Source: Thermoplasmatota archaeon
GTDB lineage: Archaea; Thermoplasmatota; Penumbrarchaeia; Penumbrarchaeales; Penumbrarchaeaceae
Direction: 5' to 3'
Assembly (NCBI GenBank): GCA_029762535.1
Contig: JARVGK010000006.1
Coordinates: 1-64,000, forward strand
Length of the DNA stretch: 64,000 nt
A program made the translations under genes and the position numbers. The notes under the pieces were generated by a model. The model made no database searches and had not been told where the DNA came from. It was given only the letters and a program-made list of their open reading frames with translations. Within the stretch, counting starts at the first letter, position 1, and each line of letters begins with the position of its first letter. This document shows, piece after piece, positions 1 through 64,000 of this stretch.

Positions 1-735
1 ATATGGGCCTTCACATACCAGGGAGAGAAGAAGACCCTTGAAGGTGAAGTGGTCAGTTTCAAGTTCGATGAGGCTGGAGAATATCAAATAATACTCTCCG
101 TGTTCGATCTTGCGGACAACTACGGTGATGACAAGGTAGTGATCAATGTGGTGGATACAGGAATCTTGAAGGGAACCGTAAGGGATAAGGATGGGGATCC
201 TGTCCCGGGCGCAACCTTTGAGGTCCTAGCTTCCGATGGGAAGACATACACGGCCACAACATTGTCCGACGGCTCCTTCTCTTTGGAGATCCCTCATGGA
301 CCGTTCTCTTGGAAGATAATGAAAGACGGGTATAAACCGATAACCGGGACGGGATCCATTAATGCATTGGAGGAGAAGGATCTCGATCTGTCGGGATCCG
401 CTCTTGAGAAAGAAGAAGGAAGTTCTTTCCCGATTATGTTGGTGGTGATCCCCGCGATCATCATACTGTTACTGATAGTGGGGATCGTTCTTTTCCTGGT
501 TCTGAGGAAGAAGAAGGAAGAACCGCAAGAAGAGACCGAAAAGATAGAAGTAGAAAAAGAAGAGCCCGAGTCCTCACTCGAGGGATCGATCCCACCTGAG
601 GATTCGGAATTCACACAGCCCCCTCCTGTAATGGAAGAAGATGAGGAGGAGATCGGGGAAGAAGCGGATCCTTTCTCCGAGGAGGGATCCCGGGATCTGA
701 GGGATCTCCTTGAAGACGATTCAGTATCCGGATGA
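1..735 (+). CDS. C-terminal part of a PKD-type surface protein (truncated by window edge)
   Basis: The frame is open from base 1, so only the C-terminal 244 residues are seen. They show the end of a PKD-like beta-sandwich, a carboxypeptidase-regulatory-like domain (starting near the ILKGTVRDKDGDPVPGA motif), one membrane segment around nt 430-505, a basic stop-transfer stretch (RKKKEE) and a long acidic cytoplasmic tail rich in Glu, Asp and Pro. The order matches the ends of the next two genes, so this is the first of three tandem paralogues. It probably sits on the cell surface with its bulk outside. The acidic tail of about 75 residues is longer than in its two neighbours. No enzymatic motif is visible; adhesion or envelope structure is an inference. 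Confidence 0.85.
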   Translation: MWAFTYQGEKKTLEGEVVSFKFDEAGEYQIILSVFDLADNYGDDKVVINVVDTGILKGTVRDKDGDPVPGATFEVLASDGKTYTATTLSDGSFSLEIPHGPFSWKIMKDGYKPITGTGSINALEEKDLDLSGSALEKEEGSSFPIMLVVIPAIIILLLIVGIVLFLVLRKKKEEPQEETEKIEVEKEEPESSLEGSIPPEDSEFTQPPPVMEEDEEEIGEEADPFSEEGSRDLRDLLEDDSVSG

Positions 736-799
736 TAATGATCGGAAAGATCAAGACATATAATAAAGCGAAATATCATTGCACATGTACAAAATAGGT

Positions 800-807
800 T
801 TTTATAT
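800..807 (+). promoter_or_regulatory. TATA box for the second surface-protein gene
   Basis: An AT-rich TTTATAT element lies about 50 bases before the ATG at 852. A transcript starting about 26 bases downstream would leave a short leader containing the GGTG ribosome site at about 837. Promoter assignment is by spacing and composition only. Confidence 0.4.
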
Positions 808-851
808 CATATTATGGCTGGATCGACCCAGAGACAGGTGTGGGTAGAAAG

Positions 852-3800
852 ATGCCGTATAAAGGATCGAAGGGATCGTTATTCCGACATCGTCCTTGCA
901 GATACAAGCTGATATCGGTCGGATCCCTCATCGCGATCCTTCTTCTCTCATCGATCCCCCTGTCTTCTTCCGATGTCGCGGAGGCGAAGGACGGGTATTT
1001 CGCCAGCGGATCCGGCGTGAGGCTTGATCCGTACATTATCGAGGATGTGCTGGACCTTCAGGCCATGGGTCGCTTCCCGGATCTCCACTACGCCCTGCTA
1101 AACGACATAGACGCTAACATTACAAGAGAATGGAACTCCGGGGCGGGGTTCGATCCCGTGGGAACAAGAGAGAAACCGTTCACGGGATCTTTGGACGGCA
1201 GAAACATGGAGATAACGGGATTGTACATCGACCGCCCCGATAGAGGGGATGTCGGGCTCTTCGGATCCCTTGGATCCGAATCCTTCGTCAAGGGCGTTCG
1301 ACTTGAAAACGTCGAAGTAAAAGGTTATAGCTCCGTCGGTGCCCTGGCCGGGCGAAGCGATCGCGGGATGGTATCCAAGGTAAGCGCCCGGGGTTCCGTC
1401 GAGGGTGGAGGGGAGAGAATAGGCGGGATCGTCGGACTCAATCTCGGGACCGTCGCCAACTGCATAACACATATCACCATTCTATCTTCGGAGTCTGATT
1501 CGGGAGGCATCGTTGGGAAGAACGACGGGGGATCGGTCCTGTATTCGATCTCCAACGGGGACGTTGAAGGCGGCACGGCTACGGGCGGCATCGTCGGATT
1601 GAACGTCAAGGGAGAGATCTACGAGTGCGGCTCTTCATCCCAGGTGTACGGTACAATCGGCGTCGGAGGCGTGGTTGGTTGGAACGAGGAAGGTTCGATC
1701 GACCTGTGCTTCTTTCAAGACCGCGTCGAAGGCCTGCAGTACGTCGGAGGGATAACGGGATCGAACTACAGGGGAGTGGTATCCAACTCCCATTCCGACG
1801 GGAACGTATTCGGCACTAACAGGTACTGCGGCGGGATCTCAGGGCGTAACCAGGAAGGTTCTGTCGTGAACTCCCATTACAACATCGACGGAGTACTGAT
1901 CAACGGAGGCGATCACGTTACCATCGGAGGACTCTTCCAAGGCCAGTACAACGACTGGATCGAGAACGGATTCGCCCTGAACATCATCGATTATTCAGAA
2001 ACGCTCATACCTTGCGGGGGACATTTCGAAATATACAGCGTTCAGGGGTTGAAAGACCTTCTAGGGTTCTCAGACAGGAAGGGAGCAAGGTTCCTCTTGA
2101 GGTCCGACCTGGACCTCCATGATCATCCCGGATTCCATATCCCCTATCTGGGAGGGTGCGAATTCGACGGCGGGGGGAATGTTATCTCCAACCTCCGTAT
2201 CGATCTCCCCTTCTCCGAGAACGTAGGGCTGTTCGGTCACAACGACGGCGGGACGATAATGAACCTGGGGTTATATGGGTCGCGCGTCAACGGCACGTTC
2301 AGGGTTGGAGGGCTGGTCGGTAACAACAACGGAACCGTTATGAACTGCCATATAGAGGGTGAACTGACCGGAATGAACTACGTCGGAGGCCTCATCGGCG
2401 TGAACCATGCACAGGTCCGATCTTCCTGTTCTTCGGGTCAGGTTCGTGGTGAGGAGTCCGTCGGGGGTCTCTTGGGCCAGAACGTCGCGGGCTCGGTCCT
2501 GGACTGCTACTCCATTGCGGATGTTCGGGGTTTTGGAGCTAACGTCGGAGGCCTCATCGGTGCAAACTGGGCACCAGTGGAACGCGTTTACTCGACCGGA
2601 TCGGTCGAAGGCAGCGGTGTGATGACCGGGGGCCTCATAGGCCTCAACGTCAACGATCAGAACCTGAACAGCTGCTTCTGGGACATACTGACCTCCAGTA
2701 CCGACATCGGCATCGGCGGTGGATCCACCCGAGGGGCGCTGGGTTCTAGCACGCCCGTTATGAAGATGAAGGGCACTTACAGCGATTGGGACCTGACGAC
2801 TACCTGGTGCATGCTCGATCAGATAACCTATCCATATTTCAAATTCCAGGACAGGACACCTCCAAGAGCGGTTGCCGGGTCTGACCAGTTTGTTGATGAA
2901 GGCGTATACGTGGTCTTTGACGGCAGCGCAAGCGATGACAACATCGGTATCGATAACTACACATGGACCATCGATAACGAGGACGCTGTCCTTTACGGCA
3001 AGCATCCCGCTCATCGTTTTCCGATTGGGGGCGTTTACACGGTGATGCTCAACGTGAGCGATCCCTCCGGCAACCGGGATACTGATATTATGATCGTCTC
3101 GGTCAGGGACATCACGCCGCCCGTGGCGGAGGCCGGAGAGGACCTTTTAGTTGATAAGGGGGCGCATGTCGTCTTTAACGGCAGCTCGTCCAGAGATGCG
3201 CAGAAGATCGTCAATTATACCTGGACCTTCGAATACGGAAAGGCGATCGTCGTTCTCTTCGGGGTGATAAACGGGTTCACCTTCAACGTCGTGGGCATCT
3301 ATCCTGTGAGACTGAGGGTCTCCTATCCTTCCGGATCGTTCTCAGAAGATGTTATGAACCTGACGGTGAGGGATGCTTCGATCCGCCTTGCTAATGCCGG
3401 GGAGGATCTCATCGTCCCCATCGGGACCGAGGTCATCCTGAACGGGGCCTTCTCGCTCGATGATGCGCAGGTGAAAATGTTCTCATGGAGGTTCGAATAC
3501 AATGAAAGCGTCAGGACCATATACGGCCGATCGCTCGCGTTCACCTTCGATATCAGTGGAAGATACGATGCGAAGCTGAGGGTCCAAGATGTATACGGCA
3601 ATATCTTCGATGATACCGTCTCTATAACCGTCATCGACACGGGGATCGTCAAGGGGATCGTCCTTGACGAGAATGGGGATCCCGTTAAAGGGGCTCAAGT
3701 GAAGATCACGGCTTCGAACGATGAGGAATATTCCATCGAAACAGGAACGAACGGATCGTTCTCTCTTGAGATCTTCCACGGCCCCTTCTCATGGATCGTT

Positions 3801-4022
3801 GCCAAAGACGGATATGAACACATCTACGGGGATGGAGAAATAGCCCCGATGGAGGAGATGTTCCTGGACCTATCCGGGGATCCCATGGTCAGGGAGAGGG
3901 GATCCGGATCCCTTATCCTCATACTCCTCCTTATTTCGATCATGGCCCTTGCCGCGGCGGGGATCGCAATGTTCCTCCTTCGGAGGAAGAAAGGGGATAC
4001 CCTTGAAAATGTATCGAGGTGA
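852..4022 (+). CDS. GLUG/PKD repeat surface protein, single-pass
   Basis: A protein of 1056 residues with an N-terminal signal segment (YKLISVGSLIAILLL region), a long GLUG-type beta-helix region (roughly residues 80-650, recurring GGLVG/GGIVG with Asn-Cys turns), three PKD domains starting near residues 668, 754 and 845, a carboxypeptidase-regulatory-like domain (about 930-1010), a membrane segment (about 1020-1043) and a short basic tail. I chose ATG 852 over GTG 840 because GGTG at about 837 can serve as its ribosome site, while nothing suitable precedes the GTG. The gene lies six bases before the next paralogue, so the two are probably co-transcribed. The family suggests an envelope-anchored adhesin or surface layer accessory protein; the ligand is unknown. 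Confidence 0.85.
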   Translation: MPYKGSKGSLFRHRPCRYKLISVGSLIAILLLSSIPLSSSDVAEAKDGYFASGSGVRLDPYIIEDVLDLQAMGRFPDLHYALLNDIDANITREWNSGAGFDPVGTREKPFTGSLDGRNMEITGLYIDRPDRGDVGLFGSLGSESFVKGVRLENVEVKGYSSVGALAGRSDRGMVSKVSARGSVEGGGERIGGIVGLNLGTVANCITHITILSSESDSGGIVGKNDGGSVLYSISNGDVEGGTATGGIVGLNVKGEIYECGSSSQVYGTIGVGGVVGWNEEGSIDLCFFQDRVEGLQYVGGITGSNYRGVVSNSHSDGNVFGTNRYCGGISGRNQEGSVVNSHYNIDGVLINGGDHVTIGGLFQGQYNDWIENGFALNIIDYSETLIPCGGHFEIYSVQGLKDLLGFSDRKGARFLLRSDLDLHDHPGFHIPYLGGCEFDGGGNVISNLRIDLPFSENVGLFGHNDGGTIMNLGLYGSRVNGTFRVGGLVGNNNGTVMNCHIEGELTGMNYVGGLIGVNHAQVRSSCSSGQVRGEESVGGLLGQNVAGSVLDCYSIADVRGFGANVGGLIGANWAPVERVYSTGSVEGSGVMTGGLIGLNVNDQNLNSCFWDILTSSTDIGIGGGSTRGALGSSTPVMKMKGTYSDWDLTTTWCMLDQITYPYFKFQDRTPPRAVAGSDQFVDEGVYVVFDGSASDDNIGIDNYTWTIDNEDAVLYGKHPAHRFPIGGVYTVMLNVSDPSGNRDTDIMIVSVRDITPPVAEAGEDLLVDKGAHVVFNGSSSRDAQKIVNYTWTFEYGKAIVVLFGVINGFTFNVVGIYPVRLRVSYPSGSFSEDVMNLTVRDASIRLANAGEDLIVPIGTEVILNGAFSLDDAQVKMFSWRFEYNESVRTIYGRSLAFTFDISGRYDAKLRVQDVYGNIFDDTVSITVIDTGIVKGIVLDENGDPVKGAQVKITASNDEEYSIETGTNGSFSLEIFHGPFSWIVAKDGYEHIYGDGEIAPMEEMFLDLSGDPMVRERGSGSLILILLLISIMALAAAGIAMFLLRRKKGDTLENVSR
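3610..3983 (+). repeat. 374-base near-identical repeat, copy 1
   Basis: This stretch codes for the end of the last PKD domain, the regulatory-like domain and the membrane anchor. It matches 6838-7211 without gaps, with nine mismatches by my manual alignment (about 97.6% identity), although the upstream parts of the two genes are clearly diverged. The pattern fits recent duplication or gene conversion limited to the anchor cassette. Confidence 0.9.
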
Positions 4023-4028
4023 TCGTAA

Positions 4029-7000
4029 ATGATTTCGGAAAGACCGATAACTATCATAATTCTCGGGATGCTTCTGCTTTGTGTATTTCCAATAATGGAA
4101 GCGGAGAAAGCCCAAGGCAAGGACGGATCCTTCGGAGGTGGATCCGGGACGAAGGGGGATCCCTACATCATCGAAGATGTGTGGGATCTTCAGAATATTA
4201 GAGAGAATCTGACTGCTCATTACGTTCTCGGGAACGATATCGACGCTTCCGACACCATCAACTGGAACTCAGGGGCGGGGTTCGATCCCATTGGATCAAG
4301 TTGGTATACATATCCGATAATAGGAACACCTTTCACAGGAAGCTTGAATGGTCAGAACCATACTATCAGAGGATTATTTATCAACCGCTCTAGCTATGTC
4401 GGGCTCTTCGGAGAAATTGACCAAAAAGGAGTGGTTAAGGATCTTATCCTTTTGGATATCATTATATTTGGTACAAATAAGGTCGGAGGGATTGCAGGTT
4501 CTTTTGGGGGTGGTTTTTTAACAAACTGCCATGCGTATGGGAACGTTAGTGGTGGTATCAATGGAACAGGTGGCCTTATTGGATATAACGCGAGGGAAAT
4601 AACTCATTGCTCCTTTTCTGGGAAGGTGAGTGGAATCTCCGTAATTGGGGGGCTCGTAGGAATCAATAATCAGGGTCATATAGAGAACTGCCGGGCTTCA
4701 GTATCTGTTATAGAAAAAGGAGCAAACGTCGGTGGCCTCATAGGGAGAAATTATGGTTCTGTGGTTAAGTGTCAAGTCGTCGGCAGCGTCATCGGAGATA
4801 GAATTGTGGGAGGTCTCGTAGGCGAGAACTATATTGGGGTTATATCTCAAAGTTACTCCAAGGCAAACGTCAGCGGATGTCATAGGGTCGGTGGATTGGT
4901 TGGATGGGAGAGGGAGGGGTGGTTATCAAACTCCTATGCCATGGGAAGCGTTACCCGGCTTTCCGGTACGAATCAGAGCATCGGAGGGTTCGTCGGTTGG
5001 AATTCTCATAGTCAGATACTCAACTCCTATTCCACGGGCAAGGTGATCTATAATGGTTCCATCAACCCTGACAACAAGGGATTCGCAGGAATCGTATATA
5101 CAGGAAATGGGTCCTGGATGAGAGGTAACTTCTGGGATAACCAGACCAGCATGCAAAAGACCACGTCCGGAATCGCCACCGGTAAGAACACATCGGCAAT
5201 GAAGACAAGGGAAACGTTCAAACAAGCGGGATGGGATCTTAAAAGGGTCTGGTGTATGAACGATCATGTGACATATCCTCTGTTGAGATGGAATGAGAAA
5301 TTCCCCACATCGAACGCCGGACCCGATCAGACCGTTGATGAAGGGACCGTGGTGATGTTCGATGGATCGGCAAGCATCGACGATCGTGGGATCACGAACT
5401 ATACATGGATGATCACCGATGAAAAAACCGTGACTCTGTATGGCGCGACCAACTCATATAAATTCAATCGGCCTGGAATTTTCTTGGTATCCCTTTATGT
5501 AAAAAACGAATTGGGAAACATGGATGAGGATACCGTGAAGGTCATCGTATCCGATATAACCCCTCCCATTGCTGATGCGGGTCCGGATCAGATCGTGGAG
5601 AAGGGTACTTACGTACAATTTAACGGCAGCCAGAGTACGGACAATGTCGGGGTCGTTCATTATGAATGGACCTTTTTCATCGGAGAACCGATAAAGATCA
5701 ACGGTATTCTACCGACCCATCTATTCAACAGCTATGGTGTTTTCGAAGTGACATTGAACGTTACGGATGCCGCAGGGTTTTGGGATAGGGATAACATGAA
5801 GGTCATCGTATCGGACCTGACACCTCCCAAAGCGGTGGCTGGCAACGATCTAAATGTGAACGAAGGGGCCGCGGTCACTTTCGACGGCAGCCAGAGTACG
5901 GACAATGTCGGGATCGTGAACTGGACATGGACCATATATGATATTGATCCCGTCATTCTCTATGGCGTCCGGGTAACGTACCGGTTCAACAACCCAGGCC
6001 AGTTCGTCATTCACCTCAACGTATCGGACCAAAAAGGCAATTGGAACACCGATTCACTAACTGTTACAGTTAACGATATCAGCCCACCGGTAGCATCAGC
6101 GGGACAGGACCGGATAGTTGATGAAGGGACCATCGTGATATTCGATGGAAGCGGCTCTTACGATAACGTGCAAATTATAAACTACACATGGAAATTCAAC
6201 GATGGGGATATCATAACGCTCTATGGCGCCAGACCTGTCTACCGCTTCGACCATCCCGGTTCATTCACCGTGACCCTGATGGTGATCGATCCTTCGGGTC
6301 ATTGGCATTCAGATATAGTCATCATCACCGTCCGGGATACAACACTTCCCATGGCAGTTGCAGGATCGGATATATACATCGACCAGGGAATGACCGCATA
6401 TTTTAATGGCAGCGGAAGCTCTGACAACGTCGGGATCGCATACTACAACTGGACGTTCGATCACGGATCAGAGAGGGTCGCTCTATCCGGGATCTCCCCT
6501 ATCTTCAAATTCGACATACCGGGAACATATAATGTCATACTAAATGTCACCGACACCTCAGGCCTATGGCACGAAGATACCATTACCGTTTACGTAACGG
6601 ATACGATCCCTCCCGTTGCGAACGCCGGAGAGGATAGAACGTTACCCGCAGGGATCGTCGTTATCTTCAACGGTTCACTCTCAAGTGATAATCACGTAAT
6701 AAAAAGCCACATATGGACATTCTCATACGATGGCGAAGAAAAAACATTCGAGGGAGAGACATTCGAATTTACTTTTGATTCGGGAGGAGTGTACAGGATA
6801 TTGCTCACCGTCATCGACCAATTCGATAATCGGGATAATGATACCGTCTCTATAACCGTCATCGACACGGGGATCGTCAAGGGGATCGTCCTTGACGAGA
6901 AGGGGGATCCCGTCAAAGGGGCTCAAGTGAAGATCACGGCTTCGAACGATGAGGAATATTCCATCGAAACAGGAACGAACGGATCGTTCTCTCTTGAGAT

Positions 7001-7259
7001 CTTCCACGGCCCCTTCTCATGGACCGTGACCAAAGACGGATATGAACACATCTACGGGGATGGAGAAATAGCCCCGATGGAGGAGATGTTCCTGGACCTA
7101 TCCGGGGATCCCATGGTCAGGGAGAGGGGATCCGGATCCCTTATCCTCATAATCATCATTATTTCGATCATGGTCCTTGCCGCGGCGGGGATCGCAATGT
7201 TCCTCCTTCGGAAAAGGAGGGAAGATCCCGACAGCATCGAGACATCGAAGGAGGAATAA
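4029..7259 (+). CDS. GLUG/PKD repeat surface protein with six PKD domains
   Basis: A protein of 1076 residues starting at ATG 4029, directly behind a strong GAGGTGATC ribosome site. In order it shows a signal segment (residues 1-25), a GLUG beta-helix region (about 60-385), six PKD domains with a period of about 87 residues (starting near 424, 511, 597, 684, 771 and 859; each has xxAGxD near its start and D(N)VGI(V/A) turns), a carboxypeptidase-regulatory-like domain (about 946-1015), a membrane segment (about 1036-1062) and a short charged tail. It starts six bases after the previous gene and shares its C-terminal cassette almost exactly. It has fewer GLUG units and more PKD units than the preceding paralogue, so the two differ in stalk length. 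Function beyond surface display is not visible. Confidence 0.88.
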   Translation: MISERPITIIILGMLLLCVFPIMEAEKAQGKDGSFGGGSGTKGDPYIIEDVWDLQNIRENLTAHYVLGNDIDASDTINWNSGAGFDPIGSSWYTYPIIGTPFTGSLNGQNHTIRGLFINRSSYVGLFGEIDQKGVVKDLILLDIIIFGTNKVGGIAGSFGGGFLTNCHAYGNVSGGINGTGGLIGYNAREITHCSFSGKVSGISVIGGLVGINNQGHIENCRASVSVIEKGANVGGLIGRNYGSVVKCQVVGSVIGDRIVGGLVGENYIGVISQSYSKANVSGCHRVGGLVGWEREGWLSNSYAMGSVTRLSGTNQSIGGFVGWNSHSQILNSYSTGKVIYNGSINPDNKGFAGIVYTGNGSWMRGNFWDNQTSMQKTTSGIATGKNTSAMKTRETFKQAGWDLKRVWCMNDHVTYPLLRWNEKFPTSNAGPDQTVDEGTVVMFDGSASIDDRGITNYTWMITDEKTVTLYGATNSYKFNRPGIFLVSLYVKNELGNMDEDTVKVIVSDITPPIADAGPDQIVEKGTYVQFNGSQSTDNVGVVHYEWTFFIGEPIKINGILPTHLFNSYGVFEVTLNVTDAAGFWDRDNMKVIVSDLTPPKAVAGNDLNVNEGAAVTFDGSQSTDNVGIVNWTWTIYDIDPVILYGVRVTYRFNNPGQFVIHLNVSDQKGNWNTDSLTVTVNDISPPVASAGQDRIVDEGTIVIFDGSGSYDNVQIINYTWKFNDGDIITLYGARPVYRFDHPGSFTVTLMVIDPSGHWHSDIVIITVRDTTLPMAVAGSDIYIDQGMTAYFNGSGSSDNVGIAYYNWTFDHGSERVALSGISPIFKFDIPGTYNVILNVTDTSGLWHEDTITVYVTDTIPPVANAGEDRTLPAGIVVIFNGSLSSDNHVIKSHIWTFSYDGEEKTFEGETFEFTFDSGGVYRILLTVIDQFDNRDNDTVSITVIDTGIVKGIVLDEKGDPVKGAQVKITASNDEEYSIETGTNGSFSLEIFHGPFSWTVTKDGYEHIYGDGEIAPMEEMFLDLSGDPMVRERGSGSLILIIIIISIMVLAAAGIAMFLLRKRREDPDSIETSKEE
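5623..5912 (+). repeat. 29-base identical direct repeat in adjacent PKD units
   Basis: Bases 5623-5651 and 5884-5912 are identical, 261 bases (87 codons) apart, one in each of two neighbouring PKD units. This points to growth of the PKD array by unequal recombination or conversion. Confidence 0.85.
6838..7211 (+). repeat. 374-base near-identical repeat, copy 2
   Basis: Second copy of the anchor cassette also present at 3610-3983. The few differences are clustered at the Asn/Lys and Ile-Val-Ala/Thr-Val-Thr codons and in the membrane segment. Confidence 0.9.
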
Positions 7260-7261
7260 TA

Positions 7262-7307
7262 GGATCCCTCATGATCACTCCTCGGAGGAGGGGATCCCGT
7301 TCTTTGA
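7262..7307. repeat. 46-base direct repeat, left copy
   Basis: This sequence matches 8192-8237 at 44 of 46 positions. The right copy is the 3' end of the leftward DOMON gene, coding for its last residues, whereas this left copy lies in the gap after a rightward surface-protein gene. The two copies bracket the RHH-PIN pair. The repeat contains the imperfect inverted pair GGATCCCTC/GAGGGGATCC, so a role as a hairpin terminator is also possible. Confidence 0.85.
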
Positions 7308-7325
7308 TTGTTCTTAACCAAATTC

Positions 7326-7355
7326 ATTTATATCAGATAGTAGCATTATACTATC
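7326..7355 (+). promoter_or_regulatory. TATA box and dyad operator of the RHH-PIN pair
   Basis: A TTTATAT element at 7327-7333 is followed by a perfect inverted repeat GATAGTA (7336-7342) and TACTATC (7349-7355) with a six-base spacer, ending 11 bases before the antitoxin ATG. RHH antitoxins usually bind such dyads to repress their own promoter; binding here is an inference. Confidence 0.55.
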
Positions 7356-7366
7356 AGTTGATATAC

Positions 7367-7666
7367 ATGGCTACCCAGGTCAACGTCAGGCTCGATGACG
7401 ATCTCATACAGGAGATGGATTCCCTTGCAAGGGTAATGCGTCTTTCAAGAACGGAATACATAAGGTTGAGACTGGCCCAGGCCGTCCAGAATGATTCTTT
7501 GAACATGACCGATGTCATCGTTCTTGAATACGCCAAAGGTCGAATAGACGATGAAGAGCTAAAAGAATTGCTAGGCGATGATGCGGAGGATATCAAATTC
7601 ATCATCGAGCATATTCGAAAGGGTAAGAAAAAGATAGATGACCTCATCGAAAGGGATATTCTATGA
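7367..7666 (+). CDS. Ribbon-helix-helix antitoxin-like protein
   Basis: A protein of 99 residues. The N-terminus (ATQVNVRLDDDLIQEMD) is a classic ribbon-helix-helix DNA-binding motif: a beta strand with alternating residues followed by helices ending in SRTEYIRLRL. The C-terminal half is charged and helical, as expected for the toxin-binding tail. I start at ATG 7367, because an upstream in-frame ATG lies in the duplicated 46-base repeat and would add an unrelated tail. Its stop overlaps the start of the next gene (ATGA). With that PIN protein it forms a VapBC-like pair and probably represses its own promoter at the dyad at 7336-7355. Confidence 0.8.
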   Translation: MATQVNVRLDDDLIQEMDSLARVMRLSRTEYIRLRLAQAVQNDSLNMTDVIVLEYAKGRIDDEELKELLGDDAEDIKFIIEHIRKGKKKIDDLIERDIL

Positions 7667-8145
7667 GGCCGACTATCGGAATGGACACTTCGGCCATGGT
7701 ATCCTTGGGGCACACGGACATAGTTTCGGATATCGTCGATAATTATCAGATTGTCATATCCAGAGGAGTTCTATTCGAGCTAAAAGAGATAGCTAATAGA
7801 GATGATCCCGATGGCAGATCGGCGAAGAAGTGGTTGTCGTTTATGGATATGTTTTTAATCATGGAATCCACAGCCCATGATAACGCAGAGGATGATATGC
7901 AGGAGATATGCTTACGTGAAGACATCGTGTTGTTCACAGATGATGTACGCTGGTTGAAAAGATACAAAGGAAAAGTAGATTGTTTCTTCAGTGTTCATAT
8001 TCTTTATCTCCTCTATCGAAAAGGGTTAATATCCCTTGATGAAGCATTAATTTCATTATCCCTTATGAGAAATGAGAGGGACTGGAGGGACAATGTGATC
8101 ATCATATCTGCAAGAACTCTTTTTAAACATGAGTTGGAGATATGA
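7663..8145 (+). CDS. PIN-domain protein, VapC-like toxin candidate
   Basis: A protein of 160 residues. Acidic positions of a PIN nuclease are visible: Asp8 in the N-terminal GMDTSAM motif, Glu39 or Glu42 in GVLFELKEI, acidic residues near 77-81 and the TDD motif at 92-94. This layout fits a metal-dependent RNase. The gene overlaps the RHH antitoxin by four bases, so translation is coupled. VapC toxins usually cut tRNA or rRNA, but the target cannot be read from the sequence. The C-terminal helical extension (about residues 105-160) is longer than in minimal VapC proteins of about 130 residues. Confidence 0.75.
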   Translation: MRPTIGMDTSAMVSLGHTDIVSDIVDNYQIVISRGVLFELKEIANRDDPDGRSAKKWLSFMDMFLIMESTAHDNAEDDMQEICLREDIVLFTDDVRWLKRYKGKVDCFFSVHILYLLYRKGLISLDEALISLSLMRNERDWRDNVIIISARTLFKHELEI

Positions 8146-8191
8146 TAAGACCCGCCAATGGTCAGTTACTTCGATGGATATCCTTGCTTAT

Positions 8192-8237
8192 GGATCCCTC
8201 AGGATCACTCCTCGGATGAGGGGATCCCGTTCTTTGA
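8192..8237. repeat. 46-base direct repeat, right copy
   Basis: Right copy of the repeat at 7262-7307. It includes the stop codon and last codons of the DOMON gene. The 930-base offset spans the RHH-PIN pair. Confidence 0.85.
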
Positions 8238-11200
8238 CCCTTTTCTCATCGCTATCACGGCGATGACCGCTATCACCGCGATGACGAGGAGAATGATCGC
8301 GATCCAGATGAAGGGAAAGCCTTCCTCCTCCTCATCGTCCTGTCCGGAAGCGACCGAGAGCGTGCCCGATCCCCTTACGGAATGCGCCGATGCGGGATCG
8401 TCCTGCGATCCATACGCCCATATTATCGCGATATCATCCTTTATCTCCCTGTCGTATGAATCCGGGGTCACCTTGTTCCTCACGAACTCGATCGTGGTCC
8501 ATCCTCCCGCCTCCGATCCCCCGAACTCAAGGATGTCGTAAGTCCCGCCCAGGCTCGAATCCGGAGGATGAGGACCCGTCTCTCCTGTCGAGAAAGCGTC
8601 GATCACGTGGACATCGCCGTTTTCGTCCACCCATCCTATGATCATATCGGCATCCTTCATCCTCATCGTAGGTGAGAATCCCACCGCGACCCATCCGGTC
8701 GTTTTGGCCTTCATCGCCATTTTCACCTTCTCCCCTTCATAGGACCAATACAGGAGGTAATTCCCGCCATCGAAGGATAGCATGTTAGCGTACTCCCCTT
8801 CGGAAACGATCCCGTCTAACGTCGGTTCCGGGCCTGTTGTCGGCTCCTCCCCGAGCCGGATCGATCCCGACCCCCTATTCGTGTGCATGGCGGTGAACTC
8901 ATCCGTATCGGAGAAACCCCATATTATCGGTACAACCTCATCCGGCATCAGGTCCCTGTCGTAGAGATCCCCCGTCGATTGCTTTCTGACGAACTCGATC
9001 GTGGTCCATCCACCGCTCTCGCTCCCGCCATAAGATATGAGATCGTCCGTCCCCCCAAGCTGAGTGTCGGGAGGATGCGGCCCCGTCTCACCCGTGGAGA
9101 ACGCGTCCACCATGAACAGGTCGTCACCGACGACCCAGCCGAAGACCATGTCAGCATCCTTCATGCCGACGGTCGGCTTGAACCCTATCGATACCCAACC
9201 GGAGGCCTTCGCCATCATCGCGAGATGAATGTCATCTCCGGAAAGCTTCCAGTATAGCTTCATGTCCCCGGACGAATACTCCGCAGAATAGGCATACTCC
9301 CCATCGGTCACGATCCCGTCAAGCGTCCGCCTCGGATCGACGGGAGGGGTATGGGGCTCCTCCCACATCGAAAGGATGCCAGATCCTCTGAGTACGTGCT
9401 CGGAACTGAACTCGTCATCCGGCCCCAGGGCCCATATCACGGATACGTTGCCGTCGGTCGGGAACTCGAAATCATACTCATCATCTGTCACCAGCCTCCT
9501 CACGAACTCGATCACCGTTCTGCCATCGGCCTCCGTGCCTCCGAAAGCGAGGATATCGTCCTCACCTCCCAGCGTCGTATCGGGCGGGTGGGGGCCGTTT
9601 ATCCCTGTGGAGAACGCGTCCACGACATGGGCCCTCCCATCCTTCACCCAGCCGATGAGCATGTCAGCATCCTTCATTCCCATGGTGGGCTCGAAGCCTA
9701 TCGACACCCAACCCGTCGTGTTCCCGTCTAGCGCGATCGATAGATTGCCATCCTTCACGCTCCAGTGAACGAGCATCTCGGATCCCGAGAACGACGCCGA
9801 GAAATCGTATTCGCCTTCTGTGACGATCCCGTCGAGCAGCTCCCTGGGATCGGTCTCGTTCACGGGAGGCTCGTCCCCTATGAATATACTGCCGGAACCG
9901 CTGTGGATATGCATGGAAGTGAAATCGTCATCGGCTCCCATGGCCCATATGATGCTCAGCTCGGAGTCTAGCATTATCTCCTTGTCATAGGGATCCCCCG
10001 TTACCAGCTTCCGGCTGAACTCGATCACGGTTCCCTCCGAGGATCCCGTTCCTCCGTAGGTGAGGATGTCGTCCGTCCCTCCGAGGGTCGTGTCGGGAGG
10101 GTGAGGTCCGAAAACACCAGTGGAGTAAGCGTCGAGAACCGACGGGATACCGCCTGATACCCAGCCGAACACCATGTCGGCGTCCAGCATGACGTTCGTC
10201 GGCTCGAAGCCCACCGATATCCATCCTGATGTCCCTGCGGACATGCCCATCTTTATCTCGTCCCCGTCCACCATCCAGTGAAGTGTGAACCTGCCCCCGA
10301 ACTCCTTGGAAGCGTCGTATTCGCCGTCGGATATGACGCCGTCCTCTATCCATCTAGGATCCGTCTCATCAGGGATGAAGACCACATGGGCGCTCCCCCT
10401 CGAGGTATGAGCTGAATCGACCGCATCGGAGGATCCGATCCCCCAGATGACCGGTACAGACACCCCTTCGGGTATTGCGAAGTCGTAGGCGTCACCTGTA
10501 TCAAGAAGGCGGACGAACTCCAGAGTGGTCCAGCCGTCCTCCTCCGTGCCCCCGAACTCCATGATATCGTATGTCCCTAGAAGGTTCGTATCGGGAGGAT
10601 GCGGCCCATATACACCCGTGGAATACATGTCGAATACCATCACATCCGAGCCGGATACCCATCCGAAGAGCATGTCCGCGTCCTTCATGCCCTCGCTGGA
10701 GTTCAGACCCAGGGATATCCATCCGGTGCCCTTGCCCATGATCGCAAGGTGTATCATGTCGTCTGATACGTTCCAGTATAGGACGAACTCGTCCTCGGAG
10801 AGGACCTGCATGTGAGGATACTCGCCCTCTGAAACGATCCCGTCAAGGGTGGGGGAAGGTCCGGATATCTCGGCCTTGACCGCGATGGTATGGTTCAGAT
10901 ATCCCGGCACATATCCGGACCTGTTGGCTTTCATCCTCAGCACATCGTCCGTATCGATCTCGATATCGGGCGCTGTATAGTTGAAAGAGGCCGTTCCGTC
11001 CATGTTGTCGATGTAATTGGATATTGTACCGAGGTCCGAGGAGACCACGATATCAGCTCCGGATAACAGGTCGCTCCCCTCCATGACGCGCATGATGAAT
11101 GATACGGTGGTTTCCTCGTCGATCTCCTCCAGTTCCGGATCGATCTCTATGTATATCTGTCCCGGAGGGGGAGGGGTGGTGTCCCTGACCCTGAAGCCTA

Positions 11201-11852
11201 TGTCGAGGTATGCGTCCTCGTAACCCGTCCCGGTCGCGGTCACATTTATCTTGACATCGGTGTCCGTATCCACCTCGGGAGCGGTGTAGTCGAACGTGAA
11301 ATTGCCGTCCGAAACCTCGCTCGGGGCCCCCGCGGAGCCGTGGGTGGGAGTTAGTGTCAGCGAAGCCCCGGCAACGCTCTTCCCGTCCGAGGTCAGGTTG
11401 ATCTCGAAGGTGACGACGGAGTTCTCATCCATCGACCTCGGGCTCGGGCTGTATGATATCTTCATCGGAAGCTTTGGCTCTTTGACCTTTACCGACCCGG
11501 TGCCGCTGCCGCCAAGGTTACAGGTCGCCGTGGCGTTGAGGTATTCCCCGTCCTTGGCGCTGATGTTGTACTTGTAGGAGAACGTGTTCGTGGTCGGCTG
11601 CGAGGTGTAGGTGACGGTCCTGTTCAGAACGCTGTTGCGGTAGATCTTCACATCCTGAATGTAGTGGGTGTTCGCGTTCGTTACCGAATGGCTTATCGTC
11701 ACCGTCAGCTCCTGCTTGTCGAAATCGTATGATGCGGAAACGCTCGATGGCGCATGCCCCAATGCCGCAAAATTGAAGGCTAACCCAGCAAAGACCGCGG
11801 CTGAGATCATCATCATCGCAATGACCGTTCTATATCCGTTAGATATTTTCAT
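8205..11852 (-). CDS. Surface protein with five tandem DOMON-like domains
   Basis: A protein of 1215 residues. It has an N-terminal signal segment (about 1-40), two or three Ig-like/invasin-type beta domains (about 45-330), five repeats of about 165-172 residues starting near residues 332, 495, 667, 839 and 1007, and a C-terminal membrane segment (about 1186-1204). Each repeat begins (L)DGxVSxGEY, contains GWxSxGFxPTxxMxDADMxxGWV, and has a STGxxGPHPPD motif; this is the DOMON beta-sandwich pattern. DOMON domains bind haem or sugars. Each unit keeps a Met in MxDADM and a His in GPHPPD, and several have a late His, which would be candidate haem ligands, but haem binding is an inference. No membrane cytochrome b561 partner is seen nearby. 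Confidence 0.85.
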   Translation of the reverse strand: MKISNGYRTVIAMMMISAAVFAGLAFNFAALGHAPSSVSASYDFDKQELTVTISHSVTNANTHYIQDVKIYRNSVLNRTVTYTSQPTTNTFSYKYNISAKDGEYLNATATCNLGGSGTGSVKVKEPKLPMKISYSPSPRSMDENSVVTFEINLTSDGKSVAGASLTLTPTHGSAGAPSEVSDGNFTFDYTAPEVDTDTDVKINVTATGTGYEDAYLDIGFRVRDTTPPPPGQIYIEIDPELEEIDEETTVSFIMRVMEGSDLLSGADIVVSSDLGTISNYIDNMDGTASFNYTAPDIEIDTDDVLRMKANRSGYVPGYLNHTIAVKAEISGPSPTLDGIVSEGEYPHMQVLSEDEFVLYWNVSDDMIHLAIMGKGTGWISLGLNSSEGMKDADMLFGWVSGSDVMVFDMYSTGVYGPHPPDTNLLGTYDIMEFGGTEEDGWTTLEFVRLLDTGDAYDFAIPEGVSVPVIWGIGSSDAVDSAHTSRGSAHVVFIPDETDPRWIEDGVISDGEYDASKEFGGRFTLHWMVDGDEIKMGMSAGTSGWISVGFEPTNVMLDADMVFGWVSGGIPSVLDAYSTGVFGPHPPDTTLGGTDDILTYGGTGSSEGTVIEFSRKLVTGDPYDKEIMLDSELSIIWAMGADDDFTSMHIHSGSGSIFIGDEPPVNETDPRELLDGIVTEGEYDFSASFSGSEMLVHWSVKDGNLSIALDGNTTGWVSIGFEPTMGMKDADMLIGWVKDGRAHVVDAFSTGINGPHPPDTTLGGEDDILAFGGTEADGRTVIEFVRRLVTDDEYDFEFPTDGNVSVIWALGPDDEFSSEHVLRGSGILSMWEEPHTPPVDPRRTLDGIVTDGEYAYSAEYSSGDMKLYWKLSGDDIHLAMMAKASGWVSIGFKPTVGMKDADMVFGWVVGDDLFMVDAFSTGETGPHPPDTQLGGTDDLISYGGSESGGWTTIEFVRKQSTGDLYDRDLMPDEVVPIIWGFSDTDEFTAMHTNRGSGSIRLGEEPTTGPEPTLDGIVSEGEYANMLSFDGGNYLLYWSYEGEKVKMAMKAKTTGWVAVGFSPTMRMKDADMIIGWVDENGDVHVIDAFSTGETGPHPPDSSLGGTYDILEFGGSEAGGWTTIEFVRNKVTPDSYDREIKDDIAIIWAYGSQDDPASAHSVRGSGTLSVASGQDDEEEEGFPFIWIAIILLVIAVIAVIAVIAMRKGSKNGIPSSEE

Positions 11853-11886
11853 CTGATTGCCCCCGATTTAATGGTGTTTCAGCTTT

Positions 11887-11895
11887 ATTTTATAT
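11887..11895 (-). promoter_or_regulatory. TATA box of the DOMON gene
   Basis: On the minus strand ATATAAAAT lies about 39 bases before the start codon at 11852, leaving a short leader. Assignment is by sequence and spacing only. Confidence 0.45.
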
Positions 11896-11972
11896 CTACT
11901 TTTAGGCTTATTATTGCCGATGGAGAGTGATCTGCCGCTCTCATGATGTCAGATCTTAATAGTCGGATTACA

Positions 11973-12251
11973 CTATTCCTCTTCATCAGAACGCTTGCGC
12001 TTCAATACGAAAAAGGCCAGGACGATCAATGTCATTAGTATCATCGATCCTGCTTTGAACGTGACGGTCGCACCTATGTCGATGAACGTTGCGCCCCCGA
12101 GCTCGTAGTTCCCCGGGCCGTATTCCGTATCAGCATCGATAAGATCGGGCAGCAGTGTCCTTAAGGGGGCCGGATCTCCGGACGCATCAAGAGAAGAGAG
12201 CATCCCCGATAGGATGAAAAAAACACTCACCGCTACAATCAATGACCTCAT
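11973..12251 (-). CDS. Small membrane protein of unknown function
   Basis: A protein of 92 residues with an N-terminal hydrophobic signal or anchor (about 3-20), a short exported segment rich in Gly, Asp and Pro, and a second hydrophobic segment (about 66-83) followed by KRKRSDEEE. The topology is therefore exported loop with a cytoplasmic basic-acidic tail. I do not recognise the family. It stands alone between the DOMON gene and a RelE-type pair, behind a region with nested inverted repeats. The low-complexity tail resembles those of the surface proteins in this window. Confidence 0.6.
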   Translation of the reverse strand: MRSLIVAVSVFFILSGMLSSLDASGDPAPLRTLLPDLIDADTEYGPGNYELGGATFIDIGATVTFKAGSMILMTLIVLAFFVLKRKRSDEEE

Positions 12252-12267
12252 GGTCCCACCTCGTGCA

Positions 12268-12334
12268 AAAGGCCCTATCTTTGTGCAATAGAGAGTATTG
12301 TTCTTATGATTATTTAATCATTACCAGGGCCTTT
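12268..12334. promoter_or_regulatory. Nested inverted repeats upstream of the small membrane protein
   Basis: A perfect nine-base inverted repeat, AAAGGCCCT (12268-12276) and AGGGCCTTT (12326-12334), encloses a second perfect palindrome, ATGATTA (12306-12312) and TAATCAT (12315-12321). The set lies just upstream of the gene at 11973-12251. It could be an operator, or a terminator-like structure in the transcript. Confidence 0.45.
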
Positions 12335-12443
12335 ATATGGCCTGTTCCATTTGTTGTTTCTCACCGATCCATACTATCCGGGATCGCCCGCTAACCCCGC
12401 ATGGAGAGTCTGGATGTTACAATATTTTTTTCATGGAACGAAC

Positions 12444-12698
12444 CTACCTGTATCCTCTCCCCCTTCTGAACGCCTCATCTATCCATACAGTATCATCATC
12501 GACGAAGTACTCGAACCTGTGATCACCGATCCTGAGGCGAAACATGTCTCGCTCTTTTCCCGATAGTTTCTTTATATCAGCGCCGCTCCTATTGGTGAAC
12601 GGATCATCCTCGAGAGCCTTCAAATGTTCTACGATCCTCTCTTTATCCCCGGATCCATTGATGTATTTTACCACACGGGGATGAACTGCGATCTTCAT
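12444..12698 (-). CDS. RelE/ParE-family toxin candidate
   Basis: A protein of 84 residues with the RelE fold pattern: N-terminal MKIAVHPRVVKYI, a central helix pair, basic strand segments (DMFRLRIGDHRFEYFVDDD) and a C-terminal stretch with several Arg residues (FRRGRGYR). RelE proteins cut mRNA in the ribosome; the scattered basic residues agree with this, but the activity is inferred. Its ATG follows directly after the stop of the upstream antitoxin (TAG-ATG), so the two genes are coupled in the antitoxin-toxin order. Confidence 0.75.
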   Translation of the reverse strand: MKIAVHPRVVKYINGSGDKERIVEHLKALEDDPFTNRSGADIKKLSGKERDMFRLRIGDHRFEYFVDDDTVWIDEAFRRGRGYR

Positions 12699-12896
12699 CT
12701 ATATCTCATCCAGTGGAATATAATCGCCCTTTTCCTTCTGAAGCCTCATCCACCTGTCCCTGATCATCTCTTCGAGGTTCATCTCCTCGCAATATGTCAG
12801 TAGCCTTTCGACTATATCGTTGTAGGTCTCACCCTTGTGTCCGAACTTCTTGAGTGACTCCCGGGTTCCTTTATCTAATTGGATGGTGGTCATCAT
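12699..12896 (-). CDS. Antitoxin of the RelE-type pair
   Basis: A protein of 65 residues, or 64 from the second Met. The start TTIQLDKGTRESLKKFGHKGE followed by TYNDIVERLL is typical of short archaeal antitoxins of the DUF7557/VapB-like type: a DNA-binding beta strand plus helix, then a toxin-wrapping acidic helix. It abuts the RelE-like gene. The AT-rich dyad just upstream (12914-12932) is placed for autoregulation. Usual partners of this family are PIN or RelE toxins; here the partner is RelE-like. Confidence 0.7.
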   Translation of the reverse strand: MMTTIQLDKGTRESLKKFGHKGETYNDIVERLLTYCEEMNLEEMIRDRWMRLQKEKGDYIPLDEI

Positions 12897-12913
12897 TTTA
12901 TCACTTTATAATG

Positions 12914-12932
12914 GTTATATGATATATATAAC
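12914..12932. promoter_or_regulatory. Dyad overlapping the TATA region of the RelE-type pair
   Basis: GTTATAT (12914-12920) and ATATAAC (12926-12932) form a perfect seven-base inverted repeat with a five-base spacer, 18 bases before the antitoxin start. It overlaps the likely TATA box, a suitable place for repression by the antitoxin. Confidence 0.45.
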
Positions 12933-12948
12933 TATTATGTTTCTACCA

Positions 12949-15705
12949 TCACTTTTCGAAGGATCCGGGATCGAGACATTCCTTACCGAACTTTGCTATC
13001 TCCTCTCCCTTGAACTTCCTTCTGTAGATGTGATTACCCCTCAGCCAGAGGATCAAAAGGGTCGGAAGAACGAAAACGGAAGCCAGGAACGCGAACAGGA
13101 CCGATATCGCGGTGACCTGACCGAACTGAGCCAGAGGCGGTATGATGGCGAACGAGAGTATGGCAAAACCGATGACCGTCGTCATCATGGAACCGAACAG
13201 TGCGCTCCCTGTATGGCTTACCGCTGCGGATAGGGCGCATACCGGATCCGATATCCTGTCGATATCCTCCAGGAACCTCTGTGTGATGTGTATCCCGTAA
13301 TCGATCCCGAGCCCCACGGTGATCGCAGAGATCGTCACCGTCACCACGTTCAGCGGTATTCCGAAATAATGCATACCGCCAGTCGTCCATGCTATGACCA
13401 TCACGAGCGGGAGGAGGGTCATCATTCCGAGGAACAATGACCTGCGTGTGATCAGAAATATCAAAGTGAGTATTATCAAAGAGACGATGAAGGTCACGCC
13501 CACAGACCTTATCTGCCCCCCCGCGATGGACTCGAGTACCGCCTGCTGGACGAGTGGGGCGCCGGTCGGAGTGACGCTCTTAAGCGGCCCGCCTTCGAGC
13601 TCCTTCAAGGGGCCAGCTGCGAATATAACCTGGTCCCTGACCTGTTCGGACCTCGATCCACCTCTGCTGTTTACCGGGATCCTCATCACCATCCCGTTGT
13701 ATCCTTCCTCTTCCTTTATTATCAGCCTCGAGGCCCTGTCCGGGTAGGTATCGAGCATCAGATCGTAAACAGCGCTGACGTTTCCTCTGGTAATATCATC
13801 ATCAAGGACCGAATCGAAATCCCTGTCCAGATTCAGATGCCATGTCTCTGAAAAGTCCGGATCGTACGAGGGGGAGGATGGGTCTGAAAGGGATCTTCCC
13901 AATTCAAGAACGGACCCGAACTGTTGGGCCGACACAACATCCTTCCCCTGGACGGCCCTTTCTTTGACCGCCACTAAAGCGTAGAGGACCGCGGGATCCG
14001 AGACGTCTCCCTCGATCAAAATGTATGCTTCCTCCGAGGAAAAATCGAAATCGTCAACGACCGACCTCACAGCAGAGGTGATCTCAAGATCAGAAGGTAG
14101 GAAATCCCTGAAGTCGAACTGGGCCTCAAGCTGTATCCCTCCGTATATTCCCACCCCGGTCATCAGGAGCACCACGGGAAGAACGAGATAGGGTCTCATG
14201 GCGAGATATGACCCGGAAGAGAGGACCCTGATCAGCGATATAGAACCCTCAGGCTTTACAAGATGGGGGGCATCTATCCCCAATCTTCTCGCCCTATCTC
14301 CAGCCCACCCCCATATGCCGTTACCGGACCCCCTCTCCTTTACCAGTGGTCTGCCCAGCCTTTCCTTCCTCCTGTCGCGCAGGACCCGCGCTGCAGGAAC
14401 GAAGGTCATCATTATCACGAAGGCTGATAATATCCCCACCGCGTTTAGGATCCCGAAAACCCTGATGCCCGGCGAGGAGGCAGTGACGCTTGAGAGGAAC
14501 CCAACAAGGGTCGTCACCGTAGCAAGAAGAATCGCAAAACCAACCGACGCCTCCGCCGCGCTTACGGCCTCTCTCACCTTCTTACCCTTGCGCACCTCCT
14601 CGCGGTATCTTAGCGTCAGATGTATCCCGTAATCTATTCCCAAAGCGATAACAAGGACCGGAACGGTGGTCAATGAGGGGTTGTTGTCAAAACCAAGCAT
14701 ACCCCCCGCTCCGAAAACCCAGATCACCGCCATGAAGAGGGCGATCACGTTTATGGCGATCTCGAAAGCATCCCTGAACACGAAAACAAGAACGACTATG
14801 ACCATCACGAGAGCGAGCAGGAACAGTATCCCCATAGATCGCCCGGAAGCCTCGCTTATCCTCTCGCTTAAGAGCTCGTCGCCTATTGTGATGAAACTTA
14901 TGCCATCTACCTCGATATCCCCGACAATGGCATCGATCTCCTTTTCGGCCCTAAGCTTTTCGGACGGTTCGAGATCGTCCCTCAGCGATATTGAAATGAG
15001 TCCCTTCTCAGAGGAGCCGGGACCGGGATCGAAATCCTTTGAAAGAATGAATTCTAGCGACCGGGCCATGGGCGCGGATCCCATCAGATAGGATATATCC
15101 GAAGGATCGTATGGATCGAACGTCATAACAACGGGCATTGTGAAACAATCGATAACCATGAGGATCTCCCCGCCCTGGATGACGGTCCTCATCTCGTCGT
15201 GGGTGAGGGAGAATCCCTTGGAAATGAAAGCGTTCATAAGCTTCTCCTCTTCGAGGCAGGACATGTTCGAGGACATCCCCGCTATCAATTGAGGGGCGAC
15301 CTCCATCGTCTTCACGTAGAATAGGGATTGGACAAGGACGGATGCGGGGCTTAAGACAGGTGAAGTGCCGTCTGGGGGGTAGAATAAAGCCCTCTCTGCC
15401 TCTGAGGAGAATATACCCTCGGAGATATCGATCTGCGCCAGGATCGAGCCAGGATCCAAAACGTTGGTATCGGCCTTAATAAGGATGGATATCCTCCCGA
15501 TAGAGGATCCGAACTCCTCGTTCACCAACGTGTTCGCCCTGGATACCTCGTCGTCCGGAGTGAAGGCGTTCTCCTCCGTGGATTGCTCGAAGTACTGGGA
15601 GAAATATCCCATTACTATCGTTATGACCACTATGGTCGTAATGTAGGCCCATGGCCTTTTCGATATCGACCTGCCCAATATCTCAAGAATTCTCATTCGC
15701 CTCAT
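12949..15705 (-). CDS. RND-superfamily exporter (MMPL/HAE3 type)
   Basis: A protein of 918 residues with the RND layout in duplicate. There is one N-terminal membrane helix (about 18-38), a large exported loop, a block of five helices (about 285-440, with GIDYGIHLTLRYREE after a helix), then a second single helix, a second loop and a second five-helix block (again GLGIDYGIHITQRF). The two GIDYGIH motifs contain the membrane Asp used for proton coupling in this family. Archaeal members are predicted exporters of lipids or other hydrophobic compounds; the substrate is unknown. It lies downstream of a GLUG surface protein on the same strand but behind a 175-base gap with a hairpin, so it probably has its own promoter (TATATA at about 15744-15750). 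Confidence 0.85.
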   Translation of the reverse strand: MRRMRILEILGRSISKRPWAYITTIVVITIVMGYFSQYFEQSTEENAFTPDDEVSRANTLVNEEFGSSIGRISILIKADTNVLDPGSILAQIDISEGIFSSEAERALFYPPDGTSPVLSPASVLVQSLFYVKTMEVAPQLIAGMSSNMSCLEEEKLMNAFISKGFSLTHDEMRTVIQGGEILMVIDCFTMPVVMTFDPYDPSDISYLMGSAPMARSLEFILSKDFDPGPGSSEKGLISISLRDDLEPSEKLRAEKEIDAIVGDIEVDGISFITIGDELLSERISEASGRSMGILFLLALVMVIVVLVFVFRDAFEIAINVIALFMAVIWVFGAGGMLGFDNNPSLTTVPVLVIALGIDYGIHLTLRYREEVRKGKKVREAVSAAEASVGFAILLATVTTLVGFLSSVTASSPGIRVFGILNAVGILSAFVIMMTFVPAARVLRDRRKERLGRPLVKERGSGNGIWGWAGDRARRLGIDAPHLVKPEGSISLIRVLSSGSYLAMRPYLVLPVVLLMTGVGIYGGIQLEAQFDFRDFLPSDLEITSAVRSVVDDFDFSSEEAYILIEGDVSDPAVLYALVAVKERAVQGKDVVSAQQFGSVLELGRSLSDPSSPSYDPDFSETWHLNLDRDFDSVLDDDITRGNVSAVYDLMLDTYPDRASRLIIKEEEGYNGMVMRIPVNSRGGSRSEQVRDQVIFAAGPLKELEGGPLKSVTPTGAPLVQQAVLESIAGGQIRSVGVTFIVSLIILTLIFLITRRSLFLGMMTLLPLVMVIAWTTGGMHYFGIPLNVVTVTISAITVGLGIDYGIHITQRFLEDIDRISDPVCALSAAVSHTGSALFGSMMTTVIGFAILSFAIIPPLAQFGQVTAISVLFAFLASVFVLPTLLILWLRGNHIYRRKFKGEEIAKFGKECLDPGSFEK

Positions 15706-15823
15706 ACCCTTTGTCCTTTATAGATATGAACAACATAGGGAGGTATATAACTGGATTTCCATAAATGTAAGGGCAATATCGTGAATTTCCTGTGATAGTT
15801 CCCATTGTGAAATATCATGGCAG

Positions 15824-15844
15824 CTTTGGTGATATCGACCAAAG
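15824..15844. terminator. Perfect hairpin between two leftward genes
   Basis: CTTTGGT (15824-15830) and ACCAAAG (15838-15844) form a seven-base stem with a seven-base loop. It lies after the stop of the GLUG gene and before the promoter of the RND exporter. It could terminate the upstream gene or be a regulator site; no clear T-run follows. Confidence 0.35.
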
Positions 15845-15880
15845 TTCGTTGGACCCTATCTATGCAATATTTGAGGTGGT

Positions 15881-18652
15881 TCATTCTTCATCTTTTGATC
15901 CCTTCCTCCTGCTTTTTAATATGAGAAAGAGCAGGAACCCAACAACGGCGATCAAAAAGACGGAGACCGTCAGTGAAGAGCATGCGATAAGGATTATCCC
16001 TCTGTCCCATGTCTCGGGATCCTGCGCCTCGCCATCCTCGGCCTCCACATCCAGGGTGAACTTATGCCATATGACGCTCTCCCCGTCCGTCGCCGTCAGA
16101 TCCACGATATACGTCCCGGGGGCTGGATCCTGATACCTGATGATCCCCGACACGGACATGACGGTTATTCCGGACGATGGGGTGCTGGATATGGAATAGG
16201 TGATCACATCGCCGGGATCCACGTCCAAGGCAAGGCATTCCGCCATGTAGTCCTGTCCCTCGCGAACGGTGGCATTAGCGGGCACGGTGAGCCAATACGG
16301 GGGATCGTTCACGTCGATGACATCAAGGCGGAACTCGATAATATCAAAACCCCCCTCCCCGTCCCTGACGGTGATCCTCAAATCGTATCTTCCGACATCA
16401 TCGTTGGTCGGCACACCAGAGACCAGGTCATCTTCGAGAGATAACCATTCGGCATCCGTGACGAGTTCCCAGGTCAAGACCGTCTCCACCGGATCGATGT
16501 CGTAGGCCTCAAGGCGAAGGGAATATCGCTCGTCCTGTGATACAGAAGTAATCGGAGTGGTCGTTATCACAGGGGGATCGTTCACGTTCATCGCCTCCAG
16601 GGTGAAGTTCAGATGATCGTACCCTTCGTTACCGTCCTCAACTGTGACATTGACACAAAATATTCCGACATCGTCGTTCGTGGGAGTCCCGTTCAGGTAA
16701 TCACCTTCCAATGAGAGCCAGCCCGCATCCGTGGACACCGAGAACGACAGAATATCCCCGGTGGGATCCATGTCGTACGCCTCGAGATGAAGGGAATACA
16801 TCTCGTCTTGAAGAACGCTCGTTATCGGTATGGTCGTTATCACCGGGGGATCGTTGACGTTCAATACATCCAATGTGAAGTTGAGGTTGTCCCATCCCCC
16901 GTTCCCGTCTTCCACGGTGATGTTCACCCAATAGGAACCGACATCTTCGTTCGAGGGAGTCCCGTTCAGGTAATTACCTTCCATTGAGAGCCAGTCGGCA
17001 TCGGTGGATACCGAGAACGCCAGTACATCCCCGGTGGGATCTATATCGTAGGCCTCCAGATGCAGGGAGTACTCCTCATCCTGAAGAACACTAGTAACCG
17101 GTACGGTCGTTATGACCGGAGGATCGTTGACGTTCACCACTTCCAGTACGAACGTCTTTGTGGTAACTCTTCCACCTGAGTCCTGTGCGTTGATGTTGAT
17201 GTGGAAGGAGCCTACTTGTTCGTTCTCCGGGATGGCGCTCAGCGACCCTCCAGGCGAGATCGATATCCAATCGATTCCCGGATCCATCGACATGGTGAAG
17301 TTATCGATCATTCCGGGGGTGTCGAATATTCGGACATGGGGAGACAGATCGAAAGAATAGGGTTCGTCCTCAAAGGCCGGGGGGATCCTCCCGATCGTGA
17401 ATACGGGCGCATGCTCCGTCTCCCTCAGGAAGGGATAGCTTTCACCCTCAATGATATTCCATGTATCCACCATGTCCCAGGTGGATGAGGCGAACGTGGC
17501 AGAGCTTTTCATCAGGTACGTGCTCCTCCCGGCCCCCGAAGCGCTGGTGGTCCATCCGGATGTCTCGTTGTCGAAGAAGGAGTAAGGTGCGCCACCTCCG
17601 GAACCGATCAGGCCTCCAGTGTGAGATCCGCCCGTTACCTTACCAACGCTGTAGCAGCGTGTCACGGTACTGCTTGTACCTACCAAACCTCCGACAAGAT
17701 AGGTGCCAGTGACGTTCCCGGAGGCGTAGCAGTCGAAAACGGAGGAAGAGCTGAAGCCTATGAGACCGCCGATATCCGTTTTGGTCGAATAAACCTCCGA
17801 GGTCGAATAGCTCTTCCTGACCTGACTTGAATAAGAATAACCTATCAAGCCCCCGGTGAACGTTCCACCCTCCGCCTTTCCGGATGAACTGCAGAGCATA
17901 ACCTGACCGCTGGTGAGCTTCCCGATCAATCCTCCGACGTGATCGCCTGCGCTCCTGACGTCCGATCGGGAGTACGAACCCTCTATGATCCCGCCGGAGC
18001 CCTCCCCGATCAATCCTCCGATCGATGAACCGCCCGAACCATCCACCGTGCCCATCGCCGAGCATCCTTTCATACTTCCGGTGTTTAAGCCTACCAATCC
18101 ACCGCAGCGGGTCCTGCCCTTGACATCACCTATAAAATGAACGTTTACAAGCGTCCCCCTGTTGGTTCCGGTCAAGCCCCCTGCCGTGTTTTCACCCTCC
18201 ACGTAGGATACCTCCATCCTGAGGTTGGAGACCCTTCCGGAATCATCCACGTAAGCGAACATGCCCACATTGACAATGGATGAATCGTTGATGTAGAGTC
18301 CATACACCGTATGGTTCCTGCCGTTTAGGGATCCCTCAAAAGGGTCCGTGGAGGACCCGATCGGCCTGAACCCCTTACCAGACCGCCATGCGACGGTCTC
18401 AGCGGCTTCGATGTCGTTCGCGAGAGCGTAATGGCCATCCAGGTCCTCCGAGATCATCTGAAGATGGGTCGCGTTCATAATTAGGTATGGATCTTCCATC
18501 GTCCCGGATCCCGATAGAGAGGACCATGCAATCGGTGCTAACTCATCAGGCGTATCGGCAGCTTGCAGGTTCGCCGATAGAAAAACCGTTCCAATTAACA
18601 TAACGAGCAATATACACATCGGCCTCATGGAAACGACCCGGCCTATTAGCAT
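15881..18652 (-). CDS. GLUG and cadherin-like repeat surface protein
   Basis: A protein of 923 residues with a signal segment (about 8-30), a GLUG beta-helix region (about 45-390, with recurring GGLIG and CYS turns), about five cadherin-like/putative-Ig repeats of about 95 residues (about 400-870; the NVNDPPVITT motif recurs at the junctions), a membrane segment (about 886-912) and a short basic tail (KSRRKGSKDEE). The NDPP and DxDPTG residues resemble calcium-binding sites of dystroglycan-type cadherin domains, so calcium-dependent rigidity is plausible. It shares the GLUG head with the paralogues at 852-7259 but replaces PKD domains with cadherin-like ones. Divergent from the trehalose genes. 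Confidence 0.85.
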   Translation of the reverse strand: MLIGRVVSMRPMCILLVMLIGTVFLSANLQAADTPDELAPIAWSSLSGSGTMEDPYLIMNATHLQMISEDLDGHYALANDIEAAETVAWRSGKGFRPIGSSTDPFEGSLNGRNHTVYGLYINDSSIVNVGMFAYVDDSGRVSNLRMEVSYVEGENTAGGLTGTNRGTLVNVHFIGDVKGRTRCGGLVGLNTGSMKGCSAMGTVDGSGGSSIGGLIGEGSGGIIEGSYSRSDVRSAGDHVGGLIGKLTSGQVMLCSSSGKAEGGTFTGGLIGYSYSSQVRKSYSTSEVYSTKTDIGGLIGFSSSSVFDCYASGNVTGTYLVGGLVGTSSTVTRCYSVGKVTGGSHTGGLIGSGGGAPYSFFDNETSGWTTSASGAGRSTYLMKSSATFASSTWDMVDTWNIIEGESYPFLRETEHAPVFTIGRIPPAFEDEPYSFDLSPHVRIFDTPGMIDNFTMSMDPGIDWISISPGGSLSAIPENEQVGSFHININAQDSGGRVTTKTFVLEVVNVNDPPVITTVPVTSVLQDEEYSLHLEAYDIDPTGDVLAFSVSTDADWLSMEGNYLNGTPSNEDVGSYWVNITVEDGNGGWDNLNFTLDVLNVNDPPVITTIPITSVLQDEMYSLHLEAYDMDPTGDILSFSVSTDAGWLSLEGDYLNGTPTNDDVGIFCVNVTVEDGNEGYDHLNFTLEAMNVNDPPVITTTPITSVSQDERYSLRLEAYDIDPVETVLTWELVTDAEWLSLEDDLVSGVPTNDDVGRYDLRITVRDGEGGFDIIEFRLDVIDVNDPPYWLTVPANATVREGQDYMAECLALDVDPGDVITYSISSTPSSGITVMSVSGIIRYQDPAPGTYIVDLTATDGESVIWHKFTLDVEAEDGEAQDPETWDRGIILIACSSLTVSVFLIAVVGFLLFLILKSRRKGSKDEE

Positions 18653-18806
18653 ACGATCGATATTTAATCGTTTCCGACACAGATCAATATCATCACGACC
18701 GAGGAGTTCTCATTAAGGCGGAGGGGAAAAAATCAATTCCATCCTATTTTTGTTTAGATAATACTTATTTATATTTCAACGAATAACCTCTAATAATATA
18801 AGTAAA

Positions 18807-18836
18807 TTATATATAGCTTAAATAACAACTATATAT
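18807..18836 (+). promoter_or_regulatory. Promoter region of the trehalose genes
   Basis: Two TATA candidates lie at 18807-18815 and 18829-18836 in a strongly AT-rich divergent gap. The second gives a leader of about 25 bases ending in the GGAG ribosome site at 18873. An inverted repeat, TACTTAT (18762-18768) and ATAAGTA (18798-18804), lies just upstream. Confidence 0.4.
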
Positions 18837-18882
18837 GGTCTTAGCGGATCGTAGGTCCAAGGGTCATCACCAGGAGATAAAG

Positions 18883-21090
18883 ATGTTAAAACTCATAGTC
18901 GTATCGAACCGGCTGCCCGTGAAGGTCAGGAAAAAGAAAAGCGGGATGGTCTTCGAGAAGGCGGTCGGAGGTCTCGCCTCTGGGCTGGGATCTTTCAGAG
19001 ATGCACATAAAATGCACTGGATCGGTTGGCCAGGGATCGCCAGGGAAAGATCGAATCGCTCAGAAAGGCATCATATAATCTCCGAACTTGCGAAGAAGAG
19101 AATGACACCCGTATTCCTGACCAAGAAGGAGGTCGACGATCACTATCACGGCTTTTGCAACAAGACCATATGGCCTCTCTTCCACTATTTCACGCAGTAT
19201 GCCGAATACGAACGCAGCTTCTACGATTCGTACAGGTCCGTTAACCGCTCCTTTATGGATGCTCTGAAAGAGGTATACAATAAAGGCGATCTTATCTGGG
19301 TACATGACTACCATCTCATGCTCCTGCCCCGAATGATAAGGGAGGAGTTAGATGACCCGAACATCGGATTCTTCCTACACATTCCCTTTCCCTCATACGA
19401 AGTGTTCCGACTCTTTCCATGGAAAAAGGACCTCATGAACGGACTGCTTGGTTCGGACCTGATAGGTTTCCACACGTACGATTATGTGAACCATTTCCTA
19501 AAGAGCGCAAGGCGCATATTGGGGAACGAACACGAACTTGGCATGATCGAATGTCGTTCACATTACTGCAAGGTCGATGCCTTTCCGATGGGAATAGACT
19601 TCCAAAGGTTCACAACCGCCTCGAAAAGTCCATCCGTAAAACGCGAACAAAAGATCGTTCGTAATTCTGTCGGTGACAGAAGGATCATATTATCCATCGA
19701 TAGGCTGGATTATACCAAAGGAATACTCTCAAGGCTCGAGTCCTATGACAGGTTCCTTGAGACCCATCCGGAATTCCAGGAAAAGGTCGCAATGATCCTG
19801 ATCGCTGTACCTTCAAGAGCTGAGGTGGATAGATACGAGCAGTTGAAATGTGAACTTGACATGAAGGTGGGGAATGTCCAAGGCAAATACGCAAGAATAG
19901 GATGGGACCCCGTCTCTTACATTAACCGGTTTATTACGTACGACAGGCTCATGGCCTTGTACACCTCCGCTGACATTTGCCTTGTGACCCCACTTAGAGA
20001 CGGCATGAACCTGATAGCGAAGGAATATGTGGCATCCAGAAATGATGAAAAAGGTATGTTGGTCCTTAGTGAAATGGCGGGCTCCGCACAGGAGATGGGC
20101 GAGGCCCTCATCGTCAACCCGAACGATCATGATGAGGTGGCCAATGCGATCTTTGTTGCGCTCACAATGTCTGAAGATGAGATGAGGGATCGCAACAGGT
20201 CAATGCGCCGCAGGTTGATGAGATACGATATCAGGAAATGGGGAGAGGACTTCATCAGAGAAATGGAAGTTGTAAAGAAACATAACAAGGTAGCCCTCTC
20301 AAAAAGATTGTCACCAGAGATAAGAGATGGGATCATCGACGAATTCCGAAAAAAGGACAGAAGGCTGATACTACTTGATTATGACGGGACGCTCCTTCCC
20401 TTGCATCCCAGGCCTGATCAGGCAGGTCCCGATGATGAGATACTTGGAATACTTGGATCATTGACCTCGGACATCAGGAACAGGGTAGTCATCGTTTCCG
20501 GCAGGGACCGCAAGACCATGGATGATTGGCTTGGACATCTGGATTTGGGGATATGTGCGGAACATGGTGTGTGGTCAAGGGAGCATGGAATGGATTGGAC
20601 AATGCTTGAACCCATAGATTCACCCTGGAAGGATACTGTTCGCAGCCTACTTGAAGTATACTCCGACCGGACCCCAGGCTCGATCTTGGAGGAGAAGGAC
20701 CATTCCATCGCCTGGCATTACCGAAACTCGAATCCCGAGATCGCTTCGCTGAGGACGAAAGAGCTTATCGGCGATCTCTTCGAACTGACCACCAATCAGG
20801 ATGTTGCGATATTGGAAGGAGACAAGGTCATAGAGGTGAAGAGCCGCGGTATCAACAAAGGGAGAGGAGTGTTGAGATTTCTCAATGAAGAACAATGGAA
20901 ATACATCATCGCTTTGGGCGATGATGTCACTGACGAGGATGTCTTCCAGGTTCTTCCCGAAGGGGCCTGCTCTATAAAAGTGGGTCTCAAGCCCAGCCGA
21001 GCGAGATATTCTATCGATTCGGTCAATGAGGTCAGGGAACTTCTAAAATGTTTCGTGGATGCCCCCAAAGACAACGAAAAGGTGTTATGA
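18883..21090 (+). CDS. otsAB: Fused trehalose-6-phosphate synthase / trehalose-phosphatase
   Basis: A two-domain enzyme of 735 residues. Residues 1 to about 475 form a GT20 synthase (joins UDP- or ADP-glucose to glucose-6-phosphate), with SNRLPV, GWPG, HDYHLMLLP, HIPFPS, DRLDYTKGI and TPLRDGMNL. Residues about 490-725 form a HAD phosphatase, with LDYDGTLLP, the VIVSGR motif and GDDVTDEDVF. The product is free trehalose. I start at ATG 18883, which has a GGAG site six bases away; an in-frame ATG 16 codons upstream lacks one. The stop overlaps the start of the next gene (ATGA), so the two trehalose enzymes are co-translated. Trehalose acts as an osmolyte and stress protectant. Confidence 0.93.
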   Translation: MLKLIVVSNRLPVKVRKKKSGMVFEKAVGGLASGLGSFRDAHKMHWIGWPGIARERSNRSERHHIISELAKKRMTPVFLTKKEVDDHYHGFCNKTIWPLFHYFTQYAEYERSFYDSYRSVNRSFMDALKEVYNKGDLIWVHDYHLMLLPRMIREELDDPNIGFFLHIPFPSYEVFRLFPWKKDLMNGLLGSDLIGFHTYDYVNHFLKSARRILGNEHELGMIECRSHYCKVDAFPMGIDFQRFTTASKSPSVKREQKIVRNSVGDRRIILSIDRLDYTKGILSRLESYDRFLETHPEFQEKVAMILIAVPSRAEVDRYEQLKCELDMKVGNVQGKYARIGWDPVSYINRFITYDRLMALYTSADICLVTPLRDGMNLIAKEYVASRNDEKGMLVLSEMAGSAQEMGEALIVNPNDHDEVANAIFVALTMSEDEMRDRNRSMRRRLMRYDIRKWGEDFIREMEVVKKHNKVALSKRLSPEIRDGIIDEFRKKDRRLILLDYDGTLLPLHPRPDQAGPDDEILGILGSLTSDIRNRVVIVSGRDRKTMDDWLGHLDLGICAEHGVWSREHGMDWTMLEPIDSPWKDTVRSLLEVYSDRTPGSILEEKDHSIAWHYRNSNPEIASLRTKELIGDLFELTTNQDVAILEGDKVIEVKSRGINKGRGVLRFLNEEQWKYIIALGDDVTDEDVFQVLPEGACSIKVGLKPSRARYSIDSVNEVRELLKCFVDAPKDNEKVL

Positions 21091-22307
21091 TGGTAAGATT
21101 GGATGATTATATGGATATAGTTGATGATAGAACGATCGCCGAGATCTATCAAAAGGCGATGCCATTGATCGGAACGGACCTGGTTCACATAAATTCCACC
21201 TATTATGGTGGAGGGGTGGCGGAGATATTGAAGGCTCTCGTTCCTTTAATGAACGATGTCGGTCTGGATGCTGGTTGGAGGGTCCTTCACGGTTATCCGG
21301 AGTTCTTCGGCATTACAAAATCGTTCCACAATGCCCTTCAGGGGGAGGCGGATATAGATCTATCCCCTGTTACAACTACCATTTATTCGGAGACGAATAA
21401 GGAATTCTCGATCTACACACATCTCAACCACGACTTCGTGATTATCCATGACCCGCAGCCTTTGCCTTTGATCAAGTACAACAGGAAAAAACAGCCCTGG
21501 TTCTGGAGATGCCATATAGACCTCTCGAACCCACACGATGGACTATGGAGAATGCTTCGAAGATATATCATCAGATATGATGAGGTCATAGTCTCGAATG
21601 ACTCCTACAAGAATCCGGACCTTCCCATCTCACAGACGATCATCTTCCCGGCGATAGATCCCCTTTCCCCAAAGAACATAGATCTGACGGATGACGAGGT
21701 GGATTCCGAGATGGATAGGATGGGGATTGGAATGGATAAACCTATCGTAACACAAATTTCTAGGTTCGATAAATGGAAAGACCCTTTAGGGGTGATCGAC
21801 ATTTACCTGAAGGTCAAACAAAGGGTGGACTGCAGGCTCATACTGTGTGGTTCGATGGCCTCCGACGATCCGGAAGGATACCGAATATACGATGCGGTCA
21901 AGGAAAAGGCCGCACAGCATATCGAGAGAGGGGACATATCCATAATCGTCAATGAGAAGGCCACTGCGGTCAACGCCCTTCAAAGAAGGTCCGACGTTGT
22001 GCTGCAGAAATCCCTCAAGGAAGGGTTCGGCCTCACCGCGACCGAGGCCATGTGGAAAGGTACTCCTGTGATCGCTTCGAAGGTCGGAGGTCTATCCATT
22101 CAGATCGAGGACGGGGAGAACGGGTGTCTTCTGGCCCCGCACGATATGGACGGTTTCGTGGACCGGACCGTGAAGCTTTTGAGGGACGATGAAATTCGAA
22201 GCCGTATGGGTGAGAAAGCCAGGGAGACGGTCCGAAAAAGATTCCTGATACCCCGTCTTCTCCTTGATTATCTGAACCTGTTGGGTAAGCATGTGAACAA
22301 AGGTTGA
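21087..22307 (+). CDS. treT: TreT-like trehalose glycosyltransferring synthase
   Basis: A GT4-family glycosyltransferase of 405-406 residues. The beginning (VHINSTYYGGGVAEIL, then WRVLHGYPEFF and HDPQPL) is typical of TreT, which makes trehalose reversibly from NDP-glucose and glucose. The C-terminal half has the nucleotide-sugar site: KEGFGLTATEAMWKGTPVIA with the E-x7-E pattern, and IQIEDGENG. Two adjacent ATGs at 21087 and 21090 are possible; GGTG at 21080 fits the second better. It overlaps otsAB by four bases. Its stop directly abuts the stop of the convergent phosphoribulokinase gene. A trehalose phosphorylase is the main alternative. Confidence 0.82.
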   Translation: MMVRLDDYMDIVDDRTIAEIYQKAMPLIGTDLVHINSTYYGGGVAEILKALVPLMNDVGLDAGWRVLHGYPEFFGITKSFHNALQGEADIDLSPVTTTIYSETNKEFSIYTHLNHDFVIIHDPQPLPLIKYNRKKQPWFWRCHIDLSNPHDGLWRMLRRYIIRYDEVIVSNDSYKNPDLPISQTIIFPAIDPLSPKNIDLTDDEVDSEMDRMGIGMDKPIVTQISRFDKWKDPLGVIDIYLKVKQRVDCRLILCGSMASDDPEGYRIYDAVKEKAAQHIERGDISIIVNEKATAVNALQRRSDVVLQKSLKEGFGLTATEAMWKGTPVIASKVGGLSIQIEDGENGCLLAPHDMDGFVDRTVKLLRDDEIRSRMGEKARETVRKRFLIPRLLLDYLNLLGKHVNKG

Positions 22308-23279
22308 TCATTTGTTGTCCTTCGCCCTTTCGAGGTCGGTAAGTATAGTATTCAATTTTTCCAGGAAACGCCATGCGATGATAAGTGTCGCTACTTCGGT
22401 TGGGGTAACGTGACCCCCTTTTCTCTTATTGCTTTCATCCTTTTCGATCCCGGTAAAATCCGATATTCGGTCCCTTATCGCGAATAAGCTGGCCTGGCTC
22501 ATCAGACCGTCCACCGTCAATACGTTGCATGGTTTTCCATAGTAATGGTCCGTCCCGAACTCCAGGGAGAAGTATCCTGTGGAGTTCGTGATCAGATCCG
22601 ACATGTCGAAATTGAGGTCGATGTGCTCAACGGGCATGTCCGTCGATCTCATGATGAGCTTGACCTGCGGTCGAATAATATTATCATCGGAGTATCTCGA
22701 AGGCATTATGCGAACGACGATCTCCGCCCATATCTTTTGAATATCAATGAACTGCTTGAACAACGGTTCTCTGTCCAGTATCTCATTGAAGGCGTCCGAG
22801 CTGTCATGTCCGCGCTTCTCTACGTCCCTTTTCATCTTCCATTTCCATTTCACATCCCTTACAGGGTCGACGAATATCGAGAAATCCATCAGTTCCCTCA
22901 GCTCCTTAGTGTAGAGGGGATGGAGCCCTTCGACTATGATGACCCTCGTTGGTGAGAATACCTCTCTCGGTGCGAACCTGCCGGTGGAATGATCGTATAT
23001 GGGTTTTATGATCTCCTTTCCAGACCTCAACTCGGATATGTGCTCCGCCATCAATTCGAGATCATTGTATCTAGGGTCCAACGGAAGATGGCCGGTTCTT
23101 TTTCGCGTCTCCCGGTCCTCGATGTGATAGTCGTCAAGGGATATGCTGGATACCATGTCCTGGCCAAGAATTTCCGTTATCCCTTTGGAGAATGTCGTCT
23201 TACCGGAGCCGGAATCCCCTCCTATACCTACAATAATATGTGCATCGAGCTTATCGAGCCTTTCTTTTATGCTTTCCAT
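22308..23279 (-). CDS. prk: Phosphoribulokinase (archaeal type)
   Basis: A P-loop kinase of 323 residues. It has Walker A GGDSGSGKTT (residues 20-29), DDYH (49-52), LDPRYND (67-73), KPIYDHSTG (92-100) and VEGLHPLY (116-123). The DDYH, NHxTG-like and EGLHP set distinguishes phosphoribulokinases from uridine kinases, which lack EGLHP. The length fits archaeal enzymes such as that of Methanospirillum. The expected reaction is ATP plus ribulose-5-phosphate giving ribulose-1,5-bisphosphate, which feeds RuBisCO in a reductive hexulose-phosphate or Calvin-like route. No RuBisCO gene is in this window, so the pathway is not shown. Uridine/pantothenate kinase is a less likely alternative. Confidence 0.82.
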   Translation of the reverse strand: MESIKERLDKLDAHIIVGIGGDSGSGKTTFSKGITEILGQDMVSSISLDDYHIEDRETRKRTGHLPLDPRYNDLELMAEHISELRSGKEIIKPIYDHSTGRFAPREVFSPTRVIIVEGLHPLYTKELRELMDFSIFVDPVRDVKWKWKMKRDVEKRGHDSSDAFNEILDREPLFKQFIDIQKIWAEIVVRIMPSRYSDDNIIRPQVKLIMRSTDMPVEHIDLNFDMSDLITNSTGYFSLEFGTDHYYGKPCNVLTVDGLMSQASLFAIRDRISDFTGIEKDESNKRKGGHVTPTEVATLIIAWRFLEKLNTILTDLERAKDNK

Positions 23280-23387
23280 TTTATCACCTATATATTCTAT
23301 CCTCTATCATTCATATAGGTTTCTATAGGATCGAATATGCCAAGCGAACTCCAGGTACAAATCTCAATATAAGTAGATCGCAATACC

Positions 23388-24164
23388 ATGACGTTTAAAT
23401 ATTCATGGGGCCTCTATGTGTCCCGGGGCACTTCCATGAAGGACGCGATCTACCGCGGATACGCGGGACTGTTCATCGCCATGGCGCTTATCGCCCTGTG
23501 GTCGGCGAGCCTTGTCCTTCTTCTTCTGTGGGATCTCAAGGACGGCCCCTACTATCTCATACCCGTTGCGATGGCGTGGATGACCTTCCTGTATACCGGG
23601 CTCTTCATAACCGCCCACGATGCCATGCACAACAACGTCGTCCATGGGAAAAGGAAGCTCAACGATATCGTGGGCGGGATCTCCCTTTTCCTCTACGCGG
23701 CATTCGATATGTCCCATCTCAAGGACAAGCACATGGCCCACCACCGATCCCCGGCGACAGAGGACGATCCCGACTATTATAAAGGCGGCAGGTCGGATCC
23801 CTTCAGATGGTATATTAAGTTCATGGGCAATTACCTCTCCTTCTTCCAGCTTTTCAGGATGTCGATCATATTCATCCTGCTCCTGCTCGTTCTTAGGGTC
23901 CACATAGCCAACATCCTGCTCTTCTGGATCGCTCCGGCGTTCTTGAGCACGTTCCAGCTCTTCTACTTCGGGACCTACCTCCCCCATAAAGAACCTAAAG
24001 GAGGGTATGATAACGAACACAGGGCATCCAGCTCGAAGCTTCCGACTTTTTTGACCTTTCTCGCGTGCTACAACTTCGGGATCCACCGCGAGCATCACGA
24101 GATGCCATACGTCCCCTGGTGGAGGCTTCCCCGCTTCAGATACGGGAAAGAGGCGAAAAGTTAA
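23388..24164 (+). CDS. Carotenoid ketolase-like membrane desaturase (CrtW family)
   Basis: A membrane di-iron oxygenase of 258 residues. It shows the three histidine boxes of the family: HDAMH (77-81), HMAHH (115-119) and HREHH (233-237), set between hydrophobic segments. The motifs FGTYLPH and VPWWRLP near the C-terminus are characteristic of beta-carotene ketolases (CrtW) more than of fatty-acid desaturases. The likely reaction is oxidation of a carotenoid ionone ring at C4. No other carotenoid gene is in the window, so the substrate is uncertain. A TATAAG element about 20 bases upstream suggests a leaderless start at 23388, or a start at the in-frame ATG 23436. Confidence 0.75.
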   Translation: MTFKYSWGLYVSRGTSMKDAIYRGYAGLFIAMALIALWSASLVLLLLWDLKDGPYYLIPVAMAWMTFLYTGLFITAHDAMHNNVVHGKRKLNDIVGGISLFLYAAFDMSHLKDKHMAHHRSPATEDDPDYYKGGRSDPFRWYIKFMGNYLSFFQLFRMSIIFILLLLVLRVHIANILLFWIAPAFLSTFQLFYFGTYLPHKEPKGGYDNEHRASSSKLPTFLTFLACYNFGIHREHHEMPYVPWWRLPRFRYGKEAKS

Positions 24165-24175
24165 AACTATGTAAT

Positions 24176-24619
24176 GTGCAATATACTTTCGGGGGTGCTA
24201 GAACGGGTTCCATCGAGGAGATCGCCGAGAAGGTCGAGAAGATAAACGTTCCCAGGATCATGAGGAGGCGCTACGGGGACAGGGAAAAGTCCCTCAAGCA
24301 GAAAAAGGAGATCCAGACCGCTATAAAGCGCCTCAGGTTACTGAGAAAAAAAGCGCATGCCATCCACAAGGAACTGGTGCGATCCTACAAGCACAAGGTG
24401 GATAACCCCGAGTTCAAGGAGAAGCTCTTGGGAGGTATAACGGACAAGTTCTTCACGCCCGAGGGATCCCCCAAATTCGAGAAGAGGAGGGAGGATAAGC
24501 TCATGTCCGAGAAGAAGGAGCGGATCGATGCGATATACAAATTGAAGGCGTCGATCGATAAGGACATTGAGAAGCTGATCCTGAAGAGAAAGAGGATCGA
24601 AGCCTCGCTGAAGGATTGA
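24176..24619 (+). CDS. Basic coiled-coil protein of unknown function
   Basis: A protein of about 147 residues, starting at GTG 24176 just after the carotenoid ketolase-like gene (gap 11 bases). It is rich in Lys, Arg and Glu with long helical heptad-like stretches (about 30-70 and 105-145), and a central GGITDKFFTPEGSPKF segment. No known domain is recognised. A longer frame to 24065 exists but overlaps the ketolase gene out of frame, so I reject that start. The start remains uncertain; ATG 24260 is the next option. Nucleic-acid binding would be a guess from its charge. Confidence 0.6.
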   Translation: MQYTFGGARTGSIEEIAEKVEKINVPRIMRRRYGDREKSLKQKKEIQTAIKRLRLLRKKAHAIHKELVRSYKHKVDNPEFKEKLLGGITDKFFTPEGSPKFEKRREDKLMSEKKERIDAIYKLKASIDKDIEKLILKRKRIEASLKD

Positions 24620-24644
24620 GCGTTCACCATTCAGGTCCAACCAT

Positions 24645-24651
24645 TTTATAT
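24645..24651 (+). promoter_or_regulatory. TATA box of the ATP10-like gene
   Basis: TTTATAT lies about 24 bases before the ATG at 24672, and there is no ribosome site, so the transcript is probably leaderless. Confidence 0.5.
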
Positions 24652-24671
24652 GGGCCGATCCTTCAAGGCAC

Positions 24672-25136
24672 ATGGACCAAAGCAGGTTTTTCCCAAAGAT
24701 CGCTGCCAGGACGCTTTCGGGCAGGGAGATATCCTTCCCCGATGAGGCCTCGGGCAAGCTATCCCTTATCGCGGTCGCATTCGTGAGGGGGGCTCAAAGC
24801 CAGCTTGATTCCTGGACCGAGCCGTTCGAGAGGGCGTGTAGTGAGGATGGAGTATATGAAATACCTATGATACAGGGAAAAGTATGGAGCGTCCTATCAG
24901 GCTTCATCGACGGCGGCATGAGATCGGGGATCCCCGAATGGAAGCACGACAGCGTCGCCACCTATTACGGGGACACCTCCTCCTTCCGAAAGGAAATGGG
25001 AATAGAAGACATGAGCAAGGGATACGTCTTTTTGCTGGATCACGAGGGCAATATCATCTACCGGGGCAGCGGGACGGCAGATGAGGAGGGGATTAAACAA
25101 ATGCTCGAGGCGGCAGGGAACAGCTGCGATCCGTGA
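24672..25136 (+). CDS. Thioredoxin-fold protein resembling ATP10, without CXXC
   Basis: A protein of 154 residues. The pattern GKLSLIAVAFVRGAQSQLDSW, then YEIPMI, GMRSGIP, a TYYGD motif and YVFLLDHEGNIIYRGSG is that of the thioredoxin-like/ATP10 superfamily. The position of the redox CXXC is taken by RGAQ, so ordinary disulfide reductase activity is unlikely; the only Cys residues lie outside the active loop. Mitochondrial ATP10 assists assembly of the ATP synthase; no such role is known in archaea. It has no signal peptide and is probably cytoplasmic. It stands between a coiled-coil gene and a P-type ATPase on the same strand. Confidence 0.7.
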   Translation: MDQSRFFPKIAARTLSGREISFPDEASGKLSLIAVAFVRGAQSQLDSWTEPFERACSEDGVYEIPMIQGKVWSVLSGFIDGGMRSGIPEWKHDSVATYYGDTSSFRKEMGIEDMSKGYVFLLDHEGNIIYRGSGTADEEGIKQMLEAAGNSCDP

Positions 25137-25176
25137 TCGAACCATGTTCTAGCAATGATTATTATCCGGTCGGGAC

Positions 25177-27918
25177 ATGACCTGGATAATAAAAGTGATC
25201 CCCTTGAAGTCTGCATCGAGATGGAGTTCGCCACTTGTAGATGAAGTGATGAAGGACCTCGCCTCCTCCCGCGAAGGCCTCTCATCAGAAGAGGCCTCCG
25301 GCAGACTGAAGAAGCACGGCCACAATGAGATCAAGTTCAAAAGGAGGGGGCCTGTACTACGCCTCCTCGCCCAGTTCAACAACCCGCTCCTTATAGTGCT
25401 CATCATAGCCGCTCTCGCCTGCCTTATCCTCTGGCTGTTCATGGGCGAGGAGGAGATCGTCCTTGACATGTGGGTCATCATAGGCGTGGTGATCGCAACC
25501 GCCATCATAGGATTCGTCCAGGAGGGCAAGGCCGAATCGGCGATCAACGCTCTCAGGGACATGATGGTCCACAAATGCAGCGTTAGAAGAGAAGGGTCGC
25601 GCAAGGAGATCCCCGCCAGGGACCTGGTCCCCGGGGACATCGTACTTTTGGAGACCGGGGACAAGGTACCCTCCGACCTCAGGCTCTTGTCCTCGAGCAA
25701 CCTCTACGTCGACGAATCCATGCTCACGGGGGAATCCATGCCCGTACCCAAGGACATAAAGGAGACCGGGGACGAGCTTTTCAACATCGCCTTCAGCGGC
25801 ACCTTCGTGACGGGGGGCAGGGGCGAGGGCGTGGTCTTCGCCACAGGTGAGGATACCGAACTGGGAAAGATAGCGGGCATGATCAAGTCATCCGCACACA
25901 CCAAACCGCCGATAATGAAGAAGATCTCCTCCTTCGTCAAGGTCCTCATCGCTACGATCATAGCCTTCGGACTCCTCATGTTCCTCTTCGGCGTGTTCCT
26001 CTGGAACTATGACGCGGTCTACATGTTCCTTGCCATGATAGGCATCATGGTGGCGATGATGCCCGAGGGGCTCGCTGGCGCCGTTATCGCGGCCTTCGCC
26101 ATGGGATCGACCTTCATGGCCAGGAAGAACGCCATAGTCAGGAACCTTCCCGCCGCCGAGACGTTGGGCTCCGTCACCGTGATATGCTCGGACAAGACAG
26201 GAACGCTCACCCGCAACGAGATGACGGTGCAGAGGATCTATTCCGGCATGAGGAACTATACTGTGGAGGGGATCGGTTACGAACCAAGCGGAAATATACT
26301 GGATGAGAACAATGCCGAGGTAAAGGAGCCCGCACCTGAGCTGGAAAGAACGCTTCTAACAGGATATCTATGCAACAACGCGGGGATAGAGAAGGATGGG
26401 GACAGGTACGTCGCCAAGGGGAGCAATACCGAGGCGGCCCTGATCGTCTCGGCCATAAAGGGAGGCTGTAAAGGCGATCACGAACGAATAAAGGAGATCC
26501 CGTTCGAGGCGAAATATCAATACATGGCGACCCTGAACGATGTGGATGATGGAAAAGTCCTTCTGGTCAAGGGATCCCCCGAGAGGGTGATAGAGGCATG
26601 CGATTCCATGATGGTCGAAGGAAGGATCGTCCCCTTGGAAAAGGATGCGATCGTCCATGCAATGGGGAAAATGGCCTCCGATGCATTGAGGGTCCTGGCC
26701 TTCGCTTACAAGGAGATGCCCAAGGACAGGAAGGACATCGGCAGGGAGGATGTTTCTGGATTGGTCTTCATCGGAATGCAGGGCATGATAGACCCCCCCA
26801 GACAGGAGGCACTGGAGGCGATCACCAAATGCGGCACCGCCGGGATCCGGACCGTGATGATCACGGGTGACCATGCTCTCACCGCGAGCGCCATCGCTCG
26901 AAAGCTCTCCATTCTGGATGATTCCGGCAAGGTCCTCACAGGTAGGGACCTCTCCGAGATGACGGATGACGAACTCCACGACGTTGTGGACGAGGTCAGC
27001 GTCTATGCCCGGGTGGAGCCTGAGCACAAGTTCAGGATCACCAAACAGCTTCAGAGGAAGGGGCACATCGTCGCAATGACGGGGGACGGCGTCAACGACG
27101 CCCCGGCTCTAAAAGCGGCGGACATAGGGGTCGCCATGGGCAGGTCGGGGACCGAGGTGACCAAGGAGGCTTCCGACATCATCCTGACCGACGACAACTT
27201 CGCGACCATCGTCGATGCGGTGAAGGAGGGCAGGCACGTATACGACATGATCTGGAGGGTGATACTCTACCTGCTTCCAACGAACGGAGGACAGGGTTTC
27301 GCCATCGCAGGGGCGCTCCTTCTATCCTCTTTTATACCTGTCTTCAAGGAAAGCCTTCCCATCGAGCCCGTGCAGATACTCTGGGTCAACCTGGTCATCG
27401 CCATCGCCTGCGCAATACCTCTGATATGGGAGCCTCCGGAAAAAGGGCTTCTAAATAGGCCCCCGAGGGATCCCAAGGAGAGGCTGTTCAACAGGTTCTT
27501 CATGATCAGGGTGGGCATGGTGTCCCTCATCGAGGTCGTCATGATATTCATTATGTTCCTGACCTTCTACAGGATGAACGGAAACGAATCGTCTCTTCTC
27601 CCGCAGGCCCAGACCCTGGCCTTCACAACCATAATCATGATCGAGGTGGGATATCTCTTCACGGCGAGATCCCTCAAGGACAGCGCCTTCAGGATCAACC
27701 CTTTCCGCAACAGATGGTTGATACTTGGCGCGGCCTTGACCATCGCCCTACAGCTGCTCCTTGTCTATTCCGGACCGTTATTCGGTATCAGCCCCTTCAG
27801 GACGGAGCCTTTCCCGGCGATATGGTGGATCCCACTTGTTGTGGTATCGACGTCGAGCTTCTTCGCCGTAGAAGCGGAGAAGTTGATCAGAAGGAGGTTG
27901 GCCAGGAAGGGAGAATGA
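25177..27918 (+). CDS. P-type cation-transporting ATPase
   Basis: A protein of 913 residues with the P2-type layout: N-terminal cation ATPase domain (LSSEEASGRLKKHGHNE), helices 1-2, actuator domain with the LTGES motif, helices 3-4 with MPEGL, phosphorylation site DKTGTLT (Asp339), nucleotide-binding domain, hinge TGDGVNDAPALKAADIGVAMG, then six more helices. Ion-site positions differ from the calcium pump: helix 4 keeps the Glu (PEGL), helix 5 reads TNGGQG where calcium pumps have an SNxGE-type motif, and helix 6 reads WVNLVIAIA where they have NLVTDG. The transported ion is therefore uncertain. The gene ends one base before the convergent surface-protein gene. GTG 25195 is an alternative start. 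Confidence 0.88.
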   Translation: MTWIIKVIPLKSASRWSSPLVDEVMKDLASSREGLSSEEASGRLKKHGHNEIKFKRRGPVLRLLAQFNNPLLIVLIIAALACLILWLFMGEEEIVLDMWVIIGVVIATAIIGFVQEGKAESAINALRDMMVHKCSVRREGSRKEIPARDLVPGDIVLLETGDKVPSDLRLLSSSNLYVDESMLTGESMPVPKDIKETGDELFNIAFSGTFVTGGRGEGVVFATGEDTELGKIAGMIKSSAHTKPPIMKKISSFVKVLIATIIAFGLLMFLFGVFLWNYDAVYMFLAMIGIMVAMMPEGLAGAVIAAFAMGSTFMARKNAIVRNLPAAETLGSVTVICSDKTGTLTRNEMTVQRIYSGMRNYTVEGIGYEPSGNILDENNAEVKEPAPELERTLLTGYLCNNAGIEKDGDRYVAKGSNTEAALIVSAIKGGCKGDHERIKEIPFEAKYQYMATLNDVDDGKVLLVKGSPERVIEACDSMMVEGRIVPLEKDAIVHAMGKMASDALRVLAFAYKEMPKDRKDIGREDVSGLVFIGMQGMIDPPRQEALEAITKCGTAGIRTVMITGDHALTASAIARKLSILDDSGKVLTGRDLSEMTDDELHDVVDEVSVYARVEPEHKFRITKQLQRKGHIVAMTGDGVNDAPALKAADIGVAMGRSGTEVTKEASDIILTDDNFATIVDAVKEGRHVYDMIWRVILYLLPTNGGQGFAIAGALLLSSFIPVFKESLPIEPVQILWVNLVIAIACAIPLIWEPPEKGLLNRPPRDPKERLFNRFFMIRVGMVSLIEVVMIFIMFLTFYRMNGNESSLLPQAQTLAFTTIIMIEVGYLFTARSLKDSAFRINPFRNRWLILGAALTIALQLLLVYSGPLFGISPFRTEPFPAIWWIPLVVVSTSSFFAVEAEKLIRRRLARKGE

Positions 27919-27919
27919 T

Positions 27920-30853
27920 TCATTCTTCGGACCATTCCGAGGCGCCACCATTTGCCAATCTCTGCTTGACCCATCTCGCGAAACCGAATATGACCAGACA
28001 GATGATGAGAAGCGCTATCAGATAGACCGCCAAACGGTATGCGTTCCATCCGGGCTCCTCTCGGGGTTCGGGAAAATCCTCGGGTGGTTCCTCATCCTGC
28101 TCTTCCTGCTCCAATTCGTTCTTTATCGAGAAGGAACCGCTCTCGTCCATCTCGCTGTCGTAGCCGTCATCGATCATAATCTCGATCCAGTACGACCCGT
28201 CCTGATGCATGCTCGTGTCCCATACGAAAATCTGATCGGTCGGCATCGGCCCCGCAAAGAGCATCGTACGCGTCCCCGATACGTTCCTCGACCTTATCTC
28301 GATATATAGGGGATCCATGTCCGGATCGAAAGCGCTCCAGCTTATGTTGACCGTCCCCGACAATACCATTCCACTCGCAGGATAGAGCACCGTAACCCTT
28401 GGCGGCAGGTTCTCCACGGGCACCGTGATGTTCTCGGACTCCTCGATAACGGTCACCCTGACCCTCGATGGAGCGGACCAAAGGCCCTTATCGTCCATGA
28501 CCTTGAGTAAGAAGATATACATACCGGTCTCACCAGCAAAGAATTGAGGGTTGAAGCTATCCCTGCCGATCAAAATTAGTTCAGGATGCGTCACGGAGGT
28601 CCAATTCCATGCCACTATCTGCCCATCCGCATCGGAGGAGAGCGAACCGTTGAGGACCACGGTGGTATTCCTGTGTACGGTCCGGTTCTTGCCGGCATTT
28701 GCGATGGGATGATAGTTATCGGTCAGCACCACCACGTTCACATAATCTGGGTCCGACCATTCCGATCGGTCGTCCTGCACCGTCAGCGTGAAGGGATAGG
28801 TCCCGATCCTGTTCGGAACGAAATATGGATACGGCCCGCTGCTATCGTTGAGCTCTATCGAGGGATGCGAGCTGCAGGCCCAGGACCATTCGATTATATC
28901 CCCGTCAGGATCAAAGGACAGGGAGCCGTTGAGACGGACCGTGGTATTCGCCACCGCTTCGATATCCGTCCCCGCATGGCTCGTCGGACGGATGTTAGGC
29001 CTCAGCGTGACATTGATGATAACGCTGTCCGGGGCCGATATCTCCAAGAGCGTATCGGTGACCAACAGGTCGAAAGTGTAACTCCCCGTCTCCTCCGGGG
29101 CCGTGAAATACGGGTTCTGGGCCGAGGCATCCGAAAGTTCGACCTGAACAGGGTTGGATGAGTTCTGCAACCATTCGAATCCAAGCAGTTCCAATTCGTC
29201 CTCGACGTCGTAAGAACCGGACCCGTTGAGGTGGACTATGGATCCGGCGAACACGCTTTGGTCCTCTCCGGCATTCGATACTGGAGGGGTGTTCGCTATT
29301 ATGACCTGGACATTCACATCGTCATCGAGAAGGGATCCGAACCCGTCCGTGTCCGTGACGCTCAATGAGATGGTGTAATTGCCCTCATGCGTGGGTGTGA
29401 AGTTGACCTTCGCCGATCTGTCCGACGGCGAAAGGTCCGCATCGGTCATGATCGAGCCCGGGGGTTGGGATGTTATCGCCCAATCGTAGGTGAGGATCGT
29501 CCCGGTGGGATCGCCATCAGGGCAGTCCTGAGCGTCGTAGGATGAGGTTCCGTCGAGGAGGACGCTATCCCCCAGGAACACGGTCCTATCCCTTCCGGCC
29601 CTCGCGACCGGGTTCGGCGGCTGGGTGATGTTGTTACGGAACACCATGGCGCCGTTGCCCCAGGTGCAACCCGCCACATCGAGGTCCCCGTCGTTGTCGA
29701 GATCTATGAAATTGGCCCCGTAGAACTTCATCGTCCCAGGGAGGCCTTTGTCAACGACCCTCGTCCATGTGAAAGCGTTGCCGGGCTCATCCGACCCGTC
29801 ACCCAGGTAGAGGTGAATTCCCGAACTCTCGGTGGCCGCCAACAGGTCGAGATCGCCGTCGTTATCGACATCCGATAGGTGCATCTGATAGAACGTAGAG
29901 GTCGGGCGCGGGCTCCATGAGCCGTTAAGATAGGTCCATTTCAGATCGTCTCCGGAGGGGCCGCCTCCGTTTCCGAGCAGGAGGAAAAGCCCGTCCGGAT
30001 GAGTCCTTCTGCCGTAAACGATGTCGATATACCCGTCGTCGTTAACGTCCCCGGTCACGAGGCCCATCATCCTACCCGACCTCTCGACCTCCGGAAGCGT
30101 TCCGGACACATCAGTCCAGGACCTCCCCGATGATGACTGCTGGAATATGAACATGCCGTCGCCGTACTGTCCGACGACCATGTCAAGAAGCCCGTCTCCG
30201 TTCAGATCGTTAACGTCTATGGCCGTGCACATACCCCTGTTTCGAAGTCCGGAGGAGTATTCGGTCCAGGTTATCGGCGATGTCCCGCTCCCCTCGAAAT
30301 ACCTGACCCCGTACTGCGCCCCTATGGCCATGTCGAGCCCTGGCCCTCCTGTGATGTTCTCTATGCGAAGATAGCTCACGGCCCCCGACGTCATAGGCGA
30401 TGTTATGCCTGATTTAGAGAACCCGGTCCCGTTCCATTCCCATGCCCCCACCCCGAAGGTGTTCTCCTGATAACATGCGTAGACCTCCTGGTACCCGTCG
30501 TTATCACAGTCTTTGATCTCGATGTAAGCGAATGAGCCTGTATCGGATATGGTGTGCTGCGTCCAGGTTCCGTCCCCGCTGCCGAAGAAAGCGTACAACC
30601 CCTTGGTCCCAAGAGTTCCGTAGTTCTCCTCCGCACCGATCACCAGGTCCTGATGACCATTGCCATCTATATCGCCCACACCCACGCAGTTGAAATCTCC
30701 GACCGTCGGAAGTCCGGTAGATACTCCCCCTCCGAAGCTTTCAATCGTGTTCCTGGATTCCTCAACATCGATCTTGGCGGACCCTCCCAACGGAAATGTA
30801 AATAATATGATCAGGACAAAGCTGGCAAGTACGATATTTACCCTTATCGTCAT
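27920..30853 (-). CDS. FG-GAP/VCBS and PKD repeat surface protein
   Basis: A protein of 977 residues with a signal segment (MTIRVNIVLASFVLIILFTF), an FG-GAP/VCBS-type beta-propeller region (about 35-400, with repeated calcium-loop motifs DxDxDGxxD such as DLDNDGDLD and DVNDDGY), four PKD/Ig-like domains (about 410-790, each starting with AGxD), a further beta domain (about 795-900), a Glu/Pro-rich linker, a membrane segment (about 944-965) and a short tail. I start at 30853, where the minus strand has a GGAG site, rather than at 30877. The propeller may bind integrin-like or carbohydrate ligands; the ligand is unknown. A dyad covers the transcription start. Confidence 0.85.
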   Translation of the reverse strand: MTIRVNIVLASFVLIILFTFPLGGSAKIDVEESRNTIESFGGGVSTGLPTVGDFNCVGVGDIDGNGHQDLVIGAEENYGTLGTKGLYAFFGSGDGTWTQHTISDTGSFAYIEIKDCDNDGYQEVYACYQENTFGVGAWEWNGTGFSKSGITSPMTSGAVSYLRIENITGGPGLDMAIGAQYGVRYFEGSGTSPITWTEYSSGLRNRGMCTAIDVNDLNGDGLLDMVVGQYGDGMFIFQQSSSGRSWTDVSGTLPEVERSGRMMGLVTGDVNDDGYIDIVYGRRTHPDGLFLLLGNGGGPSGDDLKWTYLNGSWSPRPTSTFYQMHLSDVDNDGDLDLLAATESSGIHLYLGDGSDEPGNAFTWTRVVDKGLPGTMKFYGANFIDLDNDGDLDVAGCTWGNGAMVFRNNITQPPNPVARAGRDRTVFLGDSVLLDGTSSYDAQDCPDGDPTGTILTYDWAITSQPPGSIMTDADLSPSDRSAKVNFTPTHEGNYTISLSVTDTDGFGSLLDDDVNVQVIIANTPPVSNAGEDQSVFAGSIVHLNGSGSYDVEDELELLGFEWLQNSSNPVQVELSDASAQNPYFTAPEETGSYTFDLLVTDTLLEISAPDSVIINVTLRPNIRPTSHAGTDIEAVANTTVRLNGSLSFDPDGDIIEWSWACSSHPSIELNDSSGPYPYFVPNRIGTYPFTLTVQDDRSEWSDPDYVNVVVLTDNYHPIANAGKNRTVHRNTTVVLNGSLSSDADGQIVAWNWTSVTHPELILIGRDSFNPQFFAGETGMYIFLLKVMDDKGLWSAPSRVRVTVIEESENITVPVENLPPRVTVLYPASGMVLSGTVNISWSAFDPDMDPLYIEIRSRNVSGTRTMLFAGPMPTDQIFVWDTSMHQDGSYWIEIMIDDGYDSEMDESGSFSIKNELEQEEQDEEPPEDFPEPREEPGWNAYRLAVYLIALLIICLVIFGFARWVKQRLANGGASEWSEE

Positions 30854-30870
30854 ACGATCTCCCGGAGGAT

Positions 30871-30906
30871 GCATCACATGTATCCAGCCTGTGATGCGAC
30901 ATATAT
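30871..30906 (-). promoter_or_regulatory. TATA box and operator-like dyad of the FG-GAP surface gene
   Basis: ATATAT at 30901-30906 serves as the minus-strand TATA box. Directly downstream, TGTGATGC (30890-30897) and GCATCACA (30871-30878) form a perfect eight-base inverted repeat spanning the expected transcription start. It could be an operator or a leader hairpin. Confidence 0.5.
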
Positions 30907-30968
30907 TATTTTCGTCATGATTGTTTCCTCATATGAACAGAGGCTCGGATCGATGATGTTCGAGGGAC

Positions 30969-31715
30969 CTATTCCACGACCAGACGCAGCCCGAAATTGA
31001 ACTGGATAGTCCCCGGATCGCTCTTGATGCGATGCGATGAGGTGCAATGCTGGGGATGATTACCCCAGCTGCCCCCCCTCAGCACCTTCTCTTCCCCATC
31101 AGCGGGGCCTTTGGGATCGGTCGAAGCTTCGTCCCCCAAAGGAGCGTACCAGTCGCTACACCACTCGAACACGTTGCCGTACATGTCGTACAGCCCCCAA
31201 CCGTTCGGATCCTTCCTCCCAACGGGATGGGTCGTCTTATCGCTGTTCTTGGAATACCATGCATGGTAACCCAGTTCCAGCGGGTTGTCGCCATAATGAT
31301 AGACCGTGTCCGATCCCGCTCTGCATGCATATTCCCATTCGGCCTCGGTCGGCAGCCTGAATATTTGATCGGTCTGAAATGTGTTCAGCTTATCGATGAA
31401 TTCCATGCAGTCGAACCAGCTGACGCTCTCCACGGGCAGGTCGGATCCCTTGAAATAACTGGGGTTCTCCCCCATGACCGCTTCCCACTGTTCCTGAGTC
31501 ACCTCGTATCTCGTCATGAGGAAGGATCTCGAGATCTCCACTTCGGAGTTGTTTGCGTCCCCGGACATGAGAAAGCGCCCGGAGGGGATCTCGACGATAT
31601 CGAAACGCGCACCCCCCGCCATGATGAACGAACCATCGTGTACCTCCTCCTTATCGAGACATCCGGATATGTTCGCGATCAACATTGCGATGATAAGAGT
31701 CCATTGTATCTTCAG
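30969..31715 (-). CDS. Lipoprotein with a SUMF1/FGE-like domain
   Basis: A protein of 238 residues from ATG 31685, or 248 from CTG 31713-31715. The longer form reads KIQWTLIIAMLIANISGC, a complete lipoprotein signal with lipobox Cys, and has GGTGAT just upstream, so a CTG start is attractive. The rest is a formylglycine-enzyme-type fold: TRYEVTQEQWEAVMG, NPSYFKG, LPTEAEWEYACRAG, GLYDMYGNVFEWCSDWY and VLRGGSWGNHPQHC. The paired active-site cysteines of true formylglycine-generating enzymes are not both present; after RGGSW there is one Cys in HCTSSHR. It is therefore more likely a binding or other SUMF1-family protein than a sulfatase activator. Confidence 0.75.
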   Translation of the reverse strand: MKIQWTLIIAMLIANISGCLDKEEVHDGSFIMAGGARFDIVEIPSGRFLMSGDANNSEVEISRSFLMTRYEVTQEQWEAVMGENPSYFKGSDLPVESVSWFDCMEFIDKLNTFQTDQIFRLPTEAEWEYACRAGSDTVYHYGDNPLELGYHAWYSKNSDKTTHPVGRKDPNGWGLYDMYGNVFEWCSDWYAPLGDEASTDPKGPADGEEKVLRGGSWGNHPQHCTSSHRIKSDPGTIQFNFGLRLVVE

Positions 31716-31721
31716 CCTATC

Positions 31722-31739
31722 ACCGTTTTTTCAAACGGT
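31722..31739. promoter_or_regulatory. Perfect hairpin upstream of the SUMF1-like lipoprotein
   Basis: ACCGTTT (31722-31728) and AAACGGT (31733-31739) form a seven-base stem with a four-base loop. It lies between two lipoprotein genes on the minus strand and just downstream of a minus-strand TATA-like element (31743-31752). It could be a terminator of the upstream gene, an operator or a leader hairpin. Confidence 0.4.
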
Positions 31740-31774
31740 CGAGGATATAAGTCTTTTTCGCCCATTCTAGCACA

Positions 31775-32380
31775 TCAATCCAGGTGCGGGATCAGGACCA
31801 GCGTCCATGTCATCGAACCTCCCTCCGTAGAGACGCTGATGACCGCTCCCGAGGAAAGGGCCTCGTTGAAGCTGAATAAAAGATCGGAGCTCGGGGTCTC
31901 GCTAAAGGGCATCTCGTTCACCAACTGCCATTCACCGTGCTGGTCCTTGGCGTAGATCCTCTGCACATCGTTTACGACGGTTATACCGGCATCCACGCTC
32001 AAACTCGGCGTCTTCGTATCCCCTTCGAAAAATGCACTGGGACCGATATTCCAGCTCCCGCTCCTCTCGATCTTCGAATCGGGGCTTACCAGGGTCTCGC
32101 CGGAATACGTTAGAGTGGCGGAGTCGATCTCTATAGTGCCGAACTCCTTTTCGATCTCGACCTTCATGCTCGTTGACACGTCCCACTCCGGATAGACGTT
32201 CGTATACCTCACAGTAAGAGTGCCCGAGTAGCTCCTGTCAAGCCAATTGTCCGGCGCCATATCAGAACCGTCGTCCTTGGATCCTAGGTCTATGCATCCT
32301 GAAAATGCCGCAAATATGGCAATGGTCATGCACAGGATCACTGGAAAAGCAGGGTTTATCCCCTTGTTTAAAGATGACAT
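31775..32380 (-). CDS. Predicted lipoprotein of unknown function
   Basis: A protein of 201 residues with a typical lipoprotein signal: a hydrophobic stretch ending FAAFSGC, with Cys29 as the lipid anchor, followed by an acidic linker (KDDGSD). The mature part (about 160 residues) is predicted beta-rich with alternating Thr and Val. No family is recognised. It is followed on the same strand by the SUMF1-like lipoprotein after a gap holding a hairpin and a TATA-like element, so the two may be transcribed separately. Confidence 0.65.
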   Translation of the reverse strand: MSSLNKGINPAFPVILCMTIAIFAAFSGCIDLGSKDDGSDMAPDNWLDRSYSGTLTVRYTNVYPEWDVSTSMKVEIEKEFGTIEIDSATLTYSGETLVSPDSKIERSGSWNIGPSAFFEGDTKTPSLSVDAGITVVNDVQRIYAKDQHGEWQLVNEMPFSETPSSDLLFSFNEALSSGAVISVSTEGGSMTWTLVLIPHLD

Positions 32381-32435
32381 TTTGACCCCCTTAATACATG
32401 GGAGCCATCATACTTTTAATTTTCCCGGGATGAAA

Positions 32436-33404
32436 TCATACCGTTCCGTAATGCTCCAGATACCAATTGAGGAACCGTTTCACGCCCTCCTCTATCGTAA
32501 CTGCCGGATCGTATCCCAGCATTTCCTTCGCATGCTCTATATCGGCGCATGTCCTTGGCACATCGCCGTCCTGCATGGGCAGGAGCAGCCTTTTGGCCTT
32601 CTTACCAAGCTCTTCCTCGATAAGCTCTATGAAATACGTCAGCTTCACGGGCCTGTTGTTCCCCAGATTGAAAACCTCGTACCTGAAGGGCCGATCAATG
32701 GCGGCGACCGTTCCCTTGACGATATCATCGACATAAGTGAAGTCCCTCTCCATATTCCCGTGATTGTAAACCTCTATCGGCTCGTCCGAGAGTATGTTCT
32801 TCGTGAACTTGAACAGGGCCATGTCAGGGCGCCCGTAGGGCCCGTAGACCGTGAAGAACCTTAACCCGGTCGTGTTGATGCCGAACAGATGTGAATACAC
32901 GTGCGCCATCAGCTCGTTCGATTTCTTCGTGGCGGCATAAAGGGAGATGGGGTTGTCCACCACATCCGATTCGGAGAAGGGAACCTTTTCATTGCCCCCG
33001 TAAACCGAGGAGGAGGATGCATAGACGAGATCCTTAATGCCGTATCTCCTGCAGCCCTCGAGCACGTTCATCGTACCCGCGATGTTCGAATCGATATAGA
33101 CATGTGGGTTCTCTATGGAATACCTGACGCCCGCCTGGGCCCCCAGATGGCAGATGGTATCGGGAGATCCCTTCTCAATCACCGAGAAAAGACCCTCTCT
33201 ATCGACCAGGTCCAAATGATGGAAGGTGAACCCTTCGTATCCTCCAAGGACCTTCAGACGGGACCTCTTTAGGGAGGGATCGTAGTACTCATTGAGGTTA
33301 TCGTATCCTATGACCCGATCCCCTCTCTTGAGAAGATATCTAGAAACGTGGAACCCTATGAACCCTGCCGATCCCGTAACAAGTATGGTCCTCATTGTCA
33401 TCAC
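32436..33404 (-). CDS. NAD-dependent sugar epimerase, UDP-glucuronate 4-epimerase type
   Basis: A short-chain dehydrogenase/epimerase of 322 residues (319 from the likely start MRTILVTG). It has the NAD motif TGSAGFIG, the NEYYDPSLK motif typical of UDP-glucuronate 4-epimerases, YASSSSVYGG and the catalytic YAATK (Tyr and Lys). The expected reaction is conversion of UDP-glucuronate to UDP-galacturonate, or a related epimerisation. It is the last gene of a leftward operon with the acetyltransferase, dehydrogenase and aminotransferase genes upstream, so it probably supplies activated uronic acids for surface glycans. A dTDP-glucose dehydratase or UDP-glucose epimerase role cannot be excluded. 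Confidence 0.82.
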   Translation of the reverse strand: MMTMRTILVTGSAGFIGFHVSRYLLKRGDRVIGYDNLNEYYDPSLKRSRLKVLGGYEGFTFHHLDLVDREGLFSVIEKGSPDTICHLGAQAGVRYSIENPHVYIDSNIAGTMNVLEGCRRYGIKDLVYASSSSVYGGNEKVPFSESDVVDNPISLYAATKKSNELMAHVYSHLFGINTTGLRFFTVYGPYGRPDMALFKFTKNILSDEPIEVYNHGNMERDFTYVDDIVKGTVAAIDRPFRYEVFNLGNNRPVKLTYFIELIEEELGKKAKRLLLPMQDGDVPRTCADIEHAKEMLGYDPAVTIEEGVKRFLNWYLEHYGTV

Positions 33405-33410
33405 ATCGAT

Positions 33411-33965
33411 CTAATCCAATTTGATCTCTTTTTCGCAATTATCACAAAAGAAGACATCTCCTTCTCTTTCTTTGAGCTTCCTTCCGCAAACGCAAACATA
33501 TCCTTTTATCTTTGCCGGATTTCCGTAAACGAGCGCATGGTCTGGGACATCCCTGGTAACGACAGAACCGGCTCCTATCATCGCATGTTTCCCTATTCTC
33601 GTTCCACAGACTATGGTCGCGTTCGTCCCGATGGATGCCCCGTCATCGACATAGGTCTCGCCGACCTTGAAGTCCGATATATGCGACCGGGGATAGAGGT
33701 CGTTGGTGAACACGCAATGCGGACCCAGGAATACATCGTTACCTATCTTGACGCCATGATAGATAGAGACATAGTTCTGAATCTTTACGCGATCCCCTAT
33801 CACAACATCGAAATCGATGTATACGCCTTTGCCAATATTGCATCCTTGGCCAATCGTTGCCCTCTCCCTTATCTGGGCCTGATGCCATATGCTGGTGCCT
33901 TCTCCGATCACGGCCTCATCCGACACCTCGGCCGTGGGATGTATCCTGACGTTCTTGCGGTCCAT
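33411..33965 (-). CDS. Left-handed beta-helix N-acetyltransferase (WbpD type)
   Basis: A protein of 184 residues with repeated hexapeptides (for example IGEGTSIW, IGQGCNIG, IGDRVKIQ, IGNDVFLG, IGTNATIV, IGKHAMIG) of the left-handed beta-helix acyltransferases. Its opening and the LGPHCVFTNDLYPR motif match WbpD/WlbB enzymes, which acetylate the 3-amino group of UDP-GlcNAc(3N)A-type sugars. The C-terminal end carries a small zinc-ribbon-like motif (CVCGRK...FFCDNC). It lies six bases upstream of the epimerase and five bases after the dehydrogenase, in an operon. Acetyl-CoA is the expected donor. Confidence 0.8.
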   Translation of the reverse strand: MDRKNVRIHPTAEVSDEAVIGEGTSIWHQAQIRERATIGQGCNIGKGVYIDFDVVIGDRVKIQNYVSIYHGVKIGNDVFLGPHCVFTNDLYPRSHISDFKVGETYVDDGASIGTNATIVCGTRIGKHAMIGAGSVVTRDVPDHALVYGNPAKIKGYVCVCGRKLKEREGDVFFCDNCEKEIKLD

Positions 33966-33969
33966 ATTC

Positions 33970-34953
33970 TCACTCCAGCGTTATCTTGCTTCCAGTCACT
34001 ATCGATCTCTCCGCAGCCTTGGCGATCTCGAGGTTCTTCAAACCGTCCAATCCGGTGACAAGTGGAGCCCTGCCTTCCACGATCGCTCCCAGGAAATCCG
34101 CTATCTCCTTCCTCAGAGGTTCCTCGGGAGAAATGCGCATCCTGTTTATTCCGTAATTTATCGGGATCCTCCAGAGATTGTCATAATCTATCCTTCCGAA
34201 CTCGGCCTTTGAGACCTTGACCTCCTGGTCCATGTAATCCATATCGGCTATGCCATCGGTGCCGGTTATCGATATCTCCCTCAGTTTCATTGGGGTCAGC
34301 CAGGATACCTCGAGCGATCCCTGCATTCCCCTCTCGAGCTCGAGCAGGATAGTGGCGTGATCTATCAGTGACCTTGTCCTGACGGAACCCCCGAGGGCAT
34401 ATACGGATACTACCTCGCTCCCTGAGAGGTATCTGACCGCATCGATATCATGGACCGCTATGTCGGTCACTACTCCCACATCGGTGATCCTTGCCGGGTA
34501 GCTTGAAACGCGCTTTGTGGAAATGTTTATCACATCTCCTATGGTCCCATTTTCCACAATCTCCTTTGTGAACTTCACGATGGGGTTGTGCCTCTCTATC
34601 ATACCGACTGATAGGGTCCTGCCGCTCCTATCGGCCGCTGATATTATTTCCTGTGCGTTCTCTACCGTGTCGCTGATCGGTTTCTCGATGAGAACGTCCA
34701 TGCCCAACTCCAACGCCTTTATCACCGGAACTTTGTGATGTATGGTGGGAGTGGCAACGGTAAGGGCCTCAACGCCGGACCGATCTAGGAACTCATCCAC
34801 ATCGGAATACGCATCGCACCCGAGCCTGTCGGCGACTTCCTTGGCCCTTGCGGGATCCGAGTCGCATACGGCCACAAGATCACTGAGCTCAGAATAGACC
34901 CTCGCATGGTTCCGTCCCATGTTCCCGACGCCGATGACTCCTGTTTTTATCAT
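33970..34953 (-). CDS. Gfo/Idh/MocA sugar dehydrogenase (WbpB type)
   Basis: A protein of 327 residues with an N-terminal NAD-binding motif (GVIGVGNMGRNHARVYSE), the VATPTIHH stretch and EKPISDTVENA, whose Glu-Lys-Pro is the conserved signature. This set is typical of UDP-GlcNAc or UDP-GlcNAcA 3-dehydrogenases (WbpB; compare MMP0352 of Methanococcus maripaludis). It would make the 3-keto sugar used by the aminotransferase encoded just upstream. The operon order of aminotransferase, dehydrogenase and acetyltransferase supports this role. No WbpA-type 6-dehydrogenase is in the window. Confidence 0.82.
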   Translation of the reverse strand: MIKTGVIGVGNMGRNHARVYSELSDLVAVCDSDPARAKEVADRLGCDAYSDVDEFLDRSGVEALTVATPTIHHKVPVIKALELGMDVLIEKPISDTVENAQEIISAADRSGRTLSVGMIERHNPIVKFTKEIVENGTIGDVINISTKRVSSYPARITDVGVVTDIAVHDIDAVRYLSGSEVVSVYALGGSVRTRSLIDHATILLELERGMQGSLEVSWLTPMKLREISITGTDGIADMDYMDQEVKVSKAEFGRIDYDNLWRIPINYGINRMRISPEEPLRKEIADFLGAIVEGRAPLVTGLDGLKNLEIAKAAERSIVTGSKITLE

Positions 34954-34963
34954 CTTCAGAATA

Positions 34964-36037
34964 TCACCCCAAGATCCCTTTTACCGCTTCTACTATCTTC
35001 AAAGCATCGTCCTCCGTCACCAAAGGATGCACCGGCAGGGAGAGCACCTTCACCGCCATCTCTTCGGCGACGGGGTATTCCTTGACCCTATGTTCCCTCA
35101 TCGCGGGGGATGATGGGATGATGCTCGGATAGAACACTTTATTTCCAATTCCCCTTTCGTTCAATCCATCGATAAGGAGCTTTCGATCCTTTTCCACCTT
35201 GACCGTGTATTGATGATAGACGTGATCGTTGAAATCCTCCACGAATGGGATCACTATCCCATCGATGGGTGACAGTCCTTCGTTGAGGTGGCGAGCGTTC
35301 CTCTTCCTGGTCCCGTTCCTGCGATCCAGCTTCTTAAGTTGTTCCCGACCTATCGCGGCGGCTATGGATGTCATCCTCAGATTGTAACCCACAGTATGAT
35401 GATCATATCTTGCGACCTGGCCGTGGTTCCGAAGCATTCTGATCCTATCGATGAATCCACTGTCGTCCGATACCACCATGCCCCCCTCGCCCGTGGTCAT
35501 GTTCTTGGTGGGATAGAACGAGAACATCCCGGCGTAACCCATGGACCCAGCCTTCTTTTTTTTATACATGGAACCGTGTGATTGGGCACAATCCTCGAGA
35601 ACAGGTATGTCTCCAGCGGATTCAAGGATGCGGTCCATATCAGCGCACTGTCCGTAGAGGTGAACGGGGATGATCGCTTTTGTCCGTTCGGTGATCGCCT
35701 CCCTCAAGCTCTCCGGGTCCATGTTGAACGTCCTCGGGTCTATGTCCACGAAGACAGGGGTAGCTCCCAGAAACAATATTGGCGTAGCGCTCGCAATAAA
35801 GCTGAAAGATGTGGTTATCACCTCGTCCCCTGGCTTCACTCCCAGAGCTGCGAGAGCGAGATGTATGGCAGAGGTCCCGGAGGAGCAGCTCGCTCCCCCT
35901 CTAACGCCGCAATATTCAGCGAATTCTGCCTCGAAGGATTCTACCTCGGGTCCGTGAGCCAGCATTCCACTGTCCATCACTCTCATTACGGCATCCTTCT
36001 CTTCCTGCTCCATCACCGGTTTGGCCAAAGGTATCAT
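34964..36037 (-). CDS. DegT/DnrJ/EryC1 sugar aminotransferase (WbpE type)
   Basis: A PLP-dependent enzyme of 357 residues. The start MIPLAKPVMEQEEKDAV, the SGTSAIHLAL cofactor-binding segment, VLEDCAQSHG and the Schiff-base lysine in SFYPTKNMTTGEGGM are typical of the sugar 3- or 4-aminotransferases. Given its neighbours it probably converts a UDP-3-keto sugar to the 3-amino sugar with glutamate. It is the first gene of the four-gene operon. The product set (a 2,3-diacetamido-uronic acid) is known from archaeal N-glycans on flagella and S-layers. Confidence 0.85.
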   Translation of the reverse strand: MIPLAKPVMEQEEKDAVMRVMDSGMLAHGPEVESFEAEFAEYCGVRGGASCSSGTSAIHLALAALGVKPGDEVITTSFSFIASATPILFLGATPVFVDIDPRTFNMDPESLREAITERTKAIIPVHLYGQCADMDRILESAGDIPVLEDCAQSHGSMYKKKKAGSMGYAGMFSFYPTKNMTTGEGGMVVSDDSGFIDRIRMLRNHGQVARYDHHTVGYNLRMTSIAAAIGREQLKKLDRRNGTRKRNARHLNEGLSPIDGIVIPFVEDFNDHVYHQYTVKVEKDRKLLIDGLNERGIGNKVFYPSIIPSSPAMREHRVKEYPVAEEMAVKVLSLPVHPLVTEDDALKIVEAVKGILG

Positions 36038-36147
36038 GGATCTTCCTCCGAATTGGTCCGAACATATCGAATCGACTATGAGGAAGGGAAGGTATGGTCC
36101 TATTTATTCTTACGCAGATGACCACATCGATACATTATCTGCCCTCC

Positions 36148-37656
36148 TCATGAGAAGAACAGCTTCTTCGATGCAAAATGGGGATCGCATGTCAAATTGA
36201 CCCCAAGCTGGCGCAATCCTTTCTCGTCACCTGGGCTCGGTATATGCGTGAGATGTACCTCGCATCCGGACAACGATTTGAGCTTCTCCATGGCTAGACG
36301 TGCCGTCGGATTGGTCGTTGCGCTCGTGCTTAAAGCTATGAGCGTCTCCTCCAGGTCCAGGCTTATCGCGGGCTGGCCGAGTATGTCCTTCTTCAAGCTC
36401 GCAACGGATCCGATCGTGTTCGGGCTCAAGAGATAGATATGTTTGGGTATACCCGCGAGATGCTTTATGGCGTTCAGCACCAGGCTCGAGGAGGCGTGCA
36501 TTAGGGGCGAGTTCTTTCCCTTTATAATGCTGCCGTCCTCGAGTTCCATAGCCGCACCGCAGAATATGCCTCTGTTACCCTCGTTCTTCTCCGCCATAAC
36601 AGCGGCTTCCCTTGCCGGGAGGACCACGGATCTGTCCTCCGGCCTGAGATCGAACTCCTCCAGGATGGATGCTGTTCGATCCACCGGTTCTTGATCCCCC
36701 GTACCCATCGCCGCCTCCGCCGCGTAGCGGAAATACCTCCGCAGGATCTCCTCCTTCGATGCGATCGATGCCGCCCCATCGTCCATTATCGCATACCCGG
36801 CCCTGTTGACCCCCATATCTGTCGGCGATCGGTAGTCGATGTCCTTTTCGGATATGCGCGAGAGTATCCGACGCAGCAGAGGGAACACTTCGACGTCCCT
36901 GTTGTAGCTCACGGCCTTCTCGTTGTATGCCTCGAGGTGGAACGGATCTATCATGTTGACGTCTTTAAGATCCGCGGTCGCAGCCTCATAAGCGATGTTC
37001 ACCGGGTGGCGCAGCGGCAGGTTCCATATGGGGAAGGTCTCGAACTTTGCATATCCTGCTTCGTATCCTCTCTCATGCTCGTGATATATCTGAGACAGGC
37101 AGGTAGCAAGCTTTCCGCTGTTTGGCCCGGGCGCTGTGACCACCACCAGGGGATTGAAGGTCTCGATGTAGGGATTCGCGCCGTAACCATCTTCGCTAAC
37201 GATCCGATTCACATCGGTCGGATAGCCGGGGATCGGGGCGTGGGTGTAAACGTTTATCCCCTGCCTCTCAAGCTTTCTTTTGAACGTGAGGGCGCTCATT
37301 TGCCCCTTGAACCTCGTTATCACCACAGCTGTGATCTCAAGGCCTCTCTCCCGAAGGTCATCGATCATCTTCATAGCGTCGGAGTCGTACGTGATCCCGA
37401 AATCCGATCGGATCTTCCTGCGCTCTATGTCATCGGCGTATATGCACAGGATGATATCAGCCTCATCCTTAAGCTGCTTGAGAAGACGCACCTTGACGTT
37501 GGGATCGAACCCGGGAAGCACCCTGGACGCATGATAATCGTATAGGAGCTTGCCACCGAATTCGAGATAGAGCTTGTTGTCGAAGCGTTTTGCGCGCTCG
37601 ATGATGGCGGACGATTGCTCTGCGAGGTATTTCTCGTTGTCGAACGCTATTCCCAG
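36148..37656 (-). CDS. DUF1846 family protein with an apparent non-AUG start
   Basis: A protein of about 502 residues of the DUF1846/UPF0371 family. The first ATG in the frame (37521) would drop about 45 residues that are clearly part of the family: FDNEKYLAEQSS and KLYLEFGGKLLYDYHASRVLPGF are readable upstream. The family N-terminus (M-x-x-G-FDNEKYL) aligns best with CTG at 37654-37656, giving MGIAFDNEKYL; ATA 37657-37659 is the alternative. GGAGGT lies 14 bases upstream of the CTG. A length error in the run of five C at about 37663 could instead join the frame to an ATG at 37726. The biochemical function of the family is not known. Confidence 0.75.
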   Translation of the reverse strand: MGIAFDNEKYLAEQSSAIIERAKRFDNKLYLEFGGKLLYDYHASRVLPGFDPNVKVRLLKQLKDEADIILCIYADDIERRKIRSDFGITYDSDAMKMIDDLRERGLEITAVVITRFKGQMSALTFKRKLERQGINVYTHAPIPGYPTDVNRIVSEDGYGANPYIETFNPLVVVTAPGPNSGKLATCLSQIYHEHERGYEAGYAKFETFPIWNLPLRHPVNIAYEAATADLKDVNMIDPFHLEAYNEKAVSYNRDVEVFPLLRRILSRISEKDIDYRSPTDMGVNRAGYAIMDDGAASIASKEEILRRYFRYAAEAAMGTGDQEPVDRTASILEEFDLRPEDRSVVLPAREAAVMAEKNEGNRGIFCGAAMELEDGSIIKGKNSPLMHASSSLVLNAIKHLAGIPKHIYLLSPNTIGSVASLKKDILGQPAISLDLEETLIALSTSATTNPTARLAMEKLKSLSGCEVHLTHIPSPGDEKGLRQLGVNLTCDPHFASKKLFFS

Positions 37657-37727
37657 TATATGCCCCCGGTACCTCCGTCAGAAAGGACTTGATGGGAGAT
37701 AACTTTTCCTTAAACCACAGTATCATA

Positions 37728-38519
37728 CTAACAGTAAGACATGGAAATTATCATCAGGACCATGCCCAAGATCGATGGCATCGTTCCAGTGACCGCCAAC
37801 GAAAGTCGCTTGAAGAACACGTGGTTGTTCATCACGCTGCCCTTTATGAGTAGGGGAAGGAATGAACCAGGAAGCGAGAGCGATGAGAGGGCGACGAACG
37901 CCCATGAGGCGATCCTCACCATACCTATGTTCCCCTCGTCTATGGAAATTGATCGATCTCCTCCTTCGGCGCTTTTGCCTTGTATGATACCGCTCGAGAC
38001 CAGAAGGAATATCGCCATCAACATGGCATAGGTCGATATGGTCTGAGGAATGGATACCATTATCGTGCTCCTTGAGAATTCACTCCTTTCATGGACCATC
38101 TCAATATATGGCCCAACTTGTTTTTCCGGTTGCGCATGTTCAGGGCGGGGTCCGCTGATATGTTCATTCATGAACGATGAGGCGGATATGGCCATCGAGA
38201 CCATGGAAACGCTGACCGGAACGCATATGACATACCCTACAAGGCTCATGACGGTCTCCTGATAGGGATGGATTACCTCACCATCGATCGCAAGCATGAG
38301 AAGTGGAACGACCCCCAGAAAGAAGGGGACCAATGCAAGGGAATTTAGAACGATGACATGGGACCTCTTCATTCCCATCTTTTGAGATACGTCTATCCTC
38401 CTCTCCCTGAAATGATCGAGGGCCTTGTGGTAGGAGATCCATATTATGCAGCTCGCCAGTAATCCGACGATGATAGGAACCCCTATCGACAGGACCCATA
38501 TCATGATCGGTATATCCAT
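37728..38519 (-). CDS. Polytopic membrane protein of unknown function
   Basis: A protein of 263 residues with six predicted membrane segments (about 5-27, 53-77, 87-112, 155-178, 205-225 and 238-260) and a charged, Pro-rich cytoplasmic or exported loop (about 115-150). It has no recognised motif; the repeated pattern of paired helices resembles proteolipid-type proteins only loosely. It lies immediately upstream of the DUF1846 gene on the same strand (71-base gap) and could be co-transcribed with it. The protein could be a transport or assembly component, but there is no direct evidence. Confidence 0.6.
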   Translation of the reverse strand: MDIPIMIWVLSIGVPIIVGLLASCIIWISYHKALDHFRERRIDVSQKMGMKRSHVIVLNSLALVPFFLGVVPLLMLAIDGEVIHPYQETVMSLVGYVICVPVSVSMVSMAISASSFMNEHISGPRPEHAQPEKQVGPYIEMVHERSEFSRSTIMVSIPQTISTYAMLMAIFLLVSSGIIQGKSAEGGDRSISIDEGNIGMVRIASWAFVALSSLSLPGSFLPLLIKGSVMNNHVFFKRLSLAVTGTMPSILGMVLMIISMSYC

Positions 38520-38648
38520 TCGTCGACTTCCTCAGGGATCATTTTCCAAGAATTTCGATACGGTCATCCATATCTTCGCGTATTGTTCGTCCGAAAAAAC
38601 GGTCCGGACCATTTTCGGGGGTCCGATCCGAATATGTTCACGATCCCA

Positions 38649-39110
38649 TTATCTCCTTTTCCTCAGATAGAGCGCGAGCGTCACGAAAGATAGCAGGACC
38701 AGGGCGAGCAATATATAGGACCCGCAACCCGTGCCATTCTCTCCATCTTCCCCGTCCCCCTCACCTCCGAGAGAATAAGATAGCCTCACCTCGCCCATGG
38801 GATCCGTCGTCGATTTGCTTACTCTGACATTCCCGTCAACGAGAATGGATACCTTCATCTCCTGGTTGTCCTCGCCCATCTTGTTCATTATGACATAGAT
38901 CACATCCCCACTGGTCTGGAAATCCATCGTTCCTTCCCCTTCGATCTCCTGCAGACCATCGCCTTTTATCGACCCGTAGTAATAACCGGCGTATTCCACT
39001 CGCACGGTCGCGGTCTTGCCGGATGCGATGGATCCCGAAGGGATCAGGGCAAGAGATATCAATATCAACGCCAGAGCGGCGATCGCTATAGTTCGTCTCA
39101 TCTTGATCAC
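38649..39110 (-). CDS. Secreted, C-terminally anchored small protein
   Basis: A protein of 153 residues with a signal segment (about 5-28), a beta-rich exported part with paired Tyr and Thr, a Gly/Glu/Asp-rich linker (GGEGDGEDGENGTG), a Cys just before a membrane segment (about 130-147) and the tail LRKRR. This linker plus C-terminal anchor resembles archaeal surface proteins. The family is unknown. No operon partner is obvious; the upstream gap (39111-39370) contains AT-rich promoter-like DNA. Confidence 0.6.
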   Translation of the reverse strand: MIKMRRTIAIAALALILISLALIPSGSIASGKTATVRVEYAGYYYGSIKGDGLQEIEGEGTMDFQTSGDVIYVIMNKMGEDNQEMKVSILVDGNVRVSKSTTDPMGEVRLSYSLGGEGDGEDGENGTGCGSYILLALVLLSFVTLALYLRKRR

Positions 39111-39370
39111 CTCAAATTTCTCCCATGACGATATTTATATCGACTTTGATATAAGTATATATCGATAACTCGACAATAAGGATCCCAACATATATTGGAA
39201 GACAGAGCGGATCGTGGAAAGAATGTGGGACCCCTCCGAATAGAACGATACCGTTATTCAGGTCGCACCTGACGGGTCTTCTTGTCTTTAAAGGCCTCGA
39301 GGCAAAATGTATCACTTCCGCATAACCCCCCCGATCCTCACCTTAATAACCAAAAGATCGGATCCTTCCC

Positions 39371-41599
39371 GTGGAAGGCTGGGTCCTGGACGTCGCAGCG
39401 GATCCCATGAGGGACCTCATGGAGGTCCACCTCCTCACGAAGGATGGACACGTCATGCTCAGCGACAGGTATCGCCCATGCATAACGGTATCAGGGGGCG
39501 GGAGAAGGCTCGATGCCCTCTCCGAGGTCCTCTCGGGCATTGAAGGGGTAAGCGTCCATCCGAAAAGGAGATCTTTGGACCTCGATCACGAGGGCGCCAC
39601 CCCCTGCCTCGAGGTCGGGATCTCCTCCTATTCCAAGGTGGCCGAGATCTCTAAAGAGATCGAAAGGATCGGAAGATACAGACATTTCTCACTCTACGAC
39701 GTGGATATGAGGCTTTCGAGCCGATACATGCTCGAGAAGGACATATACCCCCTCGCCCATGTGCGGGTCTCGAACGGTTTCGAGGTCATTGACGATCCAG
39801 ACTGGGGATCCTCTCCCCTACCTCCTTTGACGTTTTCCAGGCTTCATGTCTTTCCCAAGAGGGGATCGTCCACCCCGCTCCTTTCAGACCCGATAGAGGG
39901 AATCAGAATGGACGACGTTCATTTCAGGGACATGGACGAGGCCGAACTGATAGAGGCAATGGTCGATGGGATCAAAGAGAAGGACCCGAACGTGATCCTC
40001 ACCTCCGGAGGGGACTCCTTCGTCCTCCCATATCTCTACCATAGGGCTGTGATGAACGGGATCGAAGGTTCACTGATCCTCGACAGGGGGCTCGATCCCT
40101 ACCGGGCACCGGTCAGGAACGGGCGGTCTTACCTCAGTTACGGCACCGTGATGTTCAAACCCCATCCGCACATGATGAGAGGGAGACTGCACCTGGACCT
40201 TGAGAACTCATTCATACTCAGGGAAGGGGGCTTCATAGGGCTCGCGCAGCTTTCCAGGATGTCCCTTCTTCCTATCCAGGAGATGGCCAGGATGTCCCCT
40301 GGTTCGGCAATATCCTATATGGAATGCATGGAAGCCCTAAGAAGGGGATACAGCATACGATGGAAGAAGAACCGCCCCGAGGAATGGAAGACGGCAGTGG
40401 ACCTGTCCCTTTCGGATAGAGGAGGGCATATATTCGACCCGGTCGTGGGGTCCTTCTCTAACGTGGTCGAGATGGATTTCTCGAGCTTCTATCCCCACAT
40501 TATGTGGAGAAGGAACATATCCGTAGAGACCATCAACTGCGCCTGCTGCAGGGATAATCGTGTGCCAGGCCTGAAATACAACATATGTGCGAAAAGGGAC
40601 GGATTGATATCGTATGTGGTCGGAGACATACTCAAAAAAAGAATGGAGGCTAAGCGCCTCTCTAGGGTCTCCAGATCGGCGGTGGAGGGCGATCCCGGCC
40701 CTGTGTCGTCGAAGGAGAGGTACGCCTGCATCTCGGGCATATTGAAATGGGTGCTCGTCACATGTTTCGGATATACCGGTTACAAGAACGCCAGGTTCGG
40801 ACGTATCGAGGCGCACGAAGCCATAACGGCATACGCGAGGGAGTATCTATTGTGCGCCAAGGAGATCGTTGAAGGATACGGCTTCGATCTCCTCCATGGG
40901 ATCGTGGACTCACTGTGGATGAGAGGGTCAGTTGAGATGGCCCAAGCGGCCGCTGACGAGATAGAGAAAGAGACCGGGATCCCCATAGAGATCGAAACGA
41001 TATACCGCTGGATAGTGTTCCTGCCCAACAAGAGCAACGGCGCCGGGGCCCTCACGAAGTACTACGGGCTCAAGGAGAACGGTGAGGTCAAGATGAGGGG
41101 AATAGAATCCAGGCAGCATTCGACCCCTCCCTTCATAAAGGGGCTACAGGACGAGTGCATCGGCGCACTGACCATGGCCATGGCCGCCGAGGAGCTGCCG
41201 TCGATGAGGGGCGATGTGATATCTATACTCAACAGGTGGGGATCGGACCTTATGAACAACGAGGTCGATCCGAAGGACCTGGTCATCACCACCAGGGTCT
41301 CAAAGGAGCTCGGATCCTACTCCACAAGGTCGGAGCATGTCTCCGCGCTGCACCTGATGAGGGATGCGGGAGCGGAGGTTCCCCCCGGGCAGAAAGTGCG
41401 ATACGTCGTACTGGACCACGATGCGAGGACACACGAAAAGAGGGTGGCGCTCATGGGATCGGAAACGCCATCCCACTACGATGTGGACAGGTACCTGCGG
41501 CTGAGCGCGAGGGCGGTATCCAACATCATGCACCCCATCGGCCTGGACGAGAGGGGTGCCCTCGAAGCTCTCAAAGGGATCGTTCAGAGCCGTCTATAA
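39371..41599 (+). CDS. Divergent family B DNA polymerase (PolB2-like)
   Basis: A protein of 742 residues starting at GTG 39371. Motif A is well kept (EMDFSSFYPHIMW, Asp369). Motif B keeps its Lys but not the Asn-Ser (KWVLVTCFGYTGY, about 459-471). Motif C reads HGIVDSLW (Asp513) where replicative enzymes have YGDTDS, so the first of the two Asp residues is missing. The N-terminal exonuclease region is short and its Exo I acidic pair is not evident; TSGGDSF may be a remnant of Exo II. These features resemble the archaeal PolB2 group, once considered inactive and linked to repair or lesion bypass. Whether it polymerises is open. Flavodoxin and nitroreductase genes follow on the same strand. Confidence 0.8.
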   Translation: MEGWVLDVAADPMRDLMEVHLLTKDGHVMLSDRYRPCITVSGGGRRLDALSEVLSGIEGVSVHPKRRSLDLDHEGATPCLEVGISSYSKVAEISKEIERIGRYRHFSLYDVDMRLSSRYMLEKDIYPLAHVRVSNGFEVIDDPDWGSSPLPPLTFSRLHVFPKRGSSTPLLSDPIEGIRMDDVHFRDMDEAELIEAMVDGIKEKDPNVILTSGGDSFVLPYLYHRAVMNGIEGSLILDRGLDPYRAPVRNGRSYLSYGTVMFKPHPHMMRGRLHLDLENSFILREGGFIGLAQLSRMSLLPIQEMARMSPGSAISYMECMEALRRGYSIRWKKNRPEEWKTAVDLSLSDRGGHIFDPVVGSFSNVVEMDFSSFYPHIMWRRNISVETINCACCRDNRVPGLKYNICAKRDGLISYVVGDILKKRMEAKRLSRVSRSAVEGDPGPVSSKERYACISGILKWVLVTCFGYTGYKNARFGRIEAHEAITAYAREYLLCAKEIVEGYGFDLLHGIVDSLWMRGSVEMAQAAADEIEKETGIPIEIETIYRWIVFLPNKSNGAGALTKYYGLKENGEVKMRGIESRQHSTPPFIKGLQDECIGALTMAMAAEELPSMRGDVISILNRWGSDLMNNEVDPKDLVITTRVSKELGSYSTRSEHVSALHLMRDAGAEVPPGQKVRYVVLDHDARTHEKRVALMGSETPSHYDVDRYLRLSARAVSNIMHPIGLDERGALEALKGIVQSRL

Positions 41600-41644
41600 C
41601 AGTGAGGGAGCATCTTTAAAAGGATGCCGGGAGTTTGCTCGTAC

Positions 41645-42097
41645 ATGAAGTCCCTTGTAGTATACACATCCGTCTCGGGTGGCACCAGGACCATAGCGAA
41701 CGAGATAGCCTCGGAGATAGGAGCCTCACTGGTCGAGGTCAAGGGGGACCATCTCCATACTGGAGTGGAAGATGTGAGGATAAGGACCGAACCGGGATCC
41801 GTTGATATGGAACAATTCGATCTCTTATTCCTCGGTACGCCCATCTGGATGTGGAACCCTTCGCCCGTTCTGATGACCTATTTGAAAAAACTGAACGTCA
41901 AGGGAAAAAGACTCGCCCTTTTCTCCACCTCGGAAGGTGATGTCAGAGGTGCCATGGAAAAGTTGAAGAGCGAGCTAGAGGACAATGAAGTGATATCGAT
42001 CGAGGATTTCCTGAACCCCAAGTTAAAAGAAGAGGAAATGAACAGATCGAGGACCTGGGCGAAAAAGGTCGTGGACATAGCCTTAAAGCAAAGATGA
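41645..42097 (+). CDS. Flavodoxin
   Basis: A protein of 150 residues from ATG 41645 (MKSLVVYTSVSGGTRTIA). The phosphate-binding loop SVSGGTRT, and FLGTPIWMWNPSP later, are typical of flavodoxins binding FMN. I prefer 41645 to an in-frame ATG at 41624, since the family starts directly with the first beta strand. Flavodoxins carry electrons between redox enzymes; the partner is unknown. It is followed by a second flavodoxin and a nitroreductase, suggesting one FMN-dependent redox set. Confidence 0.85.
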   Translation: MKSLVVYTSVSGGTRTIANEIASEIGASLVEVKGDHLHTGVEDVRIRTEPGSVDMEQFDLLFLGTPIWMWNPSPVLMTYLKKLNVKGKRLALFSTSEGDVRGAMEKLKSELEDNEVISIEDFLNPKLKEEEMNRSRTWAKKVVDIALKQR

Positions 42098-42133
42098 TAT
42101 TGCAGAAATAACATATCCCTTCAGGGAAGAAAA

Positions 42134-42646
42134 ATGAAGGTCCTTGTCGTTTACTATTCTTCAGAGGGGAACACCAGGCTTATAGCTAGACATATGGCCA
42201 AGACCGTGAACGCGGATCTTCTGGAGATCAAGCCTCTGAAGGAGGCGAAGAGGAGGGGACTGGCGAAGTTCATAGTCGGAGGGGGCCAAGCGATGATGAA
42301 CAAGCGTCCCGAGATACAACCTCCCGAGAAGGACTTCGAGGATTACGACATGATATTCATCGGAACCCCGGTTTGGGCCTGGACGGCGGCCCCTCCTGTG
42401 ATCAGCTACCTGGAGAAGGCGAACATCGAAGGCAAGAGGATCGCATTGTTCTCCTCGAACGAAGGGCAGAACGGCACCACGTTCGAGAAGATGAGAAGGT
42501 ATATCCCAGAAAACGAGATCGTGGGGGAGGAGGAATTCTACGCCCCGCTTAAGAAGGACAAGGAGGGCACCCTGGTCAAGGCTGTTTCCTTCGCTTACAG
42601 GATGATCAATCAGCCACCAGCTGCTCCGAGAAGGGATGAGGAATGA
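42134..42646 (+). CDS. Flavodoxin (second copy)
   Basis: A protein of 170 residues. It has the FMN loop SSEGNTRLIA, the IGTPVWAWTAAPP motif and FSSNEGQN. It is related to but clearly diverged from the preceding flavodoxin, with an additional C-terminal extension ending in a Pro/Arg-rich segment (PPAAPRRDEE). Its stop overlaps the start of the nitroreductase gene by four bases (ATGA), so the two are co-translated. NAD(P)H:quinone-type flavodoxin is an alternative description. Confidence 0.85.
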   Translation: MKVLVVYYSSEGNTRLIARHMAKTVNADLLEIKPLKEAKRRGLAKFIVGGGQAMMNKRPEIQPPEKDFEDYDMIFIGTPVWAWTAAPPVISYLEKANIEGKRIALFSSNEGQNGTTFEKMRRYIPENEIVGEEEFYAPLKKDKEGTLVKAVSFAYRMINQPPAAPRRDEE

Positions 42647-43191
42647 GCGTAAGGGACGTCATAAATGAGCGCAGGGCATACAGGGCGCTCGACCCTGTGG
42701 ATATCACACGGGATACGATCGAGGAGCTCATGGAGGCTGTCTCTCTCACCCCCTCGTGCTTCAACAACCAGCCCTGGAGATTCATATTCAGCAGAGATTC
42801 GATAGAGGAAGTGAAGGAGGCCTTGAGCTCCGGCAACGCGTGGGCCAAGAGCTCTTCTCTTATTGTAGCGGTCACCTCTAGGAAGGAGGACGACTGCATC
42901 ATCAAGGACAGGGAATATCATCATTTCGACGTCGGGATGGCCGCTTACGCACTCATACTCCGCGCAACGGAACTGGGCCTTGTGGCCCATCCCATCGCCG
43001 GATACGATCCGGAGATCGTAAGGGAGAAGCTCGGGATCCCGGATGAGTTCAGCATAATAACGCTGATCATAATCGGAAAACATTCGAATGACACGTCTCT
43101 CCTCAGCGAGAAGCAGGCTGAAACGGAGAAACGGAGGCCCGAGAGAAAACCCTTCTCCGATCTGTTCTTCATCGACGGGTGGGGAATTTGA
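42643..43191 (+). CDS. Nitroreductase-family flavoprotein
   Basis: A protein of 182 residues of the nitroreductase/FMN-reductase family: INERRAYRALDP (first FMN contact), PSCFNNQPWRFIF (FMN pocket), a central helix pair and GLVAHPIAGYDPEIV, then LIIIGKH. These bind FMN and use NAD(P)H to reduce quinones, nitro compounds or flavins. It overlaps the second flavodoxin gene by four bases, which suggests it could reduce or be reduced by that flavodoxin. The natural substrate is unknown. Confidence 0.87.
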   Translation: MSVRDVINERRAYRALDPVDITRDTIEELMEAVSLTPSCFNNQPWRFIFSRDSIEEVKEALSSGNAWAKSSSLIVAVTSRKEDDCIIKDREYHHFDVGMAAYALILRATELGLVAHPIAGYDPEIVREKLGIPDEFSIITLIIIGKHSNDTSLLSEKQAETEKRRPERKPFSDLFFIDGWGI

Positions 43192-44042
43192 ACATACCCT
43201 TTCCCTACCAGAGGGTCGTGGATCTGATAAAGGAGCGGTACGCTGACCTTGGGATCCTGGCTCTCATGAACATCCTGGTCATGATCGTCTTCCAGGGGGT
43301 CATGTTCTTAATCAACATCGTACTTCAGTTTCTGGGCAATTTCCTCTACATAATGATGATGATCGGCGTGTTCCTCATCATGGTCTCTCCGATATTCGGA
43401 GGGATATTGATCATAGTGTCCATTCTTCTTATGATCATGCTCTTCATCGTGATATTTGCAGTATTCTTCCTACTTATAAGCATGGTCCTTGGATGGAACA
43501 TAGTTATATCAAGGGTGGTGATCGATATAAGGGATGGGAATAAATGCGATCTCGGACCCATCTTCGACCATGTGAAGGTAAACTGGAGGCATTACCTCAA
43601 GAGAGGGATGGGGGTCGCATCCTTTCAACTGCTGATATTGACCCCGATAATGACAACTCTGATCATGGCCCCTTTTATCGTATCGATTGTCATCGGTGCG
43701 ACCTTGACCTACCTAAATCCGGATATCGGACCGATGTTCATTGTGGTTTTCTTTTTTATCGGTTATCTTCTATTGATCATCATTGCTGTCTTTTTTTCCC
43801 CGATCATGCAGTTCGTTCTCGATAACGGGAGCGTGCGGATAGCCAACGGTCAGGGGTCCTGGGAGGGAATGATCGATTCCATTATCGACATGTTCAGAAG
43901 GAGAAGGCTCTTCGGGTACTACTATATCGGATCGCTCCTGATACAGATGCTCGTTTTCTTCGTTTTCCCACTGGCAATTATCATATCATTCGTGCTCCCG
44001 ATAGTGACCAGGGCGTATATAGTGGTCAACGACGACCTTTAG
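43179..44042 (+). CDS. Polytopic membrane protein of unknown function
   Basis: A protein of 287 residues with about six hydrophobic segments (about 25-50, 55-80, 82-110, 150-180, 190-218 and 250-280) and a DIRDGNKCDLG loop. It resembles the DUF4013/DUF7847-like archaeal membrane proteins in layout, but I do not name a family with confidence. The start is GTG 43179, or TTG 43188 which overlaps the nitroreductase stop. The gene ends 17 bases inside the convergent methyltransferase gene. Confidence 0.65.
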   Translation: MGNLNIPFPYQRVVDLIKERYADLGILALMNILVMIVFQGVMFLINIVLQFLGNFLYIMMMIGVFLIMVSPIFGGILIIVSILLMIMLFIVIFAVFFLLISMVLGWNIVISRVVIDIRDGNKCDLGPIFDHVKVNWRHYLKRGMGVASFQLLILTPIMTTLIMAPFIVSIVIGATLTYLNPDIGPMFIVVFFFIGYLLLIIIAVFFSPIMQFVLDNGSVRIANGQGSWEGMIDSIIDMFRRRRLFGYYYIGSLLIQMLVFFVFPLAIIISFVLPIVTRAYIVVNDDL

Positions 44043-45195
44043 GAAGGGACAGGTCCTCGGCCACCCCGGATCTGACCATGTATCGGTTAATGAATATCCT
44101 GTTCTTGAGATAGACCAGATATCCCCCTCCCCCATGAGGCTTGAACATGACCTCCCTGCCGAGTATATGTTCGTTCAGATATGATATGGCCCTTTCTTCA
44201 TGAAGGATACGGATCCCTCCAAGCTCCAGATCGTTCCCGTCCGAAAGCACAAGGGTTAATGGGTCCAGTATCTGCTCCACCTTGTTCAATTTATTTTTTT
44301 TGTATCGGTCCTTTTTAGAGGGTTCCATGTTGTTTATCGAGGGGAGGTATCCTTCATCGTAACATGGAATTGTGGAGGGAGGTCTCTCGAATATCGATAC
44401 TTCCCCGCTGAGGAACCTGTCCTGACCCACTTTTTCCTTGATGATGGGGATATAGGTCATGTTCAATTCGTATCCCGTGCAGGACCTGTCAAGGTCCAGA
44501 GAGGCCTTCATCGTGGTCCCGCTGCCGAGGAATGGATCCAAAACCTCTTCCCCGACGAACGAGAACATGCGTATCAGCCTCCTCGGTAGTTCCTCGGGGA
44601 ACACCGCCTCATGGTCCGCCTGTCTTGCGCCTTTGAACGTCCAATGCCCCGAGAAGTATTCCTTCCACTCCTCCTTGGATAGCTTGGACCCTTCCTTATC
44701 GAACTTCTTCGGTCCTTCCTTGCCGGGTTTCTTGAATATCATTATATGTTCATGGTCCAGTTCGACGATGCCGTTCGGTGGATATGGGTACGAACCCATG
44801 ACCGGCGCGCCTCCAGTGGTGTTCAACGTGGTCCTCTTCTGCCATATTATGGATCCGATGAAATCGAATCCGAGCCTCTCGCATTGTATTATCATCTCGG
44901 CATGGAGGGGCACCACCTTGTATCGCCCGTAATCCCTCGTGCGGGTGAACTGATCCCCTATGTTTATTACGAGCCTCCGACCCGGCACCAAGACTCTGAA
45001 GCATTCCTCCCAGACGAGGTAGAGGTCCTTCAGGTACGTGTGAAGGTCCGATCCCCTGCCTATCTGGCCGTTTATCATGTAATCCTTGATGTCCCAGTAA
45101 GGGGGAGAGGTGATGATGAGATGTTTGGATCCCTCATCTATCTCGTTCATCTTCCTTGAATCGCCTATTATGAGCCTTCCCTTCATCCCGTCCAT
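44026..45195 (-). CDS. Orphan DNA methyltransferase with an SNase-like C-terminus
   Basis: A protein of 389 residues. The catalytic motif TSPPYWDIKDY comes first and the SAM-binding motif DPFLGSGTTMKASLDLDR comes later, the order of beta-class amino-methyltransferases; TSPPYW favours N4-cytosine, with N6-adenine as an alternative. No restriction nuclease gene is adjacent, so it is an orphan. The C-terminal part (about 305-389: LVLSDGNDLELGGIRI, HILGREVMF, GGGYLVYLKNRIFINRYMVRSGVAE) looks like a staphylococcal-nuclease-type OB fold without clear catalytic residues. It could bind DNA. The target sequence is unknown. Confidence 0.8.
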   Translation of the reverse strand: MDGMKGRLIIGDSRKMNEIDEGSKHLIITSPPYWDIKDYMINGQIGRGSDLHTYLKDLYLVWEECFRVLVPGRRLVINIGDQFTRTRDYGRYKVVPLHAEMIIQCERLGFDFIGSIIWQKRTTLNTTGGAPVMGSYPYPPNGIVELDHEHIMIFKKPGKEGPKKFDKEGSKLSKEEWKEYFSGHWTFKGARQADHEAVFPEELPRRLIRMFSFVGEEVLDPFLGSGTTMKASLDLDRSCTGYELNMTYIPIIKEKVGQDRFLSGEVSIFERPPSTIPCYDEGYLPSINNMEPSKKDRYKKNKLNKVEQILDPLTLVLSDGNDLELGGIRILHEERAISYLNEHILGREVMFKPHGGGGYLVYLKNRIFINRYMVRSGVAEDLSLPKGRR

Positions 45196-45301
45196 ATATT
45201 AGTATGACACTGATGGACTATAATCGTTTTCTAAATATGACCAATGCACGCTATCGATATGAATGCAAGGTAGCGATCACCCTTTTGATAATGCATCGGT
45301 T

Positions 45302-47542
45302 CTATATCGAGTCAATAATGGCATTGTAGGTCTGGCTAGGCCTCATGGCCCTGGATGCCATATCGTCATCCGGCTTGTAGTAGCCGCCTATGTCCACGGG
45401 ATGTCCTTGGGCCGCGTTAAGCTCCTGCAATATCTTATCCTCGTTCCCCTCGAGCTGTTCTGCCACGGGTGTGAATATACTCTTCAGCTCGGGATCGTCA
45501 TTCTGATCCGCAAGCTCCCTTGCCCAGAACATGGTCAGGTAGAAATGGCTGCCCCTGTTGTCTATCTCGTTGACGTCTCTACCGGGCGACCTATTGCTCT
45601 CGAGGAACCGACCGTTGGCCCTATCCAGGGTTTGGGACAGAACTCTAGCCTTTTCGTTCCCGGTCCTGTTGGCCAGGTGCTCGAGCGATGCCGATATGGC
45701 AAGGAACTCACCCAAAGAGTCCCATCTGAGATGACCCTCATTGAGGAACTGCTCGACGTGTTTGGGAGCGGAACCTCCCGCACCCGTCTCGAATAGACCT
45801 CCGCCGTTCATCAACGGCACGATCGAGAGCATCTTTGCGCTTGTGCCCACCTCTAGTATCGGGAAAAGGTCCGTGAGATAGTCCCTAAGGACGTTCCCAG
45901 TCACGGAAATAGTGTCCTTTCCCTCCTTTATGTACTGGCATGAGAACCTGGTGGCCTCGTCCGGAGACATTATCCTTATATCGAGCCCTGTCAGATCGTA
46001 TTCTTTCAGATATTCGTTCACTTTTTTGATCAATTCCGCATCGTGGGGCCTTTTCTCGTCAAGCCAGAACACGACAGGGAGCTTCGTATCGATGGCCCTG
46101 CCCACAGCTAATTTCACCCAGTCCTTGATCGCCGGGTCCTTGACCTCGCACATCCGGAAGATATCGCCCTTCTCCACATCCTGCTCCATCAGGACCTCGC
46201 CAGAGGAGGCGACTAGCCTCATCTTTCCGTCGCCTGGTGCCGAGAAGGTCTTATCATGGGACCCGTACTCCTCGGCCTTCTGGGCCATGAGGCCGACGTT
46301 CTGGACAGACCCCATGGACCTGGGGTCGAAAGCACCGTTCTGCCTGCAGAAATCGACGACGGCCCTGTACACCCCGGAATAGCTGCTGTCAGGGATCACG
46401 AACTTTGCCTCTTTAAGTGTCCCATCCTTTCCGTACATCCTACCACCTGCCCTGATGGCTGCGGGCATGGAGGCATCGATTATGACATCGCTCGGGACGT
46501 GGAGATTGGTTAGGCCCTTATCCGAGTTCACCATGGCCAGCTCTGGACCTTTGGCATACACCGCCTCGATGTCCTTCACTATCTCCAACCTCTTCTCCTC
46601 AGGTAGCGATGCGATCTTTGTGTATAGGTCTCCTAGTCCGTTGTTGGGGTTGATCCCAAGCTCCTTGAATATCACTTCATGCTTCTCGAATACGTCTGCG
46701 AAGAAAACGGAGACAACGTGTCCGAATATAATAGGGTCGGACACCTTCATCATCGTCGCCTTCAGATGGATAGAGAACAGTACCCCCATCTCTTTAGAGT
46801 GCTCTATCTGCCCCCTTATGAAATCCCTGAGGGATCTCACGCTCATGTGAGATGTATCGACGATCTCCAGGGCAGGCAGCTTCATATTATCCTTGAGGAC
46901 CTTGACATCGCCGTTATCTCCAGTATATTCTATCCTTGCCTCCATGTCCGAGTCTATCGTCAAAGACCTCTCGTTCGACCTGAGATCCCCGGATGCCATG
47001 CTGGATACATGCGCCCTGTTATCGGGTTTCCATTCAGCCATGGAATGCGGGTGCTTCCTCGCATAGTTCTTTACGGATGCCGGGGCTCTCCTATCTGAAT
47101 TCCCTTCTCTCAGGACGGGATTGACCGCGCTGCCTTTTATCTTATCATAGACGGTCTTTATCGTCCTTTCCTCATCGTTCTTGGGTTCATCTGGATAATC
47201 CGGCAGGGCGTACCCTTTGCCCTGCAGCTCCTTTATCGTCGCTTTTAGCTGTGGTATCGACGCGCTTATACACGGGAGCTTGATAACGTTCGCTTCGGGC
47301 ATTTTGACAAGCTTCCCCAGCTCTTCCAGGTCATCGTTGATCCTCTTGTCCTCGCTCAGATGGTCGGGGAACTTGGCTATCGTCCTGCCGGAGAGCGATA
47401 TGTCCCTGGTCTCCACCTTCACTCCCGCGGCTCCCGTGAACGCTTTGATCACGGGAAGCAGCGAATAGGTCGCAAGCGCCGGGGCCTCATCGACCCTGGT
47501 GTATATTATCCTGTTTCCATCAATTCTCTCTTCGTTCGACAT
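45302..47542 (-). CDS. icd: Monomeric NADP-dependent isocitrate dehydrogenase
   Basis: A protein of 746 residues, the usual length for the monomeric enzyme, which is unrelated at first sight to the common 400-residue dimeric form. Recognisable parts are [84 protein letters not shown] and [18 protein letters not shown] start at 47542, which has a strong GGAGG site; this lies 23 bases inside citF. The reaction interconverts isocitrate and 2-oxoglutarate plus CO2 with NADP. It is the last gene of the citrate operon. The monomeric form is mainly bacterial, so transfer is likely. Confidence 0.93.
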
Positions 47543-49172
47543 CCTTTTCCTCCTTTTCAGCGAATACCGCATCATCGTAGTATCTTGGTTCGACGTTCCT
47601 TACCACATCTATGATGGTCCCGTCCCTGTATTCGATCAAAGCAACGATCTCATCTCCCCAGTTAGGTTCGACCTTGGTCTGGGTTATCTCGTAGGCCTGC
47701 CTTTGAAGGTCCTCTATGGTCGTTATCTTCATGTCCCGGGGTATCTTGACCGAAGCGAGCTTTTCAAGAAGGTCGATCCTTCGCGGGTTCATCGCTATGC
47801 CCCGCTCTGTCACGACGACGTCAATGTTCTCTCCAGGGGTCACCACGGTGTTGACCCTGTCGACCACGACCGGATACCTTCCTCTGAAAAGAGGGACGGT
47901 CAATATCGTCAGGCTAGCTCCGGCCGCGGTGTCCGAGTGCCCTCCGACGGGCTCGGCTATGATGCCGTTGGACATCGTGACCGAATTAACGTTATAATCC
48001 AGATCCACCTCGGTCGCGCCCAGGACGACTATGTCCAGCTTGTTGACGGTACATCCTCTCCCATGTATGTTGGCGTATGCTCCGATAGGCAGGTCAACGT
48101 GGATCTTGGGGTTCTCCTTCATGTTATGTATGGCGGCCACATCGAATGCCTGGCCCGTGATGAGTTTCTTCACTGTCCCATCGAGGAGCATCTCGACAAG
48201 GAATTTCGTGGTCCCGCCCTGGGCCCAGGCGGCCTTCACCCCCTTTTCCTTCATCCTCTGATGAAGGAATTCCGTGAAAGCAAGCGAGATCCCCCCGGCC
48301 CCCGCTTGAAAGCTCATCCCCTCCTTGACGTAACCCAATAGGTCCGCGATCCTCATCGCGTCCTTGGCTATCTTGAGCCTGGTGGGCGAGTTGGTTATCC
48401 TGAGTTCGCCTGAGGCGATCTTGTTCGGATCCCCTATCTTGTCCACGACGACCACGTAATCTACCAGCTCCTGGCCGATGGACATGGGGAAGTTGGGATA
48501 TTCCACAAGATGGTCCGTCACTGCGATAACATGGTCGGCGAAGTGAGCATCGGCATAGGCGAAATTGATCGTACCGCAAGCTGATGGGCCGTTGATCGCG
48601 TTGAGATTTCCCAGTTCATCTGCGGATGGTGCTCCTATGAAGGCCACATCCACGTGTATGTCACCGGCCTCGATCGCCCGGACCCTTCCCCCATGGGACC
48701 GGATCCTCATAGGTTGGTTGAGATATCTTCCTGAGCTTACGAGCCTCCCGAACTCGCCCCTTGCGGAACCGCCTTCGACCTTTTTGATCGTCCCGTTCAT
48801 TATACATCGGATTATTGCCTCCTCCTGGCAGGGGAATGTGGATGAGGGGGCAAGGATGAGGTCCTTTATTCCCTTCCTCTCGATCTCCGCAAGGACCATG
48901 TTCATCACATGGTCCCCGTTCCTGAAATGGTGGTGGAAGGATATGGTCATGCCGTCCTTCAACCCGATCTTTTCCATTGCCTCGCCAAGTGTTTTCACAA
49001 CCTCGTTCTCCTCGGAGGCAACATATCCGAGCTTGGGTCCGTACTTATGGTCCTTGACCGGCCTGTGGGCGAAGGGACCTTTGTAAGGTATCAGCTCCAC
49101 ACCATCGATGGACCTCGGGACCTTTCTACCCAGGGAGTTCTCCACCCACTCCACATCCGAGATCTTCACCAT
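47520..49172 (-). CDS. citF: Citrate lyase alpha subunit (citrate:ACP transferase)
   Basis: A protein of 550 residues. It has the CoA-transferase fold of CitF: an N-terminal conserved section ([23 protein letters not shown]), [35 protein letters not shown] and a late [12 protein letters not shown]. In citrate lyase the alpha subunit moves citrate onto the acyl carrier CitD and releases acetate. The gene overlaps citE by one base (TGATG) and its 3' end contains the start of icd. The gene set citD-citE-citF is intact, but citC, citX and citG are absent from the window. Confidence 0.93.
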
Positions 49173-50116
49173 CAGTCATCGCCTCCACCGCTTTTTTTTG
49201 CCTTCTGCTGCATCATCTCCGTCACTTCCTCGGGAGATGGTATGTCAAGGTCCGCCATCTTGGCGATCTCGAGCACCCTCTCGGCCTTGAGCACTATTGG
49301 TCTGTCTATCATCTTCGCCCCTAGGGCGACCGCTCCTGAGCCCTTCTTTTTCGCTTCCTCGATAGCCATCTTCACCCTAACGGCGTAGAGGATCTGCTCT
49401 GGGGTTGGATCGAAAACCGAATGTATTATCTCGACCTGGCTGGGATGGATGCATGCCTTTCCATCGTAACCCATTGTCTTTATCATCTCGGTCTCCTTTC
49501 TCAAACCTTCGGGGTCGCCGAAATCAGAATAGACAGTATCTATTGCTTGTATCCCGGCGGCCTTGGCCGCGAGAAGTACCATCGACCTAGCCGTGTTTAT
49601 CGCCGTTCCTGTGCTGGACCTCTCACCCCCGAGATCCGCTGTAAGGTCCTCTCCGCCTATGGTAAGCGCCTCGAGTCTTTTGGAGCATCTTGCGATATCA
49701 TATGCGTTGATGATGCCCTTTGCCGTCTCCAATGTCGCGAACAGCTTTATCCTGCCTATTGGGAGGCCTTTCTTCTCCTCCAGGTCGGTCACGATATCAT
49801 CCACCTGTATGACGTCCTCCCTGGACTCGACCTTCGGAATGTATATGCCGTGCAGTTTCTCCGAGACTATCTGTTTGATGTCCCATTTCCCGTAGGGCGT
49901 GCTCATCGGATTGATCCTCACGGTGACCTCGGTCGCTGGGCCGAAATCGATGACCTTCAATGCCTCGGAGACGAGCATCCTGGCATCGGTCTTGTATTCG
50001 AGGGGAACGGAGTCCTCAAGGTCTAATGATATTACATCGGCGCCGTATAGACCTGCTGGGGGTATCATCTTCGGGTTGTTCCCTGGGACGTATAGCCTGG
50101 AACGTCTGAGCCTCAT
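49172..50116 (-). CDS. citE: Citrate lyase beta subunit (citryl-ACP lyase)
   Basis: A protein of 314 residues of the HpcH/CitE TIM-barrel family. The RSRLYVPGNNPKM start, ISLDLEDSVPLEYK, RINPM and IGGEDLTADLGGER, with KACIHPSQVEII near the end, are those of true CitE. In the complex it splits citryl-ACP to oxaloacetate and acetyl-ACP. It overlaps citD by four bases and citF by one, as expected for a complex of fixed stoichiometry. A citramalyl- or malyl-CoA lyase role is possible if CitD cannot carry the prosthetic group. Confidence 0.92.
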   Translation of the reverse strand: MRLRRSRLYVPGNNPKMIPPAGLYGADVISLDLEDSVPLEYKTDARMLVSEALKVIDFGPATEVTVRINPMSTPYGKWDIKQIVSEKLHGIYIPKVESREDVIQVDDIVTDLEEKKGLPIGRIKLFATLETAKGIINAYDIARCSKRLEALTIGGEDLTADLGGERSSTGTAINTARSMVLLAAKAAGIQAIDTVYSDFGDPEGLRKETEMIKTMGYDGKACIHPSQVEIIHSVFDPTPEQILYAVRVKMAIEEAKKKGSGAVALGAKMIDRPIVLKAERVLEIAKMADLDIPSPEEVTEMMQQKAKKSGGGDD

Positions 50117-50397
50117 TCAAAAGCGCCCCCTTTTATCGCAGCGGCCTTGGTGCGCGCCACTATGGTGAAGTTCAGAGGGCTCTTACCAGAGCTCCAAACG
50201 ATGGCGTCCTCTATGCCCATACCGTGAAGCGTATTATCAAAGATCCGGAAGACCTCATCCCTGAAGACATCTCGGGATTTCCCCACTATTTCTATCTTTA
50301 TACCAGTCCCGGGCTCTGCGGGCGAGAGCTTTACTATGCAGTCCTCTCTCTCCTCGGTGCCGGCCTGGGCCTCCCTTAGCAGCTTTCTTGCGGCCAT
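50113..50397 (-). CDS. citD: Citrate lyase acyl carrier protein homologue (CitD), prosthetic Ser replaced
   Basis: A protein of 94 residues. It has the CitD opening (REAQAGTEEREDCIVKLSPAE) and later GKSPLNFTIVARTKAA. In bacterial CitD the motif is AGTLESxDVM, where the Ser carries the phosphoribosyl-dephospho-CoA group. Here the aligned residue is Arg17 (AGTEERED); the codon at 50347-50349 is AGA. No other Ser is in that loop; a Ser lies eight residues downstream in KLSPAE. Gene order and overlap with citE leave little doubt about the family, but the usual attachment site is missing. Confidence 0.85.
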   Translation of the reverse strand: MAARKLLREAQAGTEEREDCIVKLSPAEPGTGIKIEIVGKSRDVFRDEVFRIFDNTLHGMGIEDAIVWSSGKSPLNFTIVARTKAAAIKGGAFE

Positions 50398-50409
50398 GAC
50401 ATCACAACC

Positions 50410-52332
50410 TCATGAAAGCTGGCTCTTGGTATAATTGAGGGTTCCGCCGAGCCTGATGGTCTCCAGCTCCCTATCGGAGAGATCGTGGACGAGCTTTATC
50501 TTCGATCCCTTGTTCACTACCTCAATGATCAACTCACCCTTGAGATCGCCCACTTCCAGCTTCAGCTGGTCACCCTTCTCTATCTTGTCGTAATCGGAAG
50601 GGTCATTGAAGGTCAAGGGTGGGATCCCGAAGTTAATTAGGTTCGCCCTGTGTATCCTTGCGAAGGACTTGACGATAACAGCTTTGACACCAAGGTATTT
50701 CGGTGCCAGTGCTGCGTGCTCTCTGGATGATCCCTGACCGTAATTGTCCCCGCCGATGACGAAACCACCTTTCTTCTCGAGCGCCCTCTGCGGGAAGGTG
50801 TTGTCCACCTGACTGAAGACGAATTCGGATATGGCCGGGACGTTGGACCTGAGAGGCAGGATCTTCGCTCCTGCGGGCATGATGTGGTCCGTCGTTATGT
50901 TGTCTCCGACCTTTATAAGGACCTCCCCATTAAGCTCCGGCGATAGCGGTTGGAAGTCCGGCAGCGGTTTTATGTTAGGACCTCTCAGGATCTCCACCTT
51001 TCCCGCCTCATCAGGGGGCAGCGGATACACTATTAAGCTGTCGTCGTAGTCGTAAACCTCAGGTTCATCGATCATGTGCATTTGACCGATCTCCCTCGGG
51101 TCCGCGAACTCTCCCTTTATCGCCGTATAGGCAGCTATCTCTGGGGAGACCAGATAGACCTGGGCATCCTTTGTACCTGACCGGCCTTCGAAGTTGCGGT
51201 TGAATGTCCTCACTGATATCGCTCCCGTGTTCGGAGCGAGACCCATTCCAATGCATGGTCCACAGGCGTTCTCGAGCATCCTGAAACCCGCTCCGACGAT
51301 ATCCGCCAGCGCGCCGTTCTTGGTTATCATCTTCACAATGGCCCTCGATCCGGGGGATACGGTAGCGGATACATCCTGATGGACCTTCTTCCCCTTCATT
51401 ATCTGGGCGACAACCATAAGGTCCCTGTATGATGAATTCGTGCAGGAACCCACGCATACCTGGTCCACTTTCATACCCAGAAGCTCTTTGAGGGTGACCA
51501 CCGCCCCTGGGGAATGAGGTTTTGCCACCATCGGCTCCAAGGATGAGAGGTCTATCTCCATGACCGTATCGTAAGCTGCGTCATCGTCAGCTTTCAGTTC
51601 GATCCATTGGTCCTCCCTGCCCTGTGCCTTGAGGAACTGCCTGGTGATCTCGTCCGAGGGAAATATGGAGGTCGTGGCTCCCGTTTCCGTCCCCATATTT
51701 GTGATCGTGGCCCTGTCCGGGACGCTCAAACTCTTAATGCCTGGGCCGAAATACTCAAGTATGAATCCCCTGCCTCCCTTTACATCGAGCCTTCTTAGGA
51801 CCTCGAGTATCACGTCCTTGCCGGATACCCAATCAGGAAGCTCACCCTTCAGATGGACCCCCATGATCTTCGGGTACTTCAGACCGAAGGCCCCACCTCC
51901 CATGGATACTGCGACATCGAGACCGCCTGCACCTATGGCGAGGGATGCCACGCCACCAGCAGTTGGTGTGTGGGAGTCCGATCCGATCAGGGTCTTTCCC
52001 GGCCTTGCGAAGCGTTCGAGCATTACCTGATGGCAGATCCCGTTGCCGGCCTTGGACAGCGTAATGCCATATCTCCTCGCGATGGATTGGAGATACCTGT
52101 GATCGTCAGCGTTCTTGAAATCGCTCTGCAGCGTGTTATGGTCTATGAATGATACGCTCAATTCGGTCTTTACCCGGTCAAGGCCCATTGCCTCGAACTG
52201 AAGGTATGCCATGGTCCCAGTAGCATCTTGGGTGAGCGTCTGGTCCATCTTGATCCCTATATCGGATCCTTTCTCTTCATCTCCTGATACGATATGTTCT
52301 CTGATGATCTTCTCCGAAAGGGTTAGTCCCAT
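50410..52332 (-). CDS. Aconitase
   Basis: A protein of 640 residues, the short monomeric type. It has GSDSHTPTAGG, the three iron-sulfur cysteine positions (VGSCTNSSYRD, then ACGPCIGMG), FNRNFEGRSG and the late NYGQGSSREHAAL of the swivel domain. It interconverts citrate and isocitrate through a [4Fe-4S] cluster in the cytoplasm. I start at 52332, which has GGAGGAAT upstream, not at the longer frame. It is the first gene of the citrate operon (aconitase, citD, citE, citF, icd). Homoaconitase is less likely given these partners. Confidence 0.93.
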   Translation of the reverse strand: MGLTLSEKIIREHIVSGDEEKGSDIGIKMDQTLTQDATGTMAYLQFEAMGLDRVKTELSVSFIDHNTLQSDFKNADDHRYLQSIARRYGITLSKAGNGICHQVMLERFARPGKTLIGSDSHTPTAGGVASLAIGAGGLDVAVSMGGGAFGLKYPKIMGVHLKGELPDWVSGKDVILEVLRRLDVKGGRGFILEYFGPGIKSLSVPDRATITNMGTETGATTSIFPSDEITRQFLKAQGREDQWIELKADDDAAYDTVMEIDLSSLEPMVAKPHSPGAVVTLKELLGMKVDQVCVGSCTNSSYRDLMVVAQIMKGKKVHQDVSATVSPGSRAIVKMITKNGALADIVGAGFRMLENACGPCIGMGLAPNTGAISVRTFNRNFEGRSGTKDAQVYLVSPEIAAYTAIKGEFADPREIGQMHMIDEPEVYDYDDSLIVYPLPPDEAGKVEILRGPNIKPLPDFQPLSPELNGEVLIKVGDNITTDHIMPAGAKILPLRSNVPAISEFVFSQVDNTFPQRALEKKGGFVIGGDNYGQGSSREHAALAPKYLGVKAVIVKSFARIHRANLINFGIPPLTFNDPSDYDKIEKGDQLKLEVGDLKGELIIEVVNKGSKIKLVHDLSDRELETIRLGGTLNYTKSQLS

Positions 52333-52384
52333 TTTATTCCTCCTTATCACCTGCCCATCGGGGCGATTGCCATAAGTCGAACCG

Positions 52385-52484
52385 ATATATATATGTTACT
52401 GAATTATAATTATAGAAAATCTTTTTTATATTATTGTAGATGATTTCTTAAATTAATTTCCATTATAACGATGAATATATATAT
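52385..52484. promoter_or_regulatory. Divergent promoter region between aconitase and regulator
   Basis: An AT-rich stretch holds two strong TATA-like runs: 52385-52394 placed for the leftward citrate operon, and 52476-52484 placed about 30 bases before the ATG of the rightward regulator. The shared region is a natural site for control of the operon by that regulator. Confidence 0.5.
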
Positions 52485-52509
52485 GATCGGGTGCATCATG
52501 TAAGCCAAT

Positions 52510-53664
52510 ATGAAGAACTTGAACGATGCTGAGAGAACGGCCCTGTTCGGTCTCGTGACATTTCCCGATCTCAACGACATGGACCTCTCACAACGTTTCT
52601 CAATGAAGTATTCCACATTCGCCTCGGCCAAGAGTCGCGTGATCGCAAAGGGATTCGTCGATGAGTACTATCTGCCCGTATTCCCTAGGCTTGGCTTCGA
52701 GCTATTGGCGACCGTATATACGGATTTCAACCCTGCTGTGACTGTGGAGGAACGCGTCAAGAACACGATAAAGCATGTAGAGGTCTATCCCGAGATGGTT
52801 TTTTCCCTCGGAGAGTCACACAGGGGTTTCTCGATATCGATCGCTGAGAACGTCACCCGCGTCATGAGGATATCACTCGAGAGGATCAAGTTGTTCGCTG
52901 AGCTGAACCTTCTGGAGATCGAGCTTCCCACGGAGATAATGCTTCCGTTCGAACTCTCGAACATTCATAGGTACTTCAACCTCTCACCACTGATCAATCT
53001 TACTTACTCCACCACGGGCAAGAGCGGGTCGGAGCTTTCCAAGGAATTCTCCATCCCCCGAAGCGATCTTCTTTTTGGGGATTCGATTATGCAGGTCAAT
53101 CCTAAAAACGAAAGATCGCAAGAGGACGATCTCTCCAGGGTGGAAAAGGAGCTGATGTACTATATAGTGAAGTACCCTCAACTATCGGCGGCAAAGCTCG
53201 CGAACATCGCCCCCTATTCTAGGCATACGATATCAAAGGTGAGGGAGGACATGCTGTATCGGGGTCTTCTAACCAAGCAGGTCATTCCGAACCTCAATGT
53301 ACTAGGATATTCCATACTCTCCCTGTTCCATGCCCGGATCGATCCAAGCAAACCCATAGATCCATCGACATGCAACCGGAGAGAGATCCTCCAGGATGAG
53401 ACCGTGTTCCTTGTCAGTAGGCCGACCGAGCTTTTGATGCTCGCCGTTTACGAGGATTACGTACATTACAACAAAGGCATGGGTGCTTTCATCCAGTTCC
53501 TCAAGTCAGGGAACTACATAACCAAGATCCCGACGATAAGGAACCACTCCCTCAAAGAGGCGATCATGATCAAGAGGTTCCAGTACCATGAGCTCCTGAG
53601 ACAGAGGTTCTCGCTCAATATCAAAGATGGTCGAGATACCAATATCGATGATCATCTCTCGTGA
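52510..53664 (+). CDS. Duplicated winged-helix transcription regulator
   Basis: A protein of 384 residues made of two similar halves. Each begins with a helix-turn-helix (about 5-50: DLSQRFSMKYSTFASAKSRV; about 215-260: SAAKLANIAPYSRHTISKVREDM) and continues with a matching stretch (FPRLGFELLATVYTDFNP and IPNLNVLGYSILSLFHARIDP), which looks like the start of an Lrp-like ligand domain. It is divergent from the citrate operon across a short AT-rich gap, so it is a likely regulator of it. The family is not one I can name. The effector could be citrate or a related acid, by inference only. Confidence 0.7.
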   Translation: MKNLNDAERTALFGLVTFPDLNDMDLSQRFSMKYSTFASAKSRVIAKGFVDEYYLPVFPRLGFELLATVYTDFNPAVTVEERVKNTIKHVEVYPEMVFSLGESHRGFSISIAENVTRVMRISLERIKLFAELNLLEIELPTEIMLPFELSNIHRYFNLSPLINLTYSTTGKSGSELSKEFSIPRSDLLFGDSIMQVNPKNERSQEDDLSRVEKELMYYIVKYPQLSAAKLANIAPYSRHTISKVREDMLYRGLLTKQVIPNLNVLGYSILSLFHARIDPSKPIDPSTCNRREILQDETVFLVSRPTELLMLAVYEDYVHYNKGMGAFIQFLKSGNYITKIPTIRNHSLKEAIMIKRFQYHELLRQRFSLNIKDGRDTNIDDHLS

Positions 53665-53708
53665 TCATCAAACACTCTTAACAGATATCATTTGGTATTA
53701 AAATCACA

Positions 53709-53884
53709 GCAGAGTTTGGCATATTGATTTACATACCTCTGCCCAACGGTGACGTGAATTTGACGCTCCGTTGGGCTTAGAACATGCCAATGTAATTGGC
53801 AGGTTAGGTGAAATAACATCAGTTATTTTACGACTATTTCGAAGTCCCGTATCATATCGATCTTGACGCAAGGGACTTACGAAA
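53709..53884. ncRNA. Candidate structured RNA: chain of perfect hairpins
   Basis: Between the regulator and the exonuclease genes, at least five exact inverted repeats follow each other: GCAGAG 53709-53714 with CTCTGC 53737-53742; GCCCAACGG 53741-53749 with CCGTTGGGC 53768-53776; TGCCAAT 53785-53791 with ATTGGCA 53795-53801; AAATAAC 53811-53817 with GTTATTT 53822-53828; and TTTCGAAGTCCC 53837-53848 with GGGACTTACGAAA 53872-53884 (12 pairs, one bulged A). No gene fits this stretch. A TATTAAAA element lies at 53696-53703. The strand is not fixed because stems read in both directions. A decayed hairpin-ended mobile element is an alternative. Confidence 0.45.
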
Positions 53885-53935
53885 AAACCCGATTTTCATT
53901 ATTTGTTGTGAGCCTCTGGCTCATGAGGGTTTTTT
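53882..53935. terminator. Bidirectional terminator next to exonuclease III
   Basis: AAAAAACCC (53882-53890) pairs with GGGTTTTTT (53927-53935), giving a nine-base stem that ends in a U-run on either strand. It encloses an inner hairpin, TGAGCC (53909-53914) and GGCTCA (53918-53923). It directly abuts the stop of xthA and can serve both the leftward gene and any rightward transcript. Confidence 0.65.
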
Positions 53936-53936
53936 A

Positions 53937-54752
53937 TCAAACATCGAGCTCGATCCCGACCGGGCAATGATCGGAACCCGTTACTTCTTTTAATATGAAC
54001 GCGTCATTCAACTTTGGCAGCAACACCTCATCTAAGAAGAAATAATCTATCCTCCAGCCGATGTCGCGCTCTCTGGCCCTGGTCTTGTAATCCCACCAGG
54101 AATATGATACCTCTTCGGGATGCGTATGCCTGAAGGAATCAAAAAAACCCGAACCTATGACCTTGTCTATCCACTTCCTCTCGATGGGGAGGAATCCGGA
54201 TATCTTTTCGTTCTCCTTCGGCCTGGCCAGATCGATCTCGTTATGGGCAGTGTTCACATCGCCGCAGAACACCACTGCCCTACTCTTCCTGTATTCCAAT
54301 ATCCTCTCCAGGAAAGCCTCGTAGAAATCCAACTTGAACCTCAATCTCTCATCGCCCTGTTTACCATTGGGGAAGTATGCATTGAAGAGTATGAATTTCT
54401 CGTGATGGGAGATCACAAGCCTTCCCTCCCGATCTAAACTCTCGATCCCCAATCCGTATTCCACCTCTAAGGGTTCGTCCCTGGACCATGTGCTGACGCC
54501 TGAATATCCCTTCTTTTCTGCGGATGTAAAATACTTTTCAAAACCTTCAAAGTCAAGTATCACCGGGTCCAGCTGCTCAGGACGGGCCTTGGTCTCTTGT
54601 ATGCAGAATATGTCCGGTCCGTCCTCTTTGATGAATTCGAGCATGCCCTTGGATGCCGCGGACCTGATCCCGTTGACGTTCCACGATAAGAGCCTGATCG
54701 GATCACCTCTTCTTGCGGGCCTTGATCTCGACGCTCGGGCTGAGATCGACAA
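53937..54752 (-). CDS. xthA: Exodeoxyribonuclease III / AP endonuclease
   Basis: An endonuclease/exonuclease/phosphatase-fold enzyme. The protein proper starts near IRLLSWNVNGIRSA and shows CIQETK, FNAYFPNG, FCGDVNTAHNEIDLARP, YSWWDYKTRARERDIGWRIDYFF and TGSDHCPVGIEL; these give the metal and catalytic Glu, Asp, Asn and His residues. It cuts DNA at abasic sites. The start is unclear: TTG 54750-54752 gives 271 residues with an Arg/Ser-rich extension, while ATC near 54700 follows directly on a GAGGTGATC site and the upstream stop. The gene overlaps the end of the LeuD-Sua5 fusion gene, so it is translationally coupled. Confidence 0.88.
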   Translation of the reverse strand: MSISARASRSRPARRGDPIRLLSWNVNGIRSAASKGMLEFIKEDGPDIFCIQETKARPEQLDPVILDFEGFEKYFTSAEKKGYSGVSTWSRDEPLEVEYGLGIESLDREGRLVISHHEKFILFNAYFPNGKQGDERLRFKLDFYEAFLERILEYRKSRAVVFCGDVNTAHNEIDLARPKENEKISGFLPIERKWIDKVIGSGFFDSFRHTHPEEVSYSWWDYKTRARERDIGWRIDYFFLDEVLLPKLNDAFILKEVTGSDHCPVGIELDV

Positions 54753-55956
54753 CGCTCTGACCCCTTACCAGGTCGTCGGGTATGGGCTTCTCCTTCTCGG
54801 ATACGAGATCTGGAAAGAGGGTGTTCAATTTCTTTGTTTCGAAGGGGCCCGAACGTAACAGCTTCGGAGGGTCCGTGCTCATATCGAGCACCGTATGGCC
54901 TATGCCGTAATGGGTAGGCCCTCCATCAACGGCTATTGTCACGGTTTCCCCCAGTTGCTTGAGCGCCTCCTGCATTGTAGAGGGTGGAGGCTGCCCATGG
55001 ATGTTCGCAGAAGTGCCACATATCTCTATCCTCTCCATCACCGCTTTCATGAAGATGTTCTCACCGTCGGCTAGAGAGACGGTCTTCAGATTGGATGTAA
55101 CATAGTCGGGCACCCGTTCCTTCTTCTTTATGAATATAATGGATATCGGCCCGTCCAATTCGTTCTCCAGCAATGCCATGGTTCTGTCATCGATCTTCGC
55201 GTAATCCGTGAAACGGCTTCTCGGGACTATCATGGTCAGAGGCATGTCCTCTCCGCGTTTCTTCATCGCGTAGATCCTCTTGATGGCCTCCGGACGTTTT
55301 ATTGAGGCGAAAAGCCCATAGGTTGTATCGAAGGGACCTAAAAGGACCTCCCCTCGATTCAACATCTCGACCACGGTATCGACATATTTTTCCTTTGCCG
55401 GAAATATCTTCACCTTTTCAACCTCCTTCATTCTATCATTGTCCTTGAAAGGTCTGCTCATCTCCGATATACCGCCCTTCTCTATAAGAAGGGGAAATAG
55501 TCCGCCTTTTTCGATAATATCCATTATGAAACCTTGAAGCGGGGGCAGCGGCGAATCCCAACCCTTGGTGATATTATGTAACCTGTTATCCTCTATCAGG
55601 ACGCTGTCACCGTCAGAGCAAGCATCGGGAAGGTCGGGGTCCTCGTAAAGCGGTATGCCGAGATTTATCAGGTTCCTCTTCATTATAGGGGCTATTGACT
55701 TGGCAATGACCGCTTTTATTCCCAGGAACCTCATGGCGTTTGAGGCATGCTCTCTTGAGGACCCCTTGCCGAAGTCCTCACCGGCGACGATCACATCGCC
55801 TTCTCTGACCCCGGAGGCGAACCCAGGATAATCCTGCTCAAGGCAATGAAGGGAATAATCCTCCTGTGGAAGATGCAGATACCTCGTAGGGGCCAGCGCA
55901 TCGGTATCGATATTATCCCCCAAAAGCCATATCCTTCCCTTTGCGATCTGTTTCAA
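54703..55956 (-). CDS. Fusion of LeuD-type isomerase small subunit and Sua5/YrdC domain
   Basis: A protein of 417 residues with two unrelated parts. Residues 1 to about 160 are a LeuD-type swivel subunit: GDNIDTDALAPTRYL, GEDFGKGSSREHASNAMRFLG and NLINLGIPLYE. The specificity loop reads YLHL, so isopropylmalate and homoaconitate cannot be told apart. Residues about 181-390 are a Sua5/YrdC domain: LLGPFDTTYGL, YAMKKRGEDMPL and TSANIHGQ, the fold that makes threonylcarbamoyl-AMP for tRNA t6A. The join lies near nt 55430 with no stop or frame change. LeuC overlaps by four bases upstream. Fusion of these two functions is unusual. Confidence 0.85.
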   Translation of the reverse strand: MKQIAKGRIWLLGDNIDTDALAPTRYLHLPQEDYSLHCLEQDYPGFASGVREGDVIVAGEDFGKGSSREHASNAMRFLGIKAVIAKSIAPIMKRNLINLGIPLYEDPDLPDACSDGDSVLIEDNRLHNITKGWDSPLPPLQGFIMDIIEKGGLFPLLIEKGGISEMSRPFKDNDRMKEVEKVKIFPAKEKYVDTVVEMLNRGEVLLGPFDTTYGLFASIKRPEAIKRIYAMKKRGEDMPLTMIVPRSRFTDYAKIDDRTMALLENELDGPISIIFIKKKERVPDYVTSNLKTVSLADGENIFMKAVMERIEICGTSANIHGQPPPSTMQEALKQLGETVTIAVDGGPTHYGIGHTVLDMSTDPPKLLRSGPFETKKLNTLFPDLVSEKEKPIPDDLVRGQSVVDLSPSVEIKARKKR

Positions 55957-57182
55957 GGCACCACCTCTGAAGGATGGGCTATAACGCCTTTTAGCGCGGA
56001 TGCCGCCGCGACGGCGACACCGCTTAGGTATATCTTGCTCGTGGGATCTCCCATTCTACCCTTGAAGTTTCGATTGGTGGTAGAGATCGCCACCTCTCCT
56101 GCGGGGAGGACTCCGAGGAAACCTCCTGCACAAGGGCCACAAGTAGGCATCGATATTATCCCCCCAGCATCCATAATGGTCTTAACGTATCCCGCCCTGG
56201 CCGCCCGGGTGTATACCGATCTCGACCCGGGAACGACGAGCATCTTGACCTCTGGGTGGATCTTCTTTCCCTTCAGGATGTCCGCCAGGACCCTGAGATC
56301 GTCCATTCTTCCATTTGTGCATGAGCCAATGAAGACCTGATCTATCCTCTTTCCGGTATGATTGTAGACATCGTCCACTCGATCCGGGGAACCTGGCAAG
56401 GATATCTGAGGTCCTCTGTCGGTCACATCGATATGCTCGGTCTCCCAGTCCCAATCCTTCGATCCTGGCCCTTCATCATCGCTTTCGTTCGTCAGCGCTG
56501 ATATACAATCTATCTCCGATGCCATATTGGTGAGTGTCATCCTGGAATCGTTTCCGATCCAATTCAATATATCCCCCTTCATCTCGAGCGTTCTGCCGTT
56601 CGCCCCGCCCGGTCCGAGGTGCTTGATCATCATAAGCGCCAGGTCCTTTCCCTCGCACCATACGTCCGGGGTACCCTCGAAGTATATGCCAAGGGGTTTA
56701 GGAACCTGCAGCCAGAACTCCCCGGAGGCCATGGCGACGGCCAGGTCCGTGGACCCTATGGCCGTGCAGAACGCACCCAAAGCACCTCCGGTCGTTATAT
56801 GGGAATCGGCGCCTATGACGAGATCACCCTTCTTGACCCGATCCCCCTCGAAGAGATGCACGTGACATATGCCCTCGCCCCATCCGATCAGGTTCGCTAT
56901 TCCGTGACGGGATGAGAATTCTGTCATGGCCCGGCAGCTTTCGGCTGATTCAAGGTCCTTCGGCGGAGTGAAATGGTCCAGATAAAGGTATATCTTCTTG
57001 GCCGCCCTTAGATACGGGACACCTTTGGAGTCCAACATCCTCATCGCAGGTGGGGTTGTAACATCATGTCCCATTATATGGTCCGGGAAGAAAACACCGT
57101 AATCCCCCGGGACGAGATCCCCTTCGATCATATGATCTGAGAGTATGGACAACGCCAATGAACCAAGTACATCCCCGTTCAT
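55953..57182 (-). CDS. Isopropylmalate dehydratase / homoaconitase large subunit
   Basis: A protein of 409 residues of the LeuC/aconitase large-subunit type: GADSHITTGGALGAFCTAIGSTDLA, VFIGSCTNGRMDDL and PTCGPCAGGFLGVL, giving the three iron-sulfur cysteines, and FKGRMGDP. With the small subunit encoded downstream it would isomerise 2-isopropylmalate (leucine) or homocitrate (lysine or other 2-oxoacid elongation). Its gene overlaps that of the small subunit by four bases and the synthase gene by four bases. The substrate is not decided by sequence alone. Confidence 0.88.
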   Translation of the reverse strand: MNGDVLGSLALSILSDHMIEGDLVPGDYGVFFPDHIMGHDVTTPPAMRMLDSKGVPYLRAAKKIYLYLDHFTPPKDLESAESCRAMTEFSSRHGIANLIGWGEGICHVHLFEGDRVKKGDLVIGADSHITTGGALGAFCTAIGSTDLAVAMASGEFWLQVPKPLGIYFEGTPDVWCEGKDLALMMIKHLGPGGANGRTLEMKGDILNWIGNDSRMTLTNMASEIDCISALTNESDDEGPGSKDWDWETEHIDVTDRGPQISLPGSPDRVDDVYNHTGKRIDQVFIGSCTNGRMDDLRVLADILKGKKIHPEVKMLVVPGSRSVYTRAARAGYVKTIMDAGGIISMPTCGPCAGGFLGVLPAGEVAISTTNRNFKGRMGDPTSKIYLSGVAVAAASALKGVIAHPSEVVP

Positions 57183-58360
57183 TGGCAGTGCCTCCTCAGG
57201 GATTTCAATTCGAAACCGTTGGCCCTTGCGAATTGTATAAGATCGTCCTCAGTATCGAACGGGCCTTTGTATGTGGTCGTCTCTTTTACCAGGTCCGTGA
57301 GCTTTATCAATTTCTCATCGTCCAATGTCAGATTGTTCTTCTCGAGGAAATGTCTCAGTGCCGCCTTTCCGGTATGCTTTCCGATCACGAACTGACCTTT
57401 ATGCAGTCCCATCTCCTCCGGGTCGATGATCTCGTAGGTCAGGGGGTTCTTTAGTACGCCATGAACGTGTATACCGGACTCGTGCTTGAAAGCGTTCTCT
57501 CCTATGAGAGGCTGCCATATCTGTATGTTCAGACCCATCTCGTTCTTCACGGTGTCGCATAGGTTGCCAAGTCTGTCCATCTTCAAATTGGTTTCCACGC
57601 CCAGATGCCTGATGTTGAACTTCAATACGACCGCTATCTGTTCTAGAGGGCAGTTCCCGGCCCTCTCTCCGATCCCGGTCACCGTGCAGTCTATCTGTCC
57701 CGCACCGGCCCTGACCGCCGATAAGGTGTTGGCAGTTGCCAATCCTAGATCGTTGTGGCAGTGTATGCCCACCGGAACCCTGTCCCCAACACACGAGCGG
57801 ACATGCTGGATCATGAGAGAAATATGCTCGGGCATTGCACATCCGACCGTATCCGCGAGATTGACCACATCGGCTCCAGCTCTGACCCCTTCCTTCATAA
57901 TGTTCCCCAGAAAGAACAGGTCGGACCTTGTCGCGTCCTCCGAGCTGAACTGAATGGAATCGAACTTACCCTTGGCGTACCTTATCGCGTTGATCATCTT
58001 GTTTATGACATCCAGGGGTTCCATCCTGAGTTTGTCCCTCATGTGTATCGGAGAGGTGGATACCCAGAGGTGGAGCCTTGACCTTCCCGCTCTGGAAAGG
58101 ACCTCCTGGCACATGTCGATCTCGGTCGTTATCGGCCTGCATAGAACAGCTACTGTGGAGTTCTCCACCTCCTTGGAGATCATCCTTATCGCATTTCTCT
58201 CTGATCCTCCGTTGGCCGGAAAACCTGCCTCAAGTACGTCCACTCCGGCCGAGTCCAAAGCACGGGCTATGTTCACCTTCTTTTCTGGGGTGAGGTGTAT
58301 CCCTGGCGCCTGCTCACCATCCCTCAGAGTGGTATCGAATACCCTTAAATTCCTGACCAC
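57179..58360 (-). CDS. Homocitrate / 2-isopropylmalate synthase family enzyme
   Basis: A TIM-barrel acyl-CoA condensing enzyme of 393 residues: FDTTLRDGEQAPG, EAGFPANGGSE, QFSSEDATRSDLFFL, the HCHNDLGLATAN metal site and TGIGERAGNCPLEQ. It condenses acetyl-CoA with a 2-oxoacid. The C-terminal allosteric (LeuA dimer) domain of full-length isopropylmalate synthases is absent; the length fits homocitrate or AksA/NifV-type enzymes, but short isopropylmalate synthases exist. It is the first gene of a leftward operon with the two isomerase subunits, the Sua5 fusion and xthA. Confidence 0.85.
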   Translation of the reverse strand: MVRNLRVFDTTLRDGEQAPGIHLTPEKKVNIARALDSAGVDVLEAGFPANGGSERNAIRMISKEVENSTVAVLCRPITTEIDMCQEVLSRAGRSRLHLWVSTSPIHMRDKLRMEPLDVINKMINAIRYAKGKFDSIQFSSEDATRSDLFFLGNIMKEGVRAGADVVNLADTVGCAMPEHISLMIQHVRSCVGDRVPVGIHCHNDLGLATANTLSAVRAGAGQIDCTVTGIGERAGNCPLEQIAVVLKFNIRHLGVETNLKMDRLGNLCDTVKNEMGLNIQIWQPLIGENAFKHESGIHVHGVLKNPLTYEIIDPEEMGLHKGQFVIGKHTGKAALRHFLEKNNLTLDDEKLIKLTDLVKETTTYKGPFDTEDDLIQFARANGFELKSLRRHCQ

Positions 58361-58432
58361 GTATGGAACCCGCCGTTTCCTTGAAGCTCTTTAAACAATA
58401 TAATCCTGATGTTTAAGGCGGTGCCAGAGGTG

Positions 58433-58461
58433 GGCGAAAGTGAAAGTATTCCTCTTTCGCC
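58433..58461. promoter_or_regulatory. Perfect hairpin in the divergent gap at 58.4 kb
   Basis: GGCGAAAG (58433-58440) and CTTTCGCC (58454-58461) form an eight-base stem with a 13-base loop, between the leftward synthase operon and the rightward unknown gene. It lies upstream of both likely promoters, so it is a candidate regulator-binding site. Confidence 0.45.
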
Positions 58462-58537
58462 GTTCCCTCCCCAATCCTTATTAACCATACGCTCATCAAT
58501 GAACAGATCCGAAGGTGCCTCGCCCCGGAGGTAGTAT

Positions 58538-59215
58538 ATGATAACGGAATATCAATTGGAAGAGGCCCTTCTCAACGGGTTCGAATATCCGGTAGCGCTC
58601 GTGGTCGAAGTGACGAAGCAGGGGATAGTCCTTTCGAAGATGCGCTATCTGAAAGCCGTTGGGGATGTGGTCAACGAAACGGTCAGATGTCCGTCGATGG
58701 TCATGTATTGTCACATGGGCAAATTCATCGATCCTCATCTCATTGGACAGAGGACTGGACCTATGGGTATCGACCTCCTATACCTTATGGAGCTGAACAA
58801 GGGTCTCTTCAACGAGTCCGTCGATGCGATAAGGAGGGGGAGGTCGATGGTCAATACCAACAATCCAAGCACGAAGAACATTGCATCGGCCCTATTGGAG
58901 AAGATCAACACCAGGGACAGGATCAACTTCAACAGATTGACAGCTCAGGAACAAGGGCTGATACTCGAACCGTATGTCCATTACCTACTGAAAAGAGCCG
59001 GTTCCGGCAAGAGGAAATTGTTCCAGAACGTGGAACTGGTCGAAAGGGGCGGTCTGATAAAATGCCGTTCAGGCGATGAGATAATAAGGTTCAGGCCCAC
59101 TCCCGCTCCGATGATGGAGCTTGATATACTCCTTGTTACCAATATGAACACGATGTCATCCATACTCAAGGACCTCGAGATGATGGGTTTCAAGAAGGAA
59201 ACCCTACAGTTCTAG
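58538..59215 (+). CDS. Unknown protein of 225 residues
   Basis: I do not recognise this family. The start is well supported: ATG 58538 lies six bases behind GGAGGT (58527-58532). The protein is soluble with no signal or membrane segment. It has an N-terminal alpha/beta section (MITEYQLEEALLNGFEYP), a central basic helical part (INTRDRINFNRLTAQEQGLILEPYVHYLLKRA) and a C-terminal end with SGDEIIRFRPTPAP and a late helix. It shares a divergent gap with the synthase operon and ends four bases inside the convergent HTH membrane protein gene. Confidence 0.7.
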   Translation: MITEYQLEEALLNGFEYPVALVVEVTKQGIVLSKMRYLKAVGDVVNETVRCPSMVMYCHMGKFIDPHLIGQRTGPMGIDLLYLMELNKGLFNESVDAIRRGRSMVNTNNPSTKNIASALLEKINTRDRINFNRLTAQEQGLILEPYVHYLLKRAGSGKRKLFQNVELVERGGLIKCRSGDEIIRFRPTPAPMMELDILLVTNMNTMSSILKDLEMMGFKKETLQF

Positions 59216-61644
59216 GTGTCCATATCGTTGCTGTAAAGCTTGGTGAACTTCCCGTCCTTCTTCATGTAGACCAGTCTCTTGTCCTTTATCGCCTTGATGT
59301 TATAATTGACGGTGGATGTGCTGATCTCCATCTCCTCGGATAGCTCCTTCTGGCTGATCCCGGGCATGTTGATTATTCTCTCTAGCATCTTTCTTTGGAG
59401 AGGGGTTAGGTCCATCGGGCTCTCATCTATCTTGAACCCTGCCGGATAGAACCTTCTATAAAGGCCCTCCCTATGGCTCCTTACCAGGTTCTCCTTCTCC
59501 AGTGTGTAGAGATGGTGGGCTAGAGTACCGTTCTTAAGGTTGAGGTTCACCAGTATGGAGCGGAAGTGCTCACCTGGATGGTTCTGGACATATACGTATA
59601 TCCTCCTTCTGAGCTTGTTGCCCAATAGATGTTCGGGTTTAAGTTTGCTGTACAACGGTATCATCATCGTAAAGAAGGAATACCTGAATGTATCGGAGGA
59701 TACCACCACCACGGCCAGTCCGGCGAATATGATGCTTAGGGCTATTCCAGATGCCATTATTCCAGGTCGTATGCCATCCATACCGACGGGTTCGGACGGG
59801 ACCTTAAGGGAGTCCACGTGTATCTCCTCAGACAGCTCGTTGTCGAGTATGGAGTCCTCCTTTACCCCGAATAGCAGCACCACGGCGCTTATGGACCTTG
59901 TCGATGGCCTTGCGGTCCAGTTGAACCAGAAGCTTGACACCTCGCCGCTCTGTAGTTTGGCGTCCATCCTTCCTATCTCGACCCTGGAATTGCTGAAGGT
60001 CACCTCGTAAAGCACGATCATGAAGTTATCGACATCTATTGGACCGGTATTGGCCAATGTGACGTTCATCGGCACCGACTCGCCCTCCTGCAGGATCCTG
60101 TTTGGGATATCCAAGGATAGAATGGCGATGTTCGGAAGTTCCCTTATGAGCACATCACCGATGATGGAATCCACCATTACCCAGGAAGTGTCGTCAGCCG
60201 AGGGGGTAAGCAGTTCCAGGTCCATTTGGAAAGAGGCGGGCTGCAGGTTCTCCTTCAGTTCCAGTGAAATGATGACGGTTTGGGTCATACCGGCAGCTAT
60301 GACGAAATTCGAAGGAGTGATGTTCAACCTGTAGCATGATGGTATCCGTGATCCCTCGACCATGGCCATCTGTGATACGTATCCGGAGTTCTCTACTATA
60401 AGAAGCAGCTTGACCTCCTCATCCTTGTCGAAGGGGCCGCCTTCGACCGATCGTATGCTCATGTTCGTCAGGGGCTTGATCCGGACAAGTGTCTCGGAAT
60501 CGATCACCAGACCGTTGACGTTCATTCCACCGATGACCATGCTGAAGAAACCATTGGCTCCCAATGGCGGTGTGACCTTTACCTTGAACTCCATTCTTTC
60601 GTTGGCGGGGATCAGCTGAGGGGTGTCTGGGTTGAAAATGGAGACCCAACCCATCTGAGGCGAACCGTCCAGGACGGTCAGCCGCGGGGTGTAAACAGCG
60701 GATTCCTGTCCGGTATTAATTGCATCGAAATCCAGAAGGAAGTCCCTGCCTTCCCTGACCTCGAGATATGGAACTCTCGCCTTTATCGTTACCGCTGAGG
60801 ATTGGATCACGTGAAAATGCACGGTCACGGATCCAGAACGTGTTCCGGTATCGAAAAGATCGGCGCCGTACGATCCTGAATAGATAGTAACGCTCAAGAG
60901 CGAGCCGACCACTGCTTTGGGGGATACGCCCACCAGAACCCTTATGAGCGCGTCCGTTCCGAATTTTCCGTGATCTAGCTGGTATTGGACGTATTCACCC
61001 TCCGGAAAGGAGATCTCCCATTCGCTCCTGTGCTCGGCGATCATAATCTCATACGAGTCCTTCATTGACCCCTTGTTCCTCAGGTCGAGGTCGAAGTAGA
61101 GTTTCTGCCCGGGATAGACGTCCATATTCTTCTCGGGGACGAATTCAGGCAGGATCATCAATTCATGGTCGAGGACCGAATCGATCCGGATGATGAGGAT
61201 GATGAAGCTCTTATCCCCTGAAGGGGATCCCATCCCTTCAACGCGTATCATGTGGTCCGCGTTCGGATCGAGACCTGGATATGGCAATACGTCCGGAACC
61301 TCTACGACCACTTTCGCATCCATCGTACCGTTGGCCGGTACTTCCACCGAGCTTGTCACATATGCGAGATATCCGGTGGGGATGTCCGTAAGTTTGAGCA
61401 TCACCGTCTGGTTCTCGGGGGAGAAGTTCTGCACCCAGATGGTGAAGGTGGTTATCTCCCCAGGGATCACCCTGTGCACTGGAAATCGATTCGGCGATGA
61501 AGTGGTCGGATCCCCGGGATCGGCATCTAACCTGATGCTACCCTCGTTGAACTCGCCCGAAGCGCTGGTCGTTCCGGAAATTAGGATGACCTGAACGAGC
61601 AACAGGGTCAGTAACATCGCCGAACACTTGAGACGTTGGCCCAT
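59212..61644 (-). CDS. Membrane-anchored transcription regulator with exported domains
   Basis: A protein of 810 residues. It has a signal segment (about 8-28), about five exported beta-sandwich domains of the NEW3/CARDB type (about 30-615; repeats of PANGTMDAKV and NTGPIDV patterns), one membrane helix (about 628-648), a basic hinge, and two winged-helix domains in the cytoplasm (about 668-725, HFRSILVNLNLKNGTLAHHLYTLEKENLV; about 745-800, PGISQKELSEEMEISTSTVNYNIKAI). This is the layout of a one-component sensor that links an outside signal to DNA binding. The signal and target genes are unknown. A TATA box 27 bases upstream suggests a leaderless transcript. Confidence 0.8.
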   Translation of the reverse strand: MGQRLKCSAMLLTLLLVQVILISGTTSASGEFNEGSIRLDADPGDPTTSSPNRFPVHRVIPGEITTFTIWVQNFSPENQTVMLKLTDIPTGYLAYVTSSVEVPANGTMDAKVVVEVPDVLPYPGLDPNADHMIRVEGMGSPSGDKSFIILIIRIDSVLDHELMILPEFVPEKNMDVYPGQKLYFDLDLRNKGSMKDSYEIMIAEHRSEWEISFPEGEYVQYQLDHGKFGTDALIRVLVGVSPKAVVGSLLSVTIYSGSYGADLFDTGTRSGSVTVHFHVIQSSAVTIKARVPYLEVREGRDFLLDFDAINTGQESAVYTPRLTVLDGSPQMGWVSIFNPDTPQLIPANERMEFKVKVTPPLGANGFFSMVIGGMNVNGLVIDSETLVRIKPLTNMSIRSVEGGPFDKDEEVKLLLIVENSGYVSQMAMVEGSRIPSCYRLNITPSNFVIAAGMTQTVIISLELKENLQPASFQMDLELLTPSADDTSWVMVDSIIGDVLIRELPNIAILSLDIPNRILQEGESVPMNVTLANTGPIDVDNFMIVLYEVTFSNSRVEIGRMDAKLQSGEVSSFWFNWTARPSTRSISAVVLLFGVKEDSILDNELSEEIHVDSLKVPSEPVGMDGIRPGIMASGIALSIIFAGLAVVVVSSDTFRYSFFTMMIPLYSKLKPEHLLGNKLRRRIYVYVQNHPGEHFRSILVNLNLKNGTLAHHLYTLEKENLVRSHREGLYRRFYPAGFKIDESPMDLTPLQRKMLERIINMPGISQKELSEEMEISTSTVNYNIKAIKDKRLVYMKKDGKFTKLYSNDMDT

Positions 61645-61666
61645 GGATGTAAAACCCCTTATGAAC

Positions 61667-61675
61667 TATATAAAA
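61667..61675 (-). promoter_or_regulatory. TATA box of the membrane HTH regulator
   Basis: TATATAAAA on the plus strand (TTTTATATA on the minus strand) is centred 27 bases before the start at 61644, so a leaderless transcript is likely. Confidence 0.5.
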
Positions 61676-61755
61676 GGTATAGTACACTTTAGTATTGATT
61701 AGCAACTGCTCTGGTTGAAATATAATGAGGGCATATCCATCCATGAGGGCTTGAA

Positions 61756-62325
61756 ATGGGCGACCCCTACGACATACTGGGCGTCAAGAAGGACGCAACG
61801 TTACCAGAGATCAAGAGCGCCTACAAGAACCTGGCAAAGAAACTGCATCCGGACAAGACCGGGGCGAACCCAAGGGCGCTCGAGCAGATGAAGCTCGTGA
61901 ACGAGGCATATGCTTCGTTATGCTCCAACCTGCAAAGGGGATCCTCAATGACGGAGGATGAGCAGAAATATAACGAGGAGGTATGGAGGTCATATTCCAA
62001 ACAGGTAGAGGATTACTACAACCAGGTCCAGGAGTACATGGAGGCTCAGATGAAGGTGATCCGTTCAGAGAAGGAGAAACTGGATATTTACGAGAGACAG
62101 GTCAGATCCAGGGAGCAGGACCTGGATAGGACCAGGAAGGACCTGGAAACCCAAAGGGCCAGATACGGATCCATGCTTTCACGGGAGAAAGAGCTCAGGC
62201 GCAGGGAAGAATATATCGAAAAACGCGAGAACGAGCTCGATGAGCTGATGCTGTGCATATCGAGGTCCAATTCGATAGTGGTCGATCTGGTCCAGTCCTC
62301 CAAGTCTTTGAGGAACAGAAAATAA
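61756..62325 (+). CDS. J-domain protein with coiled-coil tail
   Basis: A protein of 189 residues. Residues 4-60 are a J-domain (YDILGVKKDATLPEIKSAYKNLAKKLHPDKTG; the HPD is present), which stimulates Hsp70 ATPase. The rest is a long charged coiled coil (about 75-170). It lacks the Gly/Phe region, zinc fingers and C-terminal domains of DnaJ proper, so it is a J-domain adaptor rather than DnaJ. No dnaK or grpE is nearby. It is convergent with the protease gene, with a five-base gap. The start ATG lies at the family's usual point. Confidence 0.85.
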   Translation: MGDPYDILGVKKDATLPEIKSAYKNLAKKLHPDKTGANPRALEQMKLVNEAYASLCSNLQRGSSMTEDEQKYNEEVWRSYSKQVEDYYNQVQEYMEAQMKVIRSEKEKLDIYERQVRSREQDLDRTRKDLETQRARYGSMLSREKELRRREEYIEKRENELDELMLCISRSNSIVVDLVQSSKSLRNRK

Positions 62326-62330
62326 TGAGA

Positions 62331-63665
62331 TCATGTCCAATGTACGGTCGTGAGGAACTCGTCCCAGCTGGTGTCCCTGGAGAACATTATGTCCTCGTAC
62401 TGCGGATTGTAGCTTGCGGACCTGTAGGGAATGTATATGGACACCCCATGAGCATCGGGATGTCCCCCGTTCTCGACATTCCTGAGTAGCAGGACGAGAT
62501 CGTCTATACCCCTCATGATATCGCTTGCGATAGTGGTCCGAAGAGTACCGGCGCTGGGCTTGGAGAGCATATAGGCGAGGTCGTATAGGTCGTAATTTGT
62601 GTAAACGGCGATCCCGATCCAGTCCATCTGCCCCGAGAAGGATTCAGTATGCATGTCATCGGGCAGCTCAGGATGACCGATGACGGTGTTTATCAACAGC
62701 GCCTGGTTCAAGAGCTTCCCCGGTCCGGAGACCTTGCTCAGCAGATGCTTCGCCAGCGCATCGACGGATGCCGCTAGCTGTTCTACGTATGAGAGGTTGT
62801 ATACGGCCATGACGTCGGAGTAATCCTCTTTGGGGATGAACGGAGGGGCCCTCCAGGGACCGAATGGCATGAACGTCTCACCCATCACTATGGCGAACTC
62901 TTCAGCGGACATGCCCGGATCCTCTGCCAAACGCCCCCAGCAAGCATCGTACTGCCAGTTGCCAGCCTCCCAAACTCCATTATCAGGGTCCGCTTCGGCC
63001 CCCCAGCCATAGGTCGAACCGCCAACGAAGTACTGGCACGTGTCCTTTAATTCGTAGGCGAACTCGATCATACCCACAAGGCAGCCCTCGGTTGAGAATA
63101 TGTCCACTTTCCTTCCGGTGTGCTCCATGAATACCTCGCACACCCCCCTTATCTCCGGAAGGGATAGATGATCGTTCGATGACTCGTCCCAGCACATCCC
63201 TCTCCATCCCCCACCGTGGTTGGATAGGTGGATGTTGTACCTCCTCGCCGGATAGTTGTCAGCGCCCCACAACAGGAACTTGAGCAGATGTTCGGGATCG
63301 CCCATGTTCAATTCGTAGTGGGACCATTCGGGATCCACATCGGTCAGGTTCAGCTCGGTCGAGCCTCCTTTGCCTATCAAGAGGAGCTGAGTGTCGCCAT
63401 CGTGTATGTTGTCGTTGACGCACAGCATGTTGACATCGGAGGAGTTCTCCACCATCTCTAGGTAGTGGATGTTGGTCTCCATCATGTAGAACTCGCCCAG
63501 ATTCCCGTCCCCGCACATCCAGAAGAAGGACGTCCACTCCTTCACAGCAGGTATTTCGTCCTCTTCTTCGGGCATATGCGCCCCCTGCCGTATCAAGAGA
63601 AAAAGCGCCCCCGATAGGATAAGAAGGGCCAAAGCCCCGGTAATGAGGAATCTCCTTTTATCCAT
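62331..63665 (-). CDS. Clostripain-family (C11) cysteine protease, membrane-anchored
   Basis: A protein of 444 residues from ATG 63663-63665 (MDKRRFLITG), with an N-terminal membrane anchor (about 6-25). It shows the C11 catalytic His (LSNHGGGWRG) and Cys (TEGCLVGMIEFAYEL). Most family members have DAC at the Cys; here it reads EGC, which keeps the acid but as Glu. Residues around YFVGGSTYGWG follow. C11 proteases cut after Arg or Lys. The exported location suggests trimming of surface or secreted proteins, such as the many surface proteins of this window. A longer frame to 63716 exists but has no better start. Confidence 0.8.
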   Translation of the reverse strand: MDKRRFLITGALALLILSGALFLLIRQGAHMPEEEDEIPAVKEWTSFFWMCGDGNLGEFYMMETNIHYLEMVENSSDVNMLCVNDNIHDGDTQLLLIGKGGSTELNLTDVDPEWSHYELNMGDPEHLLKFLLWGADNYPARRYNIHLSNHGGGWRGMCWDESSNDHLSLPEIRGVCEVFMEHTGRKVDIFSTEGCLVGMIEFAYELKDTCQYFVGGSTYGWGAEADPDNGVWEAGNWQYDACWGRLAEDPGMSAEEFAIVMGETFMPFGPWRAPPFIPKEDYSDVMAVYNLSYVEQLAASVDALAKHLLSKVSGPGKLLNQALLINTVIGHPELPDDMHTESFSGQMDWIGIAVYTNYDLYDLAYMLSKPSAGTLRTTIASDIMRGIDDLVLLLRNVENGGHPDAHGVSIYIPYRSASYNPQYEDIMFSRDTSWDEFLTTVHWT

Positions 63666-63727
63666 AGTTACCGCACCGAGGATGTACGATAATAGTTTTT
63701 TCGTCATCTGTCGCAACGTTTCCCATA

Positions 63728-64000
63728 TTAGACCCCCCTACGTCCATACCTTCCGACAAGGTATATACCAGAGAGCGCCAGGGGTGCCCCTATGTAAAAG
63801 CCCGCCCAGGGTAGTTCACCCAGGAACAATATCGCAAGCAGCGTGGATCCGATAGGTTCCCCGAGAAGGGATACCGAGACGAAAGTGGGTGAGATGTACT
63901 TCAATGCCCAGTTGTATATTGTGTGGCCAAGTATCATGGGACCTATCGCCAGAGCAGCGAATATAATGTATTCGACCGGCTCACCCGGGACGAAATCTAT
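63728..64000 (-). CDS. C-terminal part of an EamA/DMT transporter (truncated by window edge)
   Basis: The frame is open to base 64000, giving the last 90 residues. They contain three to four hydrophobic segments and the typical EamA end: TIYNWALKYISPTFVSVSLLGEPIGSTLLAILFLGE with Pro and Gly in the helices, then GIYLVGRYGRR. The family exports or imports small metabolites in the drug/metabolite superfamily; the substrate is unknown. The 5' end is outside the window. Confidence 0.8.
   Translation of the reverse strand: MDFVPGEPVEYIIFAALAIGPMILGHTIYNWALKYISPTFVSVSLLGEPIGSTLLAILFLGELPWAGFYIGAPLALSGIYLVGRYGRRGV

What the first reader, a model, noticed from the sequence alone, without database searches (positions are those of the whole stretch)
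53709..53884. Chain of at least five exact hairpins with no gene: candidate structured RNA
The gap between two convergent genes is filled by consecutive perfect inverted repeats of 6, 9, 7, 7 and 12 pairs (last with one bulge). Such density is not expected by chance in about 175 bases. The first two stems share two bases (53741-53742), so they may be alternative pairings. TTGGCA at 53716-53721 could also pair with TGCCAA at 53785-53790, another alternative. It could be a new noncoding RNA, a riboswitch-like element or a remnant of a hairpin-ended mobile element such as IS200/IS605.
Basis: seen in the sequence. Interest (0 to 1): 0.78.

Follow-up and report, generated by a model that had tools for sequence, protein, structure and literature searches.

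The report
Mobile hairpin element in Thermoplasmatota archaea
The hairpin chain is one copy of a small gene-less DNA element, about 245 bases long, that occurs in many copies and only in one family of Thermoplasmatota archaea; its hairpins are held in shape by matching base changes, it is present or absent at exact positions between related species, and nothing that could move it has been found.

Summary
It is one of four 84-89% identical, differently flanked copies in its own genome, plus about nine shorter or diverged ones. A covariance model finds it in 8/8 genomes of its family, up to 52 hits in one, but in 0/2 of the sister family and essentially nowhere else in 293 genomes of the phylum. 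83 aligned hits give strong covariation: 35/36 pairs change on both sides; 565 two-sided cells against 170 in shuffles. G.U exceeds A.C 72:28, so the + strand folds. Two clean filled/empty pairs between congeneric species show it comes and goes as a unit. In G009, units sit in tandem and nested inside one another. No Rfam match; no Y1 transposase in any relative, which weighs against IS200/IS605 and REP/RAYT. Best reading: a new non-autonomous mobile element with a selected single-strand (probably RNA) structure, settling at gene 3' ends. Mobiliser and transcription are unknown.

The parts
53691..53935 (+). whole element, type A copy (six hairpins), left end TTTGGTATT, right end GGGTTTTTT
   Evidence: ends shared by four copies with unrelated flanks; model R1 hit 53735-53935, E = 2.6e-25
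53694..53737 (+). P1 hairpin GGTATTAAAATCA/TGATTTACATACC
   Evidence: inverted repeat; own arms pair better than in all 34 swaps over 35 units
53738..53780 (+). P2 hairpin, core GCCCAACGG (53741-53749)/CCGTTGGGC (53768-53776), loop motif TTGACG at 53760-53765
   Evidence: (covarying helices 1-3)
53781..53805 (+). P2a hairpin AACATGCCAAT/ATTGGCAGGTT, extra hairpin of type A
   Evidence: almost invariant among the four type A copies, so no covariation test
53808..53831 (+). P2b hairpin GTGAAATAAC/GTTATTTTAC, extra hairpin of type A
   Evidence: almost invariant among type A copies
53837..53884 (+). P3 hairpin TTTCGAAGTCCC (53837-53848)/GGGACTT-A-CGAAA (53872-53884, bulged A at 53879), loop motif TTGAC-GCAA at 53863-53871
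   Evidence: (helix 4, 11 of 12 pairs covary)
53885..53935 (+). P4: AAACCC/GGGTTT closing stem (A- and T-tract up to 9 bp) with inner hairpin TGAGCC (53909-53914)/GGCTCA (53918-53923); terminator-like
   Evidence: helices 5-6
53647..53669 (+). hairpin GATGATCAT/GTGATCATC over the stop codon of the upstream gene; flank, not part of the element
52510..53664 (+). upstream gene, regulator-like, TrmB match below the Pfam cut-off; not part of the element
53937..54752 (-). downstream convergent gene, Exo_endo_phos family; no element behind it in four relatives; not part of the element

Best explanation
The feature is a copy of a non-autonomous, non-coding mobile element found so far only in one family of Thermoplasmatota. 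Its unit is three hairpins, P1-P2-P3, in many copies closed by a terminator-like P4; this copy carries two extra hairpins. Shown by computation: the hairpins of the + strand are kept by compensatory change; copies are dispersed with sharp ends and are present or absent at orthologous sites; units also sit inside one another. Inferred: the fold is recognised as a single strand, more likely RNA than DNA, by an unknown trans-acting protein through the two similar loops (AUUGACGNRA in P3, AUUGACG in P2); that partner places the element near gene 3' ends, often just after a hairpin and T-run; P4 then ends transcription there.
For: Four 84-89% copies with unrelated flanks and identical ends. Model R1 hits in 8/8 genomes of the family, 0/2 of the sister family. 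Covariation: 35 of 36 pairs, 565 two-sided cells against 170.5 shuffled, score 0.449 against at most 0.095 for slid partners. G.U 72 against A.C 28. P1 pairs better than all swaps. Empty sites: L021 of G004 against G003, L016 of G004 against G003 and G005. Nested units in G009. Stems conserved against loops among copies of one genome.
Against: No mobilising enzyme is known: no Y1 transposase, reverse transcriptase in only two genomes, no recurring transposase next to copies. No target duplication or terminal inverted repeats seen. Presence/absence between species could be precise loss in one case (L021). The hairpin-upstream rule is only a trend (11 of 35 against 3 of 35 with z < -2, but p = 0.18 over all sites). 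No transcript data. The 83-hit alignment was fitted to the model, which inflates pairing to some degree.
Confidence: 0.65

Rival explanations
1. A family of functional noncoding RNAs (own genes or mRNA 3' ends) that spread by duplication; movement is incidental and every copy works in the cell.
For: Strong covariation and + strand bias; uneven divergence among copies, P3 stem 0% against P3 loop 52% variable; terminator-like 3' end.
Against: Copy number varies from 2 to 52 per genome, sites are not conserved between species, no shared promoter-like sequence upstream (by eye), neighbours without theme.
Confidence: 0.2
2. A DNA-level hairpin repeat of the REP or IS200/IS605 kind, recognised as single-stranded DNA by a Y1 transposase.
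For: Intergenic, hairpin-based, many copies, one strand folded; GACG is the complement of the CGTC tag of one REP superfamily.
Against: No Y1_Tnp in any of the eight genomes; hairpins are larger, the motif lies in a loop and not at the end, and the paper lists bacterial phyla only for CGTC repeats.
Confidence: 0.06
3. A stand-alone bridge-RNA-like guide of an IS110 element: 5' hairpin plus two hairpins with internal loops, moved by an IS110 transposase in trans.
For: Order and size of P1-P2-P3 recall a bridge RNA (from memory); one IS110 gene lies beside a tail copy in the own genome.
Against: Loops show no guide-like match to target or joined ends in two copies, save one 9-mer in L021; loop motifs are conserved where guides should vary; IS110 was not searched genome-wide.
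Confidence: 0.05
4. Only bidirectional terminators between convergent genes, the rest being chance.
For: P4 is terminator-like and abuts the stop codon of the downstream gene.
Against: The other hairpins are shared with distant copies, and P1, P2 and P3 covary.
Confidence: 0.03

Closest known systems
Short intergenic mobile repeats of prokaryotes (REP/BIME, ERIC, MITEs)
   Same: Short, non-coding, intergenic, many copies, hairpin-forming, mostly downstream of genes.
   Different: Several distinct hairpins with covarying stems instead of one palindrome or terminal inverted repeats; no Y1 transposase; units nest inside each other.
Large structured noncoding RNAs of unknown function, some tied to mobile elements (such as HEARO or OLE, from memory)
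   Same: Elaborate conserved fold, terminator-like end, spotty distribution.
   Different: No Rfam match even permissively; dispersed with sharp ends and empty sites; no partner gene beside copies.
IS110 bridge RNA (from memory)
   Same: A 5' hairpin followed by two hairpins with loops, about 150 bases.
   Different: No guide-like complementarity to target or ends; no transposase gene in the element.
Group IIC introns (from memory)
   Same: Often inserted just after terminator hairpins; bulged A near the base of the last hairpin.
   Different: No Rfam hit for intron domains; element of 190-250 bases; no reverse transcriptase in most genomes that hold it.

Membership tests
IS200/IS605 and REP/RAYT | Y1 transposase in the genome to act on the hairpins | tested here: not met
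   0 of 10 genomes of the order match PF01797, 5 of 14 controls do; genomes are incomplete
CGTC-tagged REP | 20-40 bp palindrome, 8-9 bp stem, CGTC tag at one end | tested here: not met
   element is 190-250 bases; GACG lies inside loops
MITE | short, non-coding, dispersed copies with sharp ends | tested here: met
MITE | terminal inverted repeats and target duplication | tested here: not met
   no inverted repeat joins 53691 and 53935 (arms up to 80 bases apart; ends compared by eye); no duplication evident at two empty sites
Known Rfam RNA family | match at the gathering score | tested here: not met
   window and 12 loci, none
Structured noncoding RNA | covarying secondary structure | tested here: met
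   + strand by G.U over A.C
Structured noncoding RNA | transcript | not testable with these tools
   no RNA-seq at hand
IS110 bridge RNA | loops complementary to target and element ends | tested here: not met
   15 of 16 comparisons at chance, one 9-mer in L021
Integron attC | RYYYAAC/GTTRRRY boxes | tested here: inconclusive
   P2 of this copy, GCCCAAC/GTTGGGC, fits, but other copies have GCACAAC/GTTGTGC; read by eye
Group II intron or retroelement | reverse transcriptase in the host genome | tested here: not met
   RVT_1 only in G003 and G006, not in G009 or the own genome; genomes are incomplete

The most novel reading that the evidence does not exclude
A mobile element that is itself a structured RNA: it is selected for its fold, targets the 3' ends of transcripts, grows by inserting into its own loops and bulges without breaking the fold, and is moved by an unknown enzyme of a kind not linked to such elements before.
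Probability: 0.2. Interest if true: 0.85.

Novelty: new variant of a known kind. Interest (0 to 1): 0.6.

Why it matters
Mobile repeats with a covarying multi-hairpin fold but without inverted ends or an evident enzyme are unusual, and I found none described in these archaea. The filled/empty pairs and the nested arrays make the mechanism testable, and the two similar UUGACG loops point to a protein partner that could be fished out.

Tried and rejected
Relatives through the neighbouring regulator protein: none in genome contigs. Viral contigs by three patterns: none. Y1 transposase, reverse transcriptase, bridge RNA, attC and CGTC-REP ideas tested as listed. Recurring transposase next to copies: none among 89 neighbour proteins, top 25 families shown. 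A re-pairing of P1 with the P4 strand (ATTTTCATAC repeats the 3' arm of P1) was seen but not counted. P1 covariation on 15 copies alone was weak (78 of 2000 shuffles as good) and became clear only with the G009 units. A fixed upstream hairpin as target rule is a trend only. Papers: six searches found no description of this element; four returned no paper at all.

Full report
What is there. Bases 53691-53935 form a chain of six hairpins between the 3' ends of two convergent genes: a regulator-like gene (52510-53664, only a sub-threshold TrmB match) and an exonuclease III-type gene (53937-54752, complement). As RNA the element folds at -82 kcal/mol, z = -6.2, with none of 200 shuffles as stable.

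It is a repeat family. In its own genome three more copies match over the whole length at 84-89%, with unrelated flanks and the same sharp ends, TTTGGTA (or close variants) at the left and GGGTTTTTT at the right; two copies of a shorter type B lack the two middle hairpins; others are tails or diverged copies. BLAST and then a covariance model (R1) find it in all eight genomes of the family and in neither of the two of the sister family. Over 293 genomes of the phylum only one weak outside hit appears, E = 0.04. Named records with a match are Thermoplasmatota MAGs. Viral contigs gave nothing.

The structure is real. On 13 spliced copies P2 already covaries and P3 is nearly invariant. On 83 hits, 82 distinct, 90.0% of cells pair against 66.7% in shuffles, 35 of 36 pairs show changes on both sides, and the covariation score is 0.449 against at most 0.095 for slid partners. 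In P3 one pair is G-C in 29, C-G in 18 and A-U in 17 copies. In P2 and P3, G.U pairs outnumber A.C mismatches 72 to 28, so the + strand is the folded one; this fits RNA and also single-stranded DNA. The alignment was fitted to the model, so these figures lean towards it; the slid control and the many pair types make an artefact unlikely. P1 holds too: over 35 units own arms pair better than in all 34 swaps. Two loop motifs recur: AUUGAC followed by GNRA on the 3' side of the P3 loop, and AUUGACG in P2.

It moves, or at least comes and goes as a unit. In G004 copy L021 sits between a tRNA and the 3' end of a lysyl-tRNA synthetase gene (class I by Pfam tRNA-synt_1f); in G003 the same flanks, 81-92% identical, meet with about ten bases instead of some 194. 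Copy L016 in G004 follows a hairpin that G003 and G005 share without the element; two empty species against one filled favour insertion. The exonuclease gene of the window has no element behind it in four relatives. No target duplication or terminal inverted repeat is evident.

Nesting. G009 has 52 hits, many in tandem. Units there also lie inside others: in the loop of P1 (L080, L083), after the GACGAGA of P3 (L018, L085), in the 3' strand of P2 (L082, L085), and in the P3 loop (L018, L025). The insertion points fall in loops or at bulges, so the host fold can survive. This was read by eye from sequences and folds, not by a formal count.

Context. Neighbours are ordinary genes without a common theme or a recurring transposase. 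In G009 the upstream gene mostly points towards the element and often ends in a GC-rich hairpin with T-run. As a general rule this is only a trend: upstream z < -2 in 11 of 35 sites, downstream in 3 of 35, whole distributions p = 0.18. Two genera carry different element types behind the same conserved hairpin (L023, L082).

Selection. Among the four type A copies the P3 5' stem has no variable column, the middle hairpins 7%, the P3 loop 52% and P4 42%; core against rest p = 1e-5. Neutral decay after insertion would be even, so copies are either young offspring of a selected source or useful in place; the data do not separate these.

What it is not. No Rfam family at the gathering score in the window or in 12 loci; a permissive scan of 53600-54000 gave only four chance-level matches. 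No Y1 transposase in the order, so IS200/IS605 and REP/RAYT do not fit. Reverse transcriptases only in two of the eight. CGTC-tagged REPs share a tetranucleotide but not the anatomy. Loops do not match target or joined ends as a bridge RNA should, save one 9-mer.

Verdict. A new, family-restricted, non-autonomous mobile element with a selected single-strand fold. Shown: fold, covariation, dispersal, presence/absence. Inferred: RNA as the acting form, a protein that reads the two loops, preference for gene 3' ends, terminator role of P4. Unknown: mobiliser, transcription, benefit to the cell.

Noticed in passing
window 54703-55956 (-): One gene joins an aconitase/LeuD-type C-terminal domain to a Sua5/YrdC domain; the same fusion is kept in G005 (Pfam) and by tblastn along the whole protein in G003 and G009.
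   Followed up: partly
L007 (own genome, C22): An IS110 transposase gene lies about 200 bases from a tail-only copy of the element; it may have inserted into that copy.
   Followed up: no
L023 near 1271-1345 and the matching place in L082: A conserved stretch with a long hairpin (GGGTTAG...CTARCCC) precedes different element types in two genera; it may be another noncoding RNA.
   Followed up: partly
L016, L140, L141: The hairpin GGGTCC...GGACCC just before the L016 element is conserved in three species and has no Rfam match.
   Followed up: partly
window 53890-53908: The P4 strand ATTTTCAT...GTTGTG resembles the 3' arms of P1 and P2, so P1 and P2 might re-pair with P4; not counted.
   Followed up: no
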